Positions 1-64,000 of a DNA stretch of 64,000 bases are shown piece after piece. Origin of the DNA: Geomonas sp. RF6 (lineage in GTDB: Bacteria; Desulfobacterota; Desulfuromonadia; Geobacterales; Geobacteraceae); NCBI RefSeq assembly GCF_021044625.1, contig NZ_CP087999.1, positions 4,485,001 through 4,549,000 of the forward strand, read 5' to 3'. The stretch's first letter is position 1. The number at the start of each line of letters is the position of its first letter. A program made the translations under genes and the position numbers. The notes below the pieces were generated by a model, which saw nothing but the letters and a program-made list of their open reading frames with translations, searched no databases and was not told the DNA's origin.

Positions 1-737
1 TTTACTCCCTGCGGATCCTGGAGGAAATCACCGGCATTGAGGATGTATTCCCGGTTGCCCGCGGAAAATGAACCGCCTCGCTGTGCCGCGTTCCCCTTTT
101 GCAGGGCTCCGGCAACGGAGATCGGGGAGAGGCCCAGGGAGGCGAGCTTGCCGCCGTCGATTCGTATTTTGACCTCGCGGGAGAGGCCCCCCTTGATCTC
201 CGTTTCCCCTACGTCGTCCGATTTCTTCAGCTCGTCGCAGAGCTCGCGGGCAACCCTTCTGAGGGCGTAGTTGTCGTATCGGTCGGACCAGAGGGTGAGG
301 GTGACGATCGGCACGTCGTCGATCGACTTCGGCACCACCAGAGGCTCACCGGCGCCAGGAGGGATAATCCCCCGGTTGCTCATCACCTTGTTGTAGAGCT
401 TAACCAGTGACTCTTCCATGTTTTGGCCGACCAGGAATCGGACAGTGACGATACCGATGCCTGGGCGGCTGGCGGAGTAGAGATATTCGACACCCTTGAT
501 CTCCCACAGCTTTTTCTCGAACGGGATCACCAGCCGCTCCTCGACTTCTTTGGGGGAGGAGCCGGGCATGGGGAGGTACACGTCGATCATCGGCACCGTT
601 ATCTGCGGTTCCTCCTCACGGGGCGTCGCGAGGACGGAATAGAGTCCGAGGAGGAGGGACGCCGCCACGATGAGTGGGGTGAGCTTTGAGTCTATGAAGG
701 CCCGGGCGATTCGCCCGGCGAAGCCTATGCTGTTCAT
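1..737 (-). CDS. RND efflux permease, N-terminal part (cut by window edge)
   Basis: Inner-membrane proton-driven transporter of an AcrB/HAE-type tripartite efflux pump. About 245 N-terminal residues are in the window: a first membrane helix around residues 18-37, then the motif TPREEEPQI and the start of the porter domain (PMPGSSPKEVEERLV, then the ASRPGIGIVTVRF strand). Full-length members are about 1,000-1,050 residues, so most of the gene lies left of position 1. The ATG at 737 has AGGAG in front of it, and that SD overlaps the stop codon of the adaptor gene upstream, so the two are translationally close. It is the last visible gene of an operon with the adaptor and a TolC-type channel. 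The family is clear; the substrate (drug, solvent, metal) cannot be read from this part. Confidence 0.9.
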   Translation of the reverse strand, partial: MNSIGFAGRIARAFIDSKLTPLIVAASLLLGLYSVLATPREEEPQITVPMIDVYLPMPGSSPKEVEERLVIPFEKKLWEIKGVEYLYSASRPGIGIVTVRFLVGQNMEESLVKLYNKVMSNRGIIPPGAGEPLVVPKSIDDVPIVTLTLWSDRYDNYALRRVARELCDELKKSDDVGETEIKGGLSREVKIRIDGGKLASLGLSPISVAGALQKGNAAQRGGSFSAGNREYILNAGDFLQDPQGV

Positions 738-746
738 CGTGTGCTC

Positions 747-1841
747 CTAAAGGACCTTTGTGCCGTCTGCGACTTTCTCCGTGCCACCGGTGACGATACG
801 GTCCCCTGCGCCGAGACCGGAAATAACCTCGACAATCTCTCCCGTCTCCCTCCCCAGGCGCACCAGGCGCAGCCTCGCGATCCCCTGCGCAGAGACCGCC
901 CACACCGACGTGAGGCCGCCGCGCTCAACGACGGCGCTGCGGGGAACGGCAAATCCCGGCCGCGTCCCGACATGAAAGAGCGCCTTGCCGTAGCTTCCCG
1001 ATCTCAGCGACCTCCCGGAGGTGTCGATCTTAACCAGGAAGGTGCGGCTGGCCGGATCAACCACCGGCACAATCTCCGAGATCCTTCCGCTACCGTGAGC
1101 CCCTTCGAGCACAACGGGGACCACGTCCCCGACCTTCACCTTGCCCAGCGCCCCCTCCGGAACCGCCACCTCCAGTCGCAGTCCGCGTTCACCCTCGATC
1201 GTCAAAAGCGGCATGTTGGGGAACACGGTCTGCCCCGGCTCGACCTGTTTGCTAGTCACGACCCCCGAGATGGGGGATGTCACCCTTGCGTACCCGGCTA
1301 TGGCGCCGGCGCCCTTTGCTCCTTGCCTCGCCTGTGCAAGGCGTGCCTCGGCCCTGGCGACCCCTTGTGCTGCAGTCTCCTGTTCCATCTGGCGCTGCTC
1401 GAACTCTTGGCGGGTAACTGCTTCCTCTTTATACAGTTTTTCGAAACGGTCGAAGGTGGCGTCAGCCAATTTCTTGCGCGCCTGTGCCTCGAACACGCCT
1501 CGCTCTGCCTCCTGCACGCCCGAAAGCGCGCCGGCTGAGGCCGCTCCGGTCTCGGGAGAGTCGATGGTGAGAAGGAGGGCGCCTTTGGCAACAGGACTTC
1601 CCTCGGCTATGTACACGCGGGTCACGGTCCCGCTGATTCTAGCCGCTATGGCTGCAGATTCTCGCGCCTTGAGGGATCCGACGGCTTCGATGGTTTCGGG
1701 GATGCCCCGGGAGGTGACAGTGCCGACTGTTACGCCCGTGACTCGGGGAGGGGAGGATGGTTCTTCATTCCCTCCGCTTTTGCTGCAACCGATAGCGAGC
1801 CCCAGCGCCAGAGCAATCACTCCATTATGGATCCAGTTCAT
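747..1841 (-). CDS. RND efflux periplasmic adaptor lipoprotein (AcrA/MFP family)
   Basis: Membrane-fusion protein that bridges the RND permease and the TolC channel across the periplasm. It has 364 residues. A signal peptide ends in the lipobox LAIGC (Cys19), so it should be lipid-anchored. It then shows the biotinyl-lipoyl-like half motif (ARISGTVTRVYIAEGSPVAKG), a long alanine/glutamate-rich coiled-coil hairpin at about residues 100-180 and the second lipoyl half (ARVTSPISGVVTSKQVEPGQ). C-terminal beta-barrel and membrane-proximal domains follow. Its start overlaps the end of the TolC-like gene by 4 bases (ATGA), and the permease starts 9 bases after its stop. Family assignment is firm; the pumped substrate is unknown. 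Confidence 0.93.
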   Translation of the reverse strand: MNWIHNGVIALALGLAIGCSKSGGNEEPSSPPRVTGVTVGTVTSRGIPETIEAVGSLKARESAAIAARISGTVTRVYIAEGSPVAKGALLLTIDSPETGAASAGALSGVQEAERGVFEAQARKKLADATFDRFEKLYKEEAVTRQEFEQRQMEQETAAQGVARAEARLAQARQGAKGAGAIAGYARVTSPISGVVTSKQVEPGQTVFPNMPLLTIEGERGLRLEVAVPEGALGKVKVGDVVPVVLEGAHGSGRISEIVPVVDPASRTFLVKIDTSGRSLRSGSYGKALFHVGTRPGFAVPRSAVVERGGLTSVWAVSAQGIARLRLVRLGRETGEIVEVISGLGAGDRIVTGGTEKVADGTKVL

Positions 1842-3190
1842 TTAGTCACCTCCTTGAGCAGGACGCCGGCGGCGTAGTAGACATGAGCGGTAGCCTTCAG
1901 AAGGCCGTTTCCGACCTCCACGACGTTGGCACGAGCGGTGTTGAGAGCTGTTTCGGCGTCCATCAATTCCACTACGGAAGCGAGGCCGTTTTCGTAGCGC
2001 TTGCGCACCAACCGGACGTCTTCCTCTGCGGCGGAGAGTGCGGCACGGGCGGAATCGAGCTTGAGCCGCGCTTCTGAGCGGCGCAGCAGGCTTTCCCTCA
2101 CCTGAAGTGCCACCTCGCGCCGCTCATTTTCCAGCATCGCTGCCGCAGCGTCTCTTGCGGCGAGAGCCCGGGCCTTTTCGTGAGATCGACGCGTCCCGTC
2201 GAAAAGCTCCCACCTCAGGTTGATGCCGGCATTCCACGAGTCATTGTCGTTGCCAAAGGGCACGTCCCTATCGTTTAGCTGGTAGCCGGCGCTCGCGTAT
2301 ACCGTGGGGTAGTAGGCACGCTGTGCCTGGCGCACTCCTACCTCTCCTTTCTCCACCGCCGTCCTCCCTGCCTTGAGGTCGGGGCGGTTCATAAGGGCAA
2401 GCTGCACCAAGTTTTCAGGACCGGACGGGTCCGGTACTCCGGGCTCTCCGGCTATGTCGAGGAGGATGCCGTCGTTCCCGCCAGTCAGCAGATTGAGGCG
2501 CAGCTTGGCAACGGTAAGGTCGTGCTGCGCTCCCACGAGCTTCTGCTGGGCTTCCGCGACTGAGGCCCTGGTCCGCAGTTCATCAGACTTGAGTCCCAGG
2601 CCATTGGTGTGGCGGGTTGCCGCAAGACGTGCATGTTCCCCGGCATCGGCCACCCCCTGCTCGGCAACCCCAACGAAAGCCTTGGCACGTCGTACCTCCA
2701 GATACGCCTCGTAGACCCGCAGAGTAACCTGCTCTTTTTGAATCTGCAGCGACAGGTCGGCACTCGCGGCGTCCTTTTCTGCGGCGTCGACGGCAGATCG
2801 TATGGAGAAGTCGACGAGCGGCTGCTGTAGCGTGAATGACGTCTGGAAGTCGCCGCGGGGGGAAGGGTGGTTAAGGTTGCTCGGTGCGAAATCAGTGGCT
2901 GGAGCGATGCGCCCCTCGTCAAGCTTCATCATGAAAACACGACTCGGAGTTGTAGAGACTAGCGCGCCGCTATCCAGAAAGACGCTTGGAAGATACCTGG
3001 TTCGCGCAACGTCAACAGATGCTTCGGCTGCCTTCATGGTCGAAGATGCAGCCTTTATAAGGTGGTTGCTCGCAAGTGCCCTCTGGATAGCCTCGTCAAG
3101 AGTGACCGAGTCTTCCGCCGCAATGCTGGCAGTCGCCTCAAGGAGGAGTCCCACCAGAAATATAGATGCCCTCGCTATGGTACAGCGCAT
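1838..3190 (-). CDS. TolC-family outer-membrane efflux channel
   Basis: Outer-membrane trimeric channel component of the same efflux pump. The 450 residues begin with a signal peptide ending near VGLLLEATASIAA. Two OEP-type repeats follow, each with long amphipathic helices rich in Ala, Glu and Arg, as in TolC (SVTLDEAIQRALASNH at the start of repeat 1, and LVQLALMNRPDLKA at repeat 2). It is the first gene of the three-gene operon and the promoter sits 45-75 bases upstream of its ATG. The SD is AAGGAGAACGTCC. Nothing in the sequence tells the pump's substrate, and no regulator gene is adjacent. Confidence 0.93.
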   Translation of the reverse strand: MRCTIARASIFLVGLLLEATASIAAEDSVTLDEAIQRALASNHLIKAASSTMKAAEASVDVARTRYLPSVFLDSGALVSTTPSRVFMMKLDEGRIAPATDFAPSNLNHPSPRGDFQTSFTLQQPLVDFSIRSAVDAAEKDAASADLSLQIQKEQVTLRVYEAYLEVRRAKAFVGVAEQGVADAGEHARLAATRHTNGLGLKSDELRTRASVAEAQQKLVGAQHDLTVAKLRLNLLTGGNDGILLDIAGEPGVPDPSGPENLVQLALMNRPDLKAGRTAVEKGEVGVRQAQRAYYPTVYASAGYQLNDRDVPFGNDNDSWNAGINLRWELFDGTRRSHEKARALAARDAAAAMLENERREVALQVRESLLRRSEARLKLDSARAALSAAEEDVRLVRKRYENGLASVVELMDAETALNTARANVVEVGNGLLKATAHVYYAAGVLLKEVTK

Positions 3191-3235
3191 GGACGTTCTC
3201 CTTGGTCAGAAACGGTGGTAAAGTATGGTAGTGCT

Positions 3236-3264
3236 GGTATATATAAGAAATCATATATTGTCAA
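3236..3264 (-). promoter_or_regulatory. sigma-70 promoter of the efflux operon
   Basis: On the minus strand TTGACA (3264-3259) is followed after exactly 17 bases by TATACC (3241-3236). A TATATA lies two bases closer. It is 46 bases from the TolC-like start. A -35 match this perfect suggests strong basal expression unless a repressor acts. The spacer is AT-rich with an imperfect inverted repeat. Confidence 0.65.
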
Positions 3265-3360
3265 GCTGAATGCAAGACGGGCAGTGCATGGCCTTCCGTC
3301 GAGAAGGTTCGGTATAGAGTACACCCTAAGAAGTGGATGTCACTGAGGGGGGGCAAGGTC

Positions 3361-3651
3361 ATGACCTATACGCAACTACGCGAAGCCCTGCAGGTTCTTG
3401 GCTTGGGCGACCGCGCTTCGCTGCGGCAGATCAAGCGGCGACACCGGGAGTTGATCAAGGCGCACCACCCCGACGCATCTCCCGATGCGGACCCGGAAAT
3501 GATCCGCAAAGTAAACGCGGCCTACCGTGTGATAGACGAGTACGTTACGGCGTATCGCTACTCATTTTGCGAGGAAGAGTTCTATGAGCAGAATCCGGAC
3601 GAGCAGTTGAGGCGCCAATTTATGGACGATCCGTTTTGGGGGAAGGGGTAG
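3361..3651 (+). CDS. Small J-domain (DnaJ-like) protein
   Basis: Probable co-chaperone that would stimulate an Hsp70 (DnaK) ATPase. The 96 residues are little more than a J domain: helix I (YTQLREALQVLGL), basic helix II (LRQIKRRHRELIKAHH), the diagnostic HPD tripeptide, then helix III (EMIRKVNAAYRVIDEYV). A short acidic, aromatic tail follows. There is no G/F-rich or zinc-binding region, so it is a class III J protein. I prefer the ATG at 3361, preceded by a GAGGGGGGG stretch at usable distance, over an in-frame ATG at 3337. It stands alone between the divergent efflux operon and a convergent TPR gene. Its client is unknown. Confidence 0.85.
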   Translation: MTYTQLREALQVLGLGDRASLRQIKRRHRELIKAHHPDASPDADPEMIRKVNAAYRVIDEYVTAYRYSFCEEEFYEQNPDEQLRRQFMDDPFWGKG

Positions 3652-3736
3652 GGAAGCAGAGCCTGTATCGCCCGTTTTAAAGAGAGTTGTCTGCCTTTGC
3701 TTGACACTGCATTGGAAAATTCCCCATACCATGAGT

Positions 3737-3761
3737 ACCGGGGGCTCGTAAAGCCCCCGGT
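3737..3761. terminator. Hairpin between convergent genes
   Basis: A perfect 10-bp stem (ACCGGGGGCT / AGCCCCCGGT) with a 5-base loop lies between the ends of the J-domain gene (plus) and the TPR gene (minus). The U-tract is weak on both sides, so it is a probable rather than certain bidirectional terminator. Confidence 0.6.
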
Positions 3762-3807
3762 GTTTCCAAACCGCAACCTCATCGAAGGAAGTCGAGAGCC
3801 TGTGGTG

Positions 3808-5673
3808 TTACCTCCGCTCCCGCTTTTTCTTGGCTGATTTTTTCCGCTTTGCCTGTGGGTGAGACTTCGGATGTTTCTTAGCTTTCTTCTTAACCACGGG
3901 GCGTGGGTTGTCGCGGTCAAGGCCACGCTCGAAGCTCACCGGCATGATGAGATTGGGATCGGCTTTGCGGGCGGCTGCAAATGCGTCCCTCGCCTCTTGT
4001 TGCCTGTCCAGTTTCAGGTAGAGCTTCCCCAGTCCGTTAAGTGCCCGGGCATGATCGGGCTTGAGCTCTACCGCCTTTTTGAACTCCCCCACGGCGGCGT
4101 CGTCTTTTTGCCTGTACGCGTATATTGTCGCCAGTCGGTAGTGGCTCTCCGGGTTTGCCGGGGTGAGCTTCGCCTCCTCCTCCAGGAGCAGCGTCGTCTC
4201 GTCAAATCGCCGCTGTTTAAGCAGAATGGAAACGAGGCTCGCCCGCACCGCCGAATCGTCGGGCTTCAGGCGCAGCACTTCCCGCAGGTGTTTCTCAGCC
4301 TCGGCAGGGTCCTTTTTCCTCAAATATAGTCGAGCCACCTCCCGGTGGGCTTCGATATTGTCTGCGTCGAGTGCAATGGCCTTTAAGTAGGCGTCGGTAG
4401 CACCCTTATAGTCCCGCTTTTTCTCCAGAAGCCGGGCGAGCTTGAAGTAGTTGAGGGGATTCTCCCCATGGCGGCGGATCAGTTCGCGGTATTCATCGAT
4501 TGCCTCCTGCACGTTGCCGCGCAGTCCGTGGATCTCCGCCAGGTGACGGCGCGCGTCGCCGTTGCCATTGTTAAGCCGGATGGCCTCCTCGAAGCGCGTT
4601 ACCGCCTCGTCCAAGTCTCCCTTCCTCTCGTTGAGAATGCCGAGCTTGTAACAGGTGCGATCGCTGCCTTCCTTCCGCTGCATTGCGTCTTCAAAGGCCG
4701 CGATCGCCTCCAGATCGTGCCCCGCGGCCATGCGGGCATCCCCGAGTTTTTCTCGAATTCCAGGCATCTGGGGATTCTGGAGCAGCGCTGCATCGTACTC
4801 GGCAGCAGCCCTGTCGTATGCCCCGGAGGCGCTGTAGCGCGCGGCCAGGTCCAGATGATCCGGGGGAGAGGCGTTCCGCGCCACCCCTGCGGCTCCAAAT
4901 TCCTTTTCTGCCTCCGCGGTTTCTCCCATCTTCTCAAGGAGCTGGCCGAGTCGGTAATGGCTCTCCCGATTATCCGGAGTCATGGCAAGGGCGGAACGGA
5001 GGTGGGAGACTGCTTCTTTATACTTTTTCTCCTGTTCACAAACCTGTGCTAGCCCCAGGTGTGCGACCTCGTTCGCGGCATCAAGACGCAGCGCCTCCGA
5101 GAACATCTCGCCAGCCTTGGCCGTGTCGGCGAGCCCGAGATAGCCGCGTCCCATCCCGTTGAATAGGGCAACGTCTTCTTTCAAAGCCGGCATGCCCTCT
5201 TTGAAACTCTCCAGGGCCAGGGAGTACAGTTTACCTTTCAGGAAGAGCCCGCCGAGGGCCTTGGCGTACAAAGGCGATTTCTTCTGCCGCACCGCCCGAA
5301 AAAGCTCAACCGAACCCTCTTCTCTCTTTCCTGTCTGCAAGAGGAGAAGGCCCAGCCGCCCATGGGCATCGGGCAGCGAAGGATCTTTTTTCAGCGCGGA
5401 CCGGTAGGCGGAGATGGCATCTTCGACCTCCCTGGCCGCCTCCAGATCAACTCCTTTCAGGTAATCCGCTGCTGCGCCTTCTTTACAGAGTTTCGCAACC
5501 TTCTTTTGCGCCGAACTCCGGTCCGCCGCCGGCGTCACGTCCGATATGCCATCAATCACTTTTTTTGCTGTATCGCAGGGCTCTTCCCCTTTTGAACTCC
5601 AGGTGAACCCGGAGCTGACAAAAACAAACGGGAGCAAAAGGAAGAAGAGCCGATGCATGGAATGTCTCTTCAC
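3808..5673 (-). CDS. Exported TPR-repeat protein
   Basis: A 621-residue protein with an N-terminal signal sequence (hydrophobic LFFLLLPFVFVSSGF) followed by tandem tetratricopeptide repeats filling residues about 85-570. Examples are PDAHGRLGLLLLQTGKREEG, NRESHYRLGQLLEKMGETAE and HARALNGLGKLYLKLDRQQE. The last 40 residues are extremely Lys/Arg-rich (VKKKAKKHPKSH onward) and may bind nucleic acid, phospholipid or cell-wall polymer. TPRs are scaffolds, so the partner cannot be named. The GTG at 5673 has an ideal AAGGAG. It lies just downstream of pal on the same strand, 118 bases apart with a hairpin between, which hints at an envelope function. Confidence 0.85.
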   Translation of the reverse strand: MKRHSMHRLFFLLLPFVFVSSGFTWSSKGEEPCDTAKKVIDGISDVTPAADRSSAQKKVAKLCKEGAAADYLKGVDLEAAREVEDAISAYRSALKKDPSLPDAHGRLGLLLLQTGKREEGSVELFRAVRQKKSPLYAKALGGLFLKGKLYSLALESFKEGMPALKEDVALFNGMGRGYLGLADTAKAGEMFSEALRLDAANEVAHLGLAQVCEQEKKYKEAVSHLRSALAMTPDNRESHYRLGQLLEKMGETAEAEKEFGAAGVARNASPPDHLDLAARYSASGAYDRAAAEYDAALLQNPQMPGIREKLGDARMAAGHDLEAIAAFEDAMQRKEGSDRTCYKLGILNERKGDLDEAVTRFEEAIRLNNGNGDARRHLAEIHGLRGNVQEAIDEYRELIRRHGENPLNYFKLARLLEKKRDYKGATDAYLKAIALDADNIEAHREVARLYLRKKDPAEAEKHLREVLRLKPDDSAVRASLVSILLKQRRFDETTLLLEEEAKLTPANPESHYRLATIYAYRQKDDAAVGEFKKAVELKPDHARALNGLGKLYLKLDRQQEARDAFAAARKADPNLIMPVSFERGLDRDNPRPVVKKKAKKHPKSHPQAKRKKSAKKKRERR

Positions 5674-5735
5674 GCACGTCTCCTTGCTGCAGGTGGTCCA
5701 CGGCGGTTTGGTGTCCGCTGCGGAATCGATTGAAC

Positions 5736-5765
5736 GACTCCCCTCTCCACGGGAAGAGGGGAGTC
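5736..5765 (-). terminator. Hairpin downstream of pal
   Basis: An 11-bp perfect stem (GACTCCCCTCT / AGAGGGGAGTC) with an 8-base loop lies 26 bases past the pal stop. The U-tract is poor, so it may attenuate read-through into the TPR gene rather than end it. Confidence 0.5.
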
Positions 5766-5790
5766 CGAGACTGATTTCGTGTATGTCCTG

Positions 5791-6390
5791 CTACTGGACG
5801 ATGAACTCGTCGCGGCGGTTTAGCCTCCAAGCCTTCTCGTCATGCCCCGGGTCAGCCGGCTTCTCCTTTCCGTAGCTGATGACGGAAAGGCGCTCCGGTG
5901 CCACGCCGAGAGCCGAGAGGTACCGTGCGGCAGCCTGGGCACGACGTTCTCCAAGAGCGAGGTTGTACTCATCTGAGCCTCGCTCGTCACAGTGTCCCTC
6001 TATCCGTATCTTGCGCAGCGGATCCTTCTGCAATATTTCGAGATTCTTCGTGAGTACCGACCGGGCGGCGTCGTCCAGAGCGTAGGAGTCGAGGTTGAAA
6101 TAGACCTTATTCAGTGTTTTTTCCAGGTCGGCTTTAACGGGTTGTGCGGCAAGGTCCTGCTGTGTCATTCCAACTCCTTGCTGCTGTGTGGGTGCGCCCT
6201 TGGCAGCTTTATCGTTCTTTTCGCTCGGCAGGGGGGGAGATACCTGACTGGACGTAGCAGGTGTCTCATTCCTGGTGACAGAGGTGGGGAGTGGCTCGTC
6301 CTTTTTAATCACCTGCTGCTTCGCGCAGCCTGCAAAGGCAAGGGTGGCAACGAGAAGTACCGGCAGAAAGCGGTAGATGGACTTTTTCAT
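5791..6390 (-). CDS. pal: Peptidoglycan-associated lipoprotein Pal (OmpA family)
   Basis: Outer-membrane lipoprotein of the Tol-Pal system, tying the outer membrane to peptidoglycan and helping it constrict at division. It has 199 residues: signal peptide with lipobox LAFAGC (Cys21), a Pro/Ser/Lys-rich linker to about residue 85, then an OmpA-like domain. That domain opens with LEKTLNKVYFNLDSYAL and carries the diaminopimelate-binding region RIEGHCDERGSDEYNLALGERRA. The C-terminus WRLNRRDEFIVQ is typical of Pal. The SD AGGAGAACGCC fits the ATG. The tol genes usually found upstream are not here; a TPR protein follows instead. Confidence 0.93.
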   Translation of the reverse strand: MKKSIYRFLPVLLVATLAFAGCAKQQVIKKDEPLPTSVTRNETPATSSQVSPPLPSEKNDKAAKGAPTQQQGVGMTQQDLAAQPVKADLEKTLNKVYFNLDSYALDDAARSVLTKNLEILQKDPLRKIRIEGHCDERGSDEYNLALGERRAQAAARYLSALGVAPERLSVISYGKEKPADPGHDEKAWRLNRRDEFIVQ

Positions 6391-7720
6391 GGCGTTCTCC
6401 TGAAATTTGATTGCGACACTCGTGGCTGCACATCTTCCCTGGCGACGCGTGATAGACGTCGGGGCGCACCTCTCCTCTTCTTCGGCCGCTCACGCGGGAC
6501 GAGATCTGGGCGCACCTGTGCTTGCGTCTGTGCTGGCGAGGAATCGCGGCAACAGGGACTATTCACGAAATGTCTACGGTGATGTCGTGAGGTTGCGAAG
6601 AGCAACCGGTGCGGGATTTTCAGATGGAGCGAGAGGAAGTGGGAGGGGAGCGGGATTGCTTGGGGAGGCTGAAAAGGGAGATAAGGGGTCGCAAGGCACG
6701 TGCGGCGAGGATGCGTTGGGACGGAGGAACGGATGCAACACAAACAACGGCGACGACGGCAACAGAGTCCGGCGTCTTCTTTACCGCGCAGGCAGATGCC
6801 TTGGCGGGATTCTCTATGACAGCCCTGTGTGTAGGCTTCGGCCGATGCGGCCGCGAGGTATCAGGAACTCGCATGCCGGCGCAGACTAATGCACACGCAA
6901 CGAGGAGAACTACCGCGAGCGGGAAGCGATACTTTGTGAAGGACAGTTCCATTGGTCTATTCGCTATGGCAGGTCGCACGAAAGGTTATATACCGTATCA
7001 GAGCCAAAAGAGCAACACGGCGGTGGCATGGCGCGGAGGCGGCGATAGTAACACAAGCTGCAGGAGAATTCTCCATAACCATTCACCGCAAGGGTGTGTG
7101 GAAATGAGACAGGTGCCACTTTCGCTACAGCATAGATAAGCTCTTCTTTACCGGCGGTATAGGCGGTTTTGTGCATTTTTTTTACTCCGGTTCATCACAC
7201 CCCTCCCTTTGTACTTACCTGTCTAAGTGGTCGATTTCACGTGGTTTAAATCGTGTATTGTACGGCACGATGGTTGCTCTGTAACTGCCGTTGGATTCCA
7301 CCATCTTCCGACTAGGGCAGGTGCGATGATGTTAACGACCTACAGAAGGGTACTGAGCGTATCGTTACTTCTGATAACGTTGCGGGTCGTCCTGACGCTC
7401 CCGGAATCCCCCGCAAAATTTTGGAAGGGAGGCTCTTTTCTCCATCGCCCAGCCATTCACTCCGTTTGTCCTCATGCCCCTCAGTTTCTTACAGCCCCCA
7501 ACATCACTCCGCCTCGCCGTCATTTCGTTGCGGGATCCGTCAGTATGGGACGCAATTACATCCATCCAGTCTTCAAGCTCTTCTTCCCCCCGTGCCTGAG
7601 CCGGGCACCACCGCATAATCTTTGGCTCTGCGTTGGCCTGCGTTGATGCTCGTGCTTCCGAGACACTTCCATTCATCCGCGGTGTCTCATATTTGACTGC
7701 AAGACATTAGGAGACAAGAC
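6391..7720. other. Gene-poor 1.3-kb stretch
   Basis: No open frame here has a convincing SD, a recognisable family or sustained coding bias. Only one small frame with a signal-like start is listed separately. The stretch next to the peroxidase gene (about 7140-7700) is T-rich and unstructured as far as I can see. It may hold the pal promoter and the peroxidase control region, or the remains of a lost gene. Confidence 0.5.
6620..6952 (-). CDS. Possible small exported protein (doubtful)
   Basis: An open frame of 110 codons from the ATG at 6952. It begins with a credible signal or membrane segment (basic start, then FPLAVVLLVACALVCAG), followed by a Pro/Ser/Arg-rich region without recognisable domain. 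No SD is visible before either the ATG or an upstream in-frame GTG. The amino-acid make-up of the second half looks like chance translation of GC-rich DNA. It is listed because the leader is unlikely by accident and it is the best candidate in a 1.3-kb gap. It may equally be a decayed gene or non-coding. Confidence 0.2.
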   Translation of the reverse strand: MELSFTKYRFPLAVVLLVACALVCAGMRVPDTSRPHRPKPTHRAVIENPAKASACAVKKTPDSVAVVAVVCVASVPPSQRILAARALRPLISLFSLPKQSRSPPTSSRSI

Positions 7721-9154
7721 ATGATCTCTACGAAGCTGCTGGTAGTGGTTCCTTTTGTGTTTGCCGCAGTCACTGCCGGTGCCGCAGATCTTTCACCGGT
7801 GGAGACACTTGGAAAGAAGCTATTCTTCGATCCATCCCTCTCCAATCCCCCCGGCCAATCGTGCGCCGACTGCCATGATCCATCCGTAGGGTGGACGGGA
7901 CCGGATTCCGCCATAAACGCCGCGGGAGCGGTGTATGAAGGAGCCATCCACACCCGGTTCGGTAACCGCAGGCCCCCAACTGCCGCCTACGCCGGCTATG
8001 CCCCGATCCTGCAGAAGTGCGACTGCATGGGCGGTGGCGGAATGGGGGGCTCTCAGACGTGCAGCGGCATGTGCAGCGGCAGTATGGGGGGCGGCGGCAT
8101 GGGCGGCGGTATGGGCGGCGGTATGGGAGGAGGCATGGGGAGTGGAAGTAGCGGTGCCTTTATGGGAGGCATCTTCTATGATGGGCGTGCCACCGGGTGG
8201 ACTCTCGGTGACCCGGTGGCCGAACAGGCTCAGGGCCCATTCCTGAATCCGCTGGAGCAGGGGAACCCCAATGCGAAGCACGTCTGTCTCAACGTAATGA
8301 GAACCGACTACGCACTCCTCTTCGAGCAGGTCTGGGGTCCCGGTTCCCTTGACTGCGTCAAGAATGTGGACGGCACGTACGAGCGCATAGCCCGGTCCAT
8401 AGCGGCGTTCGAGCGCTCCGGCGAGGTAAGCCTGTTCAGCTCCAAGTTCGACACCTTCTGGAAGAACTCTCAGGGAAAAATGCCTCCGGTGCCGATGATA
8501 AACTCAATGAACTGGACCAGATTCAGGAACCGTGGGCTTTCAGACGTGGAGCTAAAAGGGCTCGCGATCTTCAACGGCAAGGGGAAGTGCTCAACGTGCC
8601 ATACCCTGCAACCTATGAATGGCAGCGCCTTACCCCTCTTCACCGACTTCGGATATCATAACCTCGGAATACCGAAGAACCCGGCCAATCCCTTCTACAC
8701 CATGCCACGCAAGTGGAATCCTGACGGTGAAAAGTGGATCGATCAGGGGCTCGGGGGCTTTATGGCCAAGACAGCTGGGATAGAGAGCTCGAGCGGCGCC
8801 TCGACAGACTACACTGCCTTTGCAGCCGTCAACAAAGGGAAGCACAGGACGCCGACGCTTCGCAACGTCGACAAGAGGCCGAACGACCAGTTCACGAAGG
8901 CTTACGGGCACAACGGATACTTCAAGAGCTTGCAGGAAATGGTGCACTTCTACAACTTGAGGGATGTGCTGCCTCTCTGCAAAACGCCCAACCCTCCGAC
9001 CGATGCAATGGGAGGCGCCACGTGCTTCCCGGCGCCGGAGGTAGACGAAAATATCAACCGGACTCAGTTGGGGAACCTTGGTCTTGATCAAGCAGACGGA
9101 ATGGCTCTGATTGCTTTCCTGAAGACGCTTTCCGACGGTTACGTAGCCCCCTAG
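7721..9154 (+). CDS. Dihaem cytochrome c peroxidase (MauG/CcpA family) with Met/Gly-rich insert
   Basis: Periplasmic c-type cytochrome expected to reduce H2O2 with electrons from small cytochromes, or to oxidise another substrate as MauG relatives do. It has 477 residues: signal peptide cut near VTAGAA, first haem site C48-A-D-C51-H52, second haem site C290-S-T-C293-H294. Classical members have about 320-350 residues. The extra length is partly a Cys/Met/Gly insert at about residues 100-150 containing CDCM, CSGMC and four GMGG-type units, encoded by 12-bp tandem repeats. The clustered Cys and Met suggest a metal (perhaps copper) site, but that is inference. A strong hairpin terminator follows. 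It appears to be a single-gene transcript. Confidence 0.9.
   Translation: MISTKLLVVVPFVFAAVTAGAADLSPVETLGKKLFFDPSLSNPPGQSCADCHDPSVGWTGPDSAINAAGAVYEGAIHTRFGNRRPPTAAYAGYAPILQKCDCMGGGGMGGSQTCSGMCSGSMGGGGMGGGMGGGMGGGMGSGSSGAFMGGIFYDGRATGWTLGDPVAEQAQGPFLNPLEQGNPNAKHVCLNVMRTDYALLFEQVWGPGSLDCVKNVDGTYERIARSIAAFERSGEVSLFSSKFDTFWKNSQGKMPPVPMINSMNWTRFRNRGLSDVELKGLAIFNGKGKCSTCHTLQPMNGSALPLFTDFGYHNLGIPKNPANPFYTMPRKWNPDGEKWIDQGLGGFMAKTAGIESSSGASTDYTAFAAVNKGKHRTPTLRNVDKRPNDQFTKAYGHNGYFKSLQEMVHFYNLRDVLPLCKTPNPPTDAMGGATCFPAPEVDENINRTQLGNLGLDQADGMALIAFLKTLSDGYVAP
8099..8146 (+). repeat. 12-bp tandem repeat inside the peroxidase gene
   Basis: Four consecutive 12-base units (ATGGGCGGCGGT and close variants, at 8099, 8111, 8123 and 8135) encode Met-Gly-Gly-Gly repeats. 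A related unit lies just upstream at 8083. Such repeats can expand or contract by slippage without breaking frame. Confidence 0.85.
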
Positions 9155-9175
9155 ATCCTCACCTGCTGTTGCTTT

Positions 9176-9205
9176 GGGAAGGGCCGAGACATTTCGGCCC
9201 TTCCC
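9176..9205 (+). terminator. Terminator of the peroxidase gene
   Basis: A perfect 12-bp stem (GGGAAGGGCCGA / TCGGCCCTTCCC) with a 6-base loop starts 21 bases after the stop codon. The following tract is CT-rich rather than pure T. Confidence 0.75.
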
Positions 9206-9362
9206 CTTCCTGAAGGCGTGATGCCGCGGCGCGAAAAGAAGCCGCCGATATGCCGATCCCCCTCTTTACAGCTACAGGTTGACGCAGCGCATCACTTGCT
9301 CGCACCTACCTTCTTGTGTCCCGCCCTCATCGCACTGTAGGGTTCGACAAGATTGGGCTTGC

Positions 9363-10997
9363 TCAACGCCTGTTCCGTCCGCGACCGCGGTCGCCGCGCA
9401 CAAGACGGAAGACGACCCAAAAAGAGCCGATTACTCCGACTGTGACCATGGCTTCCCCCCATCTATGATGCCACCCCTCATCCCGAGGAGCGTGGACCAG
9501 GATCGATCCCCCACTGATCAATGACCAGGCGACGACTGCGCCGACCAGCCTCTTGATGTTACGACTGATTCGACCACCGAGCGCCTCCAGTGCCGGCGCC
9601 TGCACCCTCCCCAGGTTCCCCTCTGCAATGCGATGAAGTGCGCGCCGCATATCGCAGGGGGCATCATCTACGAGGCGATCGATTTCATGGAAAAGCCTTG
9701 TGGTCCTCTCCTTTAGCTGCTGATGGGTGAACCGCTGCGAAATCAGCCGTTCGACTTCCTCACTGAATGCGCGCATGAAGTCGAATTTGGGGTCCAGTCG
9801 GCGCATCATCGATTCCATTATGACGAAAACGCGTGTCAGGAGGAAAAACTCACCCGGGTTGTGGACTCCGTGGCGACTTCCGGCTCGCAGCAGTGCAGCA
9901 AATGCCTCCCCAATCGATACCTCTGAAAGCTCGGTCCGGTGAATCTCTTGCAGTACACTCTTCATATCGATCATGAGAGCCGCACGGTTCACCTTTTCGC
10001 TCGCAGCAGCCAGCTCTAGATAGGCTTCGGTTGCACCCTGGGTATCTTTTCTGACAACTGCATCGAGCAGATTGGTCAGCGACTTTCGCATCGGCTCGTC
10101 CAGTTCCCCCGTCATGCCGAAGTCTATGAGGCACAGCCGTCCATCTGGCAGGACGAGCACGTTGCCGGGGTGTGGGTCGGCGTGAAACAGGCCGCTTTCC
10201 AAGATCGTTTGGAGGAGGACCCTCGCCAGTACCTTGATGAGCTTCGGCGCTTCCTCCGGATTTGCGCTGGCGTAGAGATAGATCTTGTCGCCGTCGGCGT
10301 ACTCCATGGTAAGGATAGCCCTGCCGGAGTACTCCGGCAAAACGTCAGGTATCCATACCTCCTGGATATCCTTGAGCGCCAGGCGAGAAAGCCATATGGA
10401 GCGCGCCTCTCTGGTGAAGTCTGTTTCCAGCTCCAAGCTAGCAGCGAACTCGCTCACCATGACAGGTAGGTCGAGTGCCCGTAGGCGCGGGTGAAGAGCT
10501 TCCACCATTTCCACCAGAAGCGTCATGGCCGCGATATCGGTAGCTATAAGTTCTTCCAGCCCGGGGCGCTGCACCTTCACCACCACGCGCCGCCCGTCGC
10601 GTGTCGTCGCTTCGTGCACCTGTGCGATCGTTGCCGCACCGAGAGGCACCTCGCTGAAGGAGGAAAATAACTCCCCTATCGGCGCTCCCAGTCGCTCTTC
10701 AACGACAGTCCGAACCGAGTCGATATCGAGCGCCGGCAACTGGTCGAGTAGCTGCTCCAACTCCTCGACATACTCGTCCGGCAGCAGGTCCCGTCTCAAT
10801 GCAAGCACCTGTCCGAGCTTCAGGAAGGTGAGCCCCAGTTCCTCGAAGGTCGTCCGTACCTCCTTTGGCTCTGGAAAGTGATTCTTCCCGCGAATGGCAC
10901 CCAGAAACTTGTGCCGGATGAGCACGCGCAAGATTTGCAGGAGCCGTGGCGTGGTGCGCAACAGCCCCGTCTTCCTCTCGGTAATCACGCCACCCAT
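9363..10997 (-). CDS. AarF/UbiB/ABC1-family protein kinase-like protein
   Basis: A 544-residue member of the UbiB (ADCK) family, atypical kinase/ATPases linked to quinone and lipid metabolism at the membrane. Visible landmarks are the KxGQ motif (FLKLGQVLALRRDLLPDEY), the nucleotide-loop region LGAATIAQVHEA, the invariant lysine in VVVKVQRPG, and the catalytic and metal loops HADPHPGNVLVLPDGRL and LIDFGMTG. The C-terminus has two hydrophobic stretches (about residues 495-530) that would anchor it in the inner membrane. The ATG has SD GAGAGGTAGGT. No ubiquinone or menaquinone genes are adjacent, so the pathway link is from the family only. Confidence 0.9.
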   Translation of the reverse strand: MGGVITERKTGLLRTTPRLLQILRVLIRHKFLGAIRGKNHFPEPKEVRTTFEELGLTFLKLGQVLALRRDLLPDEYVEELEQLLDQLPALDIDSVRTVVEERLGAPIGELFSSFSEVPLGAATIAQVHEATTRDGRRVVVKVQRPGLEELIATDIAAMTLLVEMVEALHPRLRALDLPVMVSEFAASLELETDFTREARSIWLSRLALKDIQEVWIPDVLPEYSGRAILTMEYADGDKIYLYASANPEEAPKLIKVLARVLLQTILESGLFHADPHPGNVLVLPDGRLCLIDFGMTGELDEPMRKSLTNLLDAVVRKDTQGATEAYLELAAASEKVNRAALMIDMKSVLQEIHRTELSEVSIGEAFAALLRAGSRHGVHNPGEFFLLTRVFVIMESMMRRLDPKFDFMRAFSEEVERLISQRFTHQQLKERTTRLFHEIDRLVDDAPCDMRRALHRIAEGNLGRVQAPALEALGGRISRNIKRLVGAVVAWSLISGGSILVHAPRDEGWHHRWGEAMVTVGVIGSFWVVFRLVRGDRGRGRNRR

Positions 10998-11393
10998 ACC
11001 TACCTCTCAGCGTATTCAGTGCAAGGGAATCACGAGGTTCTCTCCGGGGGATCTCTCGCTAAGCAAGGCGTAAACCCTCATATGTGACCGTTGTATCTTT
11101 AAAAGTGTACTGCCGGAATCTCACTCGGACTACTGTGGTTTTTGCGCCGCTAGCCTTCCACCCTGCAGGTTCCACGGATGGCGCAAAAATACGTGTAGTA
11201 GAGCTCCGGGATCGTGGGAAGAAAGTTGTCGAGGCGAGTAGATGCGGACGGGAGGCATCGACGCATGTCACTTTTGGGTGAGACGTTGTTGATGCAGAGC
11301 AGGATCAGGGACTTACCCCAAGGTGCGTGAAGGTCTTTTCCAAGAAGAGACAACTACGGATTCTCAGCGGTGCAAGCCCTTTTAATCGATTGC
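10998..11393. other. Intergenic stretch without recognised features
   Basis: Presumably holds the promoter of the UbiB-family gene. I see no convincing gene, and the short open frames lack SDs and domains. Confidence 0.4.
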
Positions 11394-11424
11394 AGCCACG
11401 AAGAGGCGAGTCCTCCTCGTGGCT
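11394..11424. terminator. Hairpin downstream of the small lipoprotein gene
   Basis: AGCCACGA pairs with TCGTGGCT, extended by GAGG/CCTC across one mismatch, with a 5-base loop. It lies 65 bases beyond the lipoprotein stop. The flank on the plus strand is T-rich, so it could act in either direction. Confidence 0.5.
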
Positions 11425-11488
11425 GTTATTCTTTCGTTTACCTTCCATGCGTCAGTGCGCCTTCACCTGCTGGCTCAATTACATGGGG

Positions 11489-11821
11489 TCACTTCCTACC
11501 GCCGGCGCCGCTACTGGTGCCGCCAGTGGCGGTGCTCCCGCCGGTACCTTTGCCGCTCGTGCTGCCACCACCAGAGCCACCGGTGCTGCGATCACTCCCG
11601 TCCTCGCTCATGGTGCCACGGGTGACGCCGCCCGTCTCGCTATCCCCTCTGGTGTTGTAGCTGCCGGTATTGCTGTTTCTGCTCGTGTCTGAAGTCTCGG
11701 TGCTCCCGCCGGTTGCCGCACCCCCGCCACCCTCTTTGGAACAGGCTGTCGTTGTAAAGACCAATCCTGAAAGCGCCACAAGCGCCAGGGTGCTACACAG
11801 TAATCTCTTTACGTAGGCCAT
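11489..11821 (-). CDS. Small low-complexity Gly/Ser/Thr-rich lipoprotein
   Basis: A 110-residue protein of unknown function. A signal peptide (MAYVKRLLCSTLALVALSG) runs into a lipobox ending TTTAC, so the mature protein should begin at a lipidated Cys. The rest, about 80 residues, is almost only Gly, Ser, Thr, Asp and Arg with no predicted fold, and should be a flexible, polar, surface- or periplasm-exposed chain. The start is fixed by GGAGGAG just before the ATG at 11821; an open frame continues upstream but without an SD. It stands alone, with a hairpin after it. No family recognised. Confidence 0.75.
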   Translation of the reverse strand: MAYVKRLLCSTLALVALSGLVFTTTACSKEGGGGAATGGSTETSDTSRNSNTGSYNTRGDSETGGVTRGTMSEDGSDRSTGGSGGGSTSGKGTGGSTATGGTSSGAGGRK

Positions 11822-12163
11822 AGTAACTCCTCCTGGATTGTTGACTTTTCGTTCTAGAATGATACGGCCATGACGGTGGTTGTAAAGCAATAAAACGATG
11901 AAAATTCGAATACTTGTCTGCGACAGTAAAAGCTCTTGGTGGCGCGCACGACCCTGAGGCTTACGCTGGCACCGGGATAACACACGTCGCGGGAGTCAGG
12001 GTTCGTGACGGGGAGACTGTATTGCGGGTGGTCTCGGAGGGGGGCGGGGCACAGCTAATGAAGCCATATCTGGACTTCTTAACGGTGCTTCTTTGATGGG
12101 GAAGGGTGTCGCGGGGTCGCCGGATCGGCGCGCGCCACTTGTCAGCGAAAGGCGATGCGGCAG
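11822..12163. other. Intergenic stretch, nothing recognised
   Basis: Lies between two minus-strand genes. Probably carries the lipoprotein promoter. No terminator hairpin for the histidine kinase gene is obvious. Confidence 0.4.
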
Positions 12164-13384
12164 TTAACCAGTGCTTGGCGTGGCTATAATGAACTCGGCG
12201 CCGCCCACTATATTGCGGGCTGTCAGCCTTCCTCCCATGTTTCTTTCAATGATCATCCTCGACATGTAGAGTCCCAGTCCAGTCCCCTTGTCGGGCTCCT
12301 TCGTGGTGAAGTAAGGCTCGAATAAGCGGTCAATGATTTCTTCAGGAATTCCTCCTGCGTTGTCGGAGACAGTGACATATGAGGTGCCTTCCTCACTCCA
12401 GGCGGTGAATCTGATGTGCGGATGAGGCGTCTTCCTCTCGGCAAAGGCATCTCTGGCATTGGCAACGATGTTGATCAGAACCTGCTTGTACTCGTTGGGG
12501 AACCCAAAGACGAACGCGTCCCCGCTCCGGTCGATCTCGGTTATGACGTGCTGGCTCTTTAGGCCCTCTTCCAGGAGAGAGAGGGTAGTCTCAATCGCAT
12601 CGACGCCATCAAACCTGGTCTTCTCTTTGTCCGGCCTGAAGAAGTTCCTGAAATCTTCGATTGTCTGCGACATGTGATGAATTGTCTCCATCGTCTTCTT
12701 CACATGGTCCTCAAGATAGGTCCCATCAGCGCCTCCCGCCTCATGCGTCAGGAGCACGTCCTGAGCAAGTAGCCCGAGTCTATTCAGCGGCTGGCGCCAC
12801 TGGTGTGCAATGTTACCTATCATCTCCCCCATGGCCGCTAGTCGGCTCTGTTGCATTAGCATAAGGTCCTTCTCGCGCAGTTCGACCTGGACGCGCAGGC
12901 GCTCCGCCGTTTCGACTTGCAGGTCGAGTGCGAGCTTGGTGCGTTGTGCTACCTCCCTCTTTAGATCTTCGACGGTGAGAGAGAGCTCCCGTGTGCGCTC
13001 GGAAACGGCCTGCTCAAGAGAGGCGTTGGTTTTGCACAACTCCTCGTGTGCAAGCTGCAGCTCGATCAAGAGGTGTTTGATCTTCCAGAGCGAATAGGGG
13101 AGTAAAACGAGCAGGAGTGTCTTTATAAAAGTGTCCCAGTACCACAGGTGCCCGGGAAGATTGCGATGCTCCAATGCTGCTTTGGCCCAGATGCAGGCAC
13201 CGGCAAGAGCGAAGAAACAAAGGCTGGCACGTAATCCATTGTTCCATGCAACTAGAGCCAGAGGAATAAGGTACAAAGGAAAGAGGCTGAATTGGAGTCC
13301 CGTGAGATAGTCAACGTAAGCCAGACATACGACGAGCACGGCAGCTGCAACCTTAAAGCGTGTGGAACTGTATCGCGAATTCAT
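12164..13384 (-). CDS. Membrane sensor histidine kinase
   Basis: Inner-membrane kinase of a two-component system, 406 residues. The N-terminal 105 residues hold about four hydrophobic helices with little periplasmic loop, so it probably senses something within the membrane. A long coiled coil follows (about 105-175), then the HisKA box GNIAHQWRQPLNRL with phospho-accepting His194. The ATPase domain carries the N box NIVANARDAF, the G1 motif DNAGGIP and the G2 motif GTGLGL. The HQWRQPLN form of the H box belongs to a large family common in Geobacter. No response regulator gene lies next to it, so it is an orphan kinase and its partner is unknown. Confidence 0.9.
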   Translation of the reverse strand: MNSRYSSTRFKVAAAVLVVCLAYVDYLTGLQFSLFPLYLIPLALVAWNNGLRASLCFFALAGACIWAKAALEHRNLPGHLWYWDTFIKTLLLVLLPYSLWKIKHLLIELQLAHEELCKTNASLEQAVSERTRELSLTVEDLKREVAQRTKLALDLQVETAERLRVQVELREKDLMLMQQSRLAAMGEMIGNIAHQWRQPLNRLGLLAQDVLLTHEAGGADGTYLEDHVKKTMETIHHMSQTIEDFRNFFRPDKEKTRFDGVDAIETTLSLLEEGLKSQHVITEIDRSGDAFVFGFPNEYKQVLINIVANARDAFAERKTPHPHIRFTAWSEEGTSYVTVSDNAGGIPEEIIDRLFEPYFTTKEPDKGTGLGLYMSRMIIERNMGGRLTARNIVGGAEFIIATPSTG

Positions 13385-13459
13385 TGTTGCTGGTCCTTGT
13401 AACGGAGGCTGTCACAACGAGTAGATGTTAGCAGAATCCAGACGATACGGAGTGAAATG

Positions 13460-13490
13460 GGAGGGGCAGCCGGATCGCGGCAGCCCCTCC
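13460..13490 (-). terminator. Terminator after the small exported OB-like protein gene
   Basis: An 8-bp stem (GGAGGGGC / GCCCCTCC) with additional CCG/CGG pairing inside, starting 5 bases after the stop codon. No clear U-tract. Confidence 0.55.
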
Positions 13491-13494
13491 ATGA

Positions 13495-13941
13495 TCACGG
13501 CCTTCTCCAGCCAGCCCACACCGGTGTTCCGTTTTCATCCCTCAGCTTCAGTACTTGGTCTCCTTTTTTGACCTCGGCTGCGATGATCACCGGTTTTCCA
13601 CCCATCGTTACCCGGGACCCCTTAACCTCGATGCTATCACCTTTGGCAATCTGCTGGTCCTGTTGCTCGATGAACCAGCCCGGGCCGAGGTGTACCGGGA
13701 TCGTCTCCTTGTCGGTTTTCACCATCAGGTGAATCCCGTACTTCATCCCCTTCATCGGAGTCGTTTTCTGCACCGACTCGACCGTGCCGGTCAGAGTCTC
13801 GACGGTGGCAGGGTTGTACATGCGCTGGTACGAGCCGCCCATTCCCCAGCCGCCGCCTCTGCCGGGACCGGCGCCGTATGCTACTGTCGTCAGTGTGAAG
13901 AAAAGTGCTGCCGCCAAACAGATGAACCTTTCCTTTTTCAT
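13495..13941 (-). CDS. Small exported protein, OB-fold-like
   Basis: A 148-residue protein with a clear signal peptide (MKKERFICLAAALFFTLTTV, cut near AYGA), a Gly/Met/Arg-rich segment (GPGRGGGWGMGGSYQRM), then about 100 residues of alternating beta-strand pattern. These include TLTGTVESVQKTTP, GIHLMVKTDKETIPVHLGP and GDSIEVKGSRVTMGGKPVIIAAEV. This resembles small periplasmic OB-fold proteins, but I cannot assign a named family. The ATG at 13941 has SD GGGAGG; the open frame runs further upstream only because it joins the remnant of a broken flavoprotein gene. It may be expressed with that remnant and the TetR gene. Confidence 0.8.
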   Translation of the reverse strand: MKKERFICLAAALFFTLTTVAYGAGPGRGGGWGMGGSYQRMYNPATVETLTGTVESVQKTTPMKGMKYGIHLMVKTDKETIPVHLGPGWFIEQQDQQIAKGDSIEVKGSRVTMGGKPVIIAAEVKKGDQVLKLRDENGTPVWAGWRRP

Positions 13942-14054
13942 CGCGCTGCCTCCCTTGTCTTCGATTGTCGGGCGTATGCTCCGGGGGCCCGTGAAGTCTT
14001 GCACTGATCTTAGTCTACTGCGGCCCTGGACCACTGCGTAGGGCCAGGTCAGGA

Positions 14055-14591
14055 CACCGCCAGCGTGCTCTGCAGGCGAGCGAACGTCGAGGAACACGAA
14101 ATCTTCTGCCGCATCAAGCTTTCTCTTTACCTCCATGGGCGAAATCCCGCGCGACTGCCCGTTCAGCTTGTTCTTCAGGACGTCCGCTGCCACCAGGAGG
14201 TTATCCATGGCGGCGGAATAGGGCGGGGCATACGCAAGGTCTAGCTGCGAGAGCTGCTCGGCCGTCGCCCTAAAAGTAATGGCTGCCACTGCCGCGTCCA
14301 CTCTCATGTCAACGACCCCTTCCCCTACCGCCTGCCACCGCCTCCGTCTCCGTAATGACATCGACACCTTTCACTTTTTTGAAGAAACCTGGATCTCCCA
14401 CTACCCCCACCGGCGTGGTCATGAGCTCCTTGACCTCCGTGACCGCATCCGAGACGTAGCAGGGGATGCCGCAGGCCTTAGGAAATGAACTTCCCCTGGT
14501 CCACGAGGGTCACCTGCGCCTCCGGGTCACACCGTTTCGCCTTGGCTGCGGCCTTGGCACCGGCAGCATTCGCTCCTATCACTACGATAGC
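14055..14591 (-). pseudogene. Remnant of CoA-disulfide-reductase-like flavoprotein with rhodanese domain
   Basis: A broken gene. Reading leftward from 14591, one frame gives the FAD-binding Rossmann start AIVVIGANAAGAKAAAKAK and a continuation to a TAA at 14480-14478. A shifted frame then gives ACGIPCYVSDAVTEVKEL and on to ITETEAV. The central FAD/NAD region of about 250 residues is missing. A further frame carries the dimerisation part (AAITFRATAEQLSQLDLAYA, PPYSAAMDNLLVAADVLKNK) and the beginning of a rhodanese domain (EDFVFLDVRSPAEHA), which also breaks off. Intact relatives have about 550 residues and act on CoA disulfide or persulfides. SD-like AAGGAGG precedes the remnant, in line with the TetR gene upstream. 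Confidence 0.85.
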
Positions 14592-14625
14592 TCTTTCCTC
14601 CTTGCGTTAGCTTCTCATACCGCGA

Positions 14626-15246
14626 CTATCTCAATGAATCCGTCATCTCTGGTGCCGTGCGAATGATGTTGTAGAAATTCTTCCACAGTCTTGCCGCCTC
14701 TACGCTGATGTCGAAGTCCCCCCCTCCGATCGTCCAGCGAAGCGCCGTGAACTGGATCATCCCGATCATGGTGGCAGCCGTTTCCCGCGAGGAGAGTTCC
14801 GCCTTCAACTCTCCTTCCTGGATCCCCGCCGATACGAGCCCAGTTACCGTCTCGATGTAGTTCCCGATCCTGGACGAAAGGGTCTGCGCCACCTTCTCGT
14901 TGCCAATGTGGACCTCCTCGGAAAAGACAAATCTCGGCACGCCGGGGCGTTCCTGAATGAGGCGCATGTGGGAGAAAAAGATCGCCTCCATCTTGGTAAT
15001 CGGAGACAGCCTCTCCATCGCTATCGTCGCGGCCTTTTCCATCACGGCCGAGGAGATGTACTCTGCAACTGCCGTGAAGACGTCATCCTTCCTCCCGAAG
15101 TGCCGGTAGATGTTCGCTTCGCTCATGCCGGCGGCTTCGGCGAGTGTAGCTATGGTGAGGGCTCGCACGCCTCCTCTGCCGATCACATCGAGTGCAGCCT
15201 GGATGATTTCTTCCTTCCTGATTTTAGTGCTCTTTTTTGCTATCAT
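14626..15246 (-). CDS. TetR/AcrR-family transcriptional regulator
   Basis: A 206-residue repressor-type regulator. The N-terminal helix-turn-helix reads KEEIIQAALDVIGRGGVRAL, TIATLAEAAGMSEANIYRHF, GRKDDVFTAV. The C-terminal 150 residues form the helical ligand-binding domain, whose inducer is unknown. I start at the ATG at 15246 (AGGGA before it); the frame extends upstream only through its own promoter and operator. A perfect palindrome lies 15 bases before the start, so it very likely represses itself. The next gene downstream is the broken flavoprotein, so its original target operon is at least partly lost. The divergent TauE-type permease is another possible target. Confidence 0.9.
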   Translation of the reverse strand: MIAKKSTKIRKEEIIQAALDVIGRGGVRALTIATLAEAAGMSEANIYRHFGRKDDVFTAVAEYISSAVMEKAATIAMERLSPITKMEAIFFSHMRLIQERPGVPRFVFSEEVHIGNEKVAQTLSSRIGNYIETVTGLVSAGIQEGELKAELSSRETAATMIGMIQFTALRWTIGGGDFDISVEAARLWKNFYNIIRTAPEMTDSLR

Positions 15247-15260
15247 TTGTCCCTGCTTAA

Positions 15261-15276
15261 GTGAATTAGTATTCAC
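15261..15276. promoter_or_regulatory. Probable TetR operator
   Basis: Perfect 16-base palindromic site GTGAAT-TAGT-ATTCAC directly downstream of the -10 box and 15 bases before the tetR-type start codon. Position and symmetry fit an autoregulatory operator. Binding has not been shown. Confidence 0.65.
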
Positions 15277-15305
15277 ATAATATATGAGAAGTGATATGTT
15301 TGCAA
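15277..15305 (-). promoter_or_regulatory. sigma-70 promoter of the TetR-family gene
   Basis: Minus-strand TTGCAA (15305-15300), 17-base spacer, TATTAT (15282-15277). The palindromic operator abuts the -10 element, so a bound repressor would block the start of transcription. Confidence 0.6.
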
Positions 15306-15389
15306 TGGGTTGATTGAGAGAGGGCAAGGTGCTAAGGAAGCCGGTAGCTTAGCCGCTGTCGAGGATCGGGCATCATCAAGGGAATGCGA

Positions 15390-16229
15390 ATGACCCTGCT
15401 TGAATTTGATTTACTGGTTTTATCGATCTCCATCATCGCGGGGATCCTCGGCTCCCTTCTAGGACTGGGCGGAGGTATCATCGTTATCCCGGCGCTGACC
15501 CTGCTGTTCAAGATCGATATCCGGTACGCCATCGGCGCCTCCGTAGTCTCCGTCATCGCCACTTCGAGCAGTGCGGCGGCAGCGTACGTGCGGGAGCGTA
15601 TGACGAACGTACGCGTCGCCATGGTCCTTGAACTCGCGACTACGTCCGGCGCGCTGACGGGAGCGTACCTTGCGGGACTTCTCGAAGGGCGGTGGCTGTA
15701 CATCATCTTTGCGGTCATGATGGCGTACTCCTCCTTCGTGATGCTGCGCAAGAGGAAGGAAACAGCCACCATGATCACCAAGGCGGCCCCGTGGGCCGAC
15801 TACCTCCGTTTGCACAGCAGCTACTTCGACAAGGCCACCGGCGAAGAGGTGCGGTACCGGGTGGTGAGTACGCGGATCGGGCTCGCTCTCATGTATGGAG
15901 CCGGCATCGTCAGCGGGCTTCTCGGCATAGGCTCCGGAGCACTCAAGGTGCCGGCGATGGACCTCGCGATGCGCCTTCCTATAAAAGTGTCCACAGCAAC
16001 CAGCAATTTCATGATCGGCGTCACGGCTGCCGCCAGTGCCGGCGTCTACTTCATGAGAGGCGACATCGACCCGTACATAGCGGCCCCTGTGGCAACCGGT
16101 GTCCTCATTGGCGCGGCAATCGGACCGCGGATCATGGGGCAGATCACATCCACCTCTCTTCGGGTCTTCTTTGTGCTGACACTGCTCGTCATCTCCGTTC
16201 AGATGTTGTTGAAAGGGGTGCGCGGATGA
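15390..16229 (+). CDS. TauE/SafE-family permease (DUF81)
   Basis: Integral membrane protein of 279 residues from a family of sulfite, sulfoacetate and related anion exporters. It shows the twofold pattern of the family. Repeat 1 (IAGILGSLLGLGGGIIVIPALTLLF) and repeat 2 (GAGIVSGLLGIGSGALKVPAMDL) share the G-x-L-G-x-G-x-G signature, and there are about eight hydrophobic helices with a hydrophilic loop near residues 115-150. The ATG at 15390 has AAGGGA at the right distance; an ATG 6 bases earlier is too close to it. It overlaps the next gene by 4 bases and is read divergently from the TetR gene. The exported substrate is not known; the neighbouring rhodanese remnant points to sulfur chemistry. 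Confidence 0.9.
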   Translation: MTLLEFDLLVLSISIIAGILGSLLGLGGGIIVIPALTLLFKIDIRYAIGASVVSVIATSSSAAAAYVRERMTNVRVAMVLELATTSGALTGAYLAGLLEGRWLYIIFAVMMAYSSFVMLRKRKETATMITKAAPWADYLRLHSSYFDKATGEEVRYRVVSTRIGLALMYGAGIVSGLLGIGSGALKVPAMDLAMRLPIKVSTATSNFMIGVTAAASAGVYFMRGDIDPYIAAPVATGVLIGAAIGPRIMGQITSTSLRVFFVLTLLVISVQMLLKGVRG

Positions 16230-16651
16230 GGCAGAAGGAAGAGCTCCAGGTCAATGTCGTCGAGGAGGAGCGGATCCGGCAGGTGGAATTGGCCATCAGC
16301 CAACTTCTGCGCATCGGAGTCATCCTGAGCCTTCTGCTCATAGTCGGCGGCACAATCGTCACCTTTTGTCGCCATCCCCTCTATGTTTCGTCAACAGACG
16401 TCCTGCAAAGGCTTACTGAACCTGGTGCCGCCTTTCCACATACCTTGCGGGATGTTGTCGCCGGCCTGCGGGAGTTGAGAGGGCTCGCAATCGTTACGGT
16501 CGGCTTGCTGCTTCTGATAGCAACGCCGGTATTGCGTGTCGCAATTTCGATCCTCGGCTTCATCTACCAGGGGGACCGCGTCTTCACCGCGATCACAACT
16601 GTTGTGCTGGGGCTTTTACTGCTGTCACTTGTGTTGGGGAAAGTGGGGTGA
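16226..16651 (+). CDS. DUF1634-family membrane protein
   Basis: A 141-residue membrane protein with three hydrophobic helices: ILSLLLIVGGTIVTFC near residue 38, LAIVTVGLLLLIATPVLRVA near 95, and AITTVVLGLLLLSLVLG at the end. The sequence TPVLRVAISILGF is typical of the DUF1634 family, regularly encoded directly after a TauE/SafE-type permease. The ATGA overlap with that gene shows translational coupling, so the two probably work as one transporter unit. The molecular role of DUF1634 is unknown. Confidence 0.85.
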   Translation: MRQKEELQVNVVEEERIRQVELAISQLLRIGVILSLLLIVGGTIVTFCRHPLYVSSTDVLQRLTEPGAAFPHTLRDVVAGLRELRGLAIVTVGLLLLIATPVLRVAISILGFIYQGDRVFTAITTVVLGLLLLSLVLGKVG

Positions 16652-16699
16652 TGGCAAGGGATATAAACGGGACCAGCAATCGTCAAGAGCGGGCAAAGG

Positions 16700-17353
16700 G
16701 TGAACCTTGATGAGATAGGGGAGGTGAGCCCCGCCCTGCAGGTGCGTCTCCTGAGGGTACTGCAGGAGCGGACGTACGAGCCGCTGGGCGGTCTGAAATC
16801 CGAAGTGAGCGATGTACGAGTCGTGGTGGCAACCAATCGTTACCTCCTGGAACTGGTCAGGAAGGCGGAGTTCCGGGAGGACCTCTACTACGCATCAACG
16901 TCGTACGACTGGAACTACCTCCGCGGCTCGCAGGAAGGAGGACATCCCCTTGCTGGTCGAGCAGTTCATCGAGCGCTTCAACCGGTTGCAGCTCAAAGCA
17001 GTACCTGGCATCGTGGCCGAGGCGGTTTCACTCCTCATGGCCCACGATTGGCCGGGGAATGTCCGCGAGCTGGAAAATGCCATAGATCGAGCTTTCATAC
17101 TCTGCGGTGACCAGCCGATCGCCATCCCCCACCTCCCGGAGGAGATCAGGAGTTATGCTCCGAATGAGACGGCGGGGCGCTCCCTCCACGAGGTCATGCT
17201 GCCGGGGCGATCCTCGCCGCCCTCGACCGCAACAAGAATAACCGACTGGCTGCGGCACGGGAACTCGGAATCCACAAGACGACACTGTTCAGGAGGATGA
17301 AACGCCTTGGCATATCCTTTCCGGAGGATGACGGACGGTCCCGGGAAAGGTAG
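16700..17353 (+). pseudogene. Remnant of a sigma-54-dependent transcriptional activator
   Basis: A truncated, frameshifted NtrC-type gene. It enters in the AAA+ domain at Walker B (NLDEIGEVSPALQVRLLRVL) and continues through SEVSDVRVVVATNRYL and FREDLYY. One base is lost just after that and frame changes again near 16935, giving RRKEDIPLLVEQFIERFNRL and HDWPGNVRELENAIDRAFIL. After another shift near 17200 comes the Fis-type helix-turn-helix RLAAARELGIHKTTLFRRMK ending at the TAG at 17351-17353. The sensor domain, Walker A and the GAFTGA loop are absent. A functional activator is therefore impossible. It lies right after the DUF1634 gene. Confidence 0.88.
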
Positions 17354-17371
17354 GGCTCAAGGGACTGCCTG

Positions 17372-17626
17372 TTACGCCACCTCGACGAGCTCTATAAACT
17401 CTTCCCGCTTTACCTCGTCCACGATCCACGAACAGGCGGCAAAACAACGGTCACGGGTTTTTCCGAAACGATCGCCAGGAGCCCCGACTCACACGCCTCA
17501 ATCGTTCCGAGACGGTGCACCACCAGCACCTGGTTGAGCTCGAATCGGGCAGCCGCCTCTTTCGCGATCACCTGCAGACGACCGTCGACGTCGTCTGACA
17601 GCGGCCTGAGCTCTACTTTTGAAAAG
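17372..17626 (-). pseudogene. Remnant of a MoaE-like molybdopterin synthase large subunit
   Basis: A fragment resembling the C-terminal two thirds of MoaE, which makes the dithiolene of molybdopterin with MoaD. Recognisable parts are EAAARFELNQVLVVHRLGTI and ACESGLLAIVS; after a frameshift come AACSWIVDEVKREEF and the terminal IELVEVA before a TAA at 17374-17372. The N-terminal part (GAVVTFVG-type region) is missing and no SD or start is present. It is judged inactive. It lies tail-to-tail with the sigma-54 activator remnant. Confidence 0.75.
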
Positions 17627-17684
17627 TCCGCAACCTGCTTTCCCGCGCGGTACAGCTGCCGATTATTGCGGCTAGGAGAAGGAT

Positions 17685-18092
17685 ATGAGTGGAACTGCCG
17701 TACGAAGACAATGGCGAAGGCTGCTGGTGCTTTTAGGTTGCGTTCTTCTCGGGTGTAGCTCATCGCCACCCCCTTCAGCTTTGGAGGTGGCCATCGACCA
17801 GGCACTGGCTTCGGGGAAGCCTGTTCTTCTCGACCTTGGTGCCAGTAGTTGCGATCCGTGCAAAAGGATGGCTCCGATTCTAGAGGTTGTTTCTGCGGAG
17901 GTGAAGGGCAGGGCAACGATAATTTTCGTCGACATCATCAAGGAACGACGCATCGGGGAGAGATTTGATGTGCGGATGATGCCGACCCAGGTCTTTTTCA
18001 ATTCGAACGGCAAAGAGGTCAAGCGCCATTACGGCTATATGGATAGAGCAGAGATTCTTCAGGCGCTTCAATCGGCGGGGTTAAGAGGGTAG
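17685..18092 (+). CDS. Thioredoxin-like lipoprotein
   Basis: A 135-residue thioredoxin-fold protein, probably anchored to a membrane on the periplasmic side: a basic start, a hydrophobic stretch and the lipobox VLLGC (Cys24). The fold shows LASGKPVLLDLGASSCDPCK with the redox pair CDPC, IIFVDIIKERRIGERFDV, and the cis-proline loop MMPTQVFF. The mature domain of about 110 residues matches thioredoxin. Likely a disulfide reductase or transfer protein; its partner is unknown. SD AGGAGAAGG precedes the ATG. It starts 59 bases from the MoaE remnant and is divergent from it. Confidence 0.87.
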   Translation: MSGTAVRRQWRRLLVLLGCVLLGCSSSPPPSALEVAIDQALASGKPVLLDLGASSCDPCKRMAPILEVVSAEVKGRATIIFVDIIKERRIGERFDVRMMPTQVFFNSNGKEVKRHYGYMDRAEILQALQSAGLRG

Positions 18093-18634
18093 CAATTCTG
18101 TAACGGCAAAATGCGCTGCCGGGGTAAGCACCTTGGCAGGATCGGACCTCGAAGGTCAATAGATGGTGCCAGATGGATGTGTGGGCGGAGAACGATGGCG
18201 GAGATCTGGCTAACCAGTAATGTCCCATAAGATATATTATGTAAAGTAAAGTGGGAGCTTATGCAGGTGAGAATGAGCGGGCGGTCTTTCGGCACGGCCT
18301 GCGCTCCCACTAAGAGAGTGGAAACGTCTGCCGAAAATATGAACCTTCGCCGTGCCTCTTTAATTCTGAAAAAGGAGTCGGTACATATTCATCTCTTGTA
18401 GCGATGGCGGCGGGATCTCCCTTACATCTGTCCTCTGCCCTTTGTGATCAGCGTGTTAAACCGGATTCGTTGAAGTTTTGTTGTAGGGTGTGATTGGTCA
18501 TGATGTCCCCCAAAAAAGCGAGCTCCAAATTCGCGCTGTGAGCCGACTTTTAAGTGTGACGCTAGGGATGGTATGGGTCGCATCGAGCGTGGAGGCGGGG
18601 TTTGGAGTCTGCGGAAGTAATTCAGCTGAGAGCC
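18093..18634. other. Intergenic stretch with one structured element
   Basis: No gene supported. The only noteworthy content is the long inverted repeat at 18250-18311, listed separately. Confidence 0.45.
18250..18311. repeat. Stem-forming inverted repeat, possible structured RNA
   Basis: AGTGGGAGC (18250-18258) pairs perfectly with GCTCCCACT (18303-18311). Inside, GCAGG pairs with CCTGC after a 4-base bulge, giving 14 pairs around a 30-base loop. No U-tract follows, and it matches no riboswitch consensus I know. Confidence 0.4.
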
Positions 18635-19057
18635 CTAGGAGAAAGCATTCCTCCTCTGCTCAAGCACGACGTATTCCTCGAGGGCGCGGTCCATCTTCGA
18701 GATATGCTCGTAGAGCCATTCCGAGATGAAGAGCTTTGCGCTGGCGGTGAGAGTATCGGTGGGACCCTCCTGGCGCAGGCGCTCTTTGAGCACGTTGACC
18801 TCCTTTACAAATGCGAGATGGCGCTCCTTGTGCTTTACGAGATCGGGATACATGATCTCCTGCATGAGCCGTTCTTCTTCCCTGAAGTGCGTCAATGCGT
18901 ACGCCTCCAGGAACCAGAAGAGACGATTGATTTCGTCCAACCCTGCTTTTGTTTCGCACGCGGTGAGAAAGGCGTTTACCTTGTCGAAAAGGAGCTTGTG
19001 CTGGATATCTATGTCAATGATGCCTATCTCGAGACTGTCTTGCCATTGAACCTTCAT
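18635..19057 (-). CDS. Bacteriohemerythrin
   Basis: A 140-residue hemerythrin-domain protein that would bind O2 through a di-iron centre in the cytoplasm, as an oxygen store, scavenger or sensor. The ligand pattern is present: IDIQHKLLFDKVN (His1), THFREEERLM (His and Glu), YPDLVKHKERHLAF (two His), and a final YEHISKMDRAL (His and Asp). It is a single-domain protein without a signal peptide or sensor module. The ATG at 19057 has AGGGAGGAAGACC; the frame continues upstream without an SD. It follows the creatininase-family gene on the same strand after 120 bases. Confidence 0.92.
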   Translation of the reverse strand: MKVQWQDSLEIGIIDIDIQHKLLFDKVNAFLTACETKAGLDEINRLFWFLEAYALTHFREEERLMQEIMYPDLVKHKERHLAFVKEVNVLKERLRQEGPTDTLTASAKLFISEWLYEHISKMDRALEEYVVLEQRRNAFS

Positions 19058-19177
19058 GGTCTTCCTCCCTGCTGCTGTAGTGCGCGTCTGTTTATACCAC
19101 AACTGCTGCTGCGTTATCAAACGAGCAAAGACCCCCTTCTCTACCCTCTTGGGTTATGTCAAGTAGACGCACCCCCT

Positions 19178-19897
19178 CTACCATCTTCTGCTCTCGAGGG
19201 TCTTCACCAGCTCGACTATCTTCTCTGCCACCAGAGTCTCGAGAAGGCGTCCTTTTTCTGCGGTTGCCCTGGCAGGGTCACCCCAGACTCCACCGGGCCA
19301 GAAGCTTCTCTTGTCTCGCACGAGGATCCCTTTCGGAAAGGTGGGATACTCCTCCGGAGATGTTCCCTTCACGAGATGCGGGTGCGAGTGGAGGATCCTG
19401 GAGGTCTCGATCTCCCCTGCGTGCGCGTCGCCAGGGGTCTCCACGAGATGAGCGCCGGCCTCTTTCGCCAGATCGTATTCAGTCACTACCGCAACGTTTA
19501 TATCAGGGAGCTCGAGCAGTATCTCCTCCCCTGCGTCTTGCAGCGCCATCTTGTGAGAGCCGCCGGCGTGTCCGGTGAGGACGATAAAATTGACAATTCC
19601 ATGCAGGTGGAGGGAGCGCACTATGTCCTTGAGGAGGGCTTTCAGCGTCGTCGTGCTGATGGACACCGTCCCCGGATGGCGCGAGGTCGACCGGCACGAT
19701 CCGTAGTGGATCGGAGGTGCTATGAAGAGAGGGACTTTTTCAGCGGCGCGTTTCCCGACTTCATATGCTTCAATGGTGTCGGTAGAAAGTGGCAGGTGGC
19801 GTCCATGTTCCTCGACGGAGCCAAAGGGAATATAGGCGGTGCGGCAGGTACTGAGGCCTTCTTCGAACTCCGCCATGGTCATCTCTTCTAGTAGCAC
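19178..19897 (-). CDS. Creatininase-family amidohydrolase
   Basis: A 239-residue metal-dependent amidase-family protein. Relatives include creatininase and the FAPy deformylase of riboflavin/F420 synthesis. Metal-binding motifs are visible: PFGSVEEHGRHLPLSTDT (Glu, His, Asp), the central glycine-rich VLTGHAGG, and the late HAGEIETSRIL (His, Glu). The start is the GTG at 19897, nine to ten bases after GGAGG; in-frame ATGs follow within eight codons. No neighbour pins down the pathway, so the substrate is open. Confidence 0.85.
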   Translation of the reverse strand: MLLEEMTMAEFEEGLSTCRTAYIPFGSVEEHGRHLPLSTDTIEAYEVGKRAAEKVPLFIAPPIHYGSCRSTSRHPGTVSISTTTLKALLKDIVRSLHLHGIVNFIVLTGHAGGSHKMALQDAGEEILLELPDINVAVVTEYDLAKEAGAHLVETPGDAHAGEIETSRILHSHPHLVKGTSPEEYPTFPKGILVRDKRSFWPGGVWGDPARATAEKGRLLETLVAEKIVELVKTLESRRW

Positions 19898-20005
19898 GGT
19901 GCGTTACCTCCGGTCCGGATTTAATTACAGTAGTGAAAGCTCACGGTATTCTATCGGCTGCAGGTTGTCCAGTCTATGAAGAGAATTTTGACTGGGAGGA
20001 GCTAC

Positions 20006-20065
20006 GCGTGGCAGGCAACTGCAAGCGAAGTCGCTTTGCCGGGTGTCTAGGCGGTACCTCCACGC
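20006..20065 (+). ncRNA. Possible structured leader of the cvfB-like gene
   Basis: GCGTGG (20006-20011) pairs with CCACGC (20060-20065). Enclosed is a hairpin, GGCA-AAGCGA against TCGCTTTGCC (20014-20040), with a 5-base bulge and a tight loop. This lies 127 bases before the ATG of the S1-domain protein. It does not match a riboswitch class I can name. It may be an RNA control element or the protein's own RNA target. Confidence 0.35.
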
Positions 20066-20191
20066 TCGGTGATTGAAGGAGTTGTAACCAAATAGGAGTT
20101 GCCAAAGGTGCCGGGGGTATGTAGAGTGCTAGGCTTACCGCCCTACCCTACCCCAACCGCCAGCCGTGGCTACCCGGAGTGCTGCAACAAG

Positions 20192-21019
20192 ATGCTAGAA
20201 ATAGGAAAATTCAACCAACTCGAAGTAAGGAGACTTTCACAAATCGGGGCGTATCTCGGCTCTGATCTCGGCGAGATACTCCTGCCGAACAAGTACCTCG
20301 CGCCTGGTGTGCACCCTGGTGATGTGGTCTCAGTCTTTGTCTATCTCGACTCTGAAGACCGCCTTGTCGCCACGACTCAGGTTCCGAAGGCCCAGGTAGG
20401 GGACTTTGCCGTTCTGGAAGTGAAGCAGATCAGCAAGGTCGGCGCTTTTCTGGATTGGGGACTCGAGAAGGACCTGCTGGTTCCCTTCGGGGAGCAACCG
20501 CGTCCGATGCAAAAAGGTGAAAGACATCTGGTAAGGGTTTATCTCGACCGTTCTGAAAGGATAGCGGCCTCGGCAAAGATAGCGAAATTTCTTGAGCCGC
20601 GCACGACTGCCCTCACGTCTGGGCAGGAGGTGGAGCTCATTATCTACGACTTCACCGAACTCGGCGCGAAGGTTATCATCGACGGCCGATACTCGGGGCT
20701 CCTCTTCAAGAGCGACCTTTTTGGCAGACCTGCAGTAGGGGAAAAGTTGAAGGGGTACGTCACGAAGGTGCGTGAGGACGGGAAGGTCGATGTGAGCCTC
20801 AGGAAGACCGGTCTACAGGAAACGGACCGAGCAAAGGACGTCCTGCTGGCTGCCTTGCGTGACGCCGGCGGTTTCCTCCCGGTAGGAGACAAGACCCCGC
20901 CGCAGGAGATTGCAGAGCTTTTGCAGATCAGCAAGAAGAGCTTCAAAAAGGTCTTGGGGAATCTTTACAAGGACGGGATGGTCGACATCACAGAGGACGG
21001 GGTAAAGCTGCGCAGCTGA
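20192..21019 (+). CDS. S1 RNA-binding protein, CvfB family
   Basis: A 275-residue protein with tandem S1-like OB folds and a C-terminal winged helix, as in CvfB, an RNA-binding regulator of virulence and metabolism in Gram-positives. Repeats begin EIGKFNQLEVRRLSQIGAYL and FAVLEVKQISKVGAFLDWGL; a third S1 unit has LFKSDLFGRPAVGEKLKGYV. The C-terminal part (IAELLQISKKSFKKVLGNLY) is the winged helix. I choose the ATG at 20192 because the family starts there. An upstream GTG at 20108 with AGGAG would add 28 unlikely residues, so the start is uncertain. A strong terminator follows. Confidence 0.87.
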   Translation: MLEIGKFNQLEVRRLSQIGAYLGSDLGEILLPNKYLAPGVHPGDVVSVFVYLDSEDRLVATTQVPKAQVGDFAVLEVKQISKVGAFLDWGLEKDLLVPFGEQPRPMQKGERHLVRVYLDRSERIAASAKIAKFLEPRTTALTSGQEVELIIYDFTELGAKVIIDGRYSGLLFKSDLFGRPAVGEKLKGYVTKVREDGKVDVSLRKTGLQETDRAKDVLLAALRDAGGFLPVGDKTPPQEIAELLQISKKSFKKVLGNLYKDGMVDITEDGVKLRS

Positions 21020-21047
21020 GGCTGGACTCGTCGGCGAAGTCAAACGG

Positions 21048-21074
21048 AAACGCCCCCTTTCGGGGGCGTTTTTT
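21048..21074. terminator. Strong terminator between cvfB-like and Bax-inhibitor-1 genes
   Basis: AAACGCCCCC and GGGGGCGTTT form a 10-bp stem with a TTTC loop, followed on the plus strand by six T. The opposite strand also reads into TTT, so it can serve both convergent genes. Confidence 0.9.
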
Positions 21075-21097
21075 CGTGGTGGCGGCCGAGGCAGGAA

Positions 21098-21775
21098 CTA
21101 TCTGCGGTTGTTCCCCAGAAGTCTCAGCATGAGGAGAAACATGTTGATGAAATCAAGATATAGGCTGAGTGCACCGAGTACGGCTCCTTTTGTTCCATAA
21201 GCACCGTACTGTTTGATCTTTTGGGTGTCGTACGCGGTGAGTCCGGTGAAGACGATGATTCCGCAGAAGCTGGAGATCCAGTATATCATGCTGCTGTGCA
21301 GGAAGATGTTCACCAACGATGCGATGAGCACCCCGACGAGGCCCATGAAGCAGAAACTTCCCCAGGAGGTCAGATCGCTTTTGGTCAGATACCCGTAGCA
21401 ACTCATCGCCCCGAACATCCCCGCCGTAACAAGGAAGGTGGAGGCGATTGATTCGGCAGTGTAGGCGAGGAAGATCGTGGAGATGGTGATGCCGTTAAGT
21501 GCTGCATACAGCAAAAAAAGGACACTGGCCGTGGCTGCACTGATCCGGCTGATGGCGCCGGAGAGAGCGACGACCAGGCCAAGCTCGCCGAAGATAAGGG
21601 CGTAGAAGAGGAGGCGGTTGCCGAGAATCGCCTGCAAAATGGCGGGGGAAGAAACGGTAAGGACTGATACGAAGGCCGTCAGAGCGAGTCCACCGGCCAT
21701 CCAGCCGTACACTCCCCGCATCACTCCACTCTGGGGAACAGTTATGGTTCTGTATTGTGCCTGACTACGTTCCAT
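21098..21775 (-). CDS. Bax inhibitor-1/YccA-family membrane protein
   Basis: A 225-residue polytopic inner-membrane protein of the BI-1 (TMBIM) family. Some relatives form pH-gated calcium leak channels and YccA modulates FtsH protease. About seven hydrophobic helices are seen, from VYGWMAGGLALTAFVSVLTV to SLYLDFINMFLLMLRLLGNN. The signature near the end (FTGLTAYDTQKIKQYGAYG, then LYLDFINMFL) contains the conserved Asp pair. It is monocistronic and convergent with the CvfB-like gene. Function in this organism is unknown. Confidence 0.92.
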   Translation of the reverse strand: MERSQAQYRTITVPQSGVMRGVYGWMAGGLALTAFVSVLTVSSPAILQAILGNRLLFYALIFGELGLVVALSGAISRISAATASVLFLLYAALNGITISTIFLAYTAESIASTFLVTAGMFGAMSCYGYLTKSDLTSWGSFCFMGLVGVLIASLVNIFLHSSMIYWISSFCGIIVFTGLTAYDTQKIKQYGAYGTKGAVLGALSLYLDFINMFLLMLRLLGNNRR

Positions 21776-21982
21776 TGTTACTCCTTTCCACTGAGTCTAT
21801 TGCCGATCAAGTTAATCCAGGCCGAGAGACAAGGTAAACGGTACTGGCCCGGCTGTCAAGGTATCTGTAGATGAAGCCATCTACTGAAGCCTTTTGTGGA
21901 CTCCCTCGTTTGACAGTAGCACGGTTGTCACTGATACTTTCCTCCGTTGCCTGCAACTATACTGAGTTTTCAGGAGGTTTCT

Positions 21983-22309
21983 ATGCTGCGAAGACTTGTC
22001 GTTCTCATCTGCCTTATGTCATTTGCGCCGGCTTCGGTAGGCGCACAACAGTTGGCAGCAGCCCTGATGCCGAAAGAAGTGACCGAACAGGTCGCGGCAT
22101 CTCAATCATCATCGGTGAAGAACGTCATGGTTGCTGTAAATGACGTCGCTGATCGTGCCGCCACCGATACCGCTGGCCAGAAGGAGACCAAAAGTCGCCC
22201 CAGTTGCACCTTCGGTGAGTTCTTTGACATTCACTTTGGCGGTTACCGGTGGCTCTGGTGGGCAGGGGCCGCTGCAGCTCTTGTCGCCATCCACGTCGCA
22301 GCCGATTGA
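21983..22309 (+). CDS. Small exported protein with C-terminal membrane helix
   Basis: A 108-residue protein of no recognised family. It has a good signal peptide (MLRRLVVLICLMSFAPASVG, cut after GAQ), a polar middle of about 65 residues, and a C-terminal hydrophobic helix (WLWWAGAAAALVAIHVAA). AGGAGG lies five bases before the ATG, and a hairpin terminator follows. Start and end look genuine, but the polar middle has no clear conservation that I can judge, so an internal frameshift is not excluded. Confidence 0.6.
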   Translation: MLRRLVVLICLMSFAPASVGAQQLAAALMPKEVTEQVAASQSSSVKNVMVAVNDVADRAATDTAGQKETKSRPSCTFGEFFDIHFGGYRWLWWAGAAAALVAIHVAAD

Positions 22310-22326
22310 CCTCGGCCTTGCTAGAT

Positions 22327-22367
22327 GAAGCTGGGCCGGAGCTTTCTCCCTGGCTCCGGCCAGCTTC
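22327..22367. terminator. Hairpin terminator between small protein and tadC
   Basis: GAAGCTGGGCCGGAGC pairs with GCTCCGGC-CAGCTTC with one bulged base: a 15-bp stem with a 10-base loop. The flanks are only mildly T-rich. It can end both the plus-strand small gene and the minus-strand tad operon. Confidence 0.7.
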
Positions 22368-22439
22368 CTCCCGGGACTGGAAATTATGCAGGAAGGCTTA
22401 AGATAGCTTCAGTGGCTGTACGAATGGTAAGAGAGAGAG

Positions 22440-23351
22440 TTATTTGTCGAATATTCCGTAGATGCGGATAAATGCAGGGACCAGGATAACTACGAGTATT
22501 CCTGGAAATATGAAGAAAGTGAGGGGAAAGAGCATTTTTATACCGGTCTTTGCTGCACGCTCTTCTGCTAGCTGTTTCCGCTTCATCCTGAGTGAGTCAG
22601 AATAGGTTCGCAGCGTCCTGCCGAGGCTTGTGCCATACTTTTCTGTCTGGATCAGCAGTGCAACCAGTGATCTCACATCCTCTACCATGGTTCTCTCTGC
22701 CAATGCCTTAAGCGCTTCCGATCGTACCCTTCCTGCCCTCATTTCCAGCAGAACCGTTTTGATTTCCTTCACAAGCGGACAGCCTTCGTCTTCGAAATTG
22801 TCAGTAGTCTTGACTAAGGCAGCCTCCAGGCTAAGCCCTGCCTCAACACAAACAGTCAATAGATCCAGGACATCGGGAAGTGCGTGAAAAATCACTTTCT
22901 TTCGTTCTGCAGCCACACGGCTTATCCAGTAGGTCGGCACTAGATAACCCGCAATCGCTAACGTCACTGCTACAAGGAGGGAAGTGCTGTTGAGGGTGAC
23001 GTATCGCGGCAAAGCGAACAGAATCAGGTAACATGCTGGCAGCGCCACAGCGAGCAGGATTTTGGCCCCGAGGAAGACATAAACAGCCTCCTTCCGGAAA
23101 CCAGCAGCAGTAATATCTGCCCGATATATCCGCATATCCGCCGCCCGCATCTGCAGCTTCTCGCCGATTCCGGCCAGATTCCTCTGCCATGTCTTCTGCT
23201 TTGGTACAAGAGTGAGTTCTTCCTCTTGCTCAGGCATCAGCTTGGCTATGCGATCCTTGACTTGAAACTGTCTGCTCAGGATAGGATAAAGTACAAGACC
23301 TGTGAGGAGGGTCACACAACCAAATGTTGACAAGGTAATGAGTGCAATCAT
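22440..23351 (-). CDS. tadC: Tad pilus inner-membrane platform protein TadC
   Basis: Inner-membrane GspF-like platform protein of the Flp/Tad type IVc pilus, 303 residues. A membrane helix lies at each end, with a pair near residues 92-140. The type II secretion F domain (PDVLDLLTVCVEAGLSLEAA, LKALAERTMVEDVRSLVALL) sits between. The C-terminal helices read LFPLTFFIFPGILVVILVPA. It works with TadB and the CpaF ATPase to assemble pilin subunits. It is the last gene of the tad operon, 12 bases after tadB, and a hairpin lies beyond its stop. Confidence 0.93.
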   Translation of the reverse strand: MIALITLSTFGCVTLLTGLVLYPILSRQFQVKDRIAKLMPEQEEELTLVPKQKTWQRNLAGIGEKLQMRAADMRIYRADITAAGFRKEAVYVFLGAKILLAVALPACYLILFALPRYVTLNSTSLLVAVTLAIAGYLVPTYWISRVAAERKKVIFHALPDVLDLLTVCVEAGLSLEAALVKTTDNFEDEGCPLVKEIKTVLLEMRAGRVRSEALKALAERTMVEDVRSLVALLIQTEKYGTSLGRTLRTYSDSLRMKRKQLAEERAAKTGIKMLFPLTFFIFPGILVVILVPAFIRIYGIFDK

Positions 23352-23363
23352 GATCGCTACCTC

Positions 23364-24311
23364 TTAAATCCTGATATCCACAATCCTTCTGATAATAACG
23401 AAACCGACGATCTGCGCCAACACGGTTACACCGAGTATCAGCTTGCACAGCTTGTCAGTGTAAAAGACTTGCATGTACTCCGGCCGTGTGACGCTGAACA
23501 CGCAGAACAGCAGCACAGGCAACCCGGCAAGGACATATCCCGACATACTCCCCTCTGCGGTGTAGACTTTTACCTGCCGGCGTATCTGCTGTCGTACTCG
23601 TATGGTTTCCGCGAGCTTCTCCAATATCTCCGCGAGGTTCCCGCCACTCTCACTATTAATCCTGACGATCGTGACAAAGAAGTTGTAATCAACGCTTTCG
23701 ATCCTGGCGCGAAGCAACCTGAGGGACTCCGATATCCGGATACCAAACCGTTCCTGCTCGTGAGCCATCTTGAACAGCCCCCCCGCCGGATCCGGCAATT
23801 CCTCGCCCACAAGCTCGACCGCGGTAGAGAGTGATTGGCCAGCCCTCAGTGAACGTGCCACCATCGTGAGCGCGTCAGGGAGTTGCTCGTCCAAAAGGCT
23901 CCTTCGTTTCTCCTTCCTGTTTCGGAGGTAGGCGTAAGGCAGAAAGCCAGAGAGCACCGCAGCCAGTACCGCAGGGAACGCCCCCTTCCAGGCCAAGATT
24001 ACGACGAAGAAAAAGGCCGGTAGCGCACAGTTGATCAGCACCAATTGCAGGGGCGTAAGCTTAACGCCTGAGAAGTTCAGCTCCCTTATTATGCCTCTGG
24101 TCAGCGGTGCACGTTCAAGAATTTGATCGGCAGCGCTTCTTTCCCTGAGCAGTGTCGTGTCCACAGGCTCAAAATGAGCACCCGCCGGGTCGGAGACCTG
24201 TCTGAGCCTGCGTTTCACCATCATCGAGTTGCTCACCACCCGCCAGCCGAAAAAAACGGCGAAGGTAGCGACCACAACCGCCGCGAATGTCATTATCACA
24301 ATAACTGTCAT
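23364..24311 (-). CDS. tadB: Tad pilus inner-membrane platform protein TadB
   Basis: Second GspF-like inner-membrane protein of the Tad machine, 315 residues. Architecture mirrors TadC: N-terminal helix (VIVIMTFAAVVVATFAVFFG), two helices near residues 85-120, the F domain (QLPDALTMVARSLRAGQSLS, ARIESVDYNFFVTIVRINSE, SGGNLAEILEKLAETIRVR), and two C-terminal helices. It follows the CpaF ATPase gene with a gap of 5 bases, so the two are co-translated. Confidence 0.93.
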   Translation of the reverse strand: MTVIVIMTFAAVVVATFAVFFGWRVVSNSMMVKRRLRQVSDPAGAHFEPVDTTLLRERSAADQILERAPLTRGIIRELNFSGVKLTPLQLVLINCALPAFFFVVILAWKGAFPAVLAAVLSGFLPYAYLRNRKEKRRSLLDEQLPDALTMVARSLRAGQSLSTAVELVGEELPDPAGGLFKMAHEQERFGIRISESLRLLRARIESVDYNFFVTIVRINSESGGNLAEILEKLAETIRVRQQIRRQVKVYTAEGSMSGYVLAGLPVLLFCVFSVTRPEYMQVFYTDKLCKLILGVTVLAQIVGFVIIRRIVDIRI

Positions 24312-24316
24312 GGAGG

Positions 24317-25624
24317 TTACCTCCGCTCGAATATCCCTGGTGGCAGCTCAAAACCGAACGCCTGCAGCCGATCCGCAAAACGCGGCCTGATGCCGGTCGC
24401 CTTGAATTCGCCGAGGATCTGCCCGTTCTTGTCGACTCCACGCTGCTCGAAGCAGAAGATGTCTTGCATGGTTATCGTGGTCCCCTCCATGCCGGTAATC
24501 TCTGCGACTTTTACCATCTTGCGCGAGCCGTCGGGGAATCTTACCAGATGGATGATGACATTGATGGCTGAGGCAATCTGTTCTTTAATGGCGCGGTCCG
24601 GCAGGTCAATGCCGGTCATCATCACCATGGTGGAAAGGCGGGATATGGCGTCACGCACCGTATTGGCATGGACGGTCGATATAGATCCGTCATGCCCGGT
24701 GTTCATCGCCTGCAGCATGTCAAGAGCCTCCCCGCCGCGGACCTCGCCGAGAATGATCCTGTTCGGCCGCATCCTTAGCGCGTTACGCACCAGGTCGCGC
24801 TGAGTCACCTCCCCGCTTCCTTCAATGTTGGGCGGCCGTGTTTCCAGCCGTACCACATGGGCCTGCTTCAATTGCAGCTCTGCCGAGTCCTCGATGGTGA
24901 TGATGCGCTCATTCTCGGGGATGTATTCAGATATGACGTTGAGCATTGTCGTCTTGCCGGTACCGGTACCGCCGCATATCAGGATGTTCAGCCGCGTCTT
25001 TACTGCCCCCTCGATAACCTTCATTATCTTGGCGTCAAAGGCACCGAGTGACAGGAGGTCACCTACCTTCAGAGGCTCAAGACCGAAGCGACGGATTGAT
25101 AGAGCGGGTCCGTCGATGGCAAGCGGCGGGATGATAGCATTGACGCGTGATCCATCAGGCAGACGCGCATCAACAAAGGGGGATGATTCATCGATCCTTC
25201 TCCCAACCCGGGTGACAATCCGCTCGATGATCTGAAGAAGATGATTGTTGTCGCGAAAGACGATGTCTGCCTTTTCCAGCCTGCCATGCCGCTCGATGTA
25301 GGTATTCGCATAGTTGTTCACCAGGATGTCGGAGATATCGGGGGAACTCAATAGCGGCTCTATAGGACCAAGACCGAAAGTCTCGTGCTGCACCTCGACA
25401 ACTAGCCTTTCCTTCTCTTTCTTGCTGAGCGGGAACCCTTCCTCAGCAATGAGCCTTTCGATCACCACTCCTATTTCATGCTCGAGTTCACCGCTGCGCA
25501 GCATGTCGAGCTTGGAGAGGTCGATCCGCTCTATGAGGAGTCTGTGGATACGGCTTTTCAGCTCCTGAAACGGAAGAAGGTGCAGGTCGGCCGAGCTTGC
25601 AGTAGTGTATCCGGGAAATTCCAT
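24317..25624 (-). CDS. cpaF: Tad pilus assembly/retraction ATPase CpaF (TadA)
   Basis: Cytoplasmic hexameric ATPase of the secretion-ATPase superfamily that powers Flp pilus assembly, 435 residues. Visible are the N-terminal domain ([19 protein letters not shown], then [16 protein letters not shown]), Walker [12 protein letters not shown] at about residue 220, the Asp box [10 protein letters not shown], Walker [16 protein letters not shown] and the His box [13 protein letters not shown]. All catalytic motifs are intact. It lies 9 bases after cpaE. Confidence 0.96.
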
Positions 25625-25633
25625 TTGAGTCTC

Positions 25634-26791
25634 CTAGAACCCCACCTGTCTGGGAACGTTGTCTTTCTGGACGCATAGCTGCCTTGCAAACTGCTCCAGT
25701 GCTTTGGCTAACTGTGATTTCGGATTGCACAGTACCAGCGGCACGCCCTGCAATATGGAGCTTTTGACGTCGGCATAGCAGTTGGGGAGAGTCTGATATA
25801 CCTTCCTCCCTAGGACCTTCTCGGCATCCGCTACTCTTATATCGTCCCTTGGATTGTTGCGGTTTATCACCACCTTGACCTTGTCGGCTCCAAAACCCTC
25901 ACTATCCAATGCAGCGAGGTACCGTTTGGCATTTCTCAAGGCCGGCAGGTTCAATACGGTAGTGAAAAGGACCTCATCGGAGCTCTCAAAAGCTGCCAGG
26001 TTGCATCCGAACAACGGCCCCCCGCAGTCGATAACGATGTACTTGAATATGGTGCGCAACACCGCAAGGACTTCCTTCACAAGTTCCGGCTGGACCTGAC
26101 TTGCCTCTCCGAGATCAAAAGGACTGTCGAGAATCTGTACCCCGCAGGAATGGGGCGTCATGATGCTCTTTACAAAGGTGGAGTCGATTTGTCCTTTTTT
26201 CGGCAGCATGCTGGCAAGGGTATAGCGAGGGGAAAGGTCGAGAAAGGCACTGATGTCACCACTGGAGAGGTTGAGGTCCACGAGGGCGGTGCTGTTTCCT
26301 TGCGCCGCGAGCACTGCGGCGAGATTGACGGCTATGGTGGTCGTTCCCGTTCCGCCTGAAGGATTGTATACAGAAATAACCTCTCCCCTCTTTGCCTGAC
26401 CTCCGCTCTTTACTGCCTGCAGCCTTGCCACCTTCTTCACCGCAGCCATGAGCTCCAACGGGGAAACGGGACGGGGCAAATATTCCCGAGCCCCTGCGCG
26501 GATCAGGCCAAGGATCCACTCGGTGCTCTTTTCGACGCAACTGACAAAAACGGCGGCCTGCGGGGAGCGCGATAGTATGAACTCGATTTCCTTGGCTCCC
26601 GACTCGAGATCCTTAACCTCCATGATTATGATGTGCGGGATCGCGGGAGGCACTCCTTTCAGCCCCTCCTGCAGGTCGCCAGCTGCCGCCACCAGGCGCA
26701 CCGCCCCCTCAAGGGTCTTCAGCGACTCAACTATCAGATTTCTCGAGCGGGCATCACTATCTATGACTACCGTGCTTAGCTGTTGATTCAT
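25634..26791 (-). CDS. cpaE: Tad pilus localisation protein CpaE/TadZ (MinD-like ATPase)
   Basis: A 385-residue protein that positions the Tad machine in the cell. Residues 1-130 form a receiver-like domain (VVIDSDARSRNLIVESLKTL, ending YLPRPVSPLELMAAVKKVAR). Residues 140-385 are a MinD/ParA-type ATPase with a deviant Walker A, YNPSGGTGTTTIAVNLA; the usual KGGxGKT is SGGTGTT here, so the second lysine is replaced by Thr. Such changes are common in TadZ proteins and may weaken ATP hydrolysis. The gene follows tadG after a 113-base gap, the longest inside the operon after the pilin. Confidence 0.9.
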   Translation of the reverse strand: MNQQLSTVVIDSDARSRNLIVESLKTLEGAVRLVAAAGDLQEGLKGVPPAIPHIIIMEVKDLESGAKEIEFILSRSPQAAVFVSCVEKSTEWILGLIRAGAREYLPRPVSPLELMAAVKKVARLQAVKSGGQAKRGEVISVYNPSGGTGTTTIAVNLAAVLAAQGNSTALVDLNLSSGDISAFLDLSPRYTLASMLPKKGQIDSTFVKSIMTPHSCGVQILDSPFDLGEASQVQPELVKEVLAVLRTIFKYIVIDCGGPLFGCNLAAFESSDEVLFTTVLNLPALRNAKRYLAALDSEGFGADKVKVVINRNNPRDDIRVADAEKVLGRKVYQTLPNCYADVKSSILQGVPLVLCNPKSQLAKALEQFARQLCVQKDNVPRQVGF

Positions 26792-26904
26792 ATTATTTGG
26801 TCCTTAGTAGCAACTTCCTGTACAGCTTAGATCAGGCATGCCCGAGCCTGCGCCTTTGCTTAAAAACCTAGGTTCTCTCCTCTGTTGGTGGTGAATTTCT
26901 TTTG

Positions 26905-28026
26905 TCAGTCAGCTAGCGTAGGAATGGCACCAAGCAATTTGTAACTTTCTTCACACGACACACATTCAATGGCAGAAATGACGATGTCGTTTTCACCTCC
27001 GCTGCAAGGACTTGCCTTGCCCGTTGGCGCGCTATAGTCCCTGCACGCTTTTCCTACACCAGAGCCGCAGGCCCGTGTCAATGTGATCCTCGCATAACCT
27101 TTGACGGGGACTGTATCTGGCTGCTTGGAAGGGTCGTCAACATCGGCAACAGGTACAATAAGAGTCCAGGTCGACACTACACCGTCTACAATTGTCTTGT
27201 TCTTGCTGTCATACTCGGGGTCGTAAAAGCTTGCCTCGTAATCTTTAAAGACATCAGCAGCGACACCGTTGGAGGTGTACAACAACTCGTTGCAGACATC
27301 GACATCAGGCACGTAGTCCTTACAGATAAGAGCCCTCACCACCCCGGGAGCCGGGCCATCCCCAGCCGAGGTTGACTTCACCAGCAACGAGGTCCACGCC
27401 ATGTTCCCGTTATCCGGGGCAAGAGCAAGGCCTCCCGCCGGTATCGCCCCAGGATTGCAGGTGAGTCTGCTAATCATGAAGTATGCACCCGCTCGTGGCT
27501 TCCGCTGCGCAATGGCCGTTGCCGCAACTCCAATTGATGGGTGTCCGAAAAGGGAGGCGAAAAAAAGATCAACCTTGGACTGTAGCTCAGGATCGTTGGT
27601 GTTCTGCGTCCTTCGCACCTGTACCTGGACTGCGTTGATAGGGCGTGGTGGCGTACCGGCAGGATCTCCGCCCGGCAGATAGGCTGGATTGAGCTTTCGG
27701 TTGAAGTTGCCAACTGTTATGTCGTTGGTGTCTGAAAGTGTGTTGGTGCCGTTGTTCTCTATCTTTACCGGACTTCCTGCTGCATTGTTGCGATGAGCGG
27801 TAGACATCGCATAAAACCTTACGAGATTGTAGTCTGGAAGATACGCGGCACCTGCCAAAGCAGCAGCGTCCGCCGCTGTCTGCAGTTGCGACTTTGCGAC
27901 GTGCCGGTATCCCATGTCGACTGCCAGGGCCACAAAAGCAAAGAGCATGATCAGAAGGACGGCCACGTACACCATGACCATCCCCTTCTCATTGCGGCCG
28001 ATGGTTACTTTGGCATCGGTATCCAT
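26905..28026 (-). CDS. tadG: TadG-like pilus-associated protein
   Basis: A 373-residue protein with the Tad N-terminal domain: GRNEKGMVMVYVAVLLIMLF, then VDMGYRHVAKSQLQTAADAAALAGAAYL. This is a type IV prepilin-like hydrophobic segment with a Gly before it. The C-terminal 300 residues should be periplasmic or extracellular and hold paired Cys (SAIECVSCEES, RACGSGVGKACRDY) that may form disulfides. TadG-type proteins are minor components whose exact job is unsettled. Its start overlaps the end of cpaC by 22 bases and has AGGAG. Confidence 0.85.
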   Translation of the reverse strand: MDTDAKVTIGRNEKGMVMVYVAVLLIMLFAFVALAVDMGYRHVAKSQLQTAADAAALAGAAYLPDYNLVRFYAMSTAHRNNAAGSPVKIENNGTNTLSDTNDITVGNFNRKLNPAYLPGGDPAGTPPRPINAVQVQVRRTQNTNDPELQSKVDLFFASLFGHPSIGVAATAIAQRKPRAGAYFMISRLTCNPGAIPAGGLALAPDNGNMAWTSLLVKSTSAGDGPAPGVVRALICKDYVPDVDVCNELLYTSNGVAADVFKDYEASFYDPEYDSKNKTIVDGVVSTWTLIVPVADVDDPSKQPDTVPVKGYARITLTRACGSGVGKACRDYSAPTGKASPCSGGENDIVISAIECVSCEESYKLLGAIPTLAD

Positions 28027-29465
28027 TGCAGCTCCTTTTCCTGCTCCGGAGTGAGCGGCTTGTCGGTCGGAAGCGGAGGGACGTCACCCGGTGCGTTGGG
28101 CTTTGCAATCCTTGGGGTGATGAAAAATACAAGCTCCTTTTCCTTGATATCATCTTGTGTCGATCTGAAGAGCGCACCAAGAATGGGAATATCGCCCATT
28201 AGCGGCATTTTAGACATGGTCTTTATCCTGTCCTCCTGCAGCAGTCCCGCGAGAACCAGGCTCTCGCCATCCCGAAGCTGCACCCGGGTGCGTACTTCAC
28301 GGGTGTCGATGATGGGATAGCCATTCACCGCGAGGGTCCCCGCAATACTGCTCACCTCTGCCGGGTCGATTTTCAGAGAAATAAGTCCGTTTTCCATAAC
28401 CTCCGGCTTGAAATTCAACTTGATCCCTACGTCGATGAACTGGATCGTGGTCCCGGACACGGCACCCACGCCGGTAACGATGGAAATCGGTATTTTGCTG
28501 CCGGCCAGGAACTTGCCGATCTGTCCGCTCTTTACCAGCAGGTTCGGCTCCGCGAGTATCTTTGCCATGTTCTTGGTAGCCAGAGCCTTGAGGACCGCGC
28601 CGATTCCCTCCTTAAACATGGAGATACCGAACTGGTACTGATCAATAGGATTAAAGCTGGCGAGTCCGGGAAATTGCCCGGCAATGCCGGTGAATTTCGT
28701 CCTCGTGCCATCCTTGTTGATCTCCAGCTCTCCGGAAGGTGCTCCTACCTGGTTGCTGAACCCCTCTCCACTGGAGCCGCGGATAAAGATGCTGATGCCG
28801 AGAGATTTCAGGGCGGACTTGTCTACCTGGGCCACCTTGACTTCGAGAAGCACCTGCTGCGGATCGTCGATCACGATGTGGTTCAGCACCTTCGCGCTGG
28901 GCCCCTTACCGTCGCCCTGCCCGCCCAATCCCGACAGAGTCAGCGGCTGAAACGATGAAAGAGAGGTATCTAGGCCGTTGTCGACAGGTCTGCTATCGCC
29001 GGCACCCTCGGCTGTTGCGGCATAGGCTTTGGCAACCTGCACTACCTTGGAAACCGTCTCTTCGTTGGTGGCTTTTCCTGACAACACGATGGTATCGTTT
29101 GCGTAGTCCACCTTGATGCTGTCGTTGGGGGCTATTTCCTGTATCTGGCTTTCCAGCAGCGCACAGTCGCCTTTTACGCGGATGTCGAAAAAGGAGGTGT
29201 TTCCCCCAACATCCCAGACAATAAGGGAGGTGGAGCCAATTTTTTTGCCATTGATCTGCAACTGGGTAGGAGAGATCACCACGAGTTCGGCGATCTCCGG
29301 TGCGGCGATGGAGACGCGCTCGGACTTTTTTTGCAGGGTGAGCAGCGCGCTTTTATGTACCACAACATCGGTGGCGATGTTCGCACTGGCAACCCCGGGA
29401 AAGGAGAGGACCAGCAAACAGGCTATTAGCAAGTAGAGGGTCTTTACCGTTTGTACATTTTTCAT
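28005..29465 (-). CDS. cpaC: Tad pilus outer-membrane secretin CpaC/RcpA
   Basis: Outer-membrane secretin through which the Flp pilus leaves the cell, 486 residues. It has a signal peptide (LYLLIACLLVLSFPGVASAN), an N-terminal pilus-sensor domain (ADVVVHKSALLTLQKKSE type), a BON-like stretch (NDTIVLSGKATNEETVSKVV), and the secretin domain with VLLEVKVAQVDKSALKSLGI. The conserved end reads RTRVQLRDGESLVLAGLLQE followed by PLMGDIPILGALFRS. No separate pilotin gene is seen. Located between cpaB and tadG. Confidence 0.94.
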   Translation of the reverse strand: MKNVQTVKTLYLLIACLLVLSFPGVASANIATDVVVHKSALLTLQKKSERVSIAAPEIAELVVISPTQLQINGKKIGSTSLIVWDVGGNTSFFDIRVKGDCALLESQIQEIAPNDSIKVDYANDTIVLSGKATNEETVSKVVQVAKAYAATAEGAGDSRPVDNGLDTSLSSFQPLTLSGLGGQGDGKGPSAKVLNHIVIDDPQQVLLEVKVAQVDKSALKSLGISIFIRGSSGEGFSNQVGAPSGELEINKDGTRTKFTGIAGQFPGLASFNPIDQYQFGISMFKEGIGAVLKALATKNMAKILAEPNLLVKSGQIGKFLAGSKIPISIVTGVGAVSGTTIQFIDVGIKLNFKPEVMENGLISLKIDPAEVSSIAGTLAVNGYPIIDTREVRTRVQLRDGESLVLAGLLQEDRIKTMSKMPLMGDIPILGALFRSTQDDIKEKELVFFITPRIAKPNAPGDVPPLPTDKPLTPEQEKELQWIPMPK

Positions 29466-29557
29466 CCGTCATCCCTCCCCAAAGATTTCAACACAACTCA
29501 AACTAAAAACAGACTCAGCGGCTCAAACTCAAGGCAACTGGAACAACGAAAGGCACT

Positions 29558-30424
29558 TCATTCAGGAAAGTCACGGGTAGACTTTGCTCCTCCCTTTATG
29601 ACCTCCATCGTAAATCGCGCTTGGACTGGAGCAGATGCGACCGCGCGGTGCACGGCGGGCTGACGCGGAGCCGCCACAGTGCGTGTTACCACTACCGGCC
29701 TCTGAAGCCCAGTCACGCCGAGAGCCTTGGCAACAGTGGCCCCCCGTGTATCGACAGAAGCAACATCGACCATGTTTCGAAGCAGCAATTGAAGTGTTCC
29801 TTTTTTCGCCCCCACGATGAGTTTTTCTGCATCGTCAGGAACGAGATCGAGCGTTACCGTGGGCACCACGGCCGGTTTTCCTTCCCTTTGCTCGGTCACC
29901 TGCCCGGTGGCCAGCACCGGCACATTCTGCAGCATGATCTTGCTGATACTGTCCTTGTCATCCGTTGAACCAGGTGTCGGCGTCGTCAGCACCACGTCCA
30001 CCCTACTGCTGGGGCTGATAAAACCTGCCACACCGGCCACCTCGTTTACGGAGACGGTAACGGCGCGATGTCCCTGGGGAACCATATAGGTCATGATGCC
30101 TCCCGAGGTATTGATCGGCATCAACTTCGCCTGGGTGATGACATCGCCCGCGCTCACCGGACGCACCATCACCCGCCCCACTAGGGCATTGGGATCGGTA
30201 CAGTAGTCACGAGGGAGCGCCTCCTTGGGCCACTTGGCTACCTTCACGTTTGAAGGATCGAGCTTCGTGCCGATGGCAAGATCCACGGCTGCCGAGACTA
30301 CGGGCACGCCCTGGTATTGTTTCACACCTTGTTTTTTAAGGTAGTTGTAGGCAAAAAGAGAGGCGCTCGCACCGAGCAGGAGTGCCAGCACAGTTACAAC
30401 CGTCACAGCGTTCGGCCTGGTCAT
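29558..30424 (-). CDS. cpaB: Tad pilus assembly protein CpaB/RcpC
   Basis: Periplasmic protein thought to act with the secretin, perhaps by contacting peptidoglycan. It has 288 residues with an N-terminal membrane anchor (VVTVLALLLGASASLFAYNY). A SAF domain follows (VVSAAVDLAIGTKLDPSNVK to VRPVSAGDVITQAKLMP), then the conserved RAVTVSVNEVAGVAGFISPS with VDVVLTT, and a basic C-terminal tail. The ATG has GGAGGATCTC. It lies 28 bases after tadE. Confidence 0.92.
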   Translation of the reverse strand: MTRPNAVTVVTVLALLLGASASLFAYNYLKKQGVKQYQGVPVVSAAVDLAIGTKLDPSNVKVAKWPKEALPRDYCTDPNALVGRVMVRPVSAGDVITQAKLMPINTSGGIMTYMVPQGHRAVTVSVNEVAGVAGFISPSSRVDVVLTTPTPGSTDDKDSISKIMLQNVPVLATGQVTEQREGKPAVVPTVTLDLVPDDAEKLIVGAKKGTLQLLLRNMVDVASVDTRGATVAKALGVTGLQRPVVVTRTVAAPRQPAVHRAVASAPVQARFTMEVIKGGAKSTRDFPE

Positions 30425-30451
30425 GAGATCCTCCGGGACTGCACTTCGTAG

Positions 30452-30835
30452 TCATAACTCATAGATCATTTTTGCTTGAGCCTTTAAAGTTATTCCGTTT
30501 AGGGCTTCGATCAAAGGCACCACAGGACTAAATGGCAGGCTTATAGCTACAGTAATGGTTTCTCCATGAGCGGGAGAGGCAGGGGTAATCGAGATTGCAA
30601 GCCCATTCTGGTCAAAGGGAATGGAGGCTTTTATATTGGCTGAGATTGATCCTACATCCAGTGGCTTTTCACTAACAGCTGCTCTTCGGACTCCCTCTCG
30701 GGCAGCTTGAGTCAGTGTATTAGTAATGTACATAGCCCTGCCAAACTCCGTGATGCCGAACAGCACGAGCATCAAGAACGGGAGCACAAGGGCCATTTCC
30801 ACCAGTGCGGATCCTCTTTGGTCTCGTAGTTCCAT
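30452..30835 (-). CDS. tadE: TadE-like pseudopilin
   Basis: A 127-residue minor pilin-like protein. The short leader ends in Gly and is followed by SALVEMALVLPFLMLVLFGI, the TadE signature with Glu at +5, then EFGRAMYITNTLTQAAREGV. It should be processed by a TadV-type prepilin peptidase, whose gene is not in this window. The remainder is a small periplasmic beta-rich domain. It follows the flp pilin after a 100-base gap holding a GC-rich hairpin. Confidence 0.9.
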   Translation of the reverse strand: MELRDQRGSALVEMALVLPFLMLVLFGITEFGRAMYITNTLTQAAREGVRRAAVSEKPLDVGSISANIKASIPFDQNGLAISITPASPAHGETITVAISLPFSPVVPLIEALNGITLKAQAKMIYEL

Positions 30836-30888
30836 GTCCTTGCCTCATTTTAAGCTGGTGCGAGAAACGTTGCTCAACATCAGCTTTC

Positions 30889-30917
30889 GTGGAGGGGGAA
30901 GCCCCCTCCCCCTCCAC
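30889..30917 (-). terminator. Hairpin between the flp pilin and the rest of the tad operon
   Basis: GTGGAGGGGG pairs with CCCCCTCCAC (10 bp, 9-base loop), 20 bases after the pilin stop and 54 bases before the tadE start. A partial terminator or RNA-stabilising hairpin here would keep pilin mRNA above that of the machinery genes. Confidence 0.65.
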
Positions 30918-30936
30918 TGTTTCTCCTGCTACACAA

Positions 30937-31134
30937 CTACTGCGGCGTCACACCTAATTTCTGTGCGATGGTCGTAAATTCATTCTTCGTGCCGGTTCCA
31001 ACAGCCGTTACTGCAGCTAATGCCACTACTGCTATTAGGGCCACCATGAGGGCATACTCAACCATGGTTGCTCCCTTCTCGTTTTTCACCACGGAGCGCA
31101 ACTTTTTCATCACGTTTTTCATCTTGGGACACAT
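30937..31134 (-). CDS. flp: Flp-family type IVc major pilin
   Basis: The pilus subunit, 65 residues. A basic leader (KKLRSVVKNEKG) ends in Gly, followed by ATMVEYALMVALIAVVALAA. Cleavage after Gly leaves Glu at position 5, as in Flp pilins. A short polar tail (GTKNEFTTIAQKLGVTPQ) completes it. AGGAGGAG lies before the ATG at 31134. First gene of the tad operon; its own leader region is 31135-31288. Several in-frame Met codons make the exact start slightly uncertain. Confidence 0.93.
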   Translation of the reverse strand: MCPKMKNVMKKLRSVVKNEKGATMVEYALMVALIAVVALAAVTAVGTGTKNEFTTIAQKLGVTPQ

Positions 31135-31288
31135 AGCTTCTCCTCCTTTTGGGTTAGTGCTGCTGTCGAAGTTTAGCTTCCGCTGCTCTGGGGCTCGTCA
31201 GCCCTCACGTCACCAATTACCCTCTGCGACTTCTGCTGCTGCCCAACGCTGTCTCCCGGCCGGCCAGGGAAATGCGTAGGTGAAGACA

Positions 31289-31924
31289 CTAGTTGAGGAA
31301 AAACCTGACTCCGAAGAGACCTACAAAGGTGATGGGGCTAAAGTTCGCTACGGTACTCCCGGCAGATTTGACATCGGCGTCCGGAAAAAGGAGAGCGCGC
31401 AGGTCAAGGTTGAGCGCAATCGACGGCGTGATGAAGTAGTCGCCTCCGACGTGCACATGCCCCCCTACCACCGTATCCACGTCACCATTGCGGCCACTGA
31501 CATCCTCTACATCGCTGAAAAGAACATCTACTCCTGCGCCGAGGTACGCTGCCAGGTCATCGGACACGTTGTTGCGCAACTGAAACCCTACATAGACATC
31601 GGTGCTGGAGATCGACAACACCTCCACGCCGCCATTTTGGTAGTCAGTATCAGGCTGGTACAGAGCACCGGCCTCCAGCGCCACTATGGGAGTCAGCCCA
31701 AACATAAGGCTGCCACCACCGATAAAGCCGCCGTCAGGCTTCAATTCACGATCCGTCAGTCCATGGGACGCGGCAAACGCGGGGGTGTAACTACTCTTTT
31801 GAGCAGCGGTGAAGCCCAACTGTCCCGTTATGCCGAAGCGTCCTTCTATACTTCCAGCGTGCGCCACCCCGCCGGCAAGGGCTAGAAACGTCATAGCAGC
31901 GAGTAGAGCCTTCCATTTCCTCAT
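31289..31924 (-). CDS. Outer-membrane beta-barrel protein
   Basis: A 211-residue protein with a signal peptide (MRKWKALLAAMTFLALAGGV, cut after AHA). Alternating hydrophobic strands follow: SIEGRFGITGQLGFTAAQKS, GFIGGGSLMFGLTPIVALEA, TDVYVGFQLRNNVSDDLAAY, ending THVGLFGVRFFLN-like with terminal aromatic FFLN. This is the pattern of a small eight-stranded OmpA/OmpW-like barrel. Its role is unknown. The start at 31924 has a GGGGCGG stretch. It lies 154 bases before flp on the same strand and could be co-transcribed with the tad operon, but nothing proves it. Confidence 0.75.
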   Translation of the reverse strand: MRKWKALLAAMTFLALAGGVAHAGSIEGRFGITGQLGFTAAQKSSYTPAFAASHGLTDRELKPDGGFIGGGSLMFGLTPIVALEAGALYQPDTDYQNGGVEVLSISSTDVYVGFQLRNNVSDDLAAYLGAGVDVLFSDVEDVSGRNGDVDTVVGGHVHVGGDYFITPSIALNLDLRALLFPDADVKSAGSTVANFSPITFVGLFGVRFFLN

Positions 31925-32469
31925 ATGCCGCCCCTTTCTTTTTGACTGCAGGATCACACTGCGTACGCCGCATCCCTACGCACAGCCTCAGGCGATGCAA
32001 CCACGGATGGACTCATCCCGCTACCAAAGTCGCATTTTGGAAGTTGCCGGCTGACGAGCTTCCTTCACCGTTCGCGTGCCTATTGCTATATCACTGGAAT
32101 TTGCAGAAGGTAGACAGCATATATAGACACGTACCACGTGCATGGTTAACGTGACGTATTAGGTGCTGGCTCTTTTTTTGATTCGATACGGGCAGCAAAG
32201 CAGGAATGTTTTACTACGACTCCTATTCATTTATAAAAGTTCATATATCAAGTAAGTCGTAGTGTAATGTATCTGTAGGTGTTCGCAATGGATGGTTTAG
32301 CTAAAGGTGAGAATTTATTTCTAAATTATACAGTGCGGGATAAGGCTCTATTACTGAAGATATACGGTTCTCTCTGCAAGAAGCGATAAGGCATCTGACA
32401 TCAAAAACTCCTTTAACAGGACGGCAGACGAGGACAGGCTGTTCGGAGGGGTACCTCTTATGGTGACCC
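31925..32469. other. Intergenic stretch, AT-richer than surroundings
   Basis: No gene supported. Around 32150-32330 the base composition drops to AT-rich. A short inverted repeat (TGCGTA/TACGCA, 31961-31983) lies in the beta-barrel gene's leader. Confidence 0.4.
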
Positions 32470-33282
32470 TCACTTCTGGCACCGGCCACAGAAAAAGGTG
32501 GACCGGTTACCGAGCCTGCCCCTTTGGATGATATCTTCACACACCCTGCACGGCTCCCCCTCCCGGTCGTAAACGTTCAGTTCCTGCGGAAAATAAGCTA
32601 GCCGTTCCTCCTCTGCGCAAAAATCCATTGTTGCACTTCCCACTGCAATGGAAGTGGCCAGCACTTCCTTGATCTTTTGCACCACGGTGTGGCACTGCGC
32701 CTCAGAAAGATCTGCGGCGATGGTGGTGGGGAGTATTCCACTCGCGAAAAGGGACTCCGCGGCGTAGATGTTTCCAACTCCCGCCACGACGGCGGCGTCC
32801 ATTATAAATCTCTGGATGGCGACCCTCCTTCGTCTTGTGCGACCAAAGAGATAAGCGCCGGTAAATCCATCCGTCAGCGGTTCGGGACCAATGCATGCGA
32901 GGAGAGGATGCTGCAGCGGATTACTGGCAGTCCAGTGCACACGTCCAAAGAGCCGCACGTCATTCAGGCGCAGCTTCATCCCAGAGCTGAGGAGGATGTC
33001 GACATGGTCGTGCTTTCCAGGCGTGCGGTCGCCATTGACGAGACGCAGGTGCCCTGTCATGCCGAGATGCAGGAGCAGCGCCCCCCTGGCAAAGCTGAAG
33101 ACGAGATACTTGCCACGGCGCTCCAGCGCCAATACAGACTCCCCCGCCAGGGTGTCACTGAGGTCGGGTGGAACAAAGGACCGAAGCTTCGGGCTGTGGA
33201 TGGATATCTCCTGGATGGCGTTGCCGACTACGTGATGGCGGATGCCGAGACGGGTAACCTCTACCTCGGGCAATTCGGGCAT
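32470..33282 (-). CDS. mutM: Formamidopyrimidine-DNA glycosylase MutM (Fpg)
   Basis: Base-excision repair enzyme removing 8-oxoguanine and FAPy lesions, with AP-lyase activity. It has 270 residues starting PELPEVE: after Met removal Pro1 is the nucleophile and Glu2 and Glu5 are conserved. The helix-two-turn-helix carries MDAAVVAGVGNIYAAESLFASG. The C-terminal zinc finger has four Cys (CRVC and CGRC) with the Arg of the loop in RLGNRSTFF. Start at 33282; the frame extends upstream but the family start is unmistakable. No partner gene adjoins it. Confidence 0.95.
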   Translation of the reverse strand: MPELPEVEVTRLGIRHHVVGNAIQEISIHSPKLRSFVPPDLSDTLAGESVLALERRGKYLVFSFARGALLLHLGMTGHLRLVNGDRTPGKHDHVDILLSSGMKLRLNDVRLFGRVHWTASNPLQHPLLACIGPEPLTDGFTGAYLFGRTRRRRVAIQRFIMDAAVVAGVGNIYAAESLFASGILPTTIAADLSEAQCHTVVQKIKEVLATSIAVGSATMDFCAEEERLAYFPQELNVYDREGEPCRVCEDIIQRGRLGNRSTFFCGRCQK

Positions 33283-33406
33283 AATAAAACCTCTCGCGTG
33301 CGGGTATGATTGCGGCTCCATATTGTCACAAATGCGGGAGGTTTGCCAATAAGCTTCACTGCGCGTGTAGGTGCGGTAGGGCTGGGTGAGTGTTTCGAGG
33401 GAATGG

Positions 33407-33442
33407 GAGGTGGGAGAAAGGGGATGACCATTCTCCCACCTC
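33407..33442. terminator. Hairpin downstream of the second Flp-like pilin gene
   Basis: GAGGTGGGAGAA pairs with TTCTCCCACCTC, a perfect 12-bp stem with a 12-base loop, 11 bases after the pilin stop. It lacks a U-tract, so it may be a terminator or a 3' stabiliser. Confidence 0.55.
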
Positions 33443-33452
33443 AAGCGAGGGC

Positions 33453-33623
33453 TCACGGGGAGACAACTGTCGTTTCAACTGGAGAAAGGTGCGGCGACAT
33501 GTCTTCCAGGGTGAAGAATGCACCGACACAGATCGCTACAACCAATGCGAGCATGATGGCATATTCCCAAATCATGCTTCCTCTCTTTTCTTCCTGAGCC
33601 GAATGAGCTTGCATAGTTTTCAT
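33453..33623 (-). CDS. Second Flp-like pilin
   Basis: A 56-residue gene. Its leader (MKTMQAHSAQEEKRG) ends in Gly and is followed by SMIWEYAIMLALVVAICVGA: after cleavage Glu lies at +5, and a hydrophobic helix of the Flp type follows. A short tail (TLEDMSPHLSPVETTVVSP) completes it. GGAGG precedes the ATG. Compared with the operon pilin, Tyr-Ala-Ile-Met replaces Tyr-Ala-Leu-Met and the tail is acidic and Pro-rich. It is 2.3 kb from the tad operon, separated by mutM. It may be an alternative or minor pilin. Confidence 0.8.
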   Translation of the reverse strand: MKTMQAHSAQEEKRGSMIWEYAIMLALVVAICVGAFFTLEDMSPHLSPVETTVVSP

Positions 33624-33730
33624 GGCGACCTCCAGTTCCCATTCATGTTACATCCGCTCCCTACACCAAGCTTTCTTCCAGTCGTACCTGGCCCCGATCT
33701 AGCGTGGCGAAAGATGTCGGCATCTTTCAT
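33620..33730 (-). CDS. Possible 36-residue peptide coupled to the second pilin gene
   Basis: ATG at 33730 preceded by GGAGGTAACT, an excellent SD. It reads 36 codons (MKDADIFRHARSGPGTTGRK and on to NMNGNWRSP) and stops at a TGA that overlaps the pilin ATG (ATGA). The peptide resembles nothing known. It may be a leader peptide that couples translation, a truncated gene, or chance. The first codons coincide with a palindrome, GAAAGATG-CATCTTTC. Confidence 0.4.
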   Translation of the reverse strand: MKDADIFRHARSGPGTTGRKLGVGSGCNMNGNWRSP

Positions 33731-34266
33731 AGTTACCTCCGTGATGTTGGATTTGACGACATCACCAGACATCCAGCCTGATCTTCCTGTAACTGCCGTT
33801 CGCGTATTTTTTGGGGTGAAAATCAGATAGTACTACCTCGTCACGCAACGATTGTTCCAAGGCTAATTTATGAAAATTACTTGTCATTCTGCCTGTACTG
33901 TAGCCCAAATGCCTAGCTACCTGTGCAGCAGGCGCACACGGGATGGGCGCGCCTGGATTGGGCGCGGGAGCTCAATAGGTTGCAATGCCATGAGAGTATG
34001 AGGACGTTTATGAGCTAGGACATGAGAGAACTGTGAATGAACGGCTCCGTGCTGGAATAGACAGCTATGAGTGCAGCGAGTAAACTTTTAAAAGTTGAGT
34101 TGGAAGAATTCTTCTTGCCAAATGACAGTCACAATGAGTATAAATAAGTTATCGTCGATTAATGTTTATGTGAAATCCCTTGCTGAGGGGCTCGAAAATG
34201 CGATAACTGAGTATTTATCTGTCCTGATCTGCCGACTCTGTCAGGAGCGTTACCAAGGGGGGGCAT
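33731..34266. other. Intergenic stretch between divergent genes
   Basis: Should contain the promoters of the second pilin gene (minus) and of the multi-PAS kinase gene (plus). It is AT-rich near 34080-34170. No clear -35/-10 pair or riboswitch is seen. Confidence 0.4.
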
Positions 34267-36939
34267 ATGGAGCCAAAGACGATACAAAAGATGCATATAT
34301 CGCGCGACACGCTTTGCGCCATTCTTGAGAGGCTACCTGTTGCAGCGTTTTTCCAGGACGGCGACGTTGTGCATCTCAATAGCGCTGCAGAGGAACTGAC
34401 CGGGTACGGCAGCACCGAGATTGGTTACGACAAGGAGTGGTTCAACACTCTCTACCGCAAGAGCATGGAACGCTGCCGCGATGGTGGGAGCCGCTCCCCG
34501 CACCGGGAGGTCCTGGTGCGGAAAGATGGATCAGTGAGGCTCGTCGATTGCCTTGCTGGCGACGACGGCATTTTGCTCCTGCACGATGTCACCTGCCACA
34601 AAAGCCCCCCCTCTCCTTCTTTCCAACCCGACGGTGTCGAACATCCGAAAACAGTTCCGGTTACCCTTCTCGATCTCGTGGCCATCGTTTCACTCGATGG
34701 CCGCGTGAGGGAGATGCACGGTGCCTGGGAGGAGATGCTCGGCTATCAAAAGGAAGAGCTCCTCGATCGCTCCTTCACCGAATTCGTACATCCTGACGAC
34801 CTCGAATCTGCCGTGCACTCTTTCGAGGCCCTCCTCAAGGACGTGCCCGTCCTCAATGTATCCATCCGTGCTCGCTGCAAGGACAACAGCTACCGGTGGC
34901 TGGAGTGCAAGGCGCTCCCCCCGGACCACCAGGGATTGATCTACGCCAACTTCAAGGACATAACCACCCAAAAAGAGCTGGAGCAGACCTTGCGCCACCG
35001 GGAGCGGCTCTTCCGAGGTCTCTTCCACAACGCCCCTGTCGGGATCTATCAATCCGACGCCGACGGAAAGCATTTCATCGCGAACCAGCGCTGGTACGAG
35101 TATGCCGGTGTTTCGGCAGAAGCAATTTCACCGCGCGGGTCTGATTTCTCTGCAAGTGAAAGGGATCGCGAGCGCATCTCTTCCATGTGGAAAAAAGCGC
35201 TCGAGTCAGGGAAGGAATGGTCCTCCGAATACAGCTACCGCACTGCGAACGGGCGGCGTGTGTGGGTGCATGGAACTGCGCTGCAGCTGCTGGACGAAAA
35301 GGGCGAAATCATAGGGTACCTTGGGTGCAACGTCGACATCACCGAAAGGAAGTTGGCTGAGGAGGCGCTCCGAAAGAGCGAACACCGGTTCCGGCTGGCA
35401 ATGGAAGCGACAAATGACGGTCTGTGGGACATCGACCTGGAGACGAAGCGCGCCTACTACAGCCCGGGGTGTTATCGCATGCTCGGCTACGATCCGGTAA
35501 AGGACAAGAGGTCGGACGAGGAGTGGCTCGAACTGGTGCACGCGGAAGATCTCCCCCGGACGGTGGAGGCTTACCGGAAGTGCGCCGAGAACAGGACGGC
35601 GGGGTTCGAGGTGGAGTCCCGGATGCGCTCCAAGGATGGGACCTGGAAATGGATCCTCAGTCGCGGAAAAGCCGTCGCTCCCGACCTGAGCGACCGCCCT
35701 CCCCGGATCGTCGGAACCTTTGTCGATATCAGCGACCGGAAGATGATGGAAGAGATGCTCCGCAAGGAGCACGAGCTCTTGAACCTCATCACCGAGACCA
35801 GTCCCGTCGGCATCCTCTTCATCGAGAGGAGCGGCAGGATCCCCTTCGTCAATCCCCGCATGGAAGAGATCACCGGCTTCACCAGAGAAGAGCTGAAGGC
35901 GCGCGGCCACGCCATCATGCTGGAGCGCCTTTCCTCGCCGGAACGGGACGCTCTCAATCCTGAGCAGATTCCTTCGCAACGCGCCATCGCCACCGGGGGC
36001 TCCCAGCGAGACGTCTGCCTCACCTTCCGGCGGAAAGACGGCCGCCATATTCTCCTTTCCATAAACTCCGCCCCCTTTCTCGATGCCGACGGCGAGATCG
36101 GCGGCGTAGTGGAAACTATCGAGGACGTAACAGAGCGGAAGGAAGCTGAACAGGAGACGCGACGCCTGAACGAAGAACTGGATCTGAGGGTGATGGAGAG
36201 GACAACGCAGCTGAACCTCGCCAAAAGGGAAATGGAGTCCTTCAGCTATTCCGTCTCCCACGACCTGCGTGCGCCGCTGCGCCACATAAACAGCTACTGC
36301 ACGATACTGGAGGAGGACTTCGCCGACGCCCTGCCACTGCAGGCGCACCACTATCTGGACCGCATCTGCGCCGCCAGCACCAGAATGGGAAAACTGATAG
36401 ACGACCTCTTGAAGCTCTCCAGGATCAACCGCGCCGAAATGAAGCTCGGCCCCTTCAAGATCAGCAAGATCGCGCAGGAGGTGGCGGCCATTCTGCGTGA
36501 GGAGTACGCCGGGCGCGACGTGCAGTTCGAGATTGCGGATGGACTTGTGGCGAAAGGGGACCGCTTCCTGGTTCGCCAGGTGCTGGAGAACCTGATGGAA
36601 AATGCCATGAAGTACACCTCGAAGCACGCCACCGCGCGCATCGAGTTCGGCAGGACCATGATCGACGGGAAGCAGGCCTTTTATGTGAAGGATGACGGCG
36701 CCGGGTTCGACATGGCGTACGCGGACAAACTCTTCCAGCCCTTCCAGAGGCTCCACGGCTCCGAATTCGAGGGAACCGGTATAGGACTCGCTACGGTGAA
36801 GCGGATTGTCGAGCGGCACGGCGGGCGGGTGTGGGCATACGGCGCGGTAGACGAAGGAGCAGCCTTCTACTTCACCCTCTCAGGCCCCGGACGCGGCGTA
36901 GCGAGTGGCGAACGGCATGGCGAGGGGATGGCTGCATGA
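34267..36939 (+). CDS. Multi-PAS sensor histidine kinase
   Basis: A soluble, probably cytoplasmic 890-residue kinase with no membrane helix. Five PAS-type units occur in order: ILERLPVAAFFQDGDVVHLN (about 20), LLDLVAIVSLDGRVREMHGA (138), FRGLFHNAPVGIYQSDADGK (255), FRLAMEATNDGLWDIDLETK (378) and LLNLITETSPVGILFIERSG (504). They are separated by PAC-like ends (VDITERK, VDISDRK, EDVTERKEAE). The HisKA box is SYSVSHDLRAPLRHIN with His665. The ATPase domain has NLMENAMKYTSK, KDDGAGFDMAYADKLF and GTGIGLATVKRIVERHGG. This is the phytochrome/bacteriophytochrome-like kinase subclass. No receiver and no adjacent regulator: an orphan with many possible inputs. SD AAGGGGGGG. Confidence 0.92.
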   Translation: MEPKTIQKMHISRDTLCAILERLPVAAFFQDGDVVHLNSAAEELTGYGSTEIGYDKEWFNTLYRKSMERCRDGGSRSPHREVLVRKDGSVRLVDCLAGDDGILLLHDVTCHKSPPSPSFQPDGVEHPKTVPVTLLDLVAIVSLDGRVREMHGAWEEMLGYQKEELLDRSFTEFVHPDDLESAVHSFEALLKDVPVLNVSIRARCKDNSYRWLECKALPPDHQGLIYANFKDITTQKELEQTLRHRERLFRGLFHNAPVGIYQSDADGKHFIANQRWYEYAGVSAEAISPRGSDFSASERDRERISSMWKKALESGKEWSSEYSYRTANGRRVWVHGTALQLLDEKGEIIGYLGCNVDITERKLAEEALRKSEHRFRLAMEATNDGLWDIDLETKRAYYSPGCYRMLGYDPVKDKRSDEEWLELVHAEDLPRTVEAYRKCAENRTAGFEVESRMRSKDGTWKWILSRGKAVAPDLSDRPPRIVGTFVDISDRKMMEEMLRKEHELLNLITETSPVGILFIERSGRIPFVNPRMEEITGFTREELKARGHAIMLERLSSPERDALNPEQIPSQRAIATGGSQRDVCLTFRRKDGRHILLSINSAPFLDADGEIGGVVETIEDVTERKEAEQETRRLNEELDLRVMERTTQLNLAKREMESFSYSVSHDLRAPLRHINSYCTILEEDFADALPLQAHHYLDRICAASTRMGKLIDDLLKLSRINRAEMKLGPFKISKIAQEVAAILREEYAGRDVQFEIADGLVAKGDRFLVRQVLENLMENAMKYTSKHATARIEFGRTMIDGKQAFYVKDDGAGFDMAYADKLFQPFQRLHGSEFEGTGIGLATVKRIVERHGGRVWAYGAVDEGAAFYFTLSGPGRGVASGERHGEGMAA

Positions 36940-36946
36940 AACGACT

Positions 36947-36977
36947 CACCCCCTGACGTTCCGAACGGCAGGGGGTG
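36947..36977. terminator. Bidirectional terminator between kinase gene and etfA
   Basis: CACCCCCTG pairs with CAGGGGGTG, continued inside by CGTTC/GAACG, giving 14 pairs between convergent genes. No U-tract. Confidence 0.7.
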
Positions 36978-37012
36978 GAGATTGAGGCGACAAAAGCTGG
37001 GGACAAACCTAT

Positions 37013-37924
37013 TTACTTCCCGACCTTCGCCGTAAGTGCCTGCACCAGTGGAATCACATCCGCTACCACAAGGACGTCTGCTATCTCACCGATCGGGGCT
37101 TCCTTGTCCTTGTTGATGGCCACCACAAACCCGGACCGCTTCATCCCCGCCAGATGCTGGATCGCTCCAGAAATGCCGCAGGCGATGTACAGCTTCGGGC
37201 TCACCGACTGCCCCGTTGTCCCGACTTGCCGGCTGTGATCGACCCAGCCAGCGTCCACCACGGGGCGGCTGGCAGCCAGCTCACCGCCGAGGGCCCGCGC
37301 CAGAGCCGCGATCACCTCCACATTTTCCTGTTTCCCGATGCCGCGCCCAGCGCTCACGATGATGTCGGCCCGTCCCAGGTCCACCGTCTTCGCCTCTGCC
37401 GGCTGGTACCCCGCAAAGGCCACCCGCGTCTCCCCACTCCCCTCCAGCGGAATTACGGAAGGGGTTTCGTCAGTCACGATCGCAGAAAAGGCTCCGAGCT
37501 GAATGGTGATCACTCCACGGGAGCCGCTCGTTTTCACCGCCCGGCGCATCTTCCCATTGCACGCGCCCGTTTCGAAGCCGTCTTCGGTGATGGCGACGAC
37601 CTCAGAGACCTGGCCGCACTTCAGTCGCGCCGCCACCCGCGGCGCCAGATCCCAGCCGTACGAGGTGTGGAGGAAGACGATGTAATCGGGATCTTCCTTT
37701 TCGACCGCAGTCAGCACAAGCTGACGGTGCAGGTCCGGATTGTATTCACCGTATCTCTCGGCGTCCGCGAGGTACACCTTCCCGCCGAAAGGAGGCGCAG
37801 CGGCAGGATCGCCCACCAGCACCATGGCACTTTCCGCCCCGAGCTTCGCTGCAAAGCCGGCGAGCTCATAGGTCGCCTCGAAAAGCTTCCCTTCCCTTTG
37901 TTCTGCTACAAGTAGCGCCTTCAT
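37013..37924 (-). CDS. etfA: Electron transfer flavoprotein alpha subunit
   Basis: Large subunit of ETF, which takes electrons from acyl-CoA dehydrogenase and passes them on to a quinone reductase. It has 303 residues: an N-terminal Rossmann-like domain ([20 protein letters not shown]) and the C-terminal FAD domain with the signature [40 protein letters not shown], and [28 protein letters not shown] precedes the ATG at 37924. It is the last gene of the fatty-acid oxidation operon, directly after etfB. Confidence 0.95.
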
Positions 37925-37949
37925 GCCATTGCCTCCCACCTTTCCGCAC

Positions 37950-38726
37950 CTACCGCACCACGGAGGTTTTTTCCTTCAAGACCGAATAAAGCTTCGTCGC
38001 GAGGTCCCCCGCCTCCCCTTCAAGGATCATCCCGGCTCCCTTCTTGGCAGGAGGATAAAAGCTCACGGTTTGAGCCAGGGGGGCTTCCGTGGAGAGATCC
38101 GCCACAGGGATGACATCGAGCTCCTTCTTCTTCGCCTTCATGATGTTGGGAAGTGTCGGATAGCGCGGCACGTTGAGCCCCAGCTGGCAGGTCACCAGCG
38201 CCGGGAGGGGAAGCTTCACGATCCCTTTTGTCCCCCCTTCAAGCTCACGACGCGCGGTGACGACTCCATCGGCGTATTCGAAGCCGACGAGAGTCGTGGT
38301 GCAGGCATAATCGATAAGCTCCGCGACGGTCACCCCCACCTGCGCCGAGCCCCGATCCTGAGACTGGACACCGGTAAAGATGATGTCGAAGCCCTTCCCT
38401 TTCGCGAAGGCGGCTATGATGGACGCCACCTGCCACGGGTCCTTCAGGTGTACCTCGGGATCCTTCACGTGAACGCCGCGGTCGCACCCCATCGCCAAAG
38501 CCTTCTTGATCGCCTCCACGACCCGGTCGGGCCCGATGGAGAGTACCGTGACGTCGGCCGAGTCCCCCACCTGCTCCTTCAGCCGGATAGCCTGCTCCAC
38601 CGCGTACTCGTCGAACTCGTTCATGCGGTAGGCAAGATCCGTCTCCGAGTACCAGACACCATTCTTGTCCGGAATAAAGCGCGACTCCATATCCGGCACC
38701 TGCTTCACGCACACCAAAATCTTCAT
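37950..38726 (-). CDS. etfB: Electron transfer flavoprotein beta subunit
   Basis: Small subunit of ETF, 258 residues. It starts KILVCVKQVPDM, typical for EtfB, and contains MNEFDEYAVEQAIRLKEQVG and the nucleotide-binding and recognition region ALAMGCDRGVHVKDPE. The family signature is in FDIIFTGVQSQDRGSAQVGV. It lies between the membrane Fe-S oxidoreductase gene and etfA, so the three form an electron path to the membrane. SD GGGAGGGG. Confidence 0.95.
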   Translation of the reverse strand: MKILVCVKQVPDMESRFIPDKNGVWYSETDLAYRMNEFDEYAVEQAIRLKEQVGDSADVTVLSIGPDRVVEAIKKALAMGCDRGVHVKDPEVHLKDPWQVASIIAAFAKGKGFDIIFTGVQSQDRGSAQVGVTVAELIDYACTTTLVGFEYADGVVTARRELEGGTKGIVKLPLPALVTCQLGLNVPRYPTLPNIMKAKKKELDVIPVADLSTEAPLAQTVSFYPPAKKGAGMILEGEAGDLATKLYSVLKEKTSVVR

Positions 38727-38760
38727 GGCCCCTCCCCTGCTATTACCACTCGTCCTCTCG

Positions 38761-40782
38761 TCACGCCTTTGGCGGCGTCGCCGGCGGGGTTGGCGTGCCC
38801 AGCCGGCTCGCCACTATTTCCGCCAGGTCTTTCACCACGATCTTCCCTTCAAACCCGCCGGTCTTGATGCCGTCCTCGAAGGTGCTGAGGCAATAGGGAC
38901 AGTTCGATACCAGCATCGGCGCCCCCGTCCCGTGCGCCATCCCCACCCTCTTCTCGTTTATCCTCGTCCCCACCCGCTCCTCGGCAAGGATCCTGCCGCC
39001 GCCAGAGCCGCAGCAGAAGCTTTCGTAACGGGAAGCACCCATCTCGCGGATCCCGCCGCCGCACGCCTTCAGGAGCTCCCGCGGCTCATCGATGATATCC
39101 ATGTACCTGCCGACGTAGCAGGAGTCGTGGTAGGTGAGGTCAAACGCCTCCGGGCGCAGGGTGAGCCGCCTGTCGCGCAGGAGCGTGTGCATGAAGCGGG
39201 AGTAGTGCTCCACCTCGACCTCTTTCTCCAGCCCCAGATCCCGGTAGTCGCGCCTGAGGGTATTGAAGCAATGCGGACAGGTGGTGACGATCTTCTTCAC
39301 GCCGTACCCCTGAAAGAGCTCGATGTTCTCCCTGGCGAGCATCTGGTAGAGGTACTCGTTGCCGAGCCTTCGCACCGGGTCGCCGCAACACTTCTCCTCC
39401 TTGCCGAGAATCCCCACGCGCACCCCTGCCGCATTGCAGATGCGCAGGAAGTTCTTCGCGACCTCCTTGTTGCGCCTGTCAAAGGACGCAAAGCACCCGG
39501 CAAAGTACAGAATGTCGACGTCCCTCTCTTCCGCCATTACCTTTACATCGAGCCCCTGCGCCCAGTCGCCGCGGGAGGCGTAGGCGAGCCCGAAGGGGTT
39601 GCCGTTCACCTCCAGGTGCCCCACAGCGCTGCGCACCTCCTCGCCGGGGAAGGCCCCCTCCATGAGGGCGAGCTCCCGCCTCATCTCCATGATGATATTC
39701 ACATGCTCGATCCCCGCCGGACATATCTCCTGGCAGGCGCGGCAGGTGGTGCACTCCCAGAGCACCTCTTCCGTCACCCTGCGCACCATGTCCCCTTGCG
39801 GATCGTTGAACGCCATCTCCCCCACCTGCCGGACCACCTGCATCGGAGTGAGCGGCTTATCCGTGTTGTAGGCGGGGCAGCGGTCCTGGCACCTCTTGCA
39901 GACCGTACAGGCATCGGAGTCGTAGATGTACTTCCACGGAAGGTCGGGGACCTTCAGCGCGCCGTACTGATCGACCGTTTCGTCCTCCAGGTTCGGCGTC
40001 ACAATCGTTCCTTTCGGCGTGAGATCGCTGAAGAAATAGTTCACGGAGGTGGTGAAGAGATGCCGCAGCTTTGTGAGCGGGATCGCGGCGATAAAGGTCA
40101 TGGAGAGGAAGAAGTGAACCCACCAGAGGACCTTGTGCGCGAAGGCCAGGGAGCGGGGAGCTATGCCGACAAAGGCATAGCCGGCCAGGAGCCCCACAGG
40201 TGAAAAGCGCGCGAGATCCGGGTTCACCCCGATCTCGGTAACAGCCATCCTCAAAGCCTCCACGATGAATCCGGTGATCAGTATGGAGAAAATGAGCGCG
40301 TGCATGAAGTAGTCGTCCCACACCGTGTCGAGCCCGTGCGGTTTCACCACGAAGCGCCGCACCAGCAGTCCCCCCAGCATGAGGATCGCTAATCCACCGG
40401 CGATGTCGAGGGTGAGGGAATAGATCTCGTAAAAGGTTCCCCTCAGAAAGCGGAGCCCGAACAAGGGCTGGCTGAAGTCCACCTGGATCATGATGAGGAG
40501 TGTGCCGATGAAGAGGAGGAAGAACCCCCAGAAGAAGAAGGCGTGGAGGCTGCCGGGGCCGGGGACGCGCAGCACCTGGAGTTGCGTGAAGACGTTCTTG
40601 AGGAATATGGAGATGCGCCTGGGGATCTGGTCCCGGCGGTGGAGAGGCTTGCCGAGCTTGTAGACCTGCACCCTTCGGTAGAAGCCAAAGACGACGGCGG
40701 CGAAGGTGAGCGCGGTGAAAAAGTACATAGGCAGCAGCACGCCCAGGCCGACGTTCCAGTAGATCTGTCTAGACGCTTCCAT
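38761..40782 (-). CDS. Membrane Fe-S oxidoreductase, probable ETF:(mena)quinone oxidoreductase
   Basis: A fused 673-residue inner-membrane protein. Residues 1-240 hold about six helices in a NarI-like, haem b-type membrane domain. Next come two 4Fe-4S motifs (CTVCKRCQDRCPAYN and CTTCRACQEICPAG) and a HdrD-like C-terminal half with two Cys-rich CCG domains (EEKCCGDPVRRLGN with CPHCFNTL, then FCCGSGGGRI with NCPYCLST). Proteins of this type next to etfBA are regarded as ETF:menaquinone oxidoreductases that return electrons from beta-oxidation to the respiratory chain. The role is inferred from family and location. I start at the ATG at 40782 (GAGGTGGCT). Confidence 0.9.
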   Translation of the reverse strand: MEASRQIYWNVGLGVLLPMYFFTALTFAAVVFGFYRRVQVYKLGKPLHRRDQIPRRISIFLKNVFTQLQVLRVPGPGSLHAFFFWGFFLLFIGTLLIMIQVDFSQPLFGLRFLRGTFYEIYSLTLDIAGGLAILMLGGLLVRRFVVKPHGLDTVWDDYFMHALIFSILITGFIVEALRMAVTEIGVNPDLARFSPVGLLAGYAFVGIAPRSLAFAHKVLWWVHFFLSMTFIAAIPLTKLRHLFTTSVNYFFSDLTPKGTIVTPNLEDETVDQYGALKVPDLPWKYIYDSDACTVCKRCQDRCPAYNTDKPLTPMQVVRQVGEMAFNDPQGDMVRRVTEEVLWECTTCRACQEICPAGIEHVNIIMEMRRELALMEGAFPGEEVRSAVGHLEVNGNPFGLAYASRGDWAQGLDVKVMAEERDVDILYFAGCFASFDRRNKEVAKNFLRICNAAGVRVGILGKEEKCCGDPVRRLGNEYLYQMLARENIELFQGYGVKKIVTTCPHCFNTLRRDYRDLGLEKEVEVEHYSRFMHTLLRDRRLTLRPEAFDLTYHDSCYVGRYMDIIDEPRELLKACGGGIREMGASRYESFCCGSGGGRILAEERVGTRINEKRVGMAHGTGAPMLVSNCPYCLSTFEDGIKTGGFEGKIVVKDLAEIVASRLGTPTPPATPPKA

Positions 40783-40823
40783 AGCCACCTCGAATCACTC
40801 AGAACACTTTGGAAATGTTGCAC

Positions 40824-40915
40824 ATGTAGGCCGGAATAAGCGAAGCGTTTCCGGCGTTCGCGCTGCCGTCAGCTGAGTGATGCCGGGAACGCCTGCGGCT
40901 TATCCCGGCCTACAT
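40824..40915. repeat. REP-like inverted repeat, copy 1
   Basis: A 92-bp imperfect palindrome bounded by ATGTAGGCCGG and CCGGCCTACAT. The arms carry (G/A)ATAAGCxxxxGCGTT(T/C)CCGGC. It sits between fadE and the Fe-S oxidoreductase gene inside the operon, 12 bases after the fadE stop. Two further copies occur at 49261 and 49969. Confidence 0.85.
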
Positions 40916-40926
40916 TTCACAATGAG

Positions 40927-42705
40927 CTAAAAGATATATTTCTCCGCTGCGCTTGCCGCGGCGGCGAGTTCGCGTTTGGCCGACAGGAGCCCGCTGGCGT
41001 CGTACTTGGTAAATCGCCTGATCCCGCTCAGGAGAATCGTGAGGGTGTCCCCCTCCTCCGCATAATAGGCAGCCTTGCGTGCTGCGGTGGCGCACCGCTC
41101 CGCCGCGGTAAATGCAAAGGACTTCACAGCGGCCGAGACCGCTCCCTTTTTCCCCTCGCTCGCCGCGGCAAGCATCTTCTCCGCGCGCAGCACTGCACTT
41201 TCCAGGGCAAAGACGTTGATGGCGATGTCGGCAAGGGCCAAAAGAAGCTCCTGCTCCTCCTTTATCTTTAACAGAAATTTCTGGGCAGCCGCGCCCGCCA
41301 CCACCAAAAATGCCTTTTTCAGGTTCGCCAGGAGCGCCTTTTCCCGGGCAAAGGGAAGGGATTCGTCTGTCTCCTCAAAGGAAGGGGTGGAGAGAGCCTC
41401 AAATGCCTTCATCGCTTCCCGCGAAAGGGGCAGTTCCCCCTTCATGCTCCGCGCGAGCATTATCCCCGGGATCAGGAGCCGGTTGATCTCGTTGGTCCCC
41501 TCAAAGATCCGGTTTATCCGTTCGTCGCGGTAGTAGCGCTCCGCCGGGTACTCCTGAATGAAGCCGTACCCCCCGAAGATCTGCACGACCTCGTCCGCGG
41601 TGTGCGCCAGGACCTCGCTGCAAAATACCTTTGCGACGGCGCACTCCACCGCATACTCCTCCACCCCGCGCTGGTACGCGACGTAGTAGTCAGCGGTTTC
41701 CTTCGGGATCGTGGCGAGGCGGTCGTCGATGAGCCCGGCGAGGCGGTAGACGAGCGATTCCGCGGCGAAGATTTCCGCGGTGAGGTCGGCGATCTTCTCC
41801 CTGATCGCACCAAAGGAGGCGATCGGCTGGTCAAACTGCTTGCGCAGGTTCGCGTAGCGCAGCGCCTCTGCCAGCGCATTTTTCGCGGCGCCGGTGACCG
41901 CTGCGCCGAGCTTGAAGCGCCCGACGTTCAGGACGTTGAAGGCGATCTTGTGCCCCTTCCCTATCTCTCCCAGGAGGTTTTCCACCGGCACCCGCGCATT
42001 TTCCAGGATGACCTGCGTGGTGGAGGTCCCCTTGATCCCGAGCTTCTTTTCCTCCGGCCCGACCGAAAGCCCTTCCGTGTCGCGCTCCACCAGAAAAGCG
42101 GTGAAATGCTCCCGGTCCACCTTGGCAAAAATGGTGAAGAGGTTCGCGATGCTCCCGTTGGTGGTGAACTGCTTCGTACCGTTCAGGAGGTAATACTTCC
42201 CGTCTTCCGAAAGGGTGGCGCTGGCCTTCGCACTCAGGGCGTCACTCCCGGAGCCGGGCTCGGTGAGGCAGTAGGCGGCGATCCACTCGCCGCTCATGAG
42301 CTTGTGCAGGTAGCGGTCCTTCTGCTGATCTGTGCCGTAATACACGAGCGGGAGGGTCCCTATCCCGGTGTGCGCGGCGTAGACGACGGAAAAGGAGCCA
42401 CTGGCGGCAAACTTCTCCGCAACCAGCATGCTGGTGGCCTTGTCCAGCTCCAGCCCGCCGTACTCCTCCGGCGCATCGATCATCAGGAGGCCGAGCTCCC
42501 CGCAGCGCTTCATCAGGTGCACCACGTGCTCGAAATTCTGGTGCTCTATCTCTTCCCGCAGCGGCACCGCTTCGTTGCGGACGAACTCCTCCGTGGTCTG
42601 GGCGATCTGGCGCTGCTCGTCGGTGAAGTCCTCCGGAGTGAAGACCTCATCCTTCGCAGCCTCGGCTATCAGATACTCCGCACCTTTGAAGATTCTTCCT
42701 GGCAT
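40927..42705 (-). CDS. Acyl-CoA dehydrogenase, long form with C-terminal extension
   Basis: FAD enzyme for the first step of beta-oxidation (acyl-CoA to trans-2-enoyl-CoA), giving electrons to ETF. It has 592 residues, against about 380 for short forms. The extra C-terminal 170-residue helical domain is like VLCAD/ACAD9-type enzymes. Landmarks are AAYCLTEPGSGSDALSAKAS, GIKGTSTTQVILENARVPVE, and EYPAERYYRDERINRIFEGT with the catalytic Glu region in GTNEINRLLIPGIM. The ATG has GAGGTGCCGT. It lies between the thiolase and Fe-S oxidoreductase genes. Chain-length range is unknown; the symbol fadE is plausible. Confidence 0.93.
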   Translation of the reverse strand: MPGRIFKGAEYLIAEAAKDEVFTPEDFTDEQRQIAQTTEEFVRNEAVPLREEIEHQNFEHVVHLMKRCGELGLLMIDAPEEYGGLELDKATSMLVAEKFAASGSFSVVYAAHTGIGTLPLVYYGTDQQKDRYLHKLMSGEWIAAYCLTEPGSGSDALSAKASATLSEDGKYYLLNGTKQFTTNGSIANLFTIFAKVDREHFTAFLVERDTEGLSVGPEEKKLGIKGTSTTQVILENARVPVENLLGEIGKGHKIAFNVLNVGRFKLGAAVTGAAKNALAEALRYANLRKQFDQPIASFGAIREKIADLTAEIFAAESLVYRLAGLIDDRLATIPKETADYYVAYQRGVEEYAVECAVAKVFCSEVLAHTADEVVQIFGGYGFIQEYPAERYYRDERINRIFEGTNEINRLLIPGIMLARSMKGELPLSREAMKAFEALSTPSFEETDESLPFAREKALLANLKKAFLVVAGAAAQKFLLKIKEEQELLLALADIAINVFALESAVLRAEKMLAAASEGKKGAVSAAVKSFAFTAAERCATAARKAAYYAEEGDTLTILLSGIRRFTKYDASGLLSAKRELAAAASAAEKYIF

Positions 42706-42734
42706 ACGGCACCTCGACCTGGCTCACCTACCCC

Positions 42735-43907
42735 CTACATCTTCTCAAAAATCCCGGCCGCCCCCATCCCCCCCCCGACGCACATGGTGACGCAGCCGTA
42801 GCGCACATCTCGGCGCAGCATCTCGTGCAGGAGGGTTGCCGTCAGTTTGGCGCCTGTGCAACCGAGCGGGTGCCCCAGTGCGATCGCGCCGCCGTTCACG
42901 TTGAGCCGCGAGAGGTCGAGCCCCAGCGTGCGCGTGCAGGCGAGCGTCTGCGCGGCAAAGGCCTCGTTGAACTCTATGAGCCCGATATCGTCCATCGTGA
43001 GGCCGGCGAGCTTCAGGGCGGCGGGTACCGCTTCTATGGGGCCGGTACCCATGACCTCAGGCGCCACACCCTTCACGGCGTAGGCCAGGAAGCGTGCCAG
43101 CGGCTTCTGGCCAGTCCGCTCCAGGAACTCTTCGGAGACGACCAGAGTTGCCGCGGCGCCGTCAGTCATCTGTGAGGAATTTCCTGCGGTAATGGAGCCG
43201 GTGGACTTGAAGGCCGGCTTCAGTTTCGCCAAGGAGGCTGCATTGGTATCGCCTCGGACCCCGTCATCCGCCGTCACGACTTCCTTCACGCAGCGCATCT
43301 TGCCGTCGACCATGGAGCAGCTCTGCGCTTCGACAGGTATGATCTCCGCCTCGAACCTCCCCTCCCTTACCGCCGCGGCGGCCTTTGCATGACTGGAGGC
43401 GGCGAATTCATCCTGGTCCCCGCGGGAGACGTCGTAGCGCTGCGCGAGGAGCTCTCCTGTGATCCCCATGGCGGCGTACGTCTCCGGGTATCCGGCGACG
43501 AGGCCGGGATTGGCGCTGAACTTGTTCCCTCCCATGGGGATGAGGCTCATGCTCTCGGTGCCTCCGGCGATGATGCAGTCGGCAAAGCCAGCCATGATCC
43601 GTTCCGCCGCCGAGGCGATCGTCTGCAGCCCCGAGGAGCAGAAGCGGTTCACCGTCTGCGCCGGCACCTGGTAAGGCACCCCCGCCTTCAGAGCCGCGAC
43701 GCGTGCCACATTCATCCCCTGCTCCCCTTCCGGGAAGGCGCACCCGATGATGATGTCGTCGATCTTTGAGGGATCTATCCCCGTCCTTTCTATGAGACCC
43801 GCGATCACAGAAGCGGCAAGGTCGTCGGGGCGCACGTCCTTCAGTTTCCCCTTCCGCGCCTTCGTTCCCGGTGTACGGAATGATGCCAGGATGTATGCCT
43901 TTTTCAT
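42735..43907 (-). CDS. fadA: Acetyl-CoA acyltransferase (3-ketoacyl-CoA thiolase)
   Basis: Last step of each beta-oxidation turn: thiolysis of 3-ketoacyl-CoA to acetyl-CoA and a shortened acyl-CoA. It has 390 residues. The nucleophilic Cys lies in QTVNRFCSSGLQTIA; the His of GGAIALGHPLGCTGAK and the second Cys of YGCVTMCVGGGMGAA complete the active site. The ATG at 43907 follows GGAGATAGCG, and the in-frame ATG 12 bases upstream has no SD. It is next to fadB, with which it would form the multienzyme complex. Confidence 0.94.
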   Translation of the reverse strand: MKKAYILASFRTPGTKARKGKLKDVRPDDLAASVIAGLIERTGIDPSKIDDIIIGCAFPEGEQGMNVARVAALKAGVPYQVPAQTVNRFCSSGLQTIASAAERIMAGFADCIIAGGTESMSLIPMGGNKFSANPGLVAGYPETYAAMGITGELLAQRYDVSRGDQDEFAASSHAKAAAAVREGRFEAEIIPVEAQSCSMVDGKMRCVKEVVTADDGVRGDTNAASLAKLKPAFKSTGSITAGNSSQMTDGAAATLVVSEEFLERTGQKPLARFLAYAVKGVAPEVMGTGPIEAVPAALKLAGLTMDDIGLIEFNEAFAAQTLACTRTLGLDLSRLNVNGGAIALGHPLGCTGAKLTATLLHEMLRRDVRYGCVTMCVGGGMGAAGIFEKM

Positions 43908-43953
43908 CGCTATCTCCAAACGGGCCCCCGCAGGAGGAAAGGGGACAGTCCCC

Positions 43954-46341
43954 TCAGTTCCTCAGCGCCTTCCCCTTTTTCAGCATGTGCTGGATCCGCT
44001 CCAGCGTCTTTTTCTGCCCGCATAGTTTGAGGAAAGCCTCCCGCTCGAGCTCCAGCAGGTATTCCTCCGTAATCCGCGTCCCCCCCGGCACATCCCCCCC
44101 GGTTATGACATCCGCAATCGTCGCGGCGAGATAGTGGTCGTACTCGGAGATGTAGCCGCCCTGCTCCAGGTTCCACAACTGCACCTTCATGCTCGCCGCA
44201 ACGCTCCGACCCGGCGCCTTCAGATCAGTCTCCGGCGCCCCCGGACGGTAATTCGCCGCGAGCGCAAGCGCCTTCAGCTTCGCGTCGTGGATCAGCCGGT
44301 CCATTCCCATGGTCACGGTGTCGCCGTGGCGCAGATATCCGAGCCCGTAAAGCTCGGCGGCGGAGGTACTCACCTTCGCCATCCCGATTTGCTGGAAGTG
44401 CTTGAATATGAATGGCGCCACGTCGGCCTCATTCTCCTCCGCAAGCTTCATCGCTCGAAGCGCCATCTCCTTTGTGCCGCCGCCGGCAGGCAAAAGCCCC
44501 ACCCCGATCTCCACCAGCCCCATGTAAGTCTCCGCATAGGCGTTTATGGCGTCGGCATGGAGGCACGTTTCGCAGGCGCCGCCGAGCGCGAGGTTGTGGG
44601 GAGCCGCCACCACCGGGATCTTGCTGTACTTCAGCGCCATCATCCCCTTCTGGAATGACTTTACCGTCAGGGCAATCTCGTCGTAGTCCCCCTCGGCGAT
44701 CGCCGTCGCCAGGAGCATGAGATTCGCACCTGCCGAGAAGAGAGTGCCCTGGTTCCCGACCACCAGTCCCGCACCGTCCCGCTCGGCGCGCTGTACCGCC
44801 TTGTGCATCATGGAGAGGATGTCCGGGCCGATGGTGTTCATCTTCGAGTGGAACTCGAGGCAGAAGATCCCGTCTCCGAGGTCGACGATCGAGGCGCCGC
44901 TGCTCCTTTCGATTTCTCCGCCGCTTCTTTTCAAGACCGTCAGGCTCACCCTTTCCGGAGTCGTCGGCACGGGGCGGAAATCACCATCGGGAATGGAGTA
45001 GTAGCTGTCCGCGGCTCCTTCGCGGCGATAGAAGCGCTCCACCTTTTTCAGAAGCTCGGGAACCCCCGCTCCATCGACCTCTGCGCGCTTCACAAAGGCG
45101 GGCACCCCCAGGGCATCGAGGATCTCGAACGGTCCCAGCTCCCAGTTGTACCCCCATTTCATGGCGTTATCGATGTTCACCACGTCATCGGCGATCTCGG
45201 GGATCCTCTTCACCGCGTAGATCAGCGTGTCGCGCAGCACCCGCCAGGCGAAGAGGGAAGCGTTGTCTCCGCCTGAGATGAGAGTTCTGAGCCGCTCCGC
45301 GGGATCGTCTATCCCCTTCGCCGCCTGCACCGATGGAAAGGTTGGTGCAGCCGATTCCCTGTACGACCCGCTCCGGTAGTCGTAGAAGTACCGCACCGTC
45401 TTCCCTTCCCGCTCTTCCTTGCAGTAGTACCCCTTCCCCACCTTCTTCCCCAGAAGCCCTTCCTGCACCATGTGAGCAGCATGCTCCGGCACACGGAAAA
45501 CCTCGCGCTCGTCGTCCGTTACCAGCGAGCGGAAGGCGTTTTCCGTCACATGAAGCACCGTGTCCAGCCCCACCAGGTCCCACAGGGCAAAGGTCGCCGT
45601 TTTGGGGCGAGCCATGGGGACGCCCGTTATGGCGTCCACCTCCTCCACCGTGAGCCCCGTTTCCAGCATGTGCTTCATGGTGATCGCTCCGGCATAGGTG
45701 CCGATGCGGTTGGCGATGAAGTTCGGCGTGTCCTTCGCAAAGACGACCCCCTTCCCGACCCGCTTTTGAAGGAAATGGGCCATGAAAGAGACCACCTCTG
45801 GGTCCGTCTCCCTGCACGGCACAATCTCCAGAAGCCGCATGTAGCGCGGAGGGTTGAAAAAGTGGGTAACCAGGAAGCGCCGCCTCACCGGCTCGGGAAG
45901 TGCGGCGGCCATATCGTTCACCGACAGTCCGCTGGTGTTGCTCGACAGGATGGCGCTGTCTTTGAGGTGAGGCACAACCTTTCCCTGAAAAAGCGCCGTC
46001 TTCACCGCCATGTTTTCCACCACCGCCTCGATGATCCAGTCGCAGGTGCCGAGCTTCCCCGCATCATCCTCGAAGTTGCCGATCTCGATGTTCTTGGCAT
46101 ACGCGGGGAGAAAGAGAGGGGCGGGCTTTGCCGACTTCAGCTTCTCCACAGCGGTCGCGGCGATGTGGTTTCGCACCGCGGGGTCGTGAGTCGTGAGGCC
46201 GTGCTTTTTCTCCAATGCGTCAGGCTCGTGCGGCAGGACATCGAGGAGGAGCACCTGGAGCCCGGCATTGGCAAGATGCGCAGCTATGCCCGCCCCCATG
46301 ACACCGGCTCCCAGGACTGCGACCTTCTCTATCCTCTGCAT
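43954..46341 (-). CDS. fadB: 3-hydroxyacyl-CoA dehydrogenase / enoyl-CoA hydratase fusion
   Basis: Bifunctional beta-oxidation enzyme, 795 residues: hydration of enoyl-CoA and NAD-dependent oxidation of 3-hydroxyacyl-CoA. The dehydrogenase comes first (KVAVLGAGVMGAGIAAHLAN, then FVTHFFNP-type LVTHFFNPPRYMRLLEIVP, RIGTYAGAITMKHMLETGL). The crotonase-type hydratase is at the C-terminus (FSAGANLMLLATAIAEGDYD, VAAPHNLALGGACETCLHAD, EIGVGLLPAGGGTKEMALRA). This is the reverse of E. coli FadB and matches the FadN type. The start is the ATG at 46341 with GGAGG; the frame runs on upstream inside fadD without meaning. Confidence 0.93.
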   Translation of the reverse strand: MQRIEKVAVLGAGVMGAGIAAHLANAGLQVLLLDVLPHEPDALEKKHGLTTHDPAVRNHIAATAVEKLKSAKPAPLFLPAYAKNIEIGNFEDDAGKLGTCDWIIEAVVENMAVKTALFQGKVVPHLKDSAILSSNTSGLSVNDMAAALPEPVRRRFLVTHFFNPPRYMRLLEIVPCRETDPEVVSFMAHFLQKRVGKGVVFAKDTPNFIANRIGTYAGAITMKHMLETGLTVEEVDAITGVPMARPKTATFALWDLVGLDTVLHVTENAFRSLVTDDEREVFRVPEHAAHMVQEGLLGKKVGKGYYCKEEREGKTVRYFYDYRSGSYRESAAPTFPSVQAAKGIDDPAERLRTLISGGDNASLFAWRVLRDTLIYAVKRIPEIADDVVNIDNAMKWGYNWELGPFEILDALGVPAFVKRAEVDGAGVPELLKKVERFYRREGAADSYYSIPDGDFRPVPTTPERVSLTVLKRSGGEIERSSGASIVDLGDGIFCLEFHSKMNTIGPDILSMMHKAVQRAERDGAGLVVGNQGTLFSAGANLMLLATAIAEGDYDEIALTVKSFQKGMMALKYSKIPVVAAPHNLALGGACETCLHADAINAYAETYMGLVEIGVGLLPAGGGTKEMALRAMKLAEENEADVAPFIFKHFQQIGMAKVSTSAAELYGLGYLRHGDTVTMGMDRLIHDAKLKALALAANYRPGAPETDLKAPGRSVAASMKVQLWNLEQGGYISEYDHYLAATIADVITGGDVPGGTRITEEYLLELEREAFLKLCGQKKTLERIQHMLKKGKALRN

Positions 46342-46391
46342 CGGATGCCTCCGCTTGGCGTCCCCCCCTTGGCGAGGAGGGAGATGTTGAG

Positions 46392-48206
46392 CTAGTTCAC
46401 ATTCTCGTTGTACATCCGCTCGATCTTGCTGCGGTACTTCTCGCTGATGACCTTTCGCTTCAGCTTCAGGGTTGCGGTGAGCTCGCCGTCCTCGATGGAG
46501 AAATCGCGCGGCAGGAGGACGAATTTCTTCACCCTCTCGTACTGCGCGAGGTTGGCGTTCACCCCTTCCACCCGCTCGGCGAAAAGGGCCCTCACCTGCT
46601 CGTTCATCACCAGGTCCTCGAGGTCGTAGTAGTGGATCTTCTTCTCCTTCGCGAACTCGAGGAGACGCTCCACGCGCGGCACGATAAGCGCGGAGACGAA
46701 CGGCTTCCTGTCGCCGTGCACGTATGCCTGCGAGATGTACTTGTCGAGCTTCAGGGCGTTCTCGATCGGCTGCGGCGGAATGTTCTTTCCCCCCGAGGTG
46801 ATGATGATCTCCTTCTTGCGGTCGGTGATGTAGAGAAAATCCCCGTCGAGGCGCCCGATGTCTCCGGTGCGGAACCACTCGCCGTCGATCGCCTCCGCGG
46901 TCGCCTCCGGCTCGTTGTAGTAGCCGTGCATGACTTGCGGCCCCCTGACCAGGATCTCACCGTCCTCCTCGATGCGAAAGTGGGTCTCCTCCAGCGCCGT
47001 CCCGACCGATCCGAAGGCGAGCCTCTGGAAGTTGTTGATGCTCACGACGGGGCTCGTCTCGGTGAGCCCGTACCCCTCGAAGATGGGGAGTCCGATGATC
47101 CAGAAGAACTCGTTGATCGTCTTTTCGAGCGGCGCACCGCCGCTGCAGCAAAACCGGAGGTTGCCGCCGAAGCGTCCCTTGAACTTTCTGAAGATGATAA
47201 GGTCCGCGAGCCGGTATTGGACCCTCAGGAGAAACGGAGGCTTTATCTTTTGCAGGTAACGCTCGCTTATGTAGCGCTGGCCGATGCCGAGGGCAACGTC
47301 GAAGAAGTGCTGTTTCCACAGGGGGAGTTCGTGGACCGTGTCGATGATGCGGGAATAGATTTTCTCCAGGAGGCGCGGAACAGTCATCATCACCGTCGGC
47401 CGTACTTCCATCAGGTTCTCCGGCAGCTTCTCGATGCTGTCGGCAAAGGCGAGTATGCTCCCGAGCATTACGCACAGGTAGTATCCAGCGGTGCGCTCGA
47501 AGATATGACTCAACGGAAGAAAGCTCAGGAACGTCTCCTGGTCCGTGATGCTCCCGATTTTTTTGGCGCTGTACCATGCGTCGAACATGATGTTGCCATG
47601 GGTGAGCATCACCCCCTTCGGCGTCCCGGTGGTACCGGAGGTGTAGATGAGAGTAAGAAGGTCATCCGGCGACAGCGTCTCGATGAGCGCCTCCAACTCG
47701 GCCCTCTCCTCCTGCAAAATAGGCTCGTCTATCTCCGAAAGCTGATAAAAGCTCGTCAACGGGAGCCTCTCTTCCCCGAGAAAACGCTCGAAGGAGACCA
47801 CGAGGCGCACCTGCGGGATCTGGTCCCGGATCTTCAACAGCTTGCTGTACTGGAACTTCCCGGAGACAAAGACGACTTTTGAGTTCGAGTGGTTCAGGTG
47901 GTATTCGATCTGGTGCGGCGTGTTGGTGGCGTAAATCGGGACGGTTACCCCCCCGGCGCACAATATCCCCATGTCCGCGATCACCCACCCGACCCGGTTC
48001 TCGGACAGTATCGCCACCCGGTCACCCGGCGCCACACCGACCTTGCGCAGGCCGCGCGCCGCCATAAGCGCCCTGTCGTAGAAGGCGGCATACGACAGCG
48101 TGACGTACTCTCCCTGCTTGCGGTACTTCAGGGCAGGCTTCTGGGCATACTTTTCCGCCTGCTTGCGCAACGCGTCAGGAAGAGATTTGAAAGGGATGCG
48201 TTCCAT
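46392..48206 (-). CDS. fadD: Long-chain acyl-CoA synthetase (AMP-forming)
   Basis: Activates free fatty acids to acyl-CoA with ATP. It has 604 residues of the ANL superfamily: the P-loop-like motif LTLIYTSGTTGTPKGVMLTH, the substrate region FCCSGGAPLEKTINEFFWII, GYGLTETSPVVSINN, and the hinge DGEWFRTGDIGRLDGDFLYI with TDRKKEIIITSGGKNIPPQP. The length fits the FadD15/bubblegum-like group of long-chain synthetases. It is the first gene of the seven-gene fatty-acid oxidation operon. SD before the ATG at 48206 is weak. An inverted repeat in the promoter region may be a control site. Confidence 0.93.
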   Translation of the reverse strand: MERIPFKSLPDALRKQAEKYAQKPALKYRKQGEYVTLSYAAFYDRALMAARGLRKVGVAPGDRVAILSENRVGWVIADMGILCAGGVTVPIYATNTPHQIEYHLNHSNSKVVFVSGKFQYSKLLKIRDQIPQVRLVVSFERFLGEERLPLTSFYQLSEIDEPILQEERAELEALIETLSPDDLLTLIYTSGTTGTPKGVMLTHGNIMFDAWYSAKKIGSITDQETFLSFLPLSHIFERTAGYYLCVMLGSILAFADSIEKLPENLMEVRPTVMMTVPRLLEKIYSRIIDTVHELPLWKQHFFDVALGIGQRYISERYLQKIKPPFLLRVQYRLADLIIFRKFKGRFGGNLRFCCSGGAPLEKTINEFFWIIGLPIFEGYGLTETSPVVSINNFQRLAFGSVGTALEETHFRIEEDGEILVRGPQVMHGYYNEPEATAEAIDGEWFRTGDIGRLDGDFLYITDRKKEIIITSGGKNIPPQPIENALKLDKYISQAYVHGDRKPFVSALIVPRVERLLEFAKEKKIHYYDLEDLVMNEQVRALFAERVEGVNANLAQYERVKKFVLLPRDFSIEDGELTATLKLKRKVISEKYRSKIERMYNENVN

Positions 48207-48237
48207 GAGAAGCCCGATGGTGGCGACAGTGGAATGT

Positions 48238-48270
48238 GGGAAATCAGTGTGAGCCGGCGGCGGATTTCCC
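48238..48270 (-). promoter_or_regulatory. Inverted repeat before fadD, possible operator
   Basis: GGGAAATC (48238-48245) and GATTTCCC (48263-48270) form a perfect 8-base inverted repeat with a 17-base gap, 32 bases upstream of the fadD start. A TTGACA (48277-48272, minus strand) abuts it, but the expected -10 is poor. Could be a repressor site. Confidence 0.35.
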
Positions 48271-48623
48271 CTGTCAAACGGCGGAGTTGCCGCGACGGCG
48301 ATACTTACACGATACTCCTTTGCGCATCATTGCACCAGAGCGGGACGGAGCGTGGGCGGCGTCCGGAATATCAGCTTCGTGCGTCGCCCCCTTCCCGGAA
48401 ATTTCTCGCCCAAGTGTAACACAAAAAGCCGTAGCGGCAGGATTGGCGCGCCTTTTGCCCGTGTTTGGACATCGCTGGATATATTCGATCCAGGTGTGGT
48501 AACATGCGGAAGATTTTTTGCGCTACACACGACGCCGCAACATCTGGCCATACCGCATGACGGACCTGATCGAGCAGACATCATGGATAAACCGAGGTGT
48601 CCAACCAATGGGAGCGTTTATTG

Positions 48624-49244
48624 ATGGGGAAATGGATAAAGAGTGCAGCAATAGCCGTAGCAGCAGTCCTTCTTGCAACCGCAGCCGCCAAGGCAGATAC
48701 ACTCTGTTTCGATGAAGCAGGTAGCCTATACAGCATCAGTCCTCAGATACTTCGAGCCATCGCCAAAGTCGAATCGAACTACAACCCCGCAGCGATCAAT
48801 AAGAACACCAACGGCACCTTTGACTACGGTGTGATGCAGATCAACTCCATCTGGGCCCCCACCCTCGGCACCGAGCGCTGGAATTCCCTCGGCAATGCCT
48901 GCACAAACATCAAGACCGGCGCGATGATACTGTCGGGATGCGTGAAGAAGTACGGGTACAACTGGCAGGCCATCGGGTGCTACAACAGCCAGACACCGGG
49001 AAAGAGGGAGCGGTACGCCAGGCGGGTTTTCAAGCAGTTGCAGCGGATCCAAAAGGATGAGAAGGAAGGAAAAGTGACGCAGGTGGCGGCACTGAAGGAG
49101 TCTGCGGCCCCCCCACCCGCCGTGGAAGCGCTTTCCGGGAAGAAAGGAAAGGTAGAACTCGCCGCAGCGTCGACAGCGCCGGAGACGCAGGTGGTGGAAC
49201 TGGACAGTTCCTCGGTATTTGAAGTCGATAGGGGCGGGCTGTAA
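48624..49244 (+). CDS. Lytic transglycosylase-like exported protein
   Basis: A 206-residue exported protein with a soluble lytic transglycosylase (SLT, IagB/VirB1-like) domain that would cleave peptidoglycan glycan strands. It has a signal peptide (WIKSAAIAVAAVLLATAAAKA), then the catalytic region ILRAIAKVESNYNPAAINKN with the Glu of KVES, the motif YGVMQINSIW and the repeat-end motif AIGCYNSQTPGKRERYARRV. A Lys/Ala/Pro-rich C-terminal tail of about 60 residues follows. IagB-type enzymes often serve secretion systems or pili. I prefer the ATG at 48624 (GGAG at 48611) over a GTG at 48597. Confidence 0.87.
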   Translation: MGKWIKSAAIAVAAVLLATAAAKADTLCFDEAGSLYSISPQILRAIAKVESNYNPAAINKNTNGTFDYGVMQINSIWAPTLGTERWNSLGNACTNIKTGAMILSGCVKKYGYNWQAIGCYNSQTPGKRERYARRVFKQLQRIQKDEKEGKVTQVAALKESAAPPPAVEALSGKKGKVELAAASTAPETQVVELDSSSVFEVDRGGL

Positions 49245-49260
49245 TTTTCATCGATGTGAA

Positions 49261-49358
49261 ATGTAGGCCGGAATAAGCGGAGCGTTTCCGGCATTCCCGG
49301 CCGGCATCGATCGGCTGGTGCCGACGCCGGGAACGCCTGCGGCTTATCCCGGCCTACA
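49261..49358. repeat. REP-like inverted repeat, copy 2
   Basis: A 98-bp palindromic element with the same arms as copy 1 (TGTAGGCCGGAATAAGCGG at one end, CGGCTTATCCCGGCCTACA at the other), in the space between the convergent transglycosylase and glycosylase genes. It may double as a transcription terminator. Confidence 0.85.
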
Positions 49359-49406
49359 AGTTATGCCGGCTTACCTTCCGGTGTCATCGATCGGCTGCCG
49401 GGGGAG

Positions 49407-49961
49407 CTACTTCCTGGAGACGAACCTGTTTCCCCGAACGTAAAAGCGCAGCAGGCGCTCCGCCCAGGGACCGGCGTAGTCGACGCCTACGCGCGGCGCC
49501 TCCACTATGGAGAACGCCTCTGCCTTCGGAGGGGGCGCCAGGAAAAGCTCGTCCCCCTGCAGGTCACAGCTGTTCAGCGACCTGTCTATAGCAAGGGCCT
49601 TGCAGAGAAGGCCCGGCCCCTGCGTCCGCGCCGCGATATTCGCCACCGGCTCCAGCGCCCGCAGGAGCACTGCGGAACCACTCCCCTCCTGGTCGGTAAC
49701 GACGTTCAGGCAGCAGTAAATCCCGTAGATAAGGTAGATATAGGCGTGTCCGGGAGGGCCGAAGAGCACGCTGGTGCGCGCGGTGAGCCCCTTGCTGGAG
49801 TGGGCGGCGAGATCGTGCGGGCCGAGATAGGCTTCAGTCTCCACGATCTTCCCGATGCGGAGCACGCCGTCCACCGGGCGGCAAAGGTACTGGCCGAGCA
49901 GATCGCGCGCCACCGTCACCGCGTCCCGCTCATAAAAATGAGATGGAAGTTTTGGACTCAT
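49407..49961 (-). CDS. DNA-3-methyladenine glycosylase (MPG/AAG family)
   Basis: Base-excision repair enzyme that removes alkylated purines such as 3-methyladenine. It has 184 residues, typical of bacterial AAG proteins. Motifs: LPSHFYERDAVTVARDLLGQ, IVETEAYLGPHDLAAHSSKG (catalytic Glu in ETEAY), AYIYLIYGIYCCLNVVTD, and GPGLLCKALAIDRSLN with the end SVDYAGPWAERLLRFYVRGN-like. I start at the ATG at 49961; an upstream in-frame ATG lies inside a REP copy. No SD is strong. The gene stands alone between two REP copies. Confidence 0.92.
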   Translation of the reverse strand: MSPKLPSHFYERDAVTVARDLLGQYLCRPVDGVLRIGKIVETEAYLGPHDLAAHSSKGLTARTSVLFGPPGHAYIYLIYGIYCCLNVVTDQEGSGSAVLLRALEPVANIAARTQGPGLLCKALAIDRSLNSCDLQGDELFLAPPPKAEAFSIVEAPRVGVDYAGPWAERLLRFYVRGNRFVSRK

Positions 49962-49968
49962 GTCTACC

Positions 49969-50004
49969 ATGTAGGCCGGGATAAGCCGAAGGCGTTCCCG
50001 GCAT
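49969..50004. repeat. REP-like repeat, copy 3 (single arm)
   Basis: One arm only: ATGTAGGCCGGGATAAGCCG followed by AAGGCGTTCCCGGCAT, 36 bp, between the divergent glycosylase and PagL-like genes. It contains a spurious in-frame ATG of the glycosylase frame. Confidence 0.8.
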
Positions 50005-50078
50005 TGAAGTTAGCAATACTCCCTACCCCACCTTCCCCCCGTTCCTCCTCATAAAGCCACTCCTTTTCCGGGTCGTCA

Positions 50079-50106
50079 TTGACAGCAAATAATGGGCCAT
50101 TAGAAT
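50079..50106 (+). promoter_or_regulatory. sigma-70 promoter of the PagL-like gene
   Basis: TTGACA (50079-50084), 16-base spacer, TAGAAT (50101-50106), 43 bases before the ATG at 50149. Close to consensus at both boxes. Confidence 0.7.
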
Positions 50107-50148
50107 GAGTTTGGACGCTTTAGCTCAATGATACCCGGGAGAGACCTC

Positions 50149-50700
50149 ATGAAGCACGGCAAAAACCTATTCCTTATCCCCCTTTTGCTTCTTCTGATCG
50201 TCTCGCTGGCTGTGCCGGGACATGCGGCGGACGAGGGGTGGCAGGCGGTCGGAGTGCGCTACGGCTTTTCCATGACGGAAAAGGACGAATATTTCCACCA
50301 ATACGAGGTGTACACGGAGTATGGCCTGCCGTGGCACTGGCGCGGTGCGAGCGGCTGGGGGGTCTCCACCAAGTTCAACCTCGCACTCGGCGCGCTATAC
50401 GGCGGGCATACCACCAGTTTCGTCGGCTCATTCGGTCCGAGCCTTGCCTTCGACAGGAACGGGCGCGGATTCCAGTTCGAGATTGGCCCCGACTTCGCGG
50501 TGCTCGGTCGCGACAGGTTCGGGAAGCAAAACTTCGGGGGGCTCGGTCTCTTCCAGGGGCACGGAAGCGTCTCCTACATCTTCGACAACGGCCTAGGGAT
50601 CAGCTACCGCGCCCAGCACACCTCCAACGGCGGCATGTACGGCCCCGGAAATCCCGGCTACGACCTGCACATGTTCGGGGTGAGCTGGCACTTTCTCTAG
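50149..50700 (+). CDS. PagL-like lipid A 3-O-deacylase
   Basis: Outer-membrane beta-barrel esterase that removes an acyl chain from lipid A, 183 residues. It has a signal peptide (LFLIPLLLLLIVSLAVPGHA). Beta-barrel strands with alternating aromatic residues follow, and the C-terminal active-site strand reads YRAQHTSNGGMYGPGNPGYD before LHMFGVSWHFL. His157 and Ser159 match the catalytic His and Ser of PagL; where the Pseudomonas enzyme has Glu the best alignment gives Asp172. The terminal aromatic residue fits outer-membrane insertion. It has its own promoter and terminator. Confidence 0.88.
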   Translation: MKHGKNLFLIPLLLLLIVSLAVPGHAADEGWQAVGVRYGFSMTEKDEYFHQYEVYTEYGLPWHWRGASGWGVSTKFNLALGALYGGHTTSFVGSFGPSLAFDRNGRGFQFEIGPDFAVLGRDRFGKQNFGGLGLFQGHGSVSYIFDNGLGISYRAQHTSNGGMYGPGNPGYDLHMFGVSWHFL

Positions 50701-50727
50701 GTGACCTCCGCTTCGATGGCACAAAAG

Positions 50728-50758
50728 GCCTGCCGCGCTCCCTTCGGCAGGCGTTTTT
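50728..50758 (+). terminator. Rho-independent terminator of the PagL-like gene
   Basis: GCCTGCCG pairs with CGGCAGGC (8 bp, 9-base loop), followed by G and five T. Confidence 0.88.
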
Positions 50759-50785
50759 GTGTCTGGAGCCCATTTTGAGCGGGGA

Positions 50786-50815
50786 TTGCAGCCGGCAGCT
50801 TCTTTGGCGTATCAT
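50786..50815 (+). promoter_or_regulatory. Possible promoter of the SGNH esterase gene
   Basis: TTGCAG, 18-base spacer, TATCAT, 52 bases before the ATG and just after the preceding terminator. Confidence 0.4.
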
Positions 50816-50867
50816 TAGAAACGCGGCCCGCACCTTCCGGGCCCCCGATAGCAAATGGAGGAAAGCC

Positions 50868-51542
50868 ATGGCCCATCTCGCCATACTGGGAGCGATCGCC
50901 TCCCTTTTTATATGTGCAGGACTATTGAAGCCGGAGGCGCACGGGGCGACACCGTCTCCAGCGGCAACCCCATCAAGCGAAGGAACCATCGTCGCCCTCG
51001 GGGACAGCCTCACCGCAGGCTACGGTGTGAACAAGGAAGAGGCATACCCGGCACAGCTGGAGAAGCGTCTGCATAGCGCAGGGTACCGCTGGCATGTCAT
51101 CAACGCCGGCATCAGCGGGGAAACAAGCACCGGGGCGCTGGCCCGCCTCGATTCCATCCTCAGGCTTCGCCCCGACATCGTAATCGTGGAGACCGGCGCC
51201 AACGACGGGCTGCGCGGCACCAACCCGCAAATCCTGAAGAAAAACCTGGAGCAGATCGTCCAGACCCTGAAGGAGAAGAAGATCACCGTTGTCCTCGCCG
51301 GCATGAAGATGTTCAGCTACCTCGGCAAGAACTACACGGAAGCCTTCTACTCGGTGTACAGCGACCTCGCCCGCCATCACGACCTCATCCTGGTCCCCTT
51401 CTTCCTGGAGGGGGTGGCAGGTCAGGTTGCCCTGAACCAGGGGGACCGGATCCATCCGTTGCCTCAGGGGTACCGGGTCGTCACCGACACCGTCTATCCC
51501 TACGTCGCCCAGGCCATCAAAAGGGCGAAGGTCGAGCACTGA
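50868..51542 (+). CDS. SGNH-hydrolase arylesterase / acyl-CoA thioesterase (TesA-like)
   Basis: A 224-residue exported hydrolase of the GDSL/SGNH family related to TesA (thioesterase I, lysophospholipase, arylesterase). A signal peptide (HLAILGAIASLFICAGLL) is followed by block I IVALGDSLTAGYG (nucleophile Ser), the Gly of NAGISGETS (block II), ETGANDGLRG (block III Asn) and GDRIHPLPQGY (block V Asp and His). All catalytic residues are present. SD GGAGGAAAGCC. It stands about 300 bases before the pfa-like operon on the same strand, with a hairpin between. A link to that pathway's product release is possible but unproven, because the enzyme should be periplasmic. Confidence 0.92.
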   Translation: MAHLAILGAIASLFICAGLLKPEAHGATPSPAATPSSEGTIVALGDSLTAGYGVNKEEAYPAQLEKRLHSAGYRWHVINAGISGETSTGALARLDSILRLRPDIVIVETGANDGLRGTNPQILKKNLEQIVQTLKEKKITVVLAGMKMFSYLGKNYTEAFYSVYSDLARHHDLILVPFFLEGVAGQVALNQGDRIHPLPQGYRVVTDTVYPYVAQAIKRAKVEH

Positions 51543-51575
51543 TTCCCCCGGCGATCTTTATAGCCACCGCGAATC

Positions 51576-51601
51576 GGCCTTCGCACCTGCAGGCGAAGGC
51601 C
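51576..51601 (+). terminator. Hairpin after the SGNH esterase gene
   Basis: GGCCTTCGC pairs with GCGAAGGCC (9 bp, 8-base loop), 34 bases after the stop. It is followed by a run of C, so termination may be partial. Confidence 0.55.
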
Positions 51602-51675
51602 CCCCCCTTCCTCGCGGACCCCCGCCAGCTCTCCGTTTACAACGATTAGAATGGGCAAAGAGAGAGTGTCTTACC

Positions 51676-51704
51676 TTGCCATTTTTAGGATTTTCATGTA
51701 AAGT
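51676..51704 (+). promoter_or_regulatory. sigma-70 promoter of the pfa-like operon
   Basis: TTGCCA (51676-51681), 17-base spacer, TAAAGT (51699-51704). It leaves a leader of about 130 bases before the pfaD-like ATG. Confidence 0.55.
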
Positions 51705-51844
51705 GTCGTGTTTAATCGGGCGGTATCTGCATAGCTTAGCCGAGATCCCCCTTCCAAATCAGCCAAGGGTATTTGGGGAAACCTGCCTCGGCCGGCCCAG
51801 CCCCTTGTGTCGCTTCGTCCCCTCTGGCATCGCACTTTCCCAAG

Positions 51845-53533
51845 ATGTATACGCCGGCAACAGGAGATTCCCGTTTGAACCGTCTGTCTACCGACCCGAT
51901 CGGTCTTCCTGCAACAAATGGTACAGTCGGCTGGTGGCGTCCAGCCGAGACCGCCACATCCGCTGCTGCACTCTCCCTGAAAGAAGCGCTGCGCCAGGTG
52001 CGCCACCCGCTCTACCTCGTGCAACAGGACGACGGCCTCGTCCCGCGCGTCGACGGCGCCGTTTTACTGGGCGGTAAAAGCGACGGCGGTGCGCCTGTCG
52101 CGGGATACGCACCCCCCTGCCCGATAGAGCAGCTCGGCGACCCCTCCTTCTGCAGGGATCTCGGGCTCGCTCTCCCCTACGTCGGCGGCTCCATGGCCAA
52201 GGGGATCGCTTCCGCAGCGATCGCCGAGGAGCTCGGTCGCGCCGGGATGCTCGGCTTCTTCGGTGCCGCGGGTCTTCCCCTCGAGCAGGTCGAGGCCACC
52301 GTGGACCGCCTCGCCGCCTCCCTCGGGGATCTTCCCTACGGTTTCAACCTGATTCATTCCCCCCACGACCCGGAGCTTGAGAAGGCCCTCGTGGAGATGT
52401 ATATACGAAAGGGCGTGCGACTGATCGAGGCTTCAGCCTTTCTCGACCTTACCCTGCCGCTGGTGCGCTTCCGGGTGCATGGCATTTCCCGCCGCCCGGA
52501 CGGCACGATCTGCACCCCCAATCGCATCATCGCCAAGGTCTCGCGAGAGGAGCTCGGAGCGAAATTCCTCGCCCCTCCGCCGCAGGCGCTTCTCCATGAA
52601 CTGGTGCAAACCGGGATCATCACGGCAGAGCAGGCGCAGATGGCGGGAGAGATCCCCATGGCGCAGGATGTTACCGCAGAGGCGGACTCCGGCGGCCACA
52701 CGGACAACCGCCCGGCGATGGCGCTCTTCCCGACAATCCTTTCGCTCGCGCAGCGCATGGAGGAGAAGCACCGCTACCGGCAGAAGCTGCGCGTCGGGCT
52801 CGGCGGCGGCATCTCCACGCCGGCCTCGGCCGCCGCAGCGTTTGCCATGGGCGCCGCCTACCTCATGACCGGCTCGGTAAACCAGGCCTGTGTTGAATCC
52901 GGCACCTCCGACACGGTGCGCCAGATGCTCGCCGAGACGCGCCAGGCAGATGTCACCATGGCCCCCGCCGCCGACATGTTCGAGATGGGGGTGACCGTAC
53001 AGGTCCTGAAGCGCGGCACCATGTTCCCCATGCGCGCCGCGAAGCTCTACGAGATCTACCGCAGCTACCGCGGCATAGACGACATCCCCGCCGCCGAGCG
53101 GGAGAAGCTGGAAAAGACGCTCTTCCAGGCGTCGCTGGACAAGGTCTGGGACGATACCCGCGCGTTCTTCCTGAAGCGCGACCCGAGCCAGGCGGAGCGC
53201 GGCGACCGCGACCCGAAGCACCGCATGGCGCTCGTCTTCCGCTGGTACCTCGGCCAGGCCGCCCACTGGGCAAAAGACGGCGTCCCCGGCCGCCGCATCG
53301 ACTACCAGGTCTGGTGCGGCCCCGCCATGGGCGCCTTCAACGAGTGGGTCGCCGGTTCCTTCATGGAGCCCGCCGCCGGACGCCACGTCGTTCCGGTGGC
53401 GCTGAACATCCTGCACGGCGCCGCCACCATTACCCGCGCAAACATCCTGCGCTGCCAGGGGGTCCCCGTCGACCCCGAGGCACTCAAGCTGGAACCGCTC
53501 GAACTCGCACGAATCAAGGAGTACCTTGGGTGA
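51845..53533 (+). CDS. pfaD: PfaD-like enoylreductase of a PUFA-type synthase
   Basis: Trans-acting flavin enoylreductase (nitronate monooxygenase fold) that serves PUFA-type polyketide/fatty-acid synthases. It has 562 residues. Landmarks are the early GWWRPAE, GGSMAKGIASAAIAEELGRA, GMLGFFGAAGLPLEQVE, the flavin-binding barrel (GLGGGISTPASAAAAFAMGA, AYLMTGSVNQACVESGTSDT), and the long PfaD-specific C-terminal part with DPKHRMALVFRWYLGQA. The ATG at 51845 has a weak SD, and a TTG at 51773 would add 24 residues, so the start is unsure. It overlaps the next gene by 4 bases (GTGA). First gene of the operon. Confidence 0.92.
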   Translation: MYTPATGDSRLNRLSTDPIGLPATNGTVGWWRPAETATSAAALSLKEALRQVRHPLYLVQQDDGLVPRVDGAVLLGGKSDGGAPVAGYAPPCPIEQLGDPSFCRDLGLALPYVGGSMAKGIASAAIAEELGRAGMLGFFGAAGLPLEQVEATVDRLAASLGDLPYGFNLIHSPHDPELEKALVEMYIRKGVRLIEASAFLDLTLPLVRFRVHGISRRPDGTICTPNRIIAKVSREELGAKFLAPPPQALLHELVQTGIITAEQAQMAGEIPMAQDVTAEADSGGHTDNRPAMALFPTILSLAQRMEEKHRYRQKLRVGLGGGISTPASAAAAFAMGAAYLMTGSVNQACVESGTSDTVRQMLAETRQADVTMAPAADMFEMGVTVQVLKRGTMFPMRAAKLYEIYRSYRGIDDIPAAEREKLEKTLFQASLDKVWDDTRAFFLKRDPSQAERGDRDPKHRMALVFRWYLGQAAHWAKDGVPGRRIDYQVWCGPAMGAFNEWVAGSFMEPAAGRHVVPVALNILHGAATITRANILRCQGVPVDPEALKLEPLELARIKEYLG

Positions 53534-56500
53534 AAAAAACCGACGCAAACCGCCCTTCCGGCACACCCTCCGCCCCGCTCGCCATCATCGGCATCGGCTG
53601 CCTCTTTCCCCAGGCCGAGAGCAAGGAGGCGTACTGGGCCAATATAACCGACGGCGTTGACGCCATCAGCGAAATCCCGCAGACCCACTGGCAGCTAAAG
53701 GACTACTTCAGCAAGGACCAGAAAAGCCCCGACCGCACCTACGGACACCGCGGCGGCTTCCTCTCGCCGGTCGATTTCAACCCGATGGAGTTCAACATCC
53801 CGCCGAACGTGCTGGAGGCGATCGACTCCTCGCAGCTCCTCGGCCTCGTGGCCGCCGGGCAGGCGCTGAAGGACGCGGGATACGGCCCGGAGCGGAGCTA
53901 CGACAAGAGCCGCGCCAGCGTCATCCTCGGTGTCACCGGAACGCTCGAGCTGGTGATCCCCCTCGGCGCGCGCCTCGGGCACCCGATCTGGCGCTCGGCG
54001 CTGAAGGATGCTGGAGTCAGCGACGCCGTCGCCGAAGACGTGGTACAGCGCATCTCCGAGTCGTACGTGCCGTGGCAGGAGAACTCCTTCCCCGGTCTCC
54101 TCGGGAACGTGGTCGCCGGGCGCGTCAGCAAGCACTTCGATCTCGGCGGCACGAACTGCGTTGTCGACGCCGCGTGCGCCTCATCCTTCAGCGCGCTCCA
54201 CCTCGCGGGGATGGAACTCGCCTCGGGGAAAGCCGACATCGTCGTCACCGGCGGGATCGACACCTTCAACGACATCTTCATGTACATGTGCTTCAGCAAG
54301 ACCCCGGCGCTCTCCCCCTCCGGCGACGCGAAGCCCTTCGACTCTTCCGCCGACGGAACGACTCTCGGCGAGGGTCTCGGCATCGTCGTCCTGAAGAGAC
54401 TTGAGGATGCGGAGCGCGACGGCGACAGGATCTACGCCGTGATCCGCGGCGTCGGGTCCTCCAGCGACGGGAAGGGGGACGCCATCTACGCCCCGAGTGC
54501 CGCCGGGCAGAAGAAGGCGCTTCTCGATGCCTACGAGCGCGCGGGCGTTACTCCCGACACCATCGGTCTCATTGAAGCGCACGGCACCGGCACGAGGGTC
54601 GGCGACGGCGTGGAGGTCAATGCGCTGCGCGAGGTGTATGGCGAGACGGACCAGCCGTGGTGCGCCCTCGGCTCCGTAAAGTCGCAGATCGGCCACACGA
54701 AGGCTGCGGCAGGCGCCGCCGGCCTCATCAAGGCGGCCCTTGCCCTCTACCACAGGACGATCCCGCCGACCATCAAGGTGCAAAAGCCCCTTCCCGAGGT
54801 CAGCGCCGGGCGGACCCCCTTCTATCTTCCGGCAGCGAAGCGCCCCTGGATCGCAAGCTCCACGAGCCCGCGCCGCGCTGCAGTCAGCGCCTTTGGCTTT
54901 GGCGGGTCCAATTTCCACGTCGTCCTCGAGGAGTACCTGGGGGCCGACCCCGCCACCGCCTGGGACGGCGACACGCAGATCCTCGCCTTCTCCGGGAGCG
55001 ACGCATCCGCGATCTCCGGCGCCCTCTCCACGGTACCTGTCGATGGCGCCTGGGGCGCAGTGCGTGCCTTTGCCGCAGCCTCCCGCGCCAGGTTCGACGC
55101 CTTCGCCCCCTGCCGCCTGACGCTCGTCGTGGAGCGGAAAGGGACGGATCTCGCAACCCTCGTCGCCAACGCGAAGGCGCTCCTTGCCAAGCAGCCCGCT
55201 ACCGACTGGAGTACCCCCGACGGCGCCTTCTTCGCCTGCGGCGCGCCGAAAGGGAAAGTGGGGATCCTCTTCCCGGGGCAGGGATCGCAGTACACCGGTA
55301 TGCTCGCCGATCTCGCCTGCCGGTTCCCGCAGCTTCTCGATACCCTCGATGCCGCCAGTGAAGGGTTCCCCGCCCTCGGCGCCCTTATCTACCCTCCCTC
55401 CCCCTTCGATCCGCAGACGCGCGCTCAGCAGGAAGAGGCGCTGCGCGCCACCAGTGCTGCCCAGCCCGCCATCGGCGCCACCAGTCTCGGTGCGCTGAAG
55501 GTGCTGCGCTCCTTCGGGATGGAGCCTGACGCCGTCGCCGGACACAGCTTCGGCGAGCTCACCGCTCTTTGCGCCGCAGGGTGCTTCGATGAAGAGGCGC
55601 TGCACGCCCTCTCGCGGCTGCGCGGCACCCTCATGGGGGAAGGGAGCGGCGACAAGGGGGGGATGCTTGCAGTCTCGGCCCCGGTCGAACTGGTCCAGGA
55701 CCTCCTGATGAGGGAAAAGCTCGATCTGGTCATCGCCAACCGCAACGCCCCAACCCAGTCCGTCCTCTCCGGGAGCACGAAGGAGATCGACCGCGCCGGC
55801 GAAGTCTTCGGCAAGGCGGGGGTGACCTGCAAGAAACTCCCGGTCTCCGCTGCGTTCCACAGCCTTCTCGTCGCCGATGCCGCCGCACCTTTCCTGGTGG
55901 CGCTGGAGAAGATCGCCTTCCAGCCCGCGAAGGTGCCGGTGTACGCCAACACCACCGCCGCGCTCTACCCGAGCGAGCCGGGAGCCGCGAAAGCCCTTCT
56001 CGCCGCCCAGCTTGCCAAGCCGGTGCAGTTCGTGGCCCAGATCGAGGCGATGTATGCAGCCGGCGTGCGCACCTTCCTCGAAGTCGGACCCGGCGCGCGC
56101 CTCACCGGGCTCGTGCAGTCGATCCTCGGGAAGAGGCCGCACCTGGCGCTCGCCGTCGACGCCTCCGCGGGGAGACGCGCCGGGATCGCCGATCTCGCGC
56201 GCACCATCGGCCAGCTCGCCGCTCACGGCTACACCGTCAAGCTCTCCCGCTGGGATGCAGGTTTCGTCGCGCCGGAGACGGGGAAGAAGCCGCTTCTCAC
56301 CATTCCCCTTTCCGGAGCGAACTATGTGAAGCCCCGTGCCAAGAGGGAACCGGTTCACCCTACGGTTCATGCTCCTGCCGCACCGGCGGCGCAGGCTGCG
56401 GTTTCCGCTCCGGCGCCGGCGGCGCCCGTTGCGACTGTCGCCGCCGCGCCCGCGCCTTCTCCGGTTCCGCAGGCGCAGTATGTCGCCGCACCGGCAGCTC

Positions 56501-59500
56501 CGGCGCTGCAGGCGACGCGCGAAGCACTTTCCCTGCTGCAGAAGATGCAAGAAGAGACCGCCCGCCTGCACCGACTCTTCCTCGAGGGGCAGGAGACCGC
56601 TGCCCGCAATTTCCAGGCGCTTCTCGAGCAGCAACAGCGCTTCGCTATCCCCTCAGCTCAAATATCTTCCGCCGTTACATACCAAGCGGCCCCGGCGCCG
56701 ACCGTCGTAGCTGCGCCTGCCGTTCCGGTCTCCCTTTCCGTCGCGCCGCCTCCATCTGCGCCTCCGGTCCAGGCTCCTCCGGTCGCAGCCGCACCCGCAC
56801 CGGCTCCTCTTGCAGCACCCCCTGCCGCAAGCGATCAGACAGTTAAAGTTCTCCTTGAGGTAGTGAGCGAGAAAACCGGATATCCCATCGAGATGCTGGA
56901 GCTCGACATGGGGATGGATGCCGACCTCGGCATCGACTCCATAAAGCGTGTGGAGATCCTCTCCGCCCTGCACGAGCGTCTTCCCGGCGCACCGGTGATC
57001 GGGCCGGAGCATCTCGGCGCGCTGAACACCCTAGGGGAAATAGCGGCGCACCTCTCTGCCGGCGCACCTGCAGCTGCAGCCGTTTCGCAGGCGGCGAGCG
57101 CTGCACCGGCTCCTGCCGTCGACAACGGCGCGGTGACAGAGGCCCTCCTTTCCGTGGTGAGCGAGAAGACTGGCTACCCTAGCGAGATGCTGGAGCTCGA
57201 CATGGGTCTCGACTCCGACCTCGGCATCGATTCCATCAAGCGCGTGGAGATCCTCTCCGCCCTGCAGGAGCGCCTCCCGAATGCCCCGACCATCGGGCCC
57301 GAGCACCTCGGGACGCTGCACACGCTGCGGGAGATCGTCGGCTATCTCGCCGGCCCGGGAGCGGCGCAGGCCGCTTCGACTGCGGTGCCCGCCGCTGCCG
57401 CACTGTCGAGTGTCCCAGCCGCGCCTGCACTGCCGCATGCGCACGTTACCGACACGCTTCTTTCCGTCGTGAGCGAAAAGACGGGCTATCCCACGGAGAT
57501 GCTGGCGCTCGACATGTCGCTCGACGCGGACCTGGGGATCGACTCCATAAAGAGGGTGGAGATCCTCTCCTCCCTCCAGGAACGCCTCCCGCAGGCTCCG
57601 GCCGTCGGTCCGGAACACCTCGGGGTTTTGAGCACGCTCGGCGAGATCGCGGATTATCTCTGCGCAGGTGCATCCTCCGCGGTGCAAAGGTCGAACCCCG
57701 CCGCCATTGCGCCGGTTGCGGCCGCGGCACCTACGGCGCCGTCTGCGTCCCTTGATGCGGCTGCGCTGGCTGCAACCCTTCTCTCTGTCGTGAGCGAGAA
57801 GACGGGGTATCCCTCAGAGATGCTGGCGCTGGACATGGCTCTGGACGCGGATCTCGGCATCGACTCCATAAAGCGCGTGGAGATCCTCTCCACTCTGCAG
57901 GAGACCCTTCCCGGCGCCCCCGCCATAGGACCGGAGCACCTTGGGGAGTTGAGAACGCTCGGGGATATCGTCGGGCACCTTTCCGGCGGCGCCGCAGCAC
58001 CGCCCGTGGCCGCCGCAGAAAGTGCGGCTGCGGCACCGGAGGCTCCTGCCGAAGTCGAGGCGTCCCCCGCAGTCACCGAGGAGGTCGTCCCGGCGCCCGT
58101 TTTCGCCGCCGATTCGGTCCTCCCGGTAGAAAGAAGCAGCGCCGTCGTTGTCCCGCTCGAACTCACCCCGGCCGCATCCTCCATTGCTACCCACGGGGAG
58201 TGCTGGGTCACTGATGACGGCTCCCCCTTCAGCGCGGAACTCTGCACTGCCCTCTCCGCCACCGGCCTCACCGTGCGTCACGTGAACCCGAATGATGCGC
58301 CCCCCTCGGCCGGAGCCGGGGAGTTGCGCACCCTCGTTATCTGCGCACCCGCAGCCGGGACCGATGACCATTTCCTCGAAAGCGCCTTTCTCCTGCTGCA
58401 AAACGCAGCAGGCGCCCTGAACCAGGCAGCACCGCACGGCGGCGCACGCTGCGTGACCATCTCGCGGCTGGACGGCTCTTTCGGCTTTGCCGAGGGTAGC
58501 ACGGTCGTCGATCCCCTCTCCGGCGGACTGGCAGGGCTCCTGAAAACCGCAGCCCGCGAATGGCCGCAGGTCTCCTGCAAGGCGATCGACCTCGGTACCT
58601 TCCCCGATGCCGCCGAGGCCGCCAGGGGGGCAGCAGCCGAAGTCCTGCGCGACGGACCCGTCGAGGTAGGCATAAGCGCCGCCGGTCGTGTAGGACTTTC
58701 CCTCGCTTCGCTTCCGCCGGCACCCTCCGCAACAGAGCCTCCCCTGCAGGAAGGTGACGTCGTCGTCATCACCGGCGGCGGGCGCGGCGTGACCGCGGAG
58801 ACTGCGGTAGCGCTCGCCAGAAGCTACAAGGCGCGTCTCGTTCTTCTCGGGCGCACCCCGGAGCCCCTCCCGGAGCCGGTATGGCTCTCGAGCCTTCGCG
58901 AGGAAGCCGAGATGAAGCGCGCCATCATGGCCAACACCCCCGGGAAGATGCACCCGCGCGAGATCGAGGAAAAATACCGCTCCGTTATGGCCGGTCGCGA
59001 GCTCCGCTCCACCTTCTCCCGCATCATTGCCGCCGGGGGGAGCGTCCTGTACCGTGCCGTCGACATCCGTGACGCCGCAGCGGTCGAGGCTACCATCGCA
59101 GAGATCAGGACCTCCCACGGACCGGTGCGCGGCGTCGTCCACGGGGCAGGCGTCCTTGCCGACCGCCTTATTGTCGACAAGACCCGGGAGCAGTTCGCAC
59201 AGGTCTACCGCACGAAGGTCGACGGGCTGCGTGCGCTGCTGGCCGCCACCAGCGAAGACGATCTCCGCTTCATTGCCCTCTTCTCCTCCAGCACCGGGCG
59301 CTTTGGCCGCATAGGCCAGGTCGATTACGCGGTTGCCAACGAAGTGCTGAACAAGCTCGCCCAGGCCGAGGCGCGCCGCCGTCCCGGATGCCGCTGCGTG
59401 AGCTTCAACTGGGGGCCGTGGGATGGCGGAATGGTAAGCGCACCGCTCAAAAAGGTCTTCGCCTCCGAGGGGATCGGACTTATCGATCTCGCCGCCGGCG

Positions 59501-60495
59501 GGGAATTCCTGGTGCGCGAAGTCGCCGCCGCCGGCGCTCCGGTGGAGATCGTTGCCCTGGCGACCGCCTCACCGGCAGTTGCCAAGCGCCCCGCAAAGGC
59601 AGAAAGTACGCTGGAGGAGGCCTTTACCCTCACCCTCTCCGTGGAAAATTACCCCTTCCTGCGCTCCCACGTCATGGACGGGAAAGCCGTTCTTCCTATG
59701 GCGGTGATCGCCGAGTGGCTGGCCCACGGCGCGATGCACCGCACCCCCGGGCTGCGCCTGCACGGCTTCAACGACCTGCGCATCTGCAAAGGGGTCACCT
59801 TCGACGAGTCGACCCCCTTCGAGCTCCAGGTTCTCGCGGGGCGCTCCACGAAGCGCGATTCGTTCCACCTCGTCCCGGTCGAGCTGTGCAGCACCGGCAA
59901 GAACGGGCGCACGGTTCTTCACGCCCGTGCCGAGATCGTTCTTGCGGCGAGGCTTCCGGAAGGGATCCGCTCGATCACCGAGATGCCCGCTACCCCCTAC
60001 GCTCCCCATGGCGGCCTCATCTACAACCCCGAGCGCCTCTTCCACGGCCCGGACCTGCACGGCATCGAGCAGGTCGACGGCTGCTCCGGGACAGGGATAG
60101 CAGCCGCGGTGAAGGGTGCTCCCTCTCCTTCACAATGGATCAAGCAGCCGCTGCGCAGCAACTGGCTCACCGACCCGCTCGTCGTCGACTGCGCCTTCCA
60201 GCTCATGATCCTCTGGAGCTTCCAGCGCTTCGGCCATGCCTCCCTCCCCTGCTTCGCCGGCCGCTACCGCCAGTTCCAGGAGTCCTTCCCGAAGGAGGGG
60301 GCGCAGGTCGTTATCCGGGTTACCTCGGAGAGCAACCGCACCGCCTGCGCGGACATCGAGTTCCTCGACCGCAGCACCGGAAAGCTCATCGCGCGCCTCG
60401 AGGACTACGAGTGCGTCATCGATCCTGCCTTGGAAAAGGCCTTCCAGCGTAACCGCCTCACCACCGCGGGCTCCGCACAGTTGGGGGCAGCTTGA
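53530..60495 (+). CDS. pfaA: PfaA-like multidomain PUFA/polyketide synthase (KS-AT-4xACP-KR-DH)
   Basis: A 2,321-residue iterative synthase. Order of domains: KS (residues about 15-470; Cys216 in VVDAACASSFSAL, His351 in EAHGTGTRVGD, His389 in GHTKAAAG); acyltransferase (575-890; Ser673 in GHSFGEL, His777); an Ala/Pro linker with a short helical segment; four ACPs with the phosphopantetheine serines at 1137, 1235, 1339 and 1446, each in LGIDSIKRVEILS; ketoreductase (1743-1960; GGGRGVTAET, Tyr1933 in VDYAVANEV); and a C-terminal hot-dog dehydratase-like domain (His2047 in SHVMDGKAVLPM). This is PfaA architecture with a C-terminal DH. GTG start with AAGGAG. Confidence 0.93.
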   Translation: MKKTDANRPSGTPSAPLAIIGIGCLFPQAESKEAYWANITDGVDAISEIPQTHWQLKDYFSKDQKSPDRTYGHRGGFLSPVDFNPMEFNIPPNVLEAIDSSQLLGLVAAGQALKDAGYGPERSYDKSRASVILGVTGTLELVIPLGARLGHPIWRSALKDAGVSDAVAEDVVQRISESYVPWQENSFPGLLGNVVAGRVSKHFDLGGTNCVVDAACASSFSALHLAGMELASGKADIVVTGGIDTFNDIFMYMCFSKTPALSPSGDAKPFDSSADGTTLGEGLGIVVLKRLEDAERDGDRIYAVIRGVGSSSDGKGDAIYAPSAAGQKKALLDAYERAGVTPDTIGLIEAHGTGTRVGDGVEVNALREVYGETDQPWCALGSVKSQIGHTKAAAGAAGLIKAALALYHRTIPPTIKVQKPLPEVSAGRTPFYLPAAKRPWIASSTSPRRAAVSAFGFGGSNFHVVLEEYLGADPATAWDGDTQILAFSGSDASAISGALSTVPVDGAWGAVRAFAAASRARFDAFAPCRLTLVVERKGTDLATLVANAKALLAKQPATDWSTPDGAFFACGAPKGKVGILFPGQGSQYTGMLADLACRFPQLLDTLDAASEGFPALGALIYPPSPFDPQTRAQQEEALRATSAAQPAIGATSLGALKVLRSFGMEPDAVAGHSFGELTALCAAGCFDEEALHALSRLRGTLMGEGSGDKGGMLAVSAPVELVQDLLMREKLDLVIANRNAPTQSVLSGSTKEIDRAGEVFGKAGVTCKKLPVSAAFHSLLVADAAAPFLVALEKIAFQPAKVPVYANTTAALYPSEPGAAKALLAAQLAKPVQFVAQIEAMYAAGVRTFLEVGPGARLTGLVQSILGKRPHLALAVDASAGRRAGIADLARTIGQLAAHGYTVKLSRWDAGFVAPETGKKPLLTIPLSGANYVKPRAKREPVHPTVHAPAAPAAQAAVSAPAPAAPVATVAAAPAPSPVPQAQYVAAPAAPALQATREALSLLQKMQEETARLHRLFLEGQETAARNFQALLEQQQRFAIPSAQISSAVTYQAAPAPTVVAAPAVPVSLSVAPPPSAPPVQAPPVAAAPAPAPLAAPPAASDQTVKVLLEVVSEKTGYPIEMLELDMGMDADLGIDSIKRVEILSALHERLPGAPVIGPEHLGALNTLGEIAAHLSAGAPAAAAVSQAASAAPAPAVDNGAVTEALLSVVSEKTGYPSEMLELDMGLDSDLGIDSIKRVEILSALQERLPNAPTIGPEHLGTLHTLREIVGYLAGPGAAQAASTAVPAAAALSSVPAAPALPHAHVTDTLLSVVSEKTGYPTEMLALDMSLDADLGIDSIKRVEILSSLQERLPQAPAVGPEHLGVLSTLGEIADYLCAGASSAVQRSNPAAIAPVAAAAPTAPSASLDAAALAATLLSVVSEKTGYPSEMLALDMALDADLGIDSIKRVEILSTLQETLPGAPAIGPEHLGELRTLGDIVGHLSGGAAAPPVAAAESAAAAPEAPAEVEASPAVTEEVVPAPVFAADSVLPVERSSAVVVPLELTPAASSIATHGECWVTDDGSPFSAELCTALSATGLTVRHVNPNDAPPSAGAGELRTLVICAPAAGTDDHFLESAFLLLQNAAGALNQAAPHGGARCVTISRLDGSFGFAEGSTVVDPLSGGLAGLLKTAAREWPQVSCKAIDLGTFPDAAEAARGAAAEVLRDGPVEVGISAAGRVGLSLASLPPAPSATEPPLQEGDVVVITGGGRGVTAETAVALARSYKARLVLLGRTPEPLPEPVWLSSLREEAEMKRAIMANTPGKMHPREIEEKYRSVMAGRELRSTFSRIIAAGGSVLYRAVDIRDAAAVEATIAEIRTSHGPVRGVVHGAGVLADRLIVDKTREQFAQVYRTKVDGLRALLAATSEDDLRFIALFSSSTGRFGRIGQVDYAVANEVLNKLAQAEARRRPGCRCVSFNWGPWDGGMVSAPLKKVFASEGIGLIDLAAGGEFLVREVAAAGAPVEIVALATASPAVAKRPAKAESTLEEAFTLTLSVENYPFLRSHVMDGKAVLPMAVIAEWLAHGAMHRTPGLRLHGFNDLRICKGVTFDESTPFELQVLAGRSTKRDSFHLVPVELCSTGKNGRTVLHARAEIVLAARLPEGIRSITEMPATPYAPHGGLIYNPERLFHGPDLHGIEQVDGCSGTGIAAAVKGAPSPSQWIKQPLRSNWLTDPLVVDCAFQLMILWSFQRFGHASLPCFAGRYRQFQESFPKEGAQVVIRVTSESNRTACADIEFLDRSTGKLIARLEDYECVIDPALEKAFQRNRLTTAGSAQLGAA
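56850..57960 (+). repeat. Four tandem ACP-coding repeats
   Basis: Four imperfect repeats of about 300 bp begin near 56850, 57130, 57450 and 57775. Each encodes VVSEKTGYPxEMLxLDM, then LGIDSIKRVEIL, and ends in xGPEHLGxLxTLxEI. They are joined by Ala/Pro linkers of different lengths. The phosphopantetheine serines are 98, 104 and 107 residues apart. Confidence 0.9.
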
Positions 60496-60497
60496 GC

Positions 60498-63400
60498 ATG
60501 CAGCAACGCGGTTCCGTAGCAATCGTAGGTATAGGCGGGATCTTCCCCGATGCTCCCGACCTCGACTCCTTCTGGGAAAATATCCGCCTCGCCAAAAGCG
60601 CCTCCCGCGAGGTGGCTCCCGGCAAATGGCGGGTCCCCGTAGACAGCGTCTTCAGCGATGAAAAGGGCGCGCCGGACAAGGTCTATTCCCGGCGCGCCTG
60701 CCTCATCGACGCGCTCCCCCCCTCTTCCGAGCTCAAAGGGCTGGCGCTAGACCCGGCGCTCCTGGATGGGCTCGATCCCCTGTTCCACCTGCTCCTCCAT
60801 GCCGGAAACCGCGCCTTCCACGATGCGGTCCACTCCCCCGTCGATCGCTCACGGGTCGGCGTCATCATCGGCAATCTGGCGCTCCCTACCGAGTCGTCCG
60901 CGCTCTTGGCCCGCGACTTTCTGGGGCGCTCCTTCCAGGAGAAGCTCCTCGGGCGCTCCACGCCGAGACAGAGTAAAAACGCGCTGAACCGCTACGTCGC
61001 CGGCCTTCCCGCCGGCCTCCTCGCACACGCCCTTGGGCTTGGTGGTGGGAGCTATACCCTCGACGCCGCCTGTGCATCGTCCCTCTACGCCATCAAGCTT
61101 GCGGTGGACGAGCTCCTCTCCGGGCGCGCCGATGCCATGCTCACAGGCGGCGTTTCCCGTCCCGACCCGCTCTACACCCAGATGGGCTTCTCGCAGCTGC
61201 GCGCCCTGTCGCGCCGCGGCATCTGCTCCCCCTTTGACGCGGCCGGCGACGGCCTTGTCGTGGGCGAAGGGGCAGGGCTCTTCCTCCTGAAGCGTACCGA
61301 GGACGCCGTCGCCCACGGCGACCGCATCTACGGCGTGATCCGCGGCATAGGGCTCTCCAACGACGTCGGGGGAAGCCTCCTCGCCCCCATTTCCGAGGGG
61401 CAGCTGCGGGCCATGCGCGGCGCGTACGCGCAGGCAGGGTGGCAGCCGCAGGACGTCGATCTGGTGGAGTGCCACGCAGCCGGCACCCAGGTCGGCGATG
61501 CCACCGAATTCGGCAGCCTCCAGTCCCTCTGGAACGGCGCCTCTCCGGCCGGCGAGCGCTGCGTCATCGGGTCTGTTAAGTCCAACATCGGGCATCTCCT
61601 CACCGCGGCGGGTGCCGCAGCTCTCACCAAGGTGCTTCTTGCCATGGGAAAAGAGACCCTCCCCCCCACCGCCAACTTCAGCGTCCCTCCCGCCGCCATT
61701 GCGCTTCAGGAAAGCCCCTTCCAGGTGCTCAAATCGGAGCGTCCCTGGCAGCGCCGCAACTCCGGCACGCCACGCCGCGCCGCAGTCAGCGCGTTCGGTT
61801 TCGGCGGCATAAATGCCCACTTGCTCGTCGAGGAGTACCTGCCGCAGGAAAGCTCCGCAGCTGTCCCGGTCCGCTCAGCCAAACCGTGTGACGTGGCGAT
61901 CGTTGGCCTCGATGCGCGCTTCGGCTCTCACCACTCCCTCCGCGAATTCCAGGAGCGGGTGCTTGGTGGGGGCGAGGTAAAGCCGGCTCACCCCGCCGAC
62001 TGGTGGGGCGCACAGGAAAGCGCCTGGTTCAGAGAAGAAGGATTGAAGGAAGGGGGCTGCCGCGGGCACTTCGTCGATGAGGTGACGGTCGCCGCCGACG
62101 AGTTCCGCATTGCCCCCCGCGAGATGGAGGAAATGCTCCCCCAGCAGCTCCTGATGCTCGAAAGTGCTGCCGCGGCGATGGCGGATGCCGGCCTCGGGCG
62201 CGAGAAGAAGCTGAAGTGCGGGGTTTTCGTCGGCATCGCCCTCGATCTCAACAGCACCAATTTCTCGCTCCGCTGGACCCTTCCGGAAGAGGCGCAGGGG
62301 TGGGCCGAGGATCTCGGACTGCACCTCTCTGCAGAGGAAATGAAGGCGTGGACGGCAAACCTGCAGGACACCCTCTCCCCTCCCCTTACCGCGAACCGGA
62401 CCATGGGAGCGCTCGGCAGCATCGTCGCGAGCCGCATCGCCCGCGAATTCCGCATGGGGGGGCCGAGCTTTACCCTCTCCAACGATGAAGGCTCCGGGAT
62501 CCGGGCGCTGGAGAGTGCCGTGCGCATGCTCCAGGCGGGGGAGCTCGACCGTGCCCTTGTCGGCGCCGTCGATCTTGCGGGAGACGTGCGCGCTCTCCTC
62601 GGGCACCACGAAATCCGTCCCCTCTCCGCTTCCGGCACGGCACGTCCCTTTGACGAGCAGGCCAATGGGAGCATCGCCGGTGAAGGCGCCGCGGCTCTCG
62701 TTTTGAAGAGACTGGAGGACGCGCAGGCAGACGGCGACCGCATCTATGCAGTCGTCAAGGGAATCGGCTCCGCTGGTGGAAAAGTCCTTCTCCCCGGCGA
62801 GGAGGCCTACGCCCACGCGCTCGAGCGGGCCTACCGCGACGCCCAGGTCGACCCTGCCACCGTGTCGCTGGTCGAGGCCCACGGCAGCGGAAATCTCGAT
62901 GAGGACCGCATGGAGGCGAAGGCGCTGGCCCGCTTCTATGGCGGATCCCCCGCGGCGAGAAGCTGCGCCGTCAGCAGCGTCAAGGGATTGATCGGTCACA
63001 GCGGCGCCGCTTGCGGTCTCACCTCGCTGGTGCGCGGCGCCCTCGCGCTCTACCAGGAGATCATCCCCCCTACCCCTGTTGAGACCCCAGTGGCAGAGCT
63101 TTCCGGCGAGGGCCCGCTGTACCTGCCGCGCACCCCGCGCTACTGGCTCAGAAACCGCGCCGACGGCCCCCGTCGCGCCGGCGTCAGCGTCTTCGGGATC
63201 GACGGCTCCTGCAGCCACGTGGTACTCGAAGGGTGCGACGAGAAACGCCGCGAACTCGAAGTCTCCGCTCCGGCTGGGCGCGGGACGGAGGCACTCTTCA
63301 CCGTCACCGGCGATACGGAGGCGGAGGTCGTCTCTGCGCTTGGAAGGCTGCGAAGCTTTGCACGGGAGGAGGCGCATGCCGACCTTACCACCCTGGCGGC

Positions 63401-64000
63401 GAAGTGGCACCGGGAGAACGGGGCGAAGGAGCAGATGAAGGCGGCAGGTCTCGTGGCGCGCAACCGCGAGGAGCTCGAAGCCCTTCTGGACCAGGGGGAG
63501 CGCCTCGTCGCGGCAGGGGGGGAGCTCGACAACAGCTTCTGCCACCCATCCCTGCGCGACCGTGTCTTCTACTCCGCGCGCCCTATCGGAAGGGACGGCA
63601 AGGTCGCCTTCGTCTTTCCCGGCTCCGGAAATCACTTCCCCGGCATGGGGCTCGATATCTCGGCGCGCTGGCCCGAGGTCTTCCGTCGCCAGGACGCGGA
63701 GAACCTGTACCTTGCACGTCAGTTCCAGGCGGCAAAGTTCTGGAACGGCGCCACTACGGCCGAGCTGAACGAGGACCACCAGGCGGTGATCTTTGGACAG
63801 GTCGCCACCGGGTGCGTCTACAGCGACCTTATGGCGACCTTCGGGGTGCGCCCTGAGGCGGTCATCGGCTACAGCCTCGGTGAATCTGCCGGGCTCTTCG
63901 CCACCCGTACCTGGCGTGACCGCGACGCGATGCTCGCCCGCATGGAGCATTCGACCCTCTTCACCAGAGACCTCGCCGGCGAATGCCGCGCCGCCCAGCG
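60498..64000 (+). CDS. KS-CLF-AT synthase subunit of the pfa-like system (cut by window edge)
   Basis: About 1,167 residues are in the window; the end lies beyond position 64000. Domain 1 is a complete KS: Cys192 in LDAACASSLYAIKL, His326 in ECHAAGTQVGD, His366 in NIGHLLTAAG. Domain 2 (about 450-900) is a KS-fold chain-length factor: where KS has Cys it has Glu664 (LSNDEGSGIRALE), although EAHGSGN and GHSGAACG remain. Domain 3 begins VAFVFPGSGNHFPGMGLDI and shows the acyltransferase nucleophile Ser1126 in GYSLGES. KS-CLF-AT is the order of the second subunit in thraustochytrid-type PUFA synthases; marine PfaC has KS-CLF-DH-DH. It begins two bases after the previous stop. Confidence 0.9.
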   Translation, partial: MQQRGSVAIVGIGGIFPDAPDLDSFWENIRLAKSASREVAPGKWRVPVDSVFSDEKGAPDKVYSRRACLIDALPPSSELKGLALDPALLDGLDPLFHLLLHAGNRAFHDAVHSPVDRSRVGVIIGNLALPTESSALLARDFLGRSFQEKLLGRSTPRQSKNALNRYVAGLPAGLLAHALGLGGGSYTLDAACASSLYAIKLAVDELLSGRADAMLTGGVSRPDPLYTQMGFSQLRALSRRGICSPFDAAGDGLVVGEGAGLFLLKRTEDAVAHGDRIYGVIRGIGLSNDVGGSLLAPISEGQLRAMRGAYAQAGWQPQDVDLVECHAAGTQVGDATEFGSLQSLWNGASPAGERCVIGSVKSNIGHLLTAAGAAALTKVLLAMGKETLPPTANFSVPPAAIALQESPFQVLKSERPWQRRNSGTPRRAAVSAFGFGGINAHLLVEEYLPQESSAAVPVRSAKPCDVAIVGLDARFGSHHSLREFQERVLGGGEVKPAHPADWWGAQESAWFREEGLKEGGCRGHFVDEVTVAADEFRIAPREMEEMLPQQLLMLESAAAAMADAGLGREKKLKCGVFVGIALDLNSTNFSLRWTLPEEAQGWAEDLGLHLSAEEMKAWTANLQDTLSPPLTANRTMGALGSIVASRIAREFRMGGPSFTLSNDEGSGIRALESAVRMLQAGELDRALVGAVDLAGDVRALLGHHEIRPLSASGTARPFDEQANGSIAGEGAAALVLKRLEDAQADGDRIYAVVKGIGSAGGKVLLPGEEAYAHALERAYRDAQVDPATVSLVEAHGSGNLDEDRMEAKALARFYGGSPAARSCAVSSVKGLIGHSGAACGLTSLVRGALALYQEIIPPTPVETPVAELSGEGPLYLPRTPRYWLRNRADGPRRAGVSVFGIDGSCSHVVLEGCDEKRRELEVSAPAGRGTEALFTVTGDTEAEVVSALGRLRSFAREEAHADLTTLAAKWHRENGAKEQMKAAGLVARNREELEALLDQGERLVAAGGELDNSFCHPSLRDRVFYSARPIGRDGKVAFVFPGSGNHFPGMGLDISARWPEVFRRQDAENLYLARQFQAAKFWNGATTAELNEDHQAVIFGQVATGCVYSDLMATFGVRPEAVIGYSLGESAGLFATRTWRDRDAMLARMEHSTLFTRDLAGECRAAQ

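Follow-up and report, generated by a model that had tools for sequence, protein, structure and literature searches.

A methionine- and glycine-rich arm on different loops of MauG-like di-haem enzymes and its partial link to multicopper oxidases

Classical bacterial cytochrome c peroxidases carry a methionine ligand on their electron-transfer haem, and in the wider MauG/CCP superfamily many members have no assigned substrate. MauG of Paracoccus (PDB 3l4m series) combines the CCP_MauG fold and two c-haems with a tyrosine, Tyr294, as ligand of the six-coordinate haem, and its Trp93 is described as the bridging residue between the haems (PMC6405878). BthA of Burkholderia (PDB 6nx0) is a larger MauG-like peroxidase with a Tyr-His ligated haem, in which the bridging residue is Ser257 and not a tryptophan. 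A copper link has a precedent in this superfamily in CorB and in SACCP, the surface-associated peroxidase of Methylococcus, two di-haem proteins that are co-transcribed with the copper-binding CorA and MopE (PMC3912023). These proteins and MbnH resemble the protein described below in being MauG-family di-haem proteins, and they are copper-linked; the partner of CorB and SACCP is CorA or MopE, whereas that of the loci considered here is, where present, a multicopper oxidase. CueO, which is exported and handles copper, is described as having a Met-rich segment (PMC6155172). Multicopper oxidases of the CueO and Thermus types belong to another enzyme family, whereas here the Met-rich segment stands on a di-haem protein.

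The protein that we compare with these systems is encoded on the plus strand at 7721..9154 (stop codon included) of the window, by which we mean the whole 64 kb stretch of DNA analysed. It is a MauG-like di-haem protein of 477 residues, placed by Pfam in CCP_MauG (PF03150) with 100.7 bits against a cut-off of 25.6 (E 1.6e-28), and it has the two c-haem CXXCH motifs expected of that family, CADCH at residues 48-52 (7862..7876, plus strand) and CSTCH at residues 290-294 (8588..8602, plus strand), both with C, C and H invariant in all 49 aligned proteins. Its signal-like N-terminus, together with these motifs, indicates that it is probably exported. MauG is the best match to the protein in a phmmer search of PDB sequences and the top match of its predicted fold in Foldseek, with BthA next after it among solved structures; the core of the AlphaFold2 model is confident (mean pLDDT 89.1). 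In the sequence alignment the haem-ligand tyrosine of MauG has its counterpart in Tyr411 (8951..8953, plus strand), which is Tyr in 49/49 aligned proteins, a ligand type shared with BthA and unlike the methionine of the classical peroxidases. The position of Trp93, in contrast, is taken by Tyr153 (8177..8179, plus strand), where 46 of the 49 aligned proteins have Trp and three have Tyr, and the lack of a bridging Trp is again a likeness to BthA. MbnH (TIGR04039) is the best NCBIfam match, at 63 bits against a cut-off of 362.85, the MauG equivalog (TIGR03791) scores 50.6 bits against 443.85 and the SAM_quin_mod model is likewise far from its cut-off; with all three scores so low, the protein can be called a MauG-like enzyme only. 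A paralogue in the window's genome (L009/L132 in our numbering of loci) keeps Trp at the position of Tyr153, and Tyr occurs there in two further relatives, L040 and L058, both outside the clade of the window protein.

The feature that sets the protein apart from MauG, which has no such element in the phmmer alignment, and from BthA, for which the available description mentions none, is an arm rich in Met, Gly and Cys at residues 98-147 (8012..8161, plus strand; hereafter site 1), delimited by sequence and alignment and mostly predicted to be disordered. An earlier note, made from the sequence, had described a Cys/Met/Gly-rich insert at 8018-8170, that is residues 100-150, and its CDCM, CSGMC and GMGG units are all present, as is its placement between the two haem sites, whose motifs flank the arm. 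The arm comprises 8 Met, 24 Gly and 4 Cys, the last at residues 100, 102, 114 and 118, and stands in place of a short loop before Tyr153. Its densest 40-residue stretch has 33 Met, Gly and Cys residues, compared with a mean of 14.3 and a maximum of 22 in 5000 shuffles of the same protein. The disorder suggested by the note is borne out in the predicted structure, in which pLDDT falls below 50 over residues 103-113 and 115-140. The segment bounded by residues 95 and 150 is 56 residues long here and 12 to 17 in 74 unarmed rows of the alignment (one exception has 28), so the insert amounts to about 40 extra residues. The note's figure of 130 residues beyond the usual length was too high: the four first-aligned unarmed relatives have 379-420 residues, and the insert adds about 40 and a second loop about 20. 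This second loop (site 2, residues ~250-272; 8468..8536, plus strand) is an extension of ~20 residues, which elsewhere in the family bears stretches with Met/Gly or Cys, and a third (site 3, residues ~414-439; 8960..9037, plus strand), unarmed here and with Cys at 420 and 435, carries Met/Gly arms in a nearby clade. The GMGG units are encoded by a tandem array of period 12 bp and 4.2 copies (8089..8139, plus strand; TRF), in which 4 synonymous and no nonsynonymous departures from the consensus of the copies are seen; this array and one row overlapping it are all that TRF reports in the window. A haem-binding role of the four Cys was considered and rejected, since the arms of the window protein, of L013 and of L014 all lack CXXCH.

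A first homologue search matched 8 of 58 genomes at E 1e-30, among them the window's own, which also encodes a 74% identical paralogue. Rows were added from a search of the family, in which 9 of 48 genomes matched at 1e-60, from one of the phylum, in which 3 of 395 matched at 1e-120, and from a contig scan, of whose 565 relatives the best 80 were taken, so that this last sample stands for the closest relatives and not for the whole family. The tree, a quick one with SH-aLRT support and no bootstrap, covers 90 rows, without L139 and L053, and its 341 columns exclude the arm sites. It groups the window protein with ten other rows in one clade of 11 (SH-aLRT 100), among them L142 from another family of the same phylum. 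The earlier note had proposed a search of homologues for the insert and its length variation, naming absence everywhere as the outcome that would speak against it; a Met/Gly-rich, extended site 1 is instead found in 11/11 rows of this clade, the shortest, in L143, being 24 residues long, of which 3 are Met and 8 are Gly, and lying under our arm-scoring threshold. The note had also read the regular Met and the four Cys as a candidate metal site; the Cys are not the essential part of it, since the segment is free of Cys in 5 of the 11 rows. Other members are richer in Cys: the arm of L013, from a deltaproteobacterial MAG, has CSCGC, CTC and CTCGC and 10 Cys in all, and that of L014, from a verrucomicrobial MAG, has three CGC motifs and 7 Cys, neither with an added CXXCH; L014 additionally bears seven MGGGG units at site 2.

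A nearby clade of six rows (L023, L024, L032, L037, L040 and L050; SH-aLRT 96), from Thermodesulfobacteriota and Chloroflexota, is without the site-1 arm, with 13 to 20 residues in that segment. All six have a Met/Gly-rich site 3 with 4 to 9 Met, in the loop directly after the haem-ligand Tyr, and in five of them site 2 too is long and Gly-rich and includes Met or Cys, that of L050 being without Met; under the strict arm threshold only L037 and, from the site-1 clade, L014 count at site 2. The model of L040 is predicted to be disordered at both arm sites (225-244, 400-414 and 416-423). A later search added three armed proteins, a pair in L218 and a single one in L219, which stand outside the tree; within it the other 73 of the 90 rows have no arm, and two changes of armed state are required. 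The two clades thus share one kind of arm, which occupies three loops of a single fold. The arm of the window protein belongs with these other Met-rich arms of MauG-like enzymes, whichever loop they stand on, and is no private repeat. In a search of 400 genomes of the phylum of L040, the genome of L040 was the sole match; a search of 288 genomes of the phylum of L014 returned nothing and missed even L014's own genome, and is uninformative.

Of 21 armed loci, 9 have a multicopper oxidase close to the armed gene (L014, L023, L024, L040, L050, L134, L142, L218 and L219). Divided by arm type, these are 3 of the 12 site-1 loci (WIN, the window itself, with L013, L014, L132-L138, L142 and L143) and 6 of the 9 site-2/3 loci (L139, L032 and L037 being counted among them). 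At L134 the oxidase is on the same strand, less than 80 bp from the peroxidase, and has PDB laccases as its best matches, with the T. thermophilus oxidase among them; at L142 it is 2.1 kb off on the same strand, at L040 there are two nearby and at L219 there is one on either side. A tandem pair of armed MauG-like genes adjoins one large multicopper oxidase at L218 (56-3096). The oxidases of L014 and L050 were missed by the motif search, and BLAST was used. In the 80-locus sample (the best 80 of 565 relatives), a multicopper oxidase is nearby at 5 of the 9 armed loci and at 1 of the 71 that have no arm (Fisher p 3e-5), a test that disregards relatedness, four of the five armed positives being of one clade, and in which the unaligned L059 and L083 and the partial L053 were all scored as unarmed. 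Searches of the whole 64 kb window and of the flanks at 8 other site-1 loci yielded no multicopper oxidase, which leaves 9 of 12 without one, and none was found near the armed fragment L139 or in the short flanks of L032 and L037; Pfam names no copper protein and no MbnP-like protein among seven neighbours in the window. Unarmed relatives also have multicopper oxidase sequence nearby in L056 (a fragment) and in L220, whose oxidases are ~54% identical to those of L014, while the unarmed L221 has none nearby. With oxidases beside these unarmed genes and absent near most site-1 loci, the link is partial, and the pairing may be older than the arms.

Arms of this composition are also found on multicopper oxidases themselves. 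A degenerate DNA pattern for the GMGG-M tract was scanned with the reversed pattern as control, and 8 of 48 genomes of the family matched, five in this peroxidase, one in another MauG-like gene (at site 3) and two in multicopper oxidases, with no match of the control in the same 48 genomes. In both oxidases the tract comes directly after a Tat-like N-terminus, and one of these genomes has an extra match in a 41-residue frame. The window's genome has, at an unlinked position ~1.9 Mb off (L222, 7302-9095), a multicopper oxidase in which a Tat-like N-terminus is followed by a Met-Gly arm, ARAMMGGGMAGGGMGGGGM. Among 297 genomes of the phylum, 20 were matched by the tract compared with 4 by the reversed control; judged by eye, the matches comprise 2 MauG-like proteins, 3 multicopper oxidases, 3 apparent GroEL tails and several small exported Met-rich proteins, and some of the remainder are unrelated or doubtful frames. 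Three of the genomes of nine armed loci matched, two in the armed gene only and one also in another Met-rich protein. Given its presence in apparent GroEL tails and other proteins, the tract is not exclusive to copper proteins.

Met-rich Cu(I)-binding segments are defined by repeated Met (or CxC) with flexible spacing in an exported protein, and the sequence of the window protein has this form, its export being presumed. The soft-metal (copper) reading of the earlier note has gained genomic support from the oxidase neighbours, from the similar arm on multicopper oxidases and from the Cys-X-Cys-rich versions in two relatives. The best-supported reading, which we regard as somewhat more probable than not, is that the arm is a selected, flexible segment that would bind a soft metal, probably Cu(I), on a MauG-type enzyme working with multicopper oxidases. 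As a loose multi-thioether (plus thiolate) ligand, the arm could capture Cu(I) outside the cytoplasm, and it could also, or instead, dock the di-haem enzyme onto a multicopper oxidase, possibly through copper; with peroxide as oxidant, the di-haem core would in turn oxidise either the Cu(I) so captured or the partner enzyme. A larger conception, of a two-enzyme extracytoplasmic copper system in which the armed enzyme is a peroxide-driven cuprous oxidase or else matures and regenerates its partner multicopper oxidase, in lineages that include some living mostly without oxygen and with arms independently arisen on different loops, is put forward tentatively, as a possibility that we would not expect to hold in full. 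Among the matches listed in the literature search, none describes in its title or abstract a Met/Gly arm on a MauG-like protein, or such proteins paired with multicopper oxidases. A seemingly selected arm on three loops, partly tracking multicopper oxidases, offers a specific candidate partner for one branch of the superfamily, and the copper link of di-haem enzymes, known from CorB and related proteins of methanotrophs, would extend to Geobacteraceae and others.

Whether such an arm needs selection at all is the question raised by its repeats. A GC-rich repeat that had expanded neutrally, by slippage within a permissive loop, would fit the 12- and 15-bp tandem arrays, which are near-pure and recent in L134 and L010 and mark slippage as active, and it would fit the ambiguity of repeat length at an assembly gap in L010. 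The in-frame length change that the earlier note foresaw is indeed seen, the segment ranging from 24 to 70 residues among the 11 rows of the site-1 clade, and slippage seems to supply this variation. Neutrality, however, leaves the retention of the arm throughout that clade and its occurrence on three loops in two clades unaccounted for, as well as the excess of silent differences. Fifteen tandem arrays within arms, from 14 of the 19 genes compared, depart from the consensus of their copies at 45 synonymous and 16 nonsynonymous positions, where 75% of the opportunity is nonsynonymous, and 1 of 60 Met codons is altered; the p value of 2.5e-15 is merely indicative, because sites within a gene are not independent. 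This final test was limited to arrays in arms with at least 2 Met and 40% Gly, a criterion that favours intact units and accounts for part of the sharper result. An earlier test on adjacent codons (122 synonymous, 155 nonsynonymous) was confounded by mixed unit lengths, and a second (34 synonymous, 18 nonsynonymous) included arrays outside arms and missed the main array of the window. The other 5 of the 19 armed genes no longer have a qualifying tandem array, and in the arms of L133, L135 and L012 some Gly positions have become Pro, Ser, Asn or Thr with Met still recurring every three to six residues. The arm is constrained at the protein level across the clade, and a purely neutral origin and persistence is very unlikely. 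That slippage supplies the length variants and selection keeps the Met and the flexibility belongs to the favoured reading and shares its modest degree of probability; it would make the arm a clear case of a metal-ligand-rich disordered enzyme segment supplied by slippage and kept by selection. At the gap in L010 (1760-1960, G001) the flank is repeated on both sides with differing numbers of the 15-bp unit, which is either a misassembly or real length heterogeneity.

Selection need not imply a metal. Because nearby Met is damaged as the high-valent state of MauG decays (PMC6405878), the arm might be a sacrificial antioxidant whose Met absorbs high-valent haem or peroxide damage and is perhaps repaired by methionine sulfoxide reductases. 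A disordered, Gly-spaced, Met-rich arm in a peroxidase family suits this proposal, but we consider it unlikely as it leaves unexplained the Cys-X-Cys-rich arms of L013 and L014, the oxidase neighbours and the similar arms on multicopper oxidases. The arm might also be a flexible linker that binds the surface of a partner, either a multicopper oxidase or a multihaem cytochrome, with any metal incidental. Its predicted disorder in both models, of the window protein and of L040, agrees with such docking, as do the neighbourhoods in three genomes of the window's family in which a multihaem cytochrome with a WNxLGMHC motif adjoins the peroxidase (L133, 4305-7478; L135, 9131-12229) or an armed multicopper oxidase (L140, 5887-7218). 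A specific binding motif, however, would not be expected to behave as this arm does, keeping its Met/Gly composition through wide variation in sequence and length, and docking without a role for metal seems to us distinctly improbable.

Two observations on the rest of the window may be added. On the minus strand at 13498-14367 there is a 290-residue frame with a GRGGGWGMGG stretch and without a Pfam match, and at 1-3190, also on the minus strand, an outer membrane efflux protein (Pfam OEP) adjoins adaptor-like and RND-pump-like frames.
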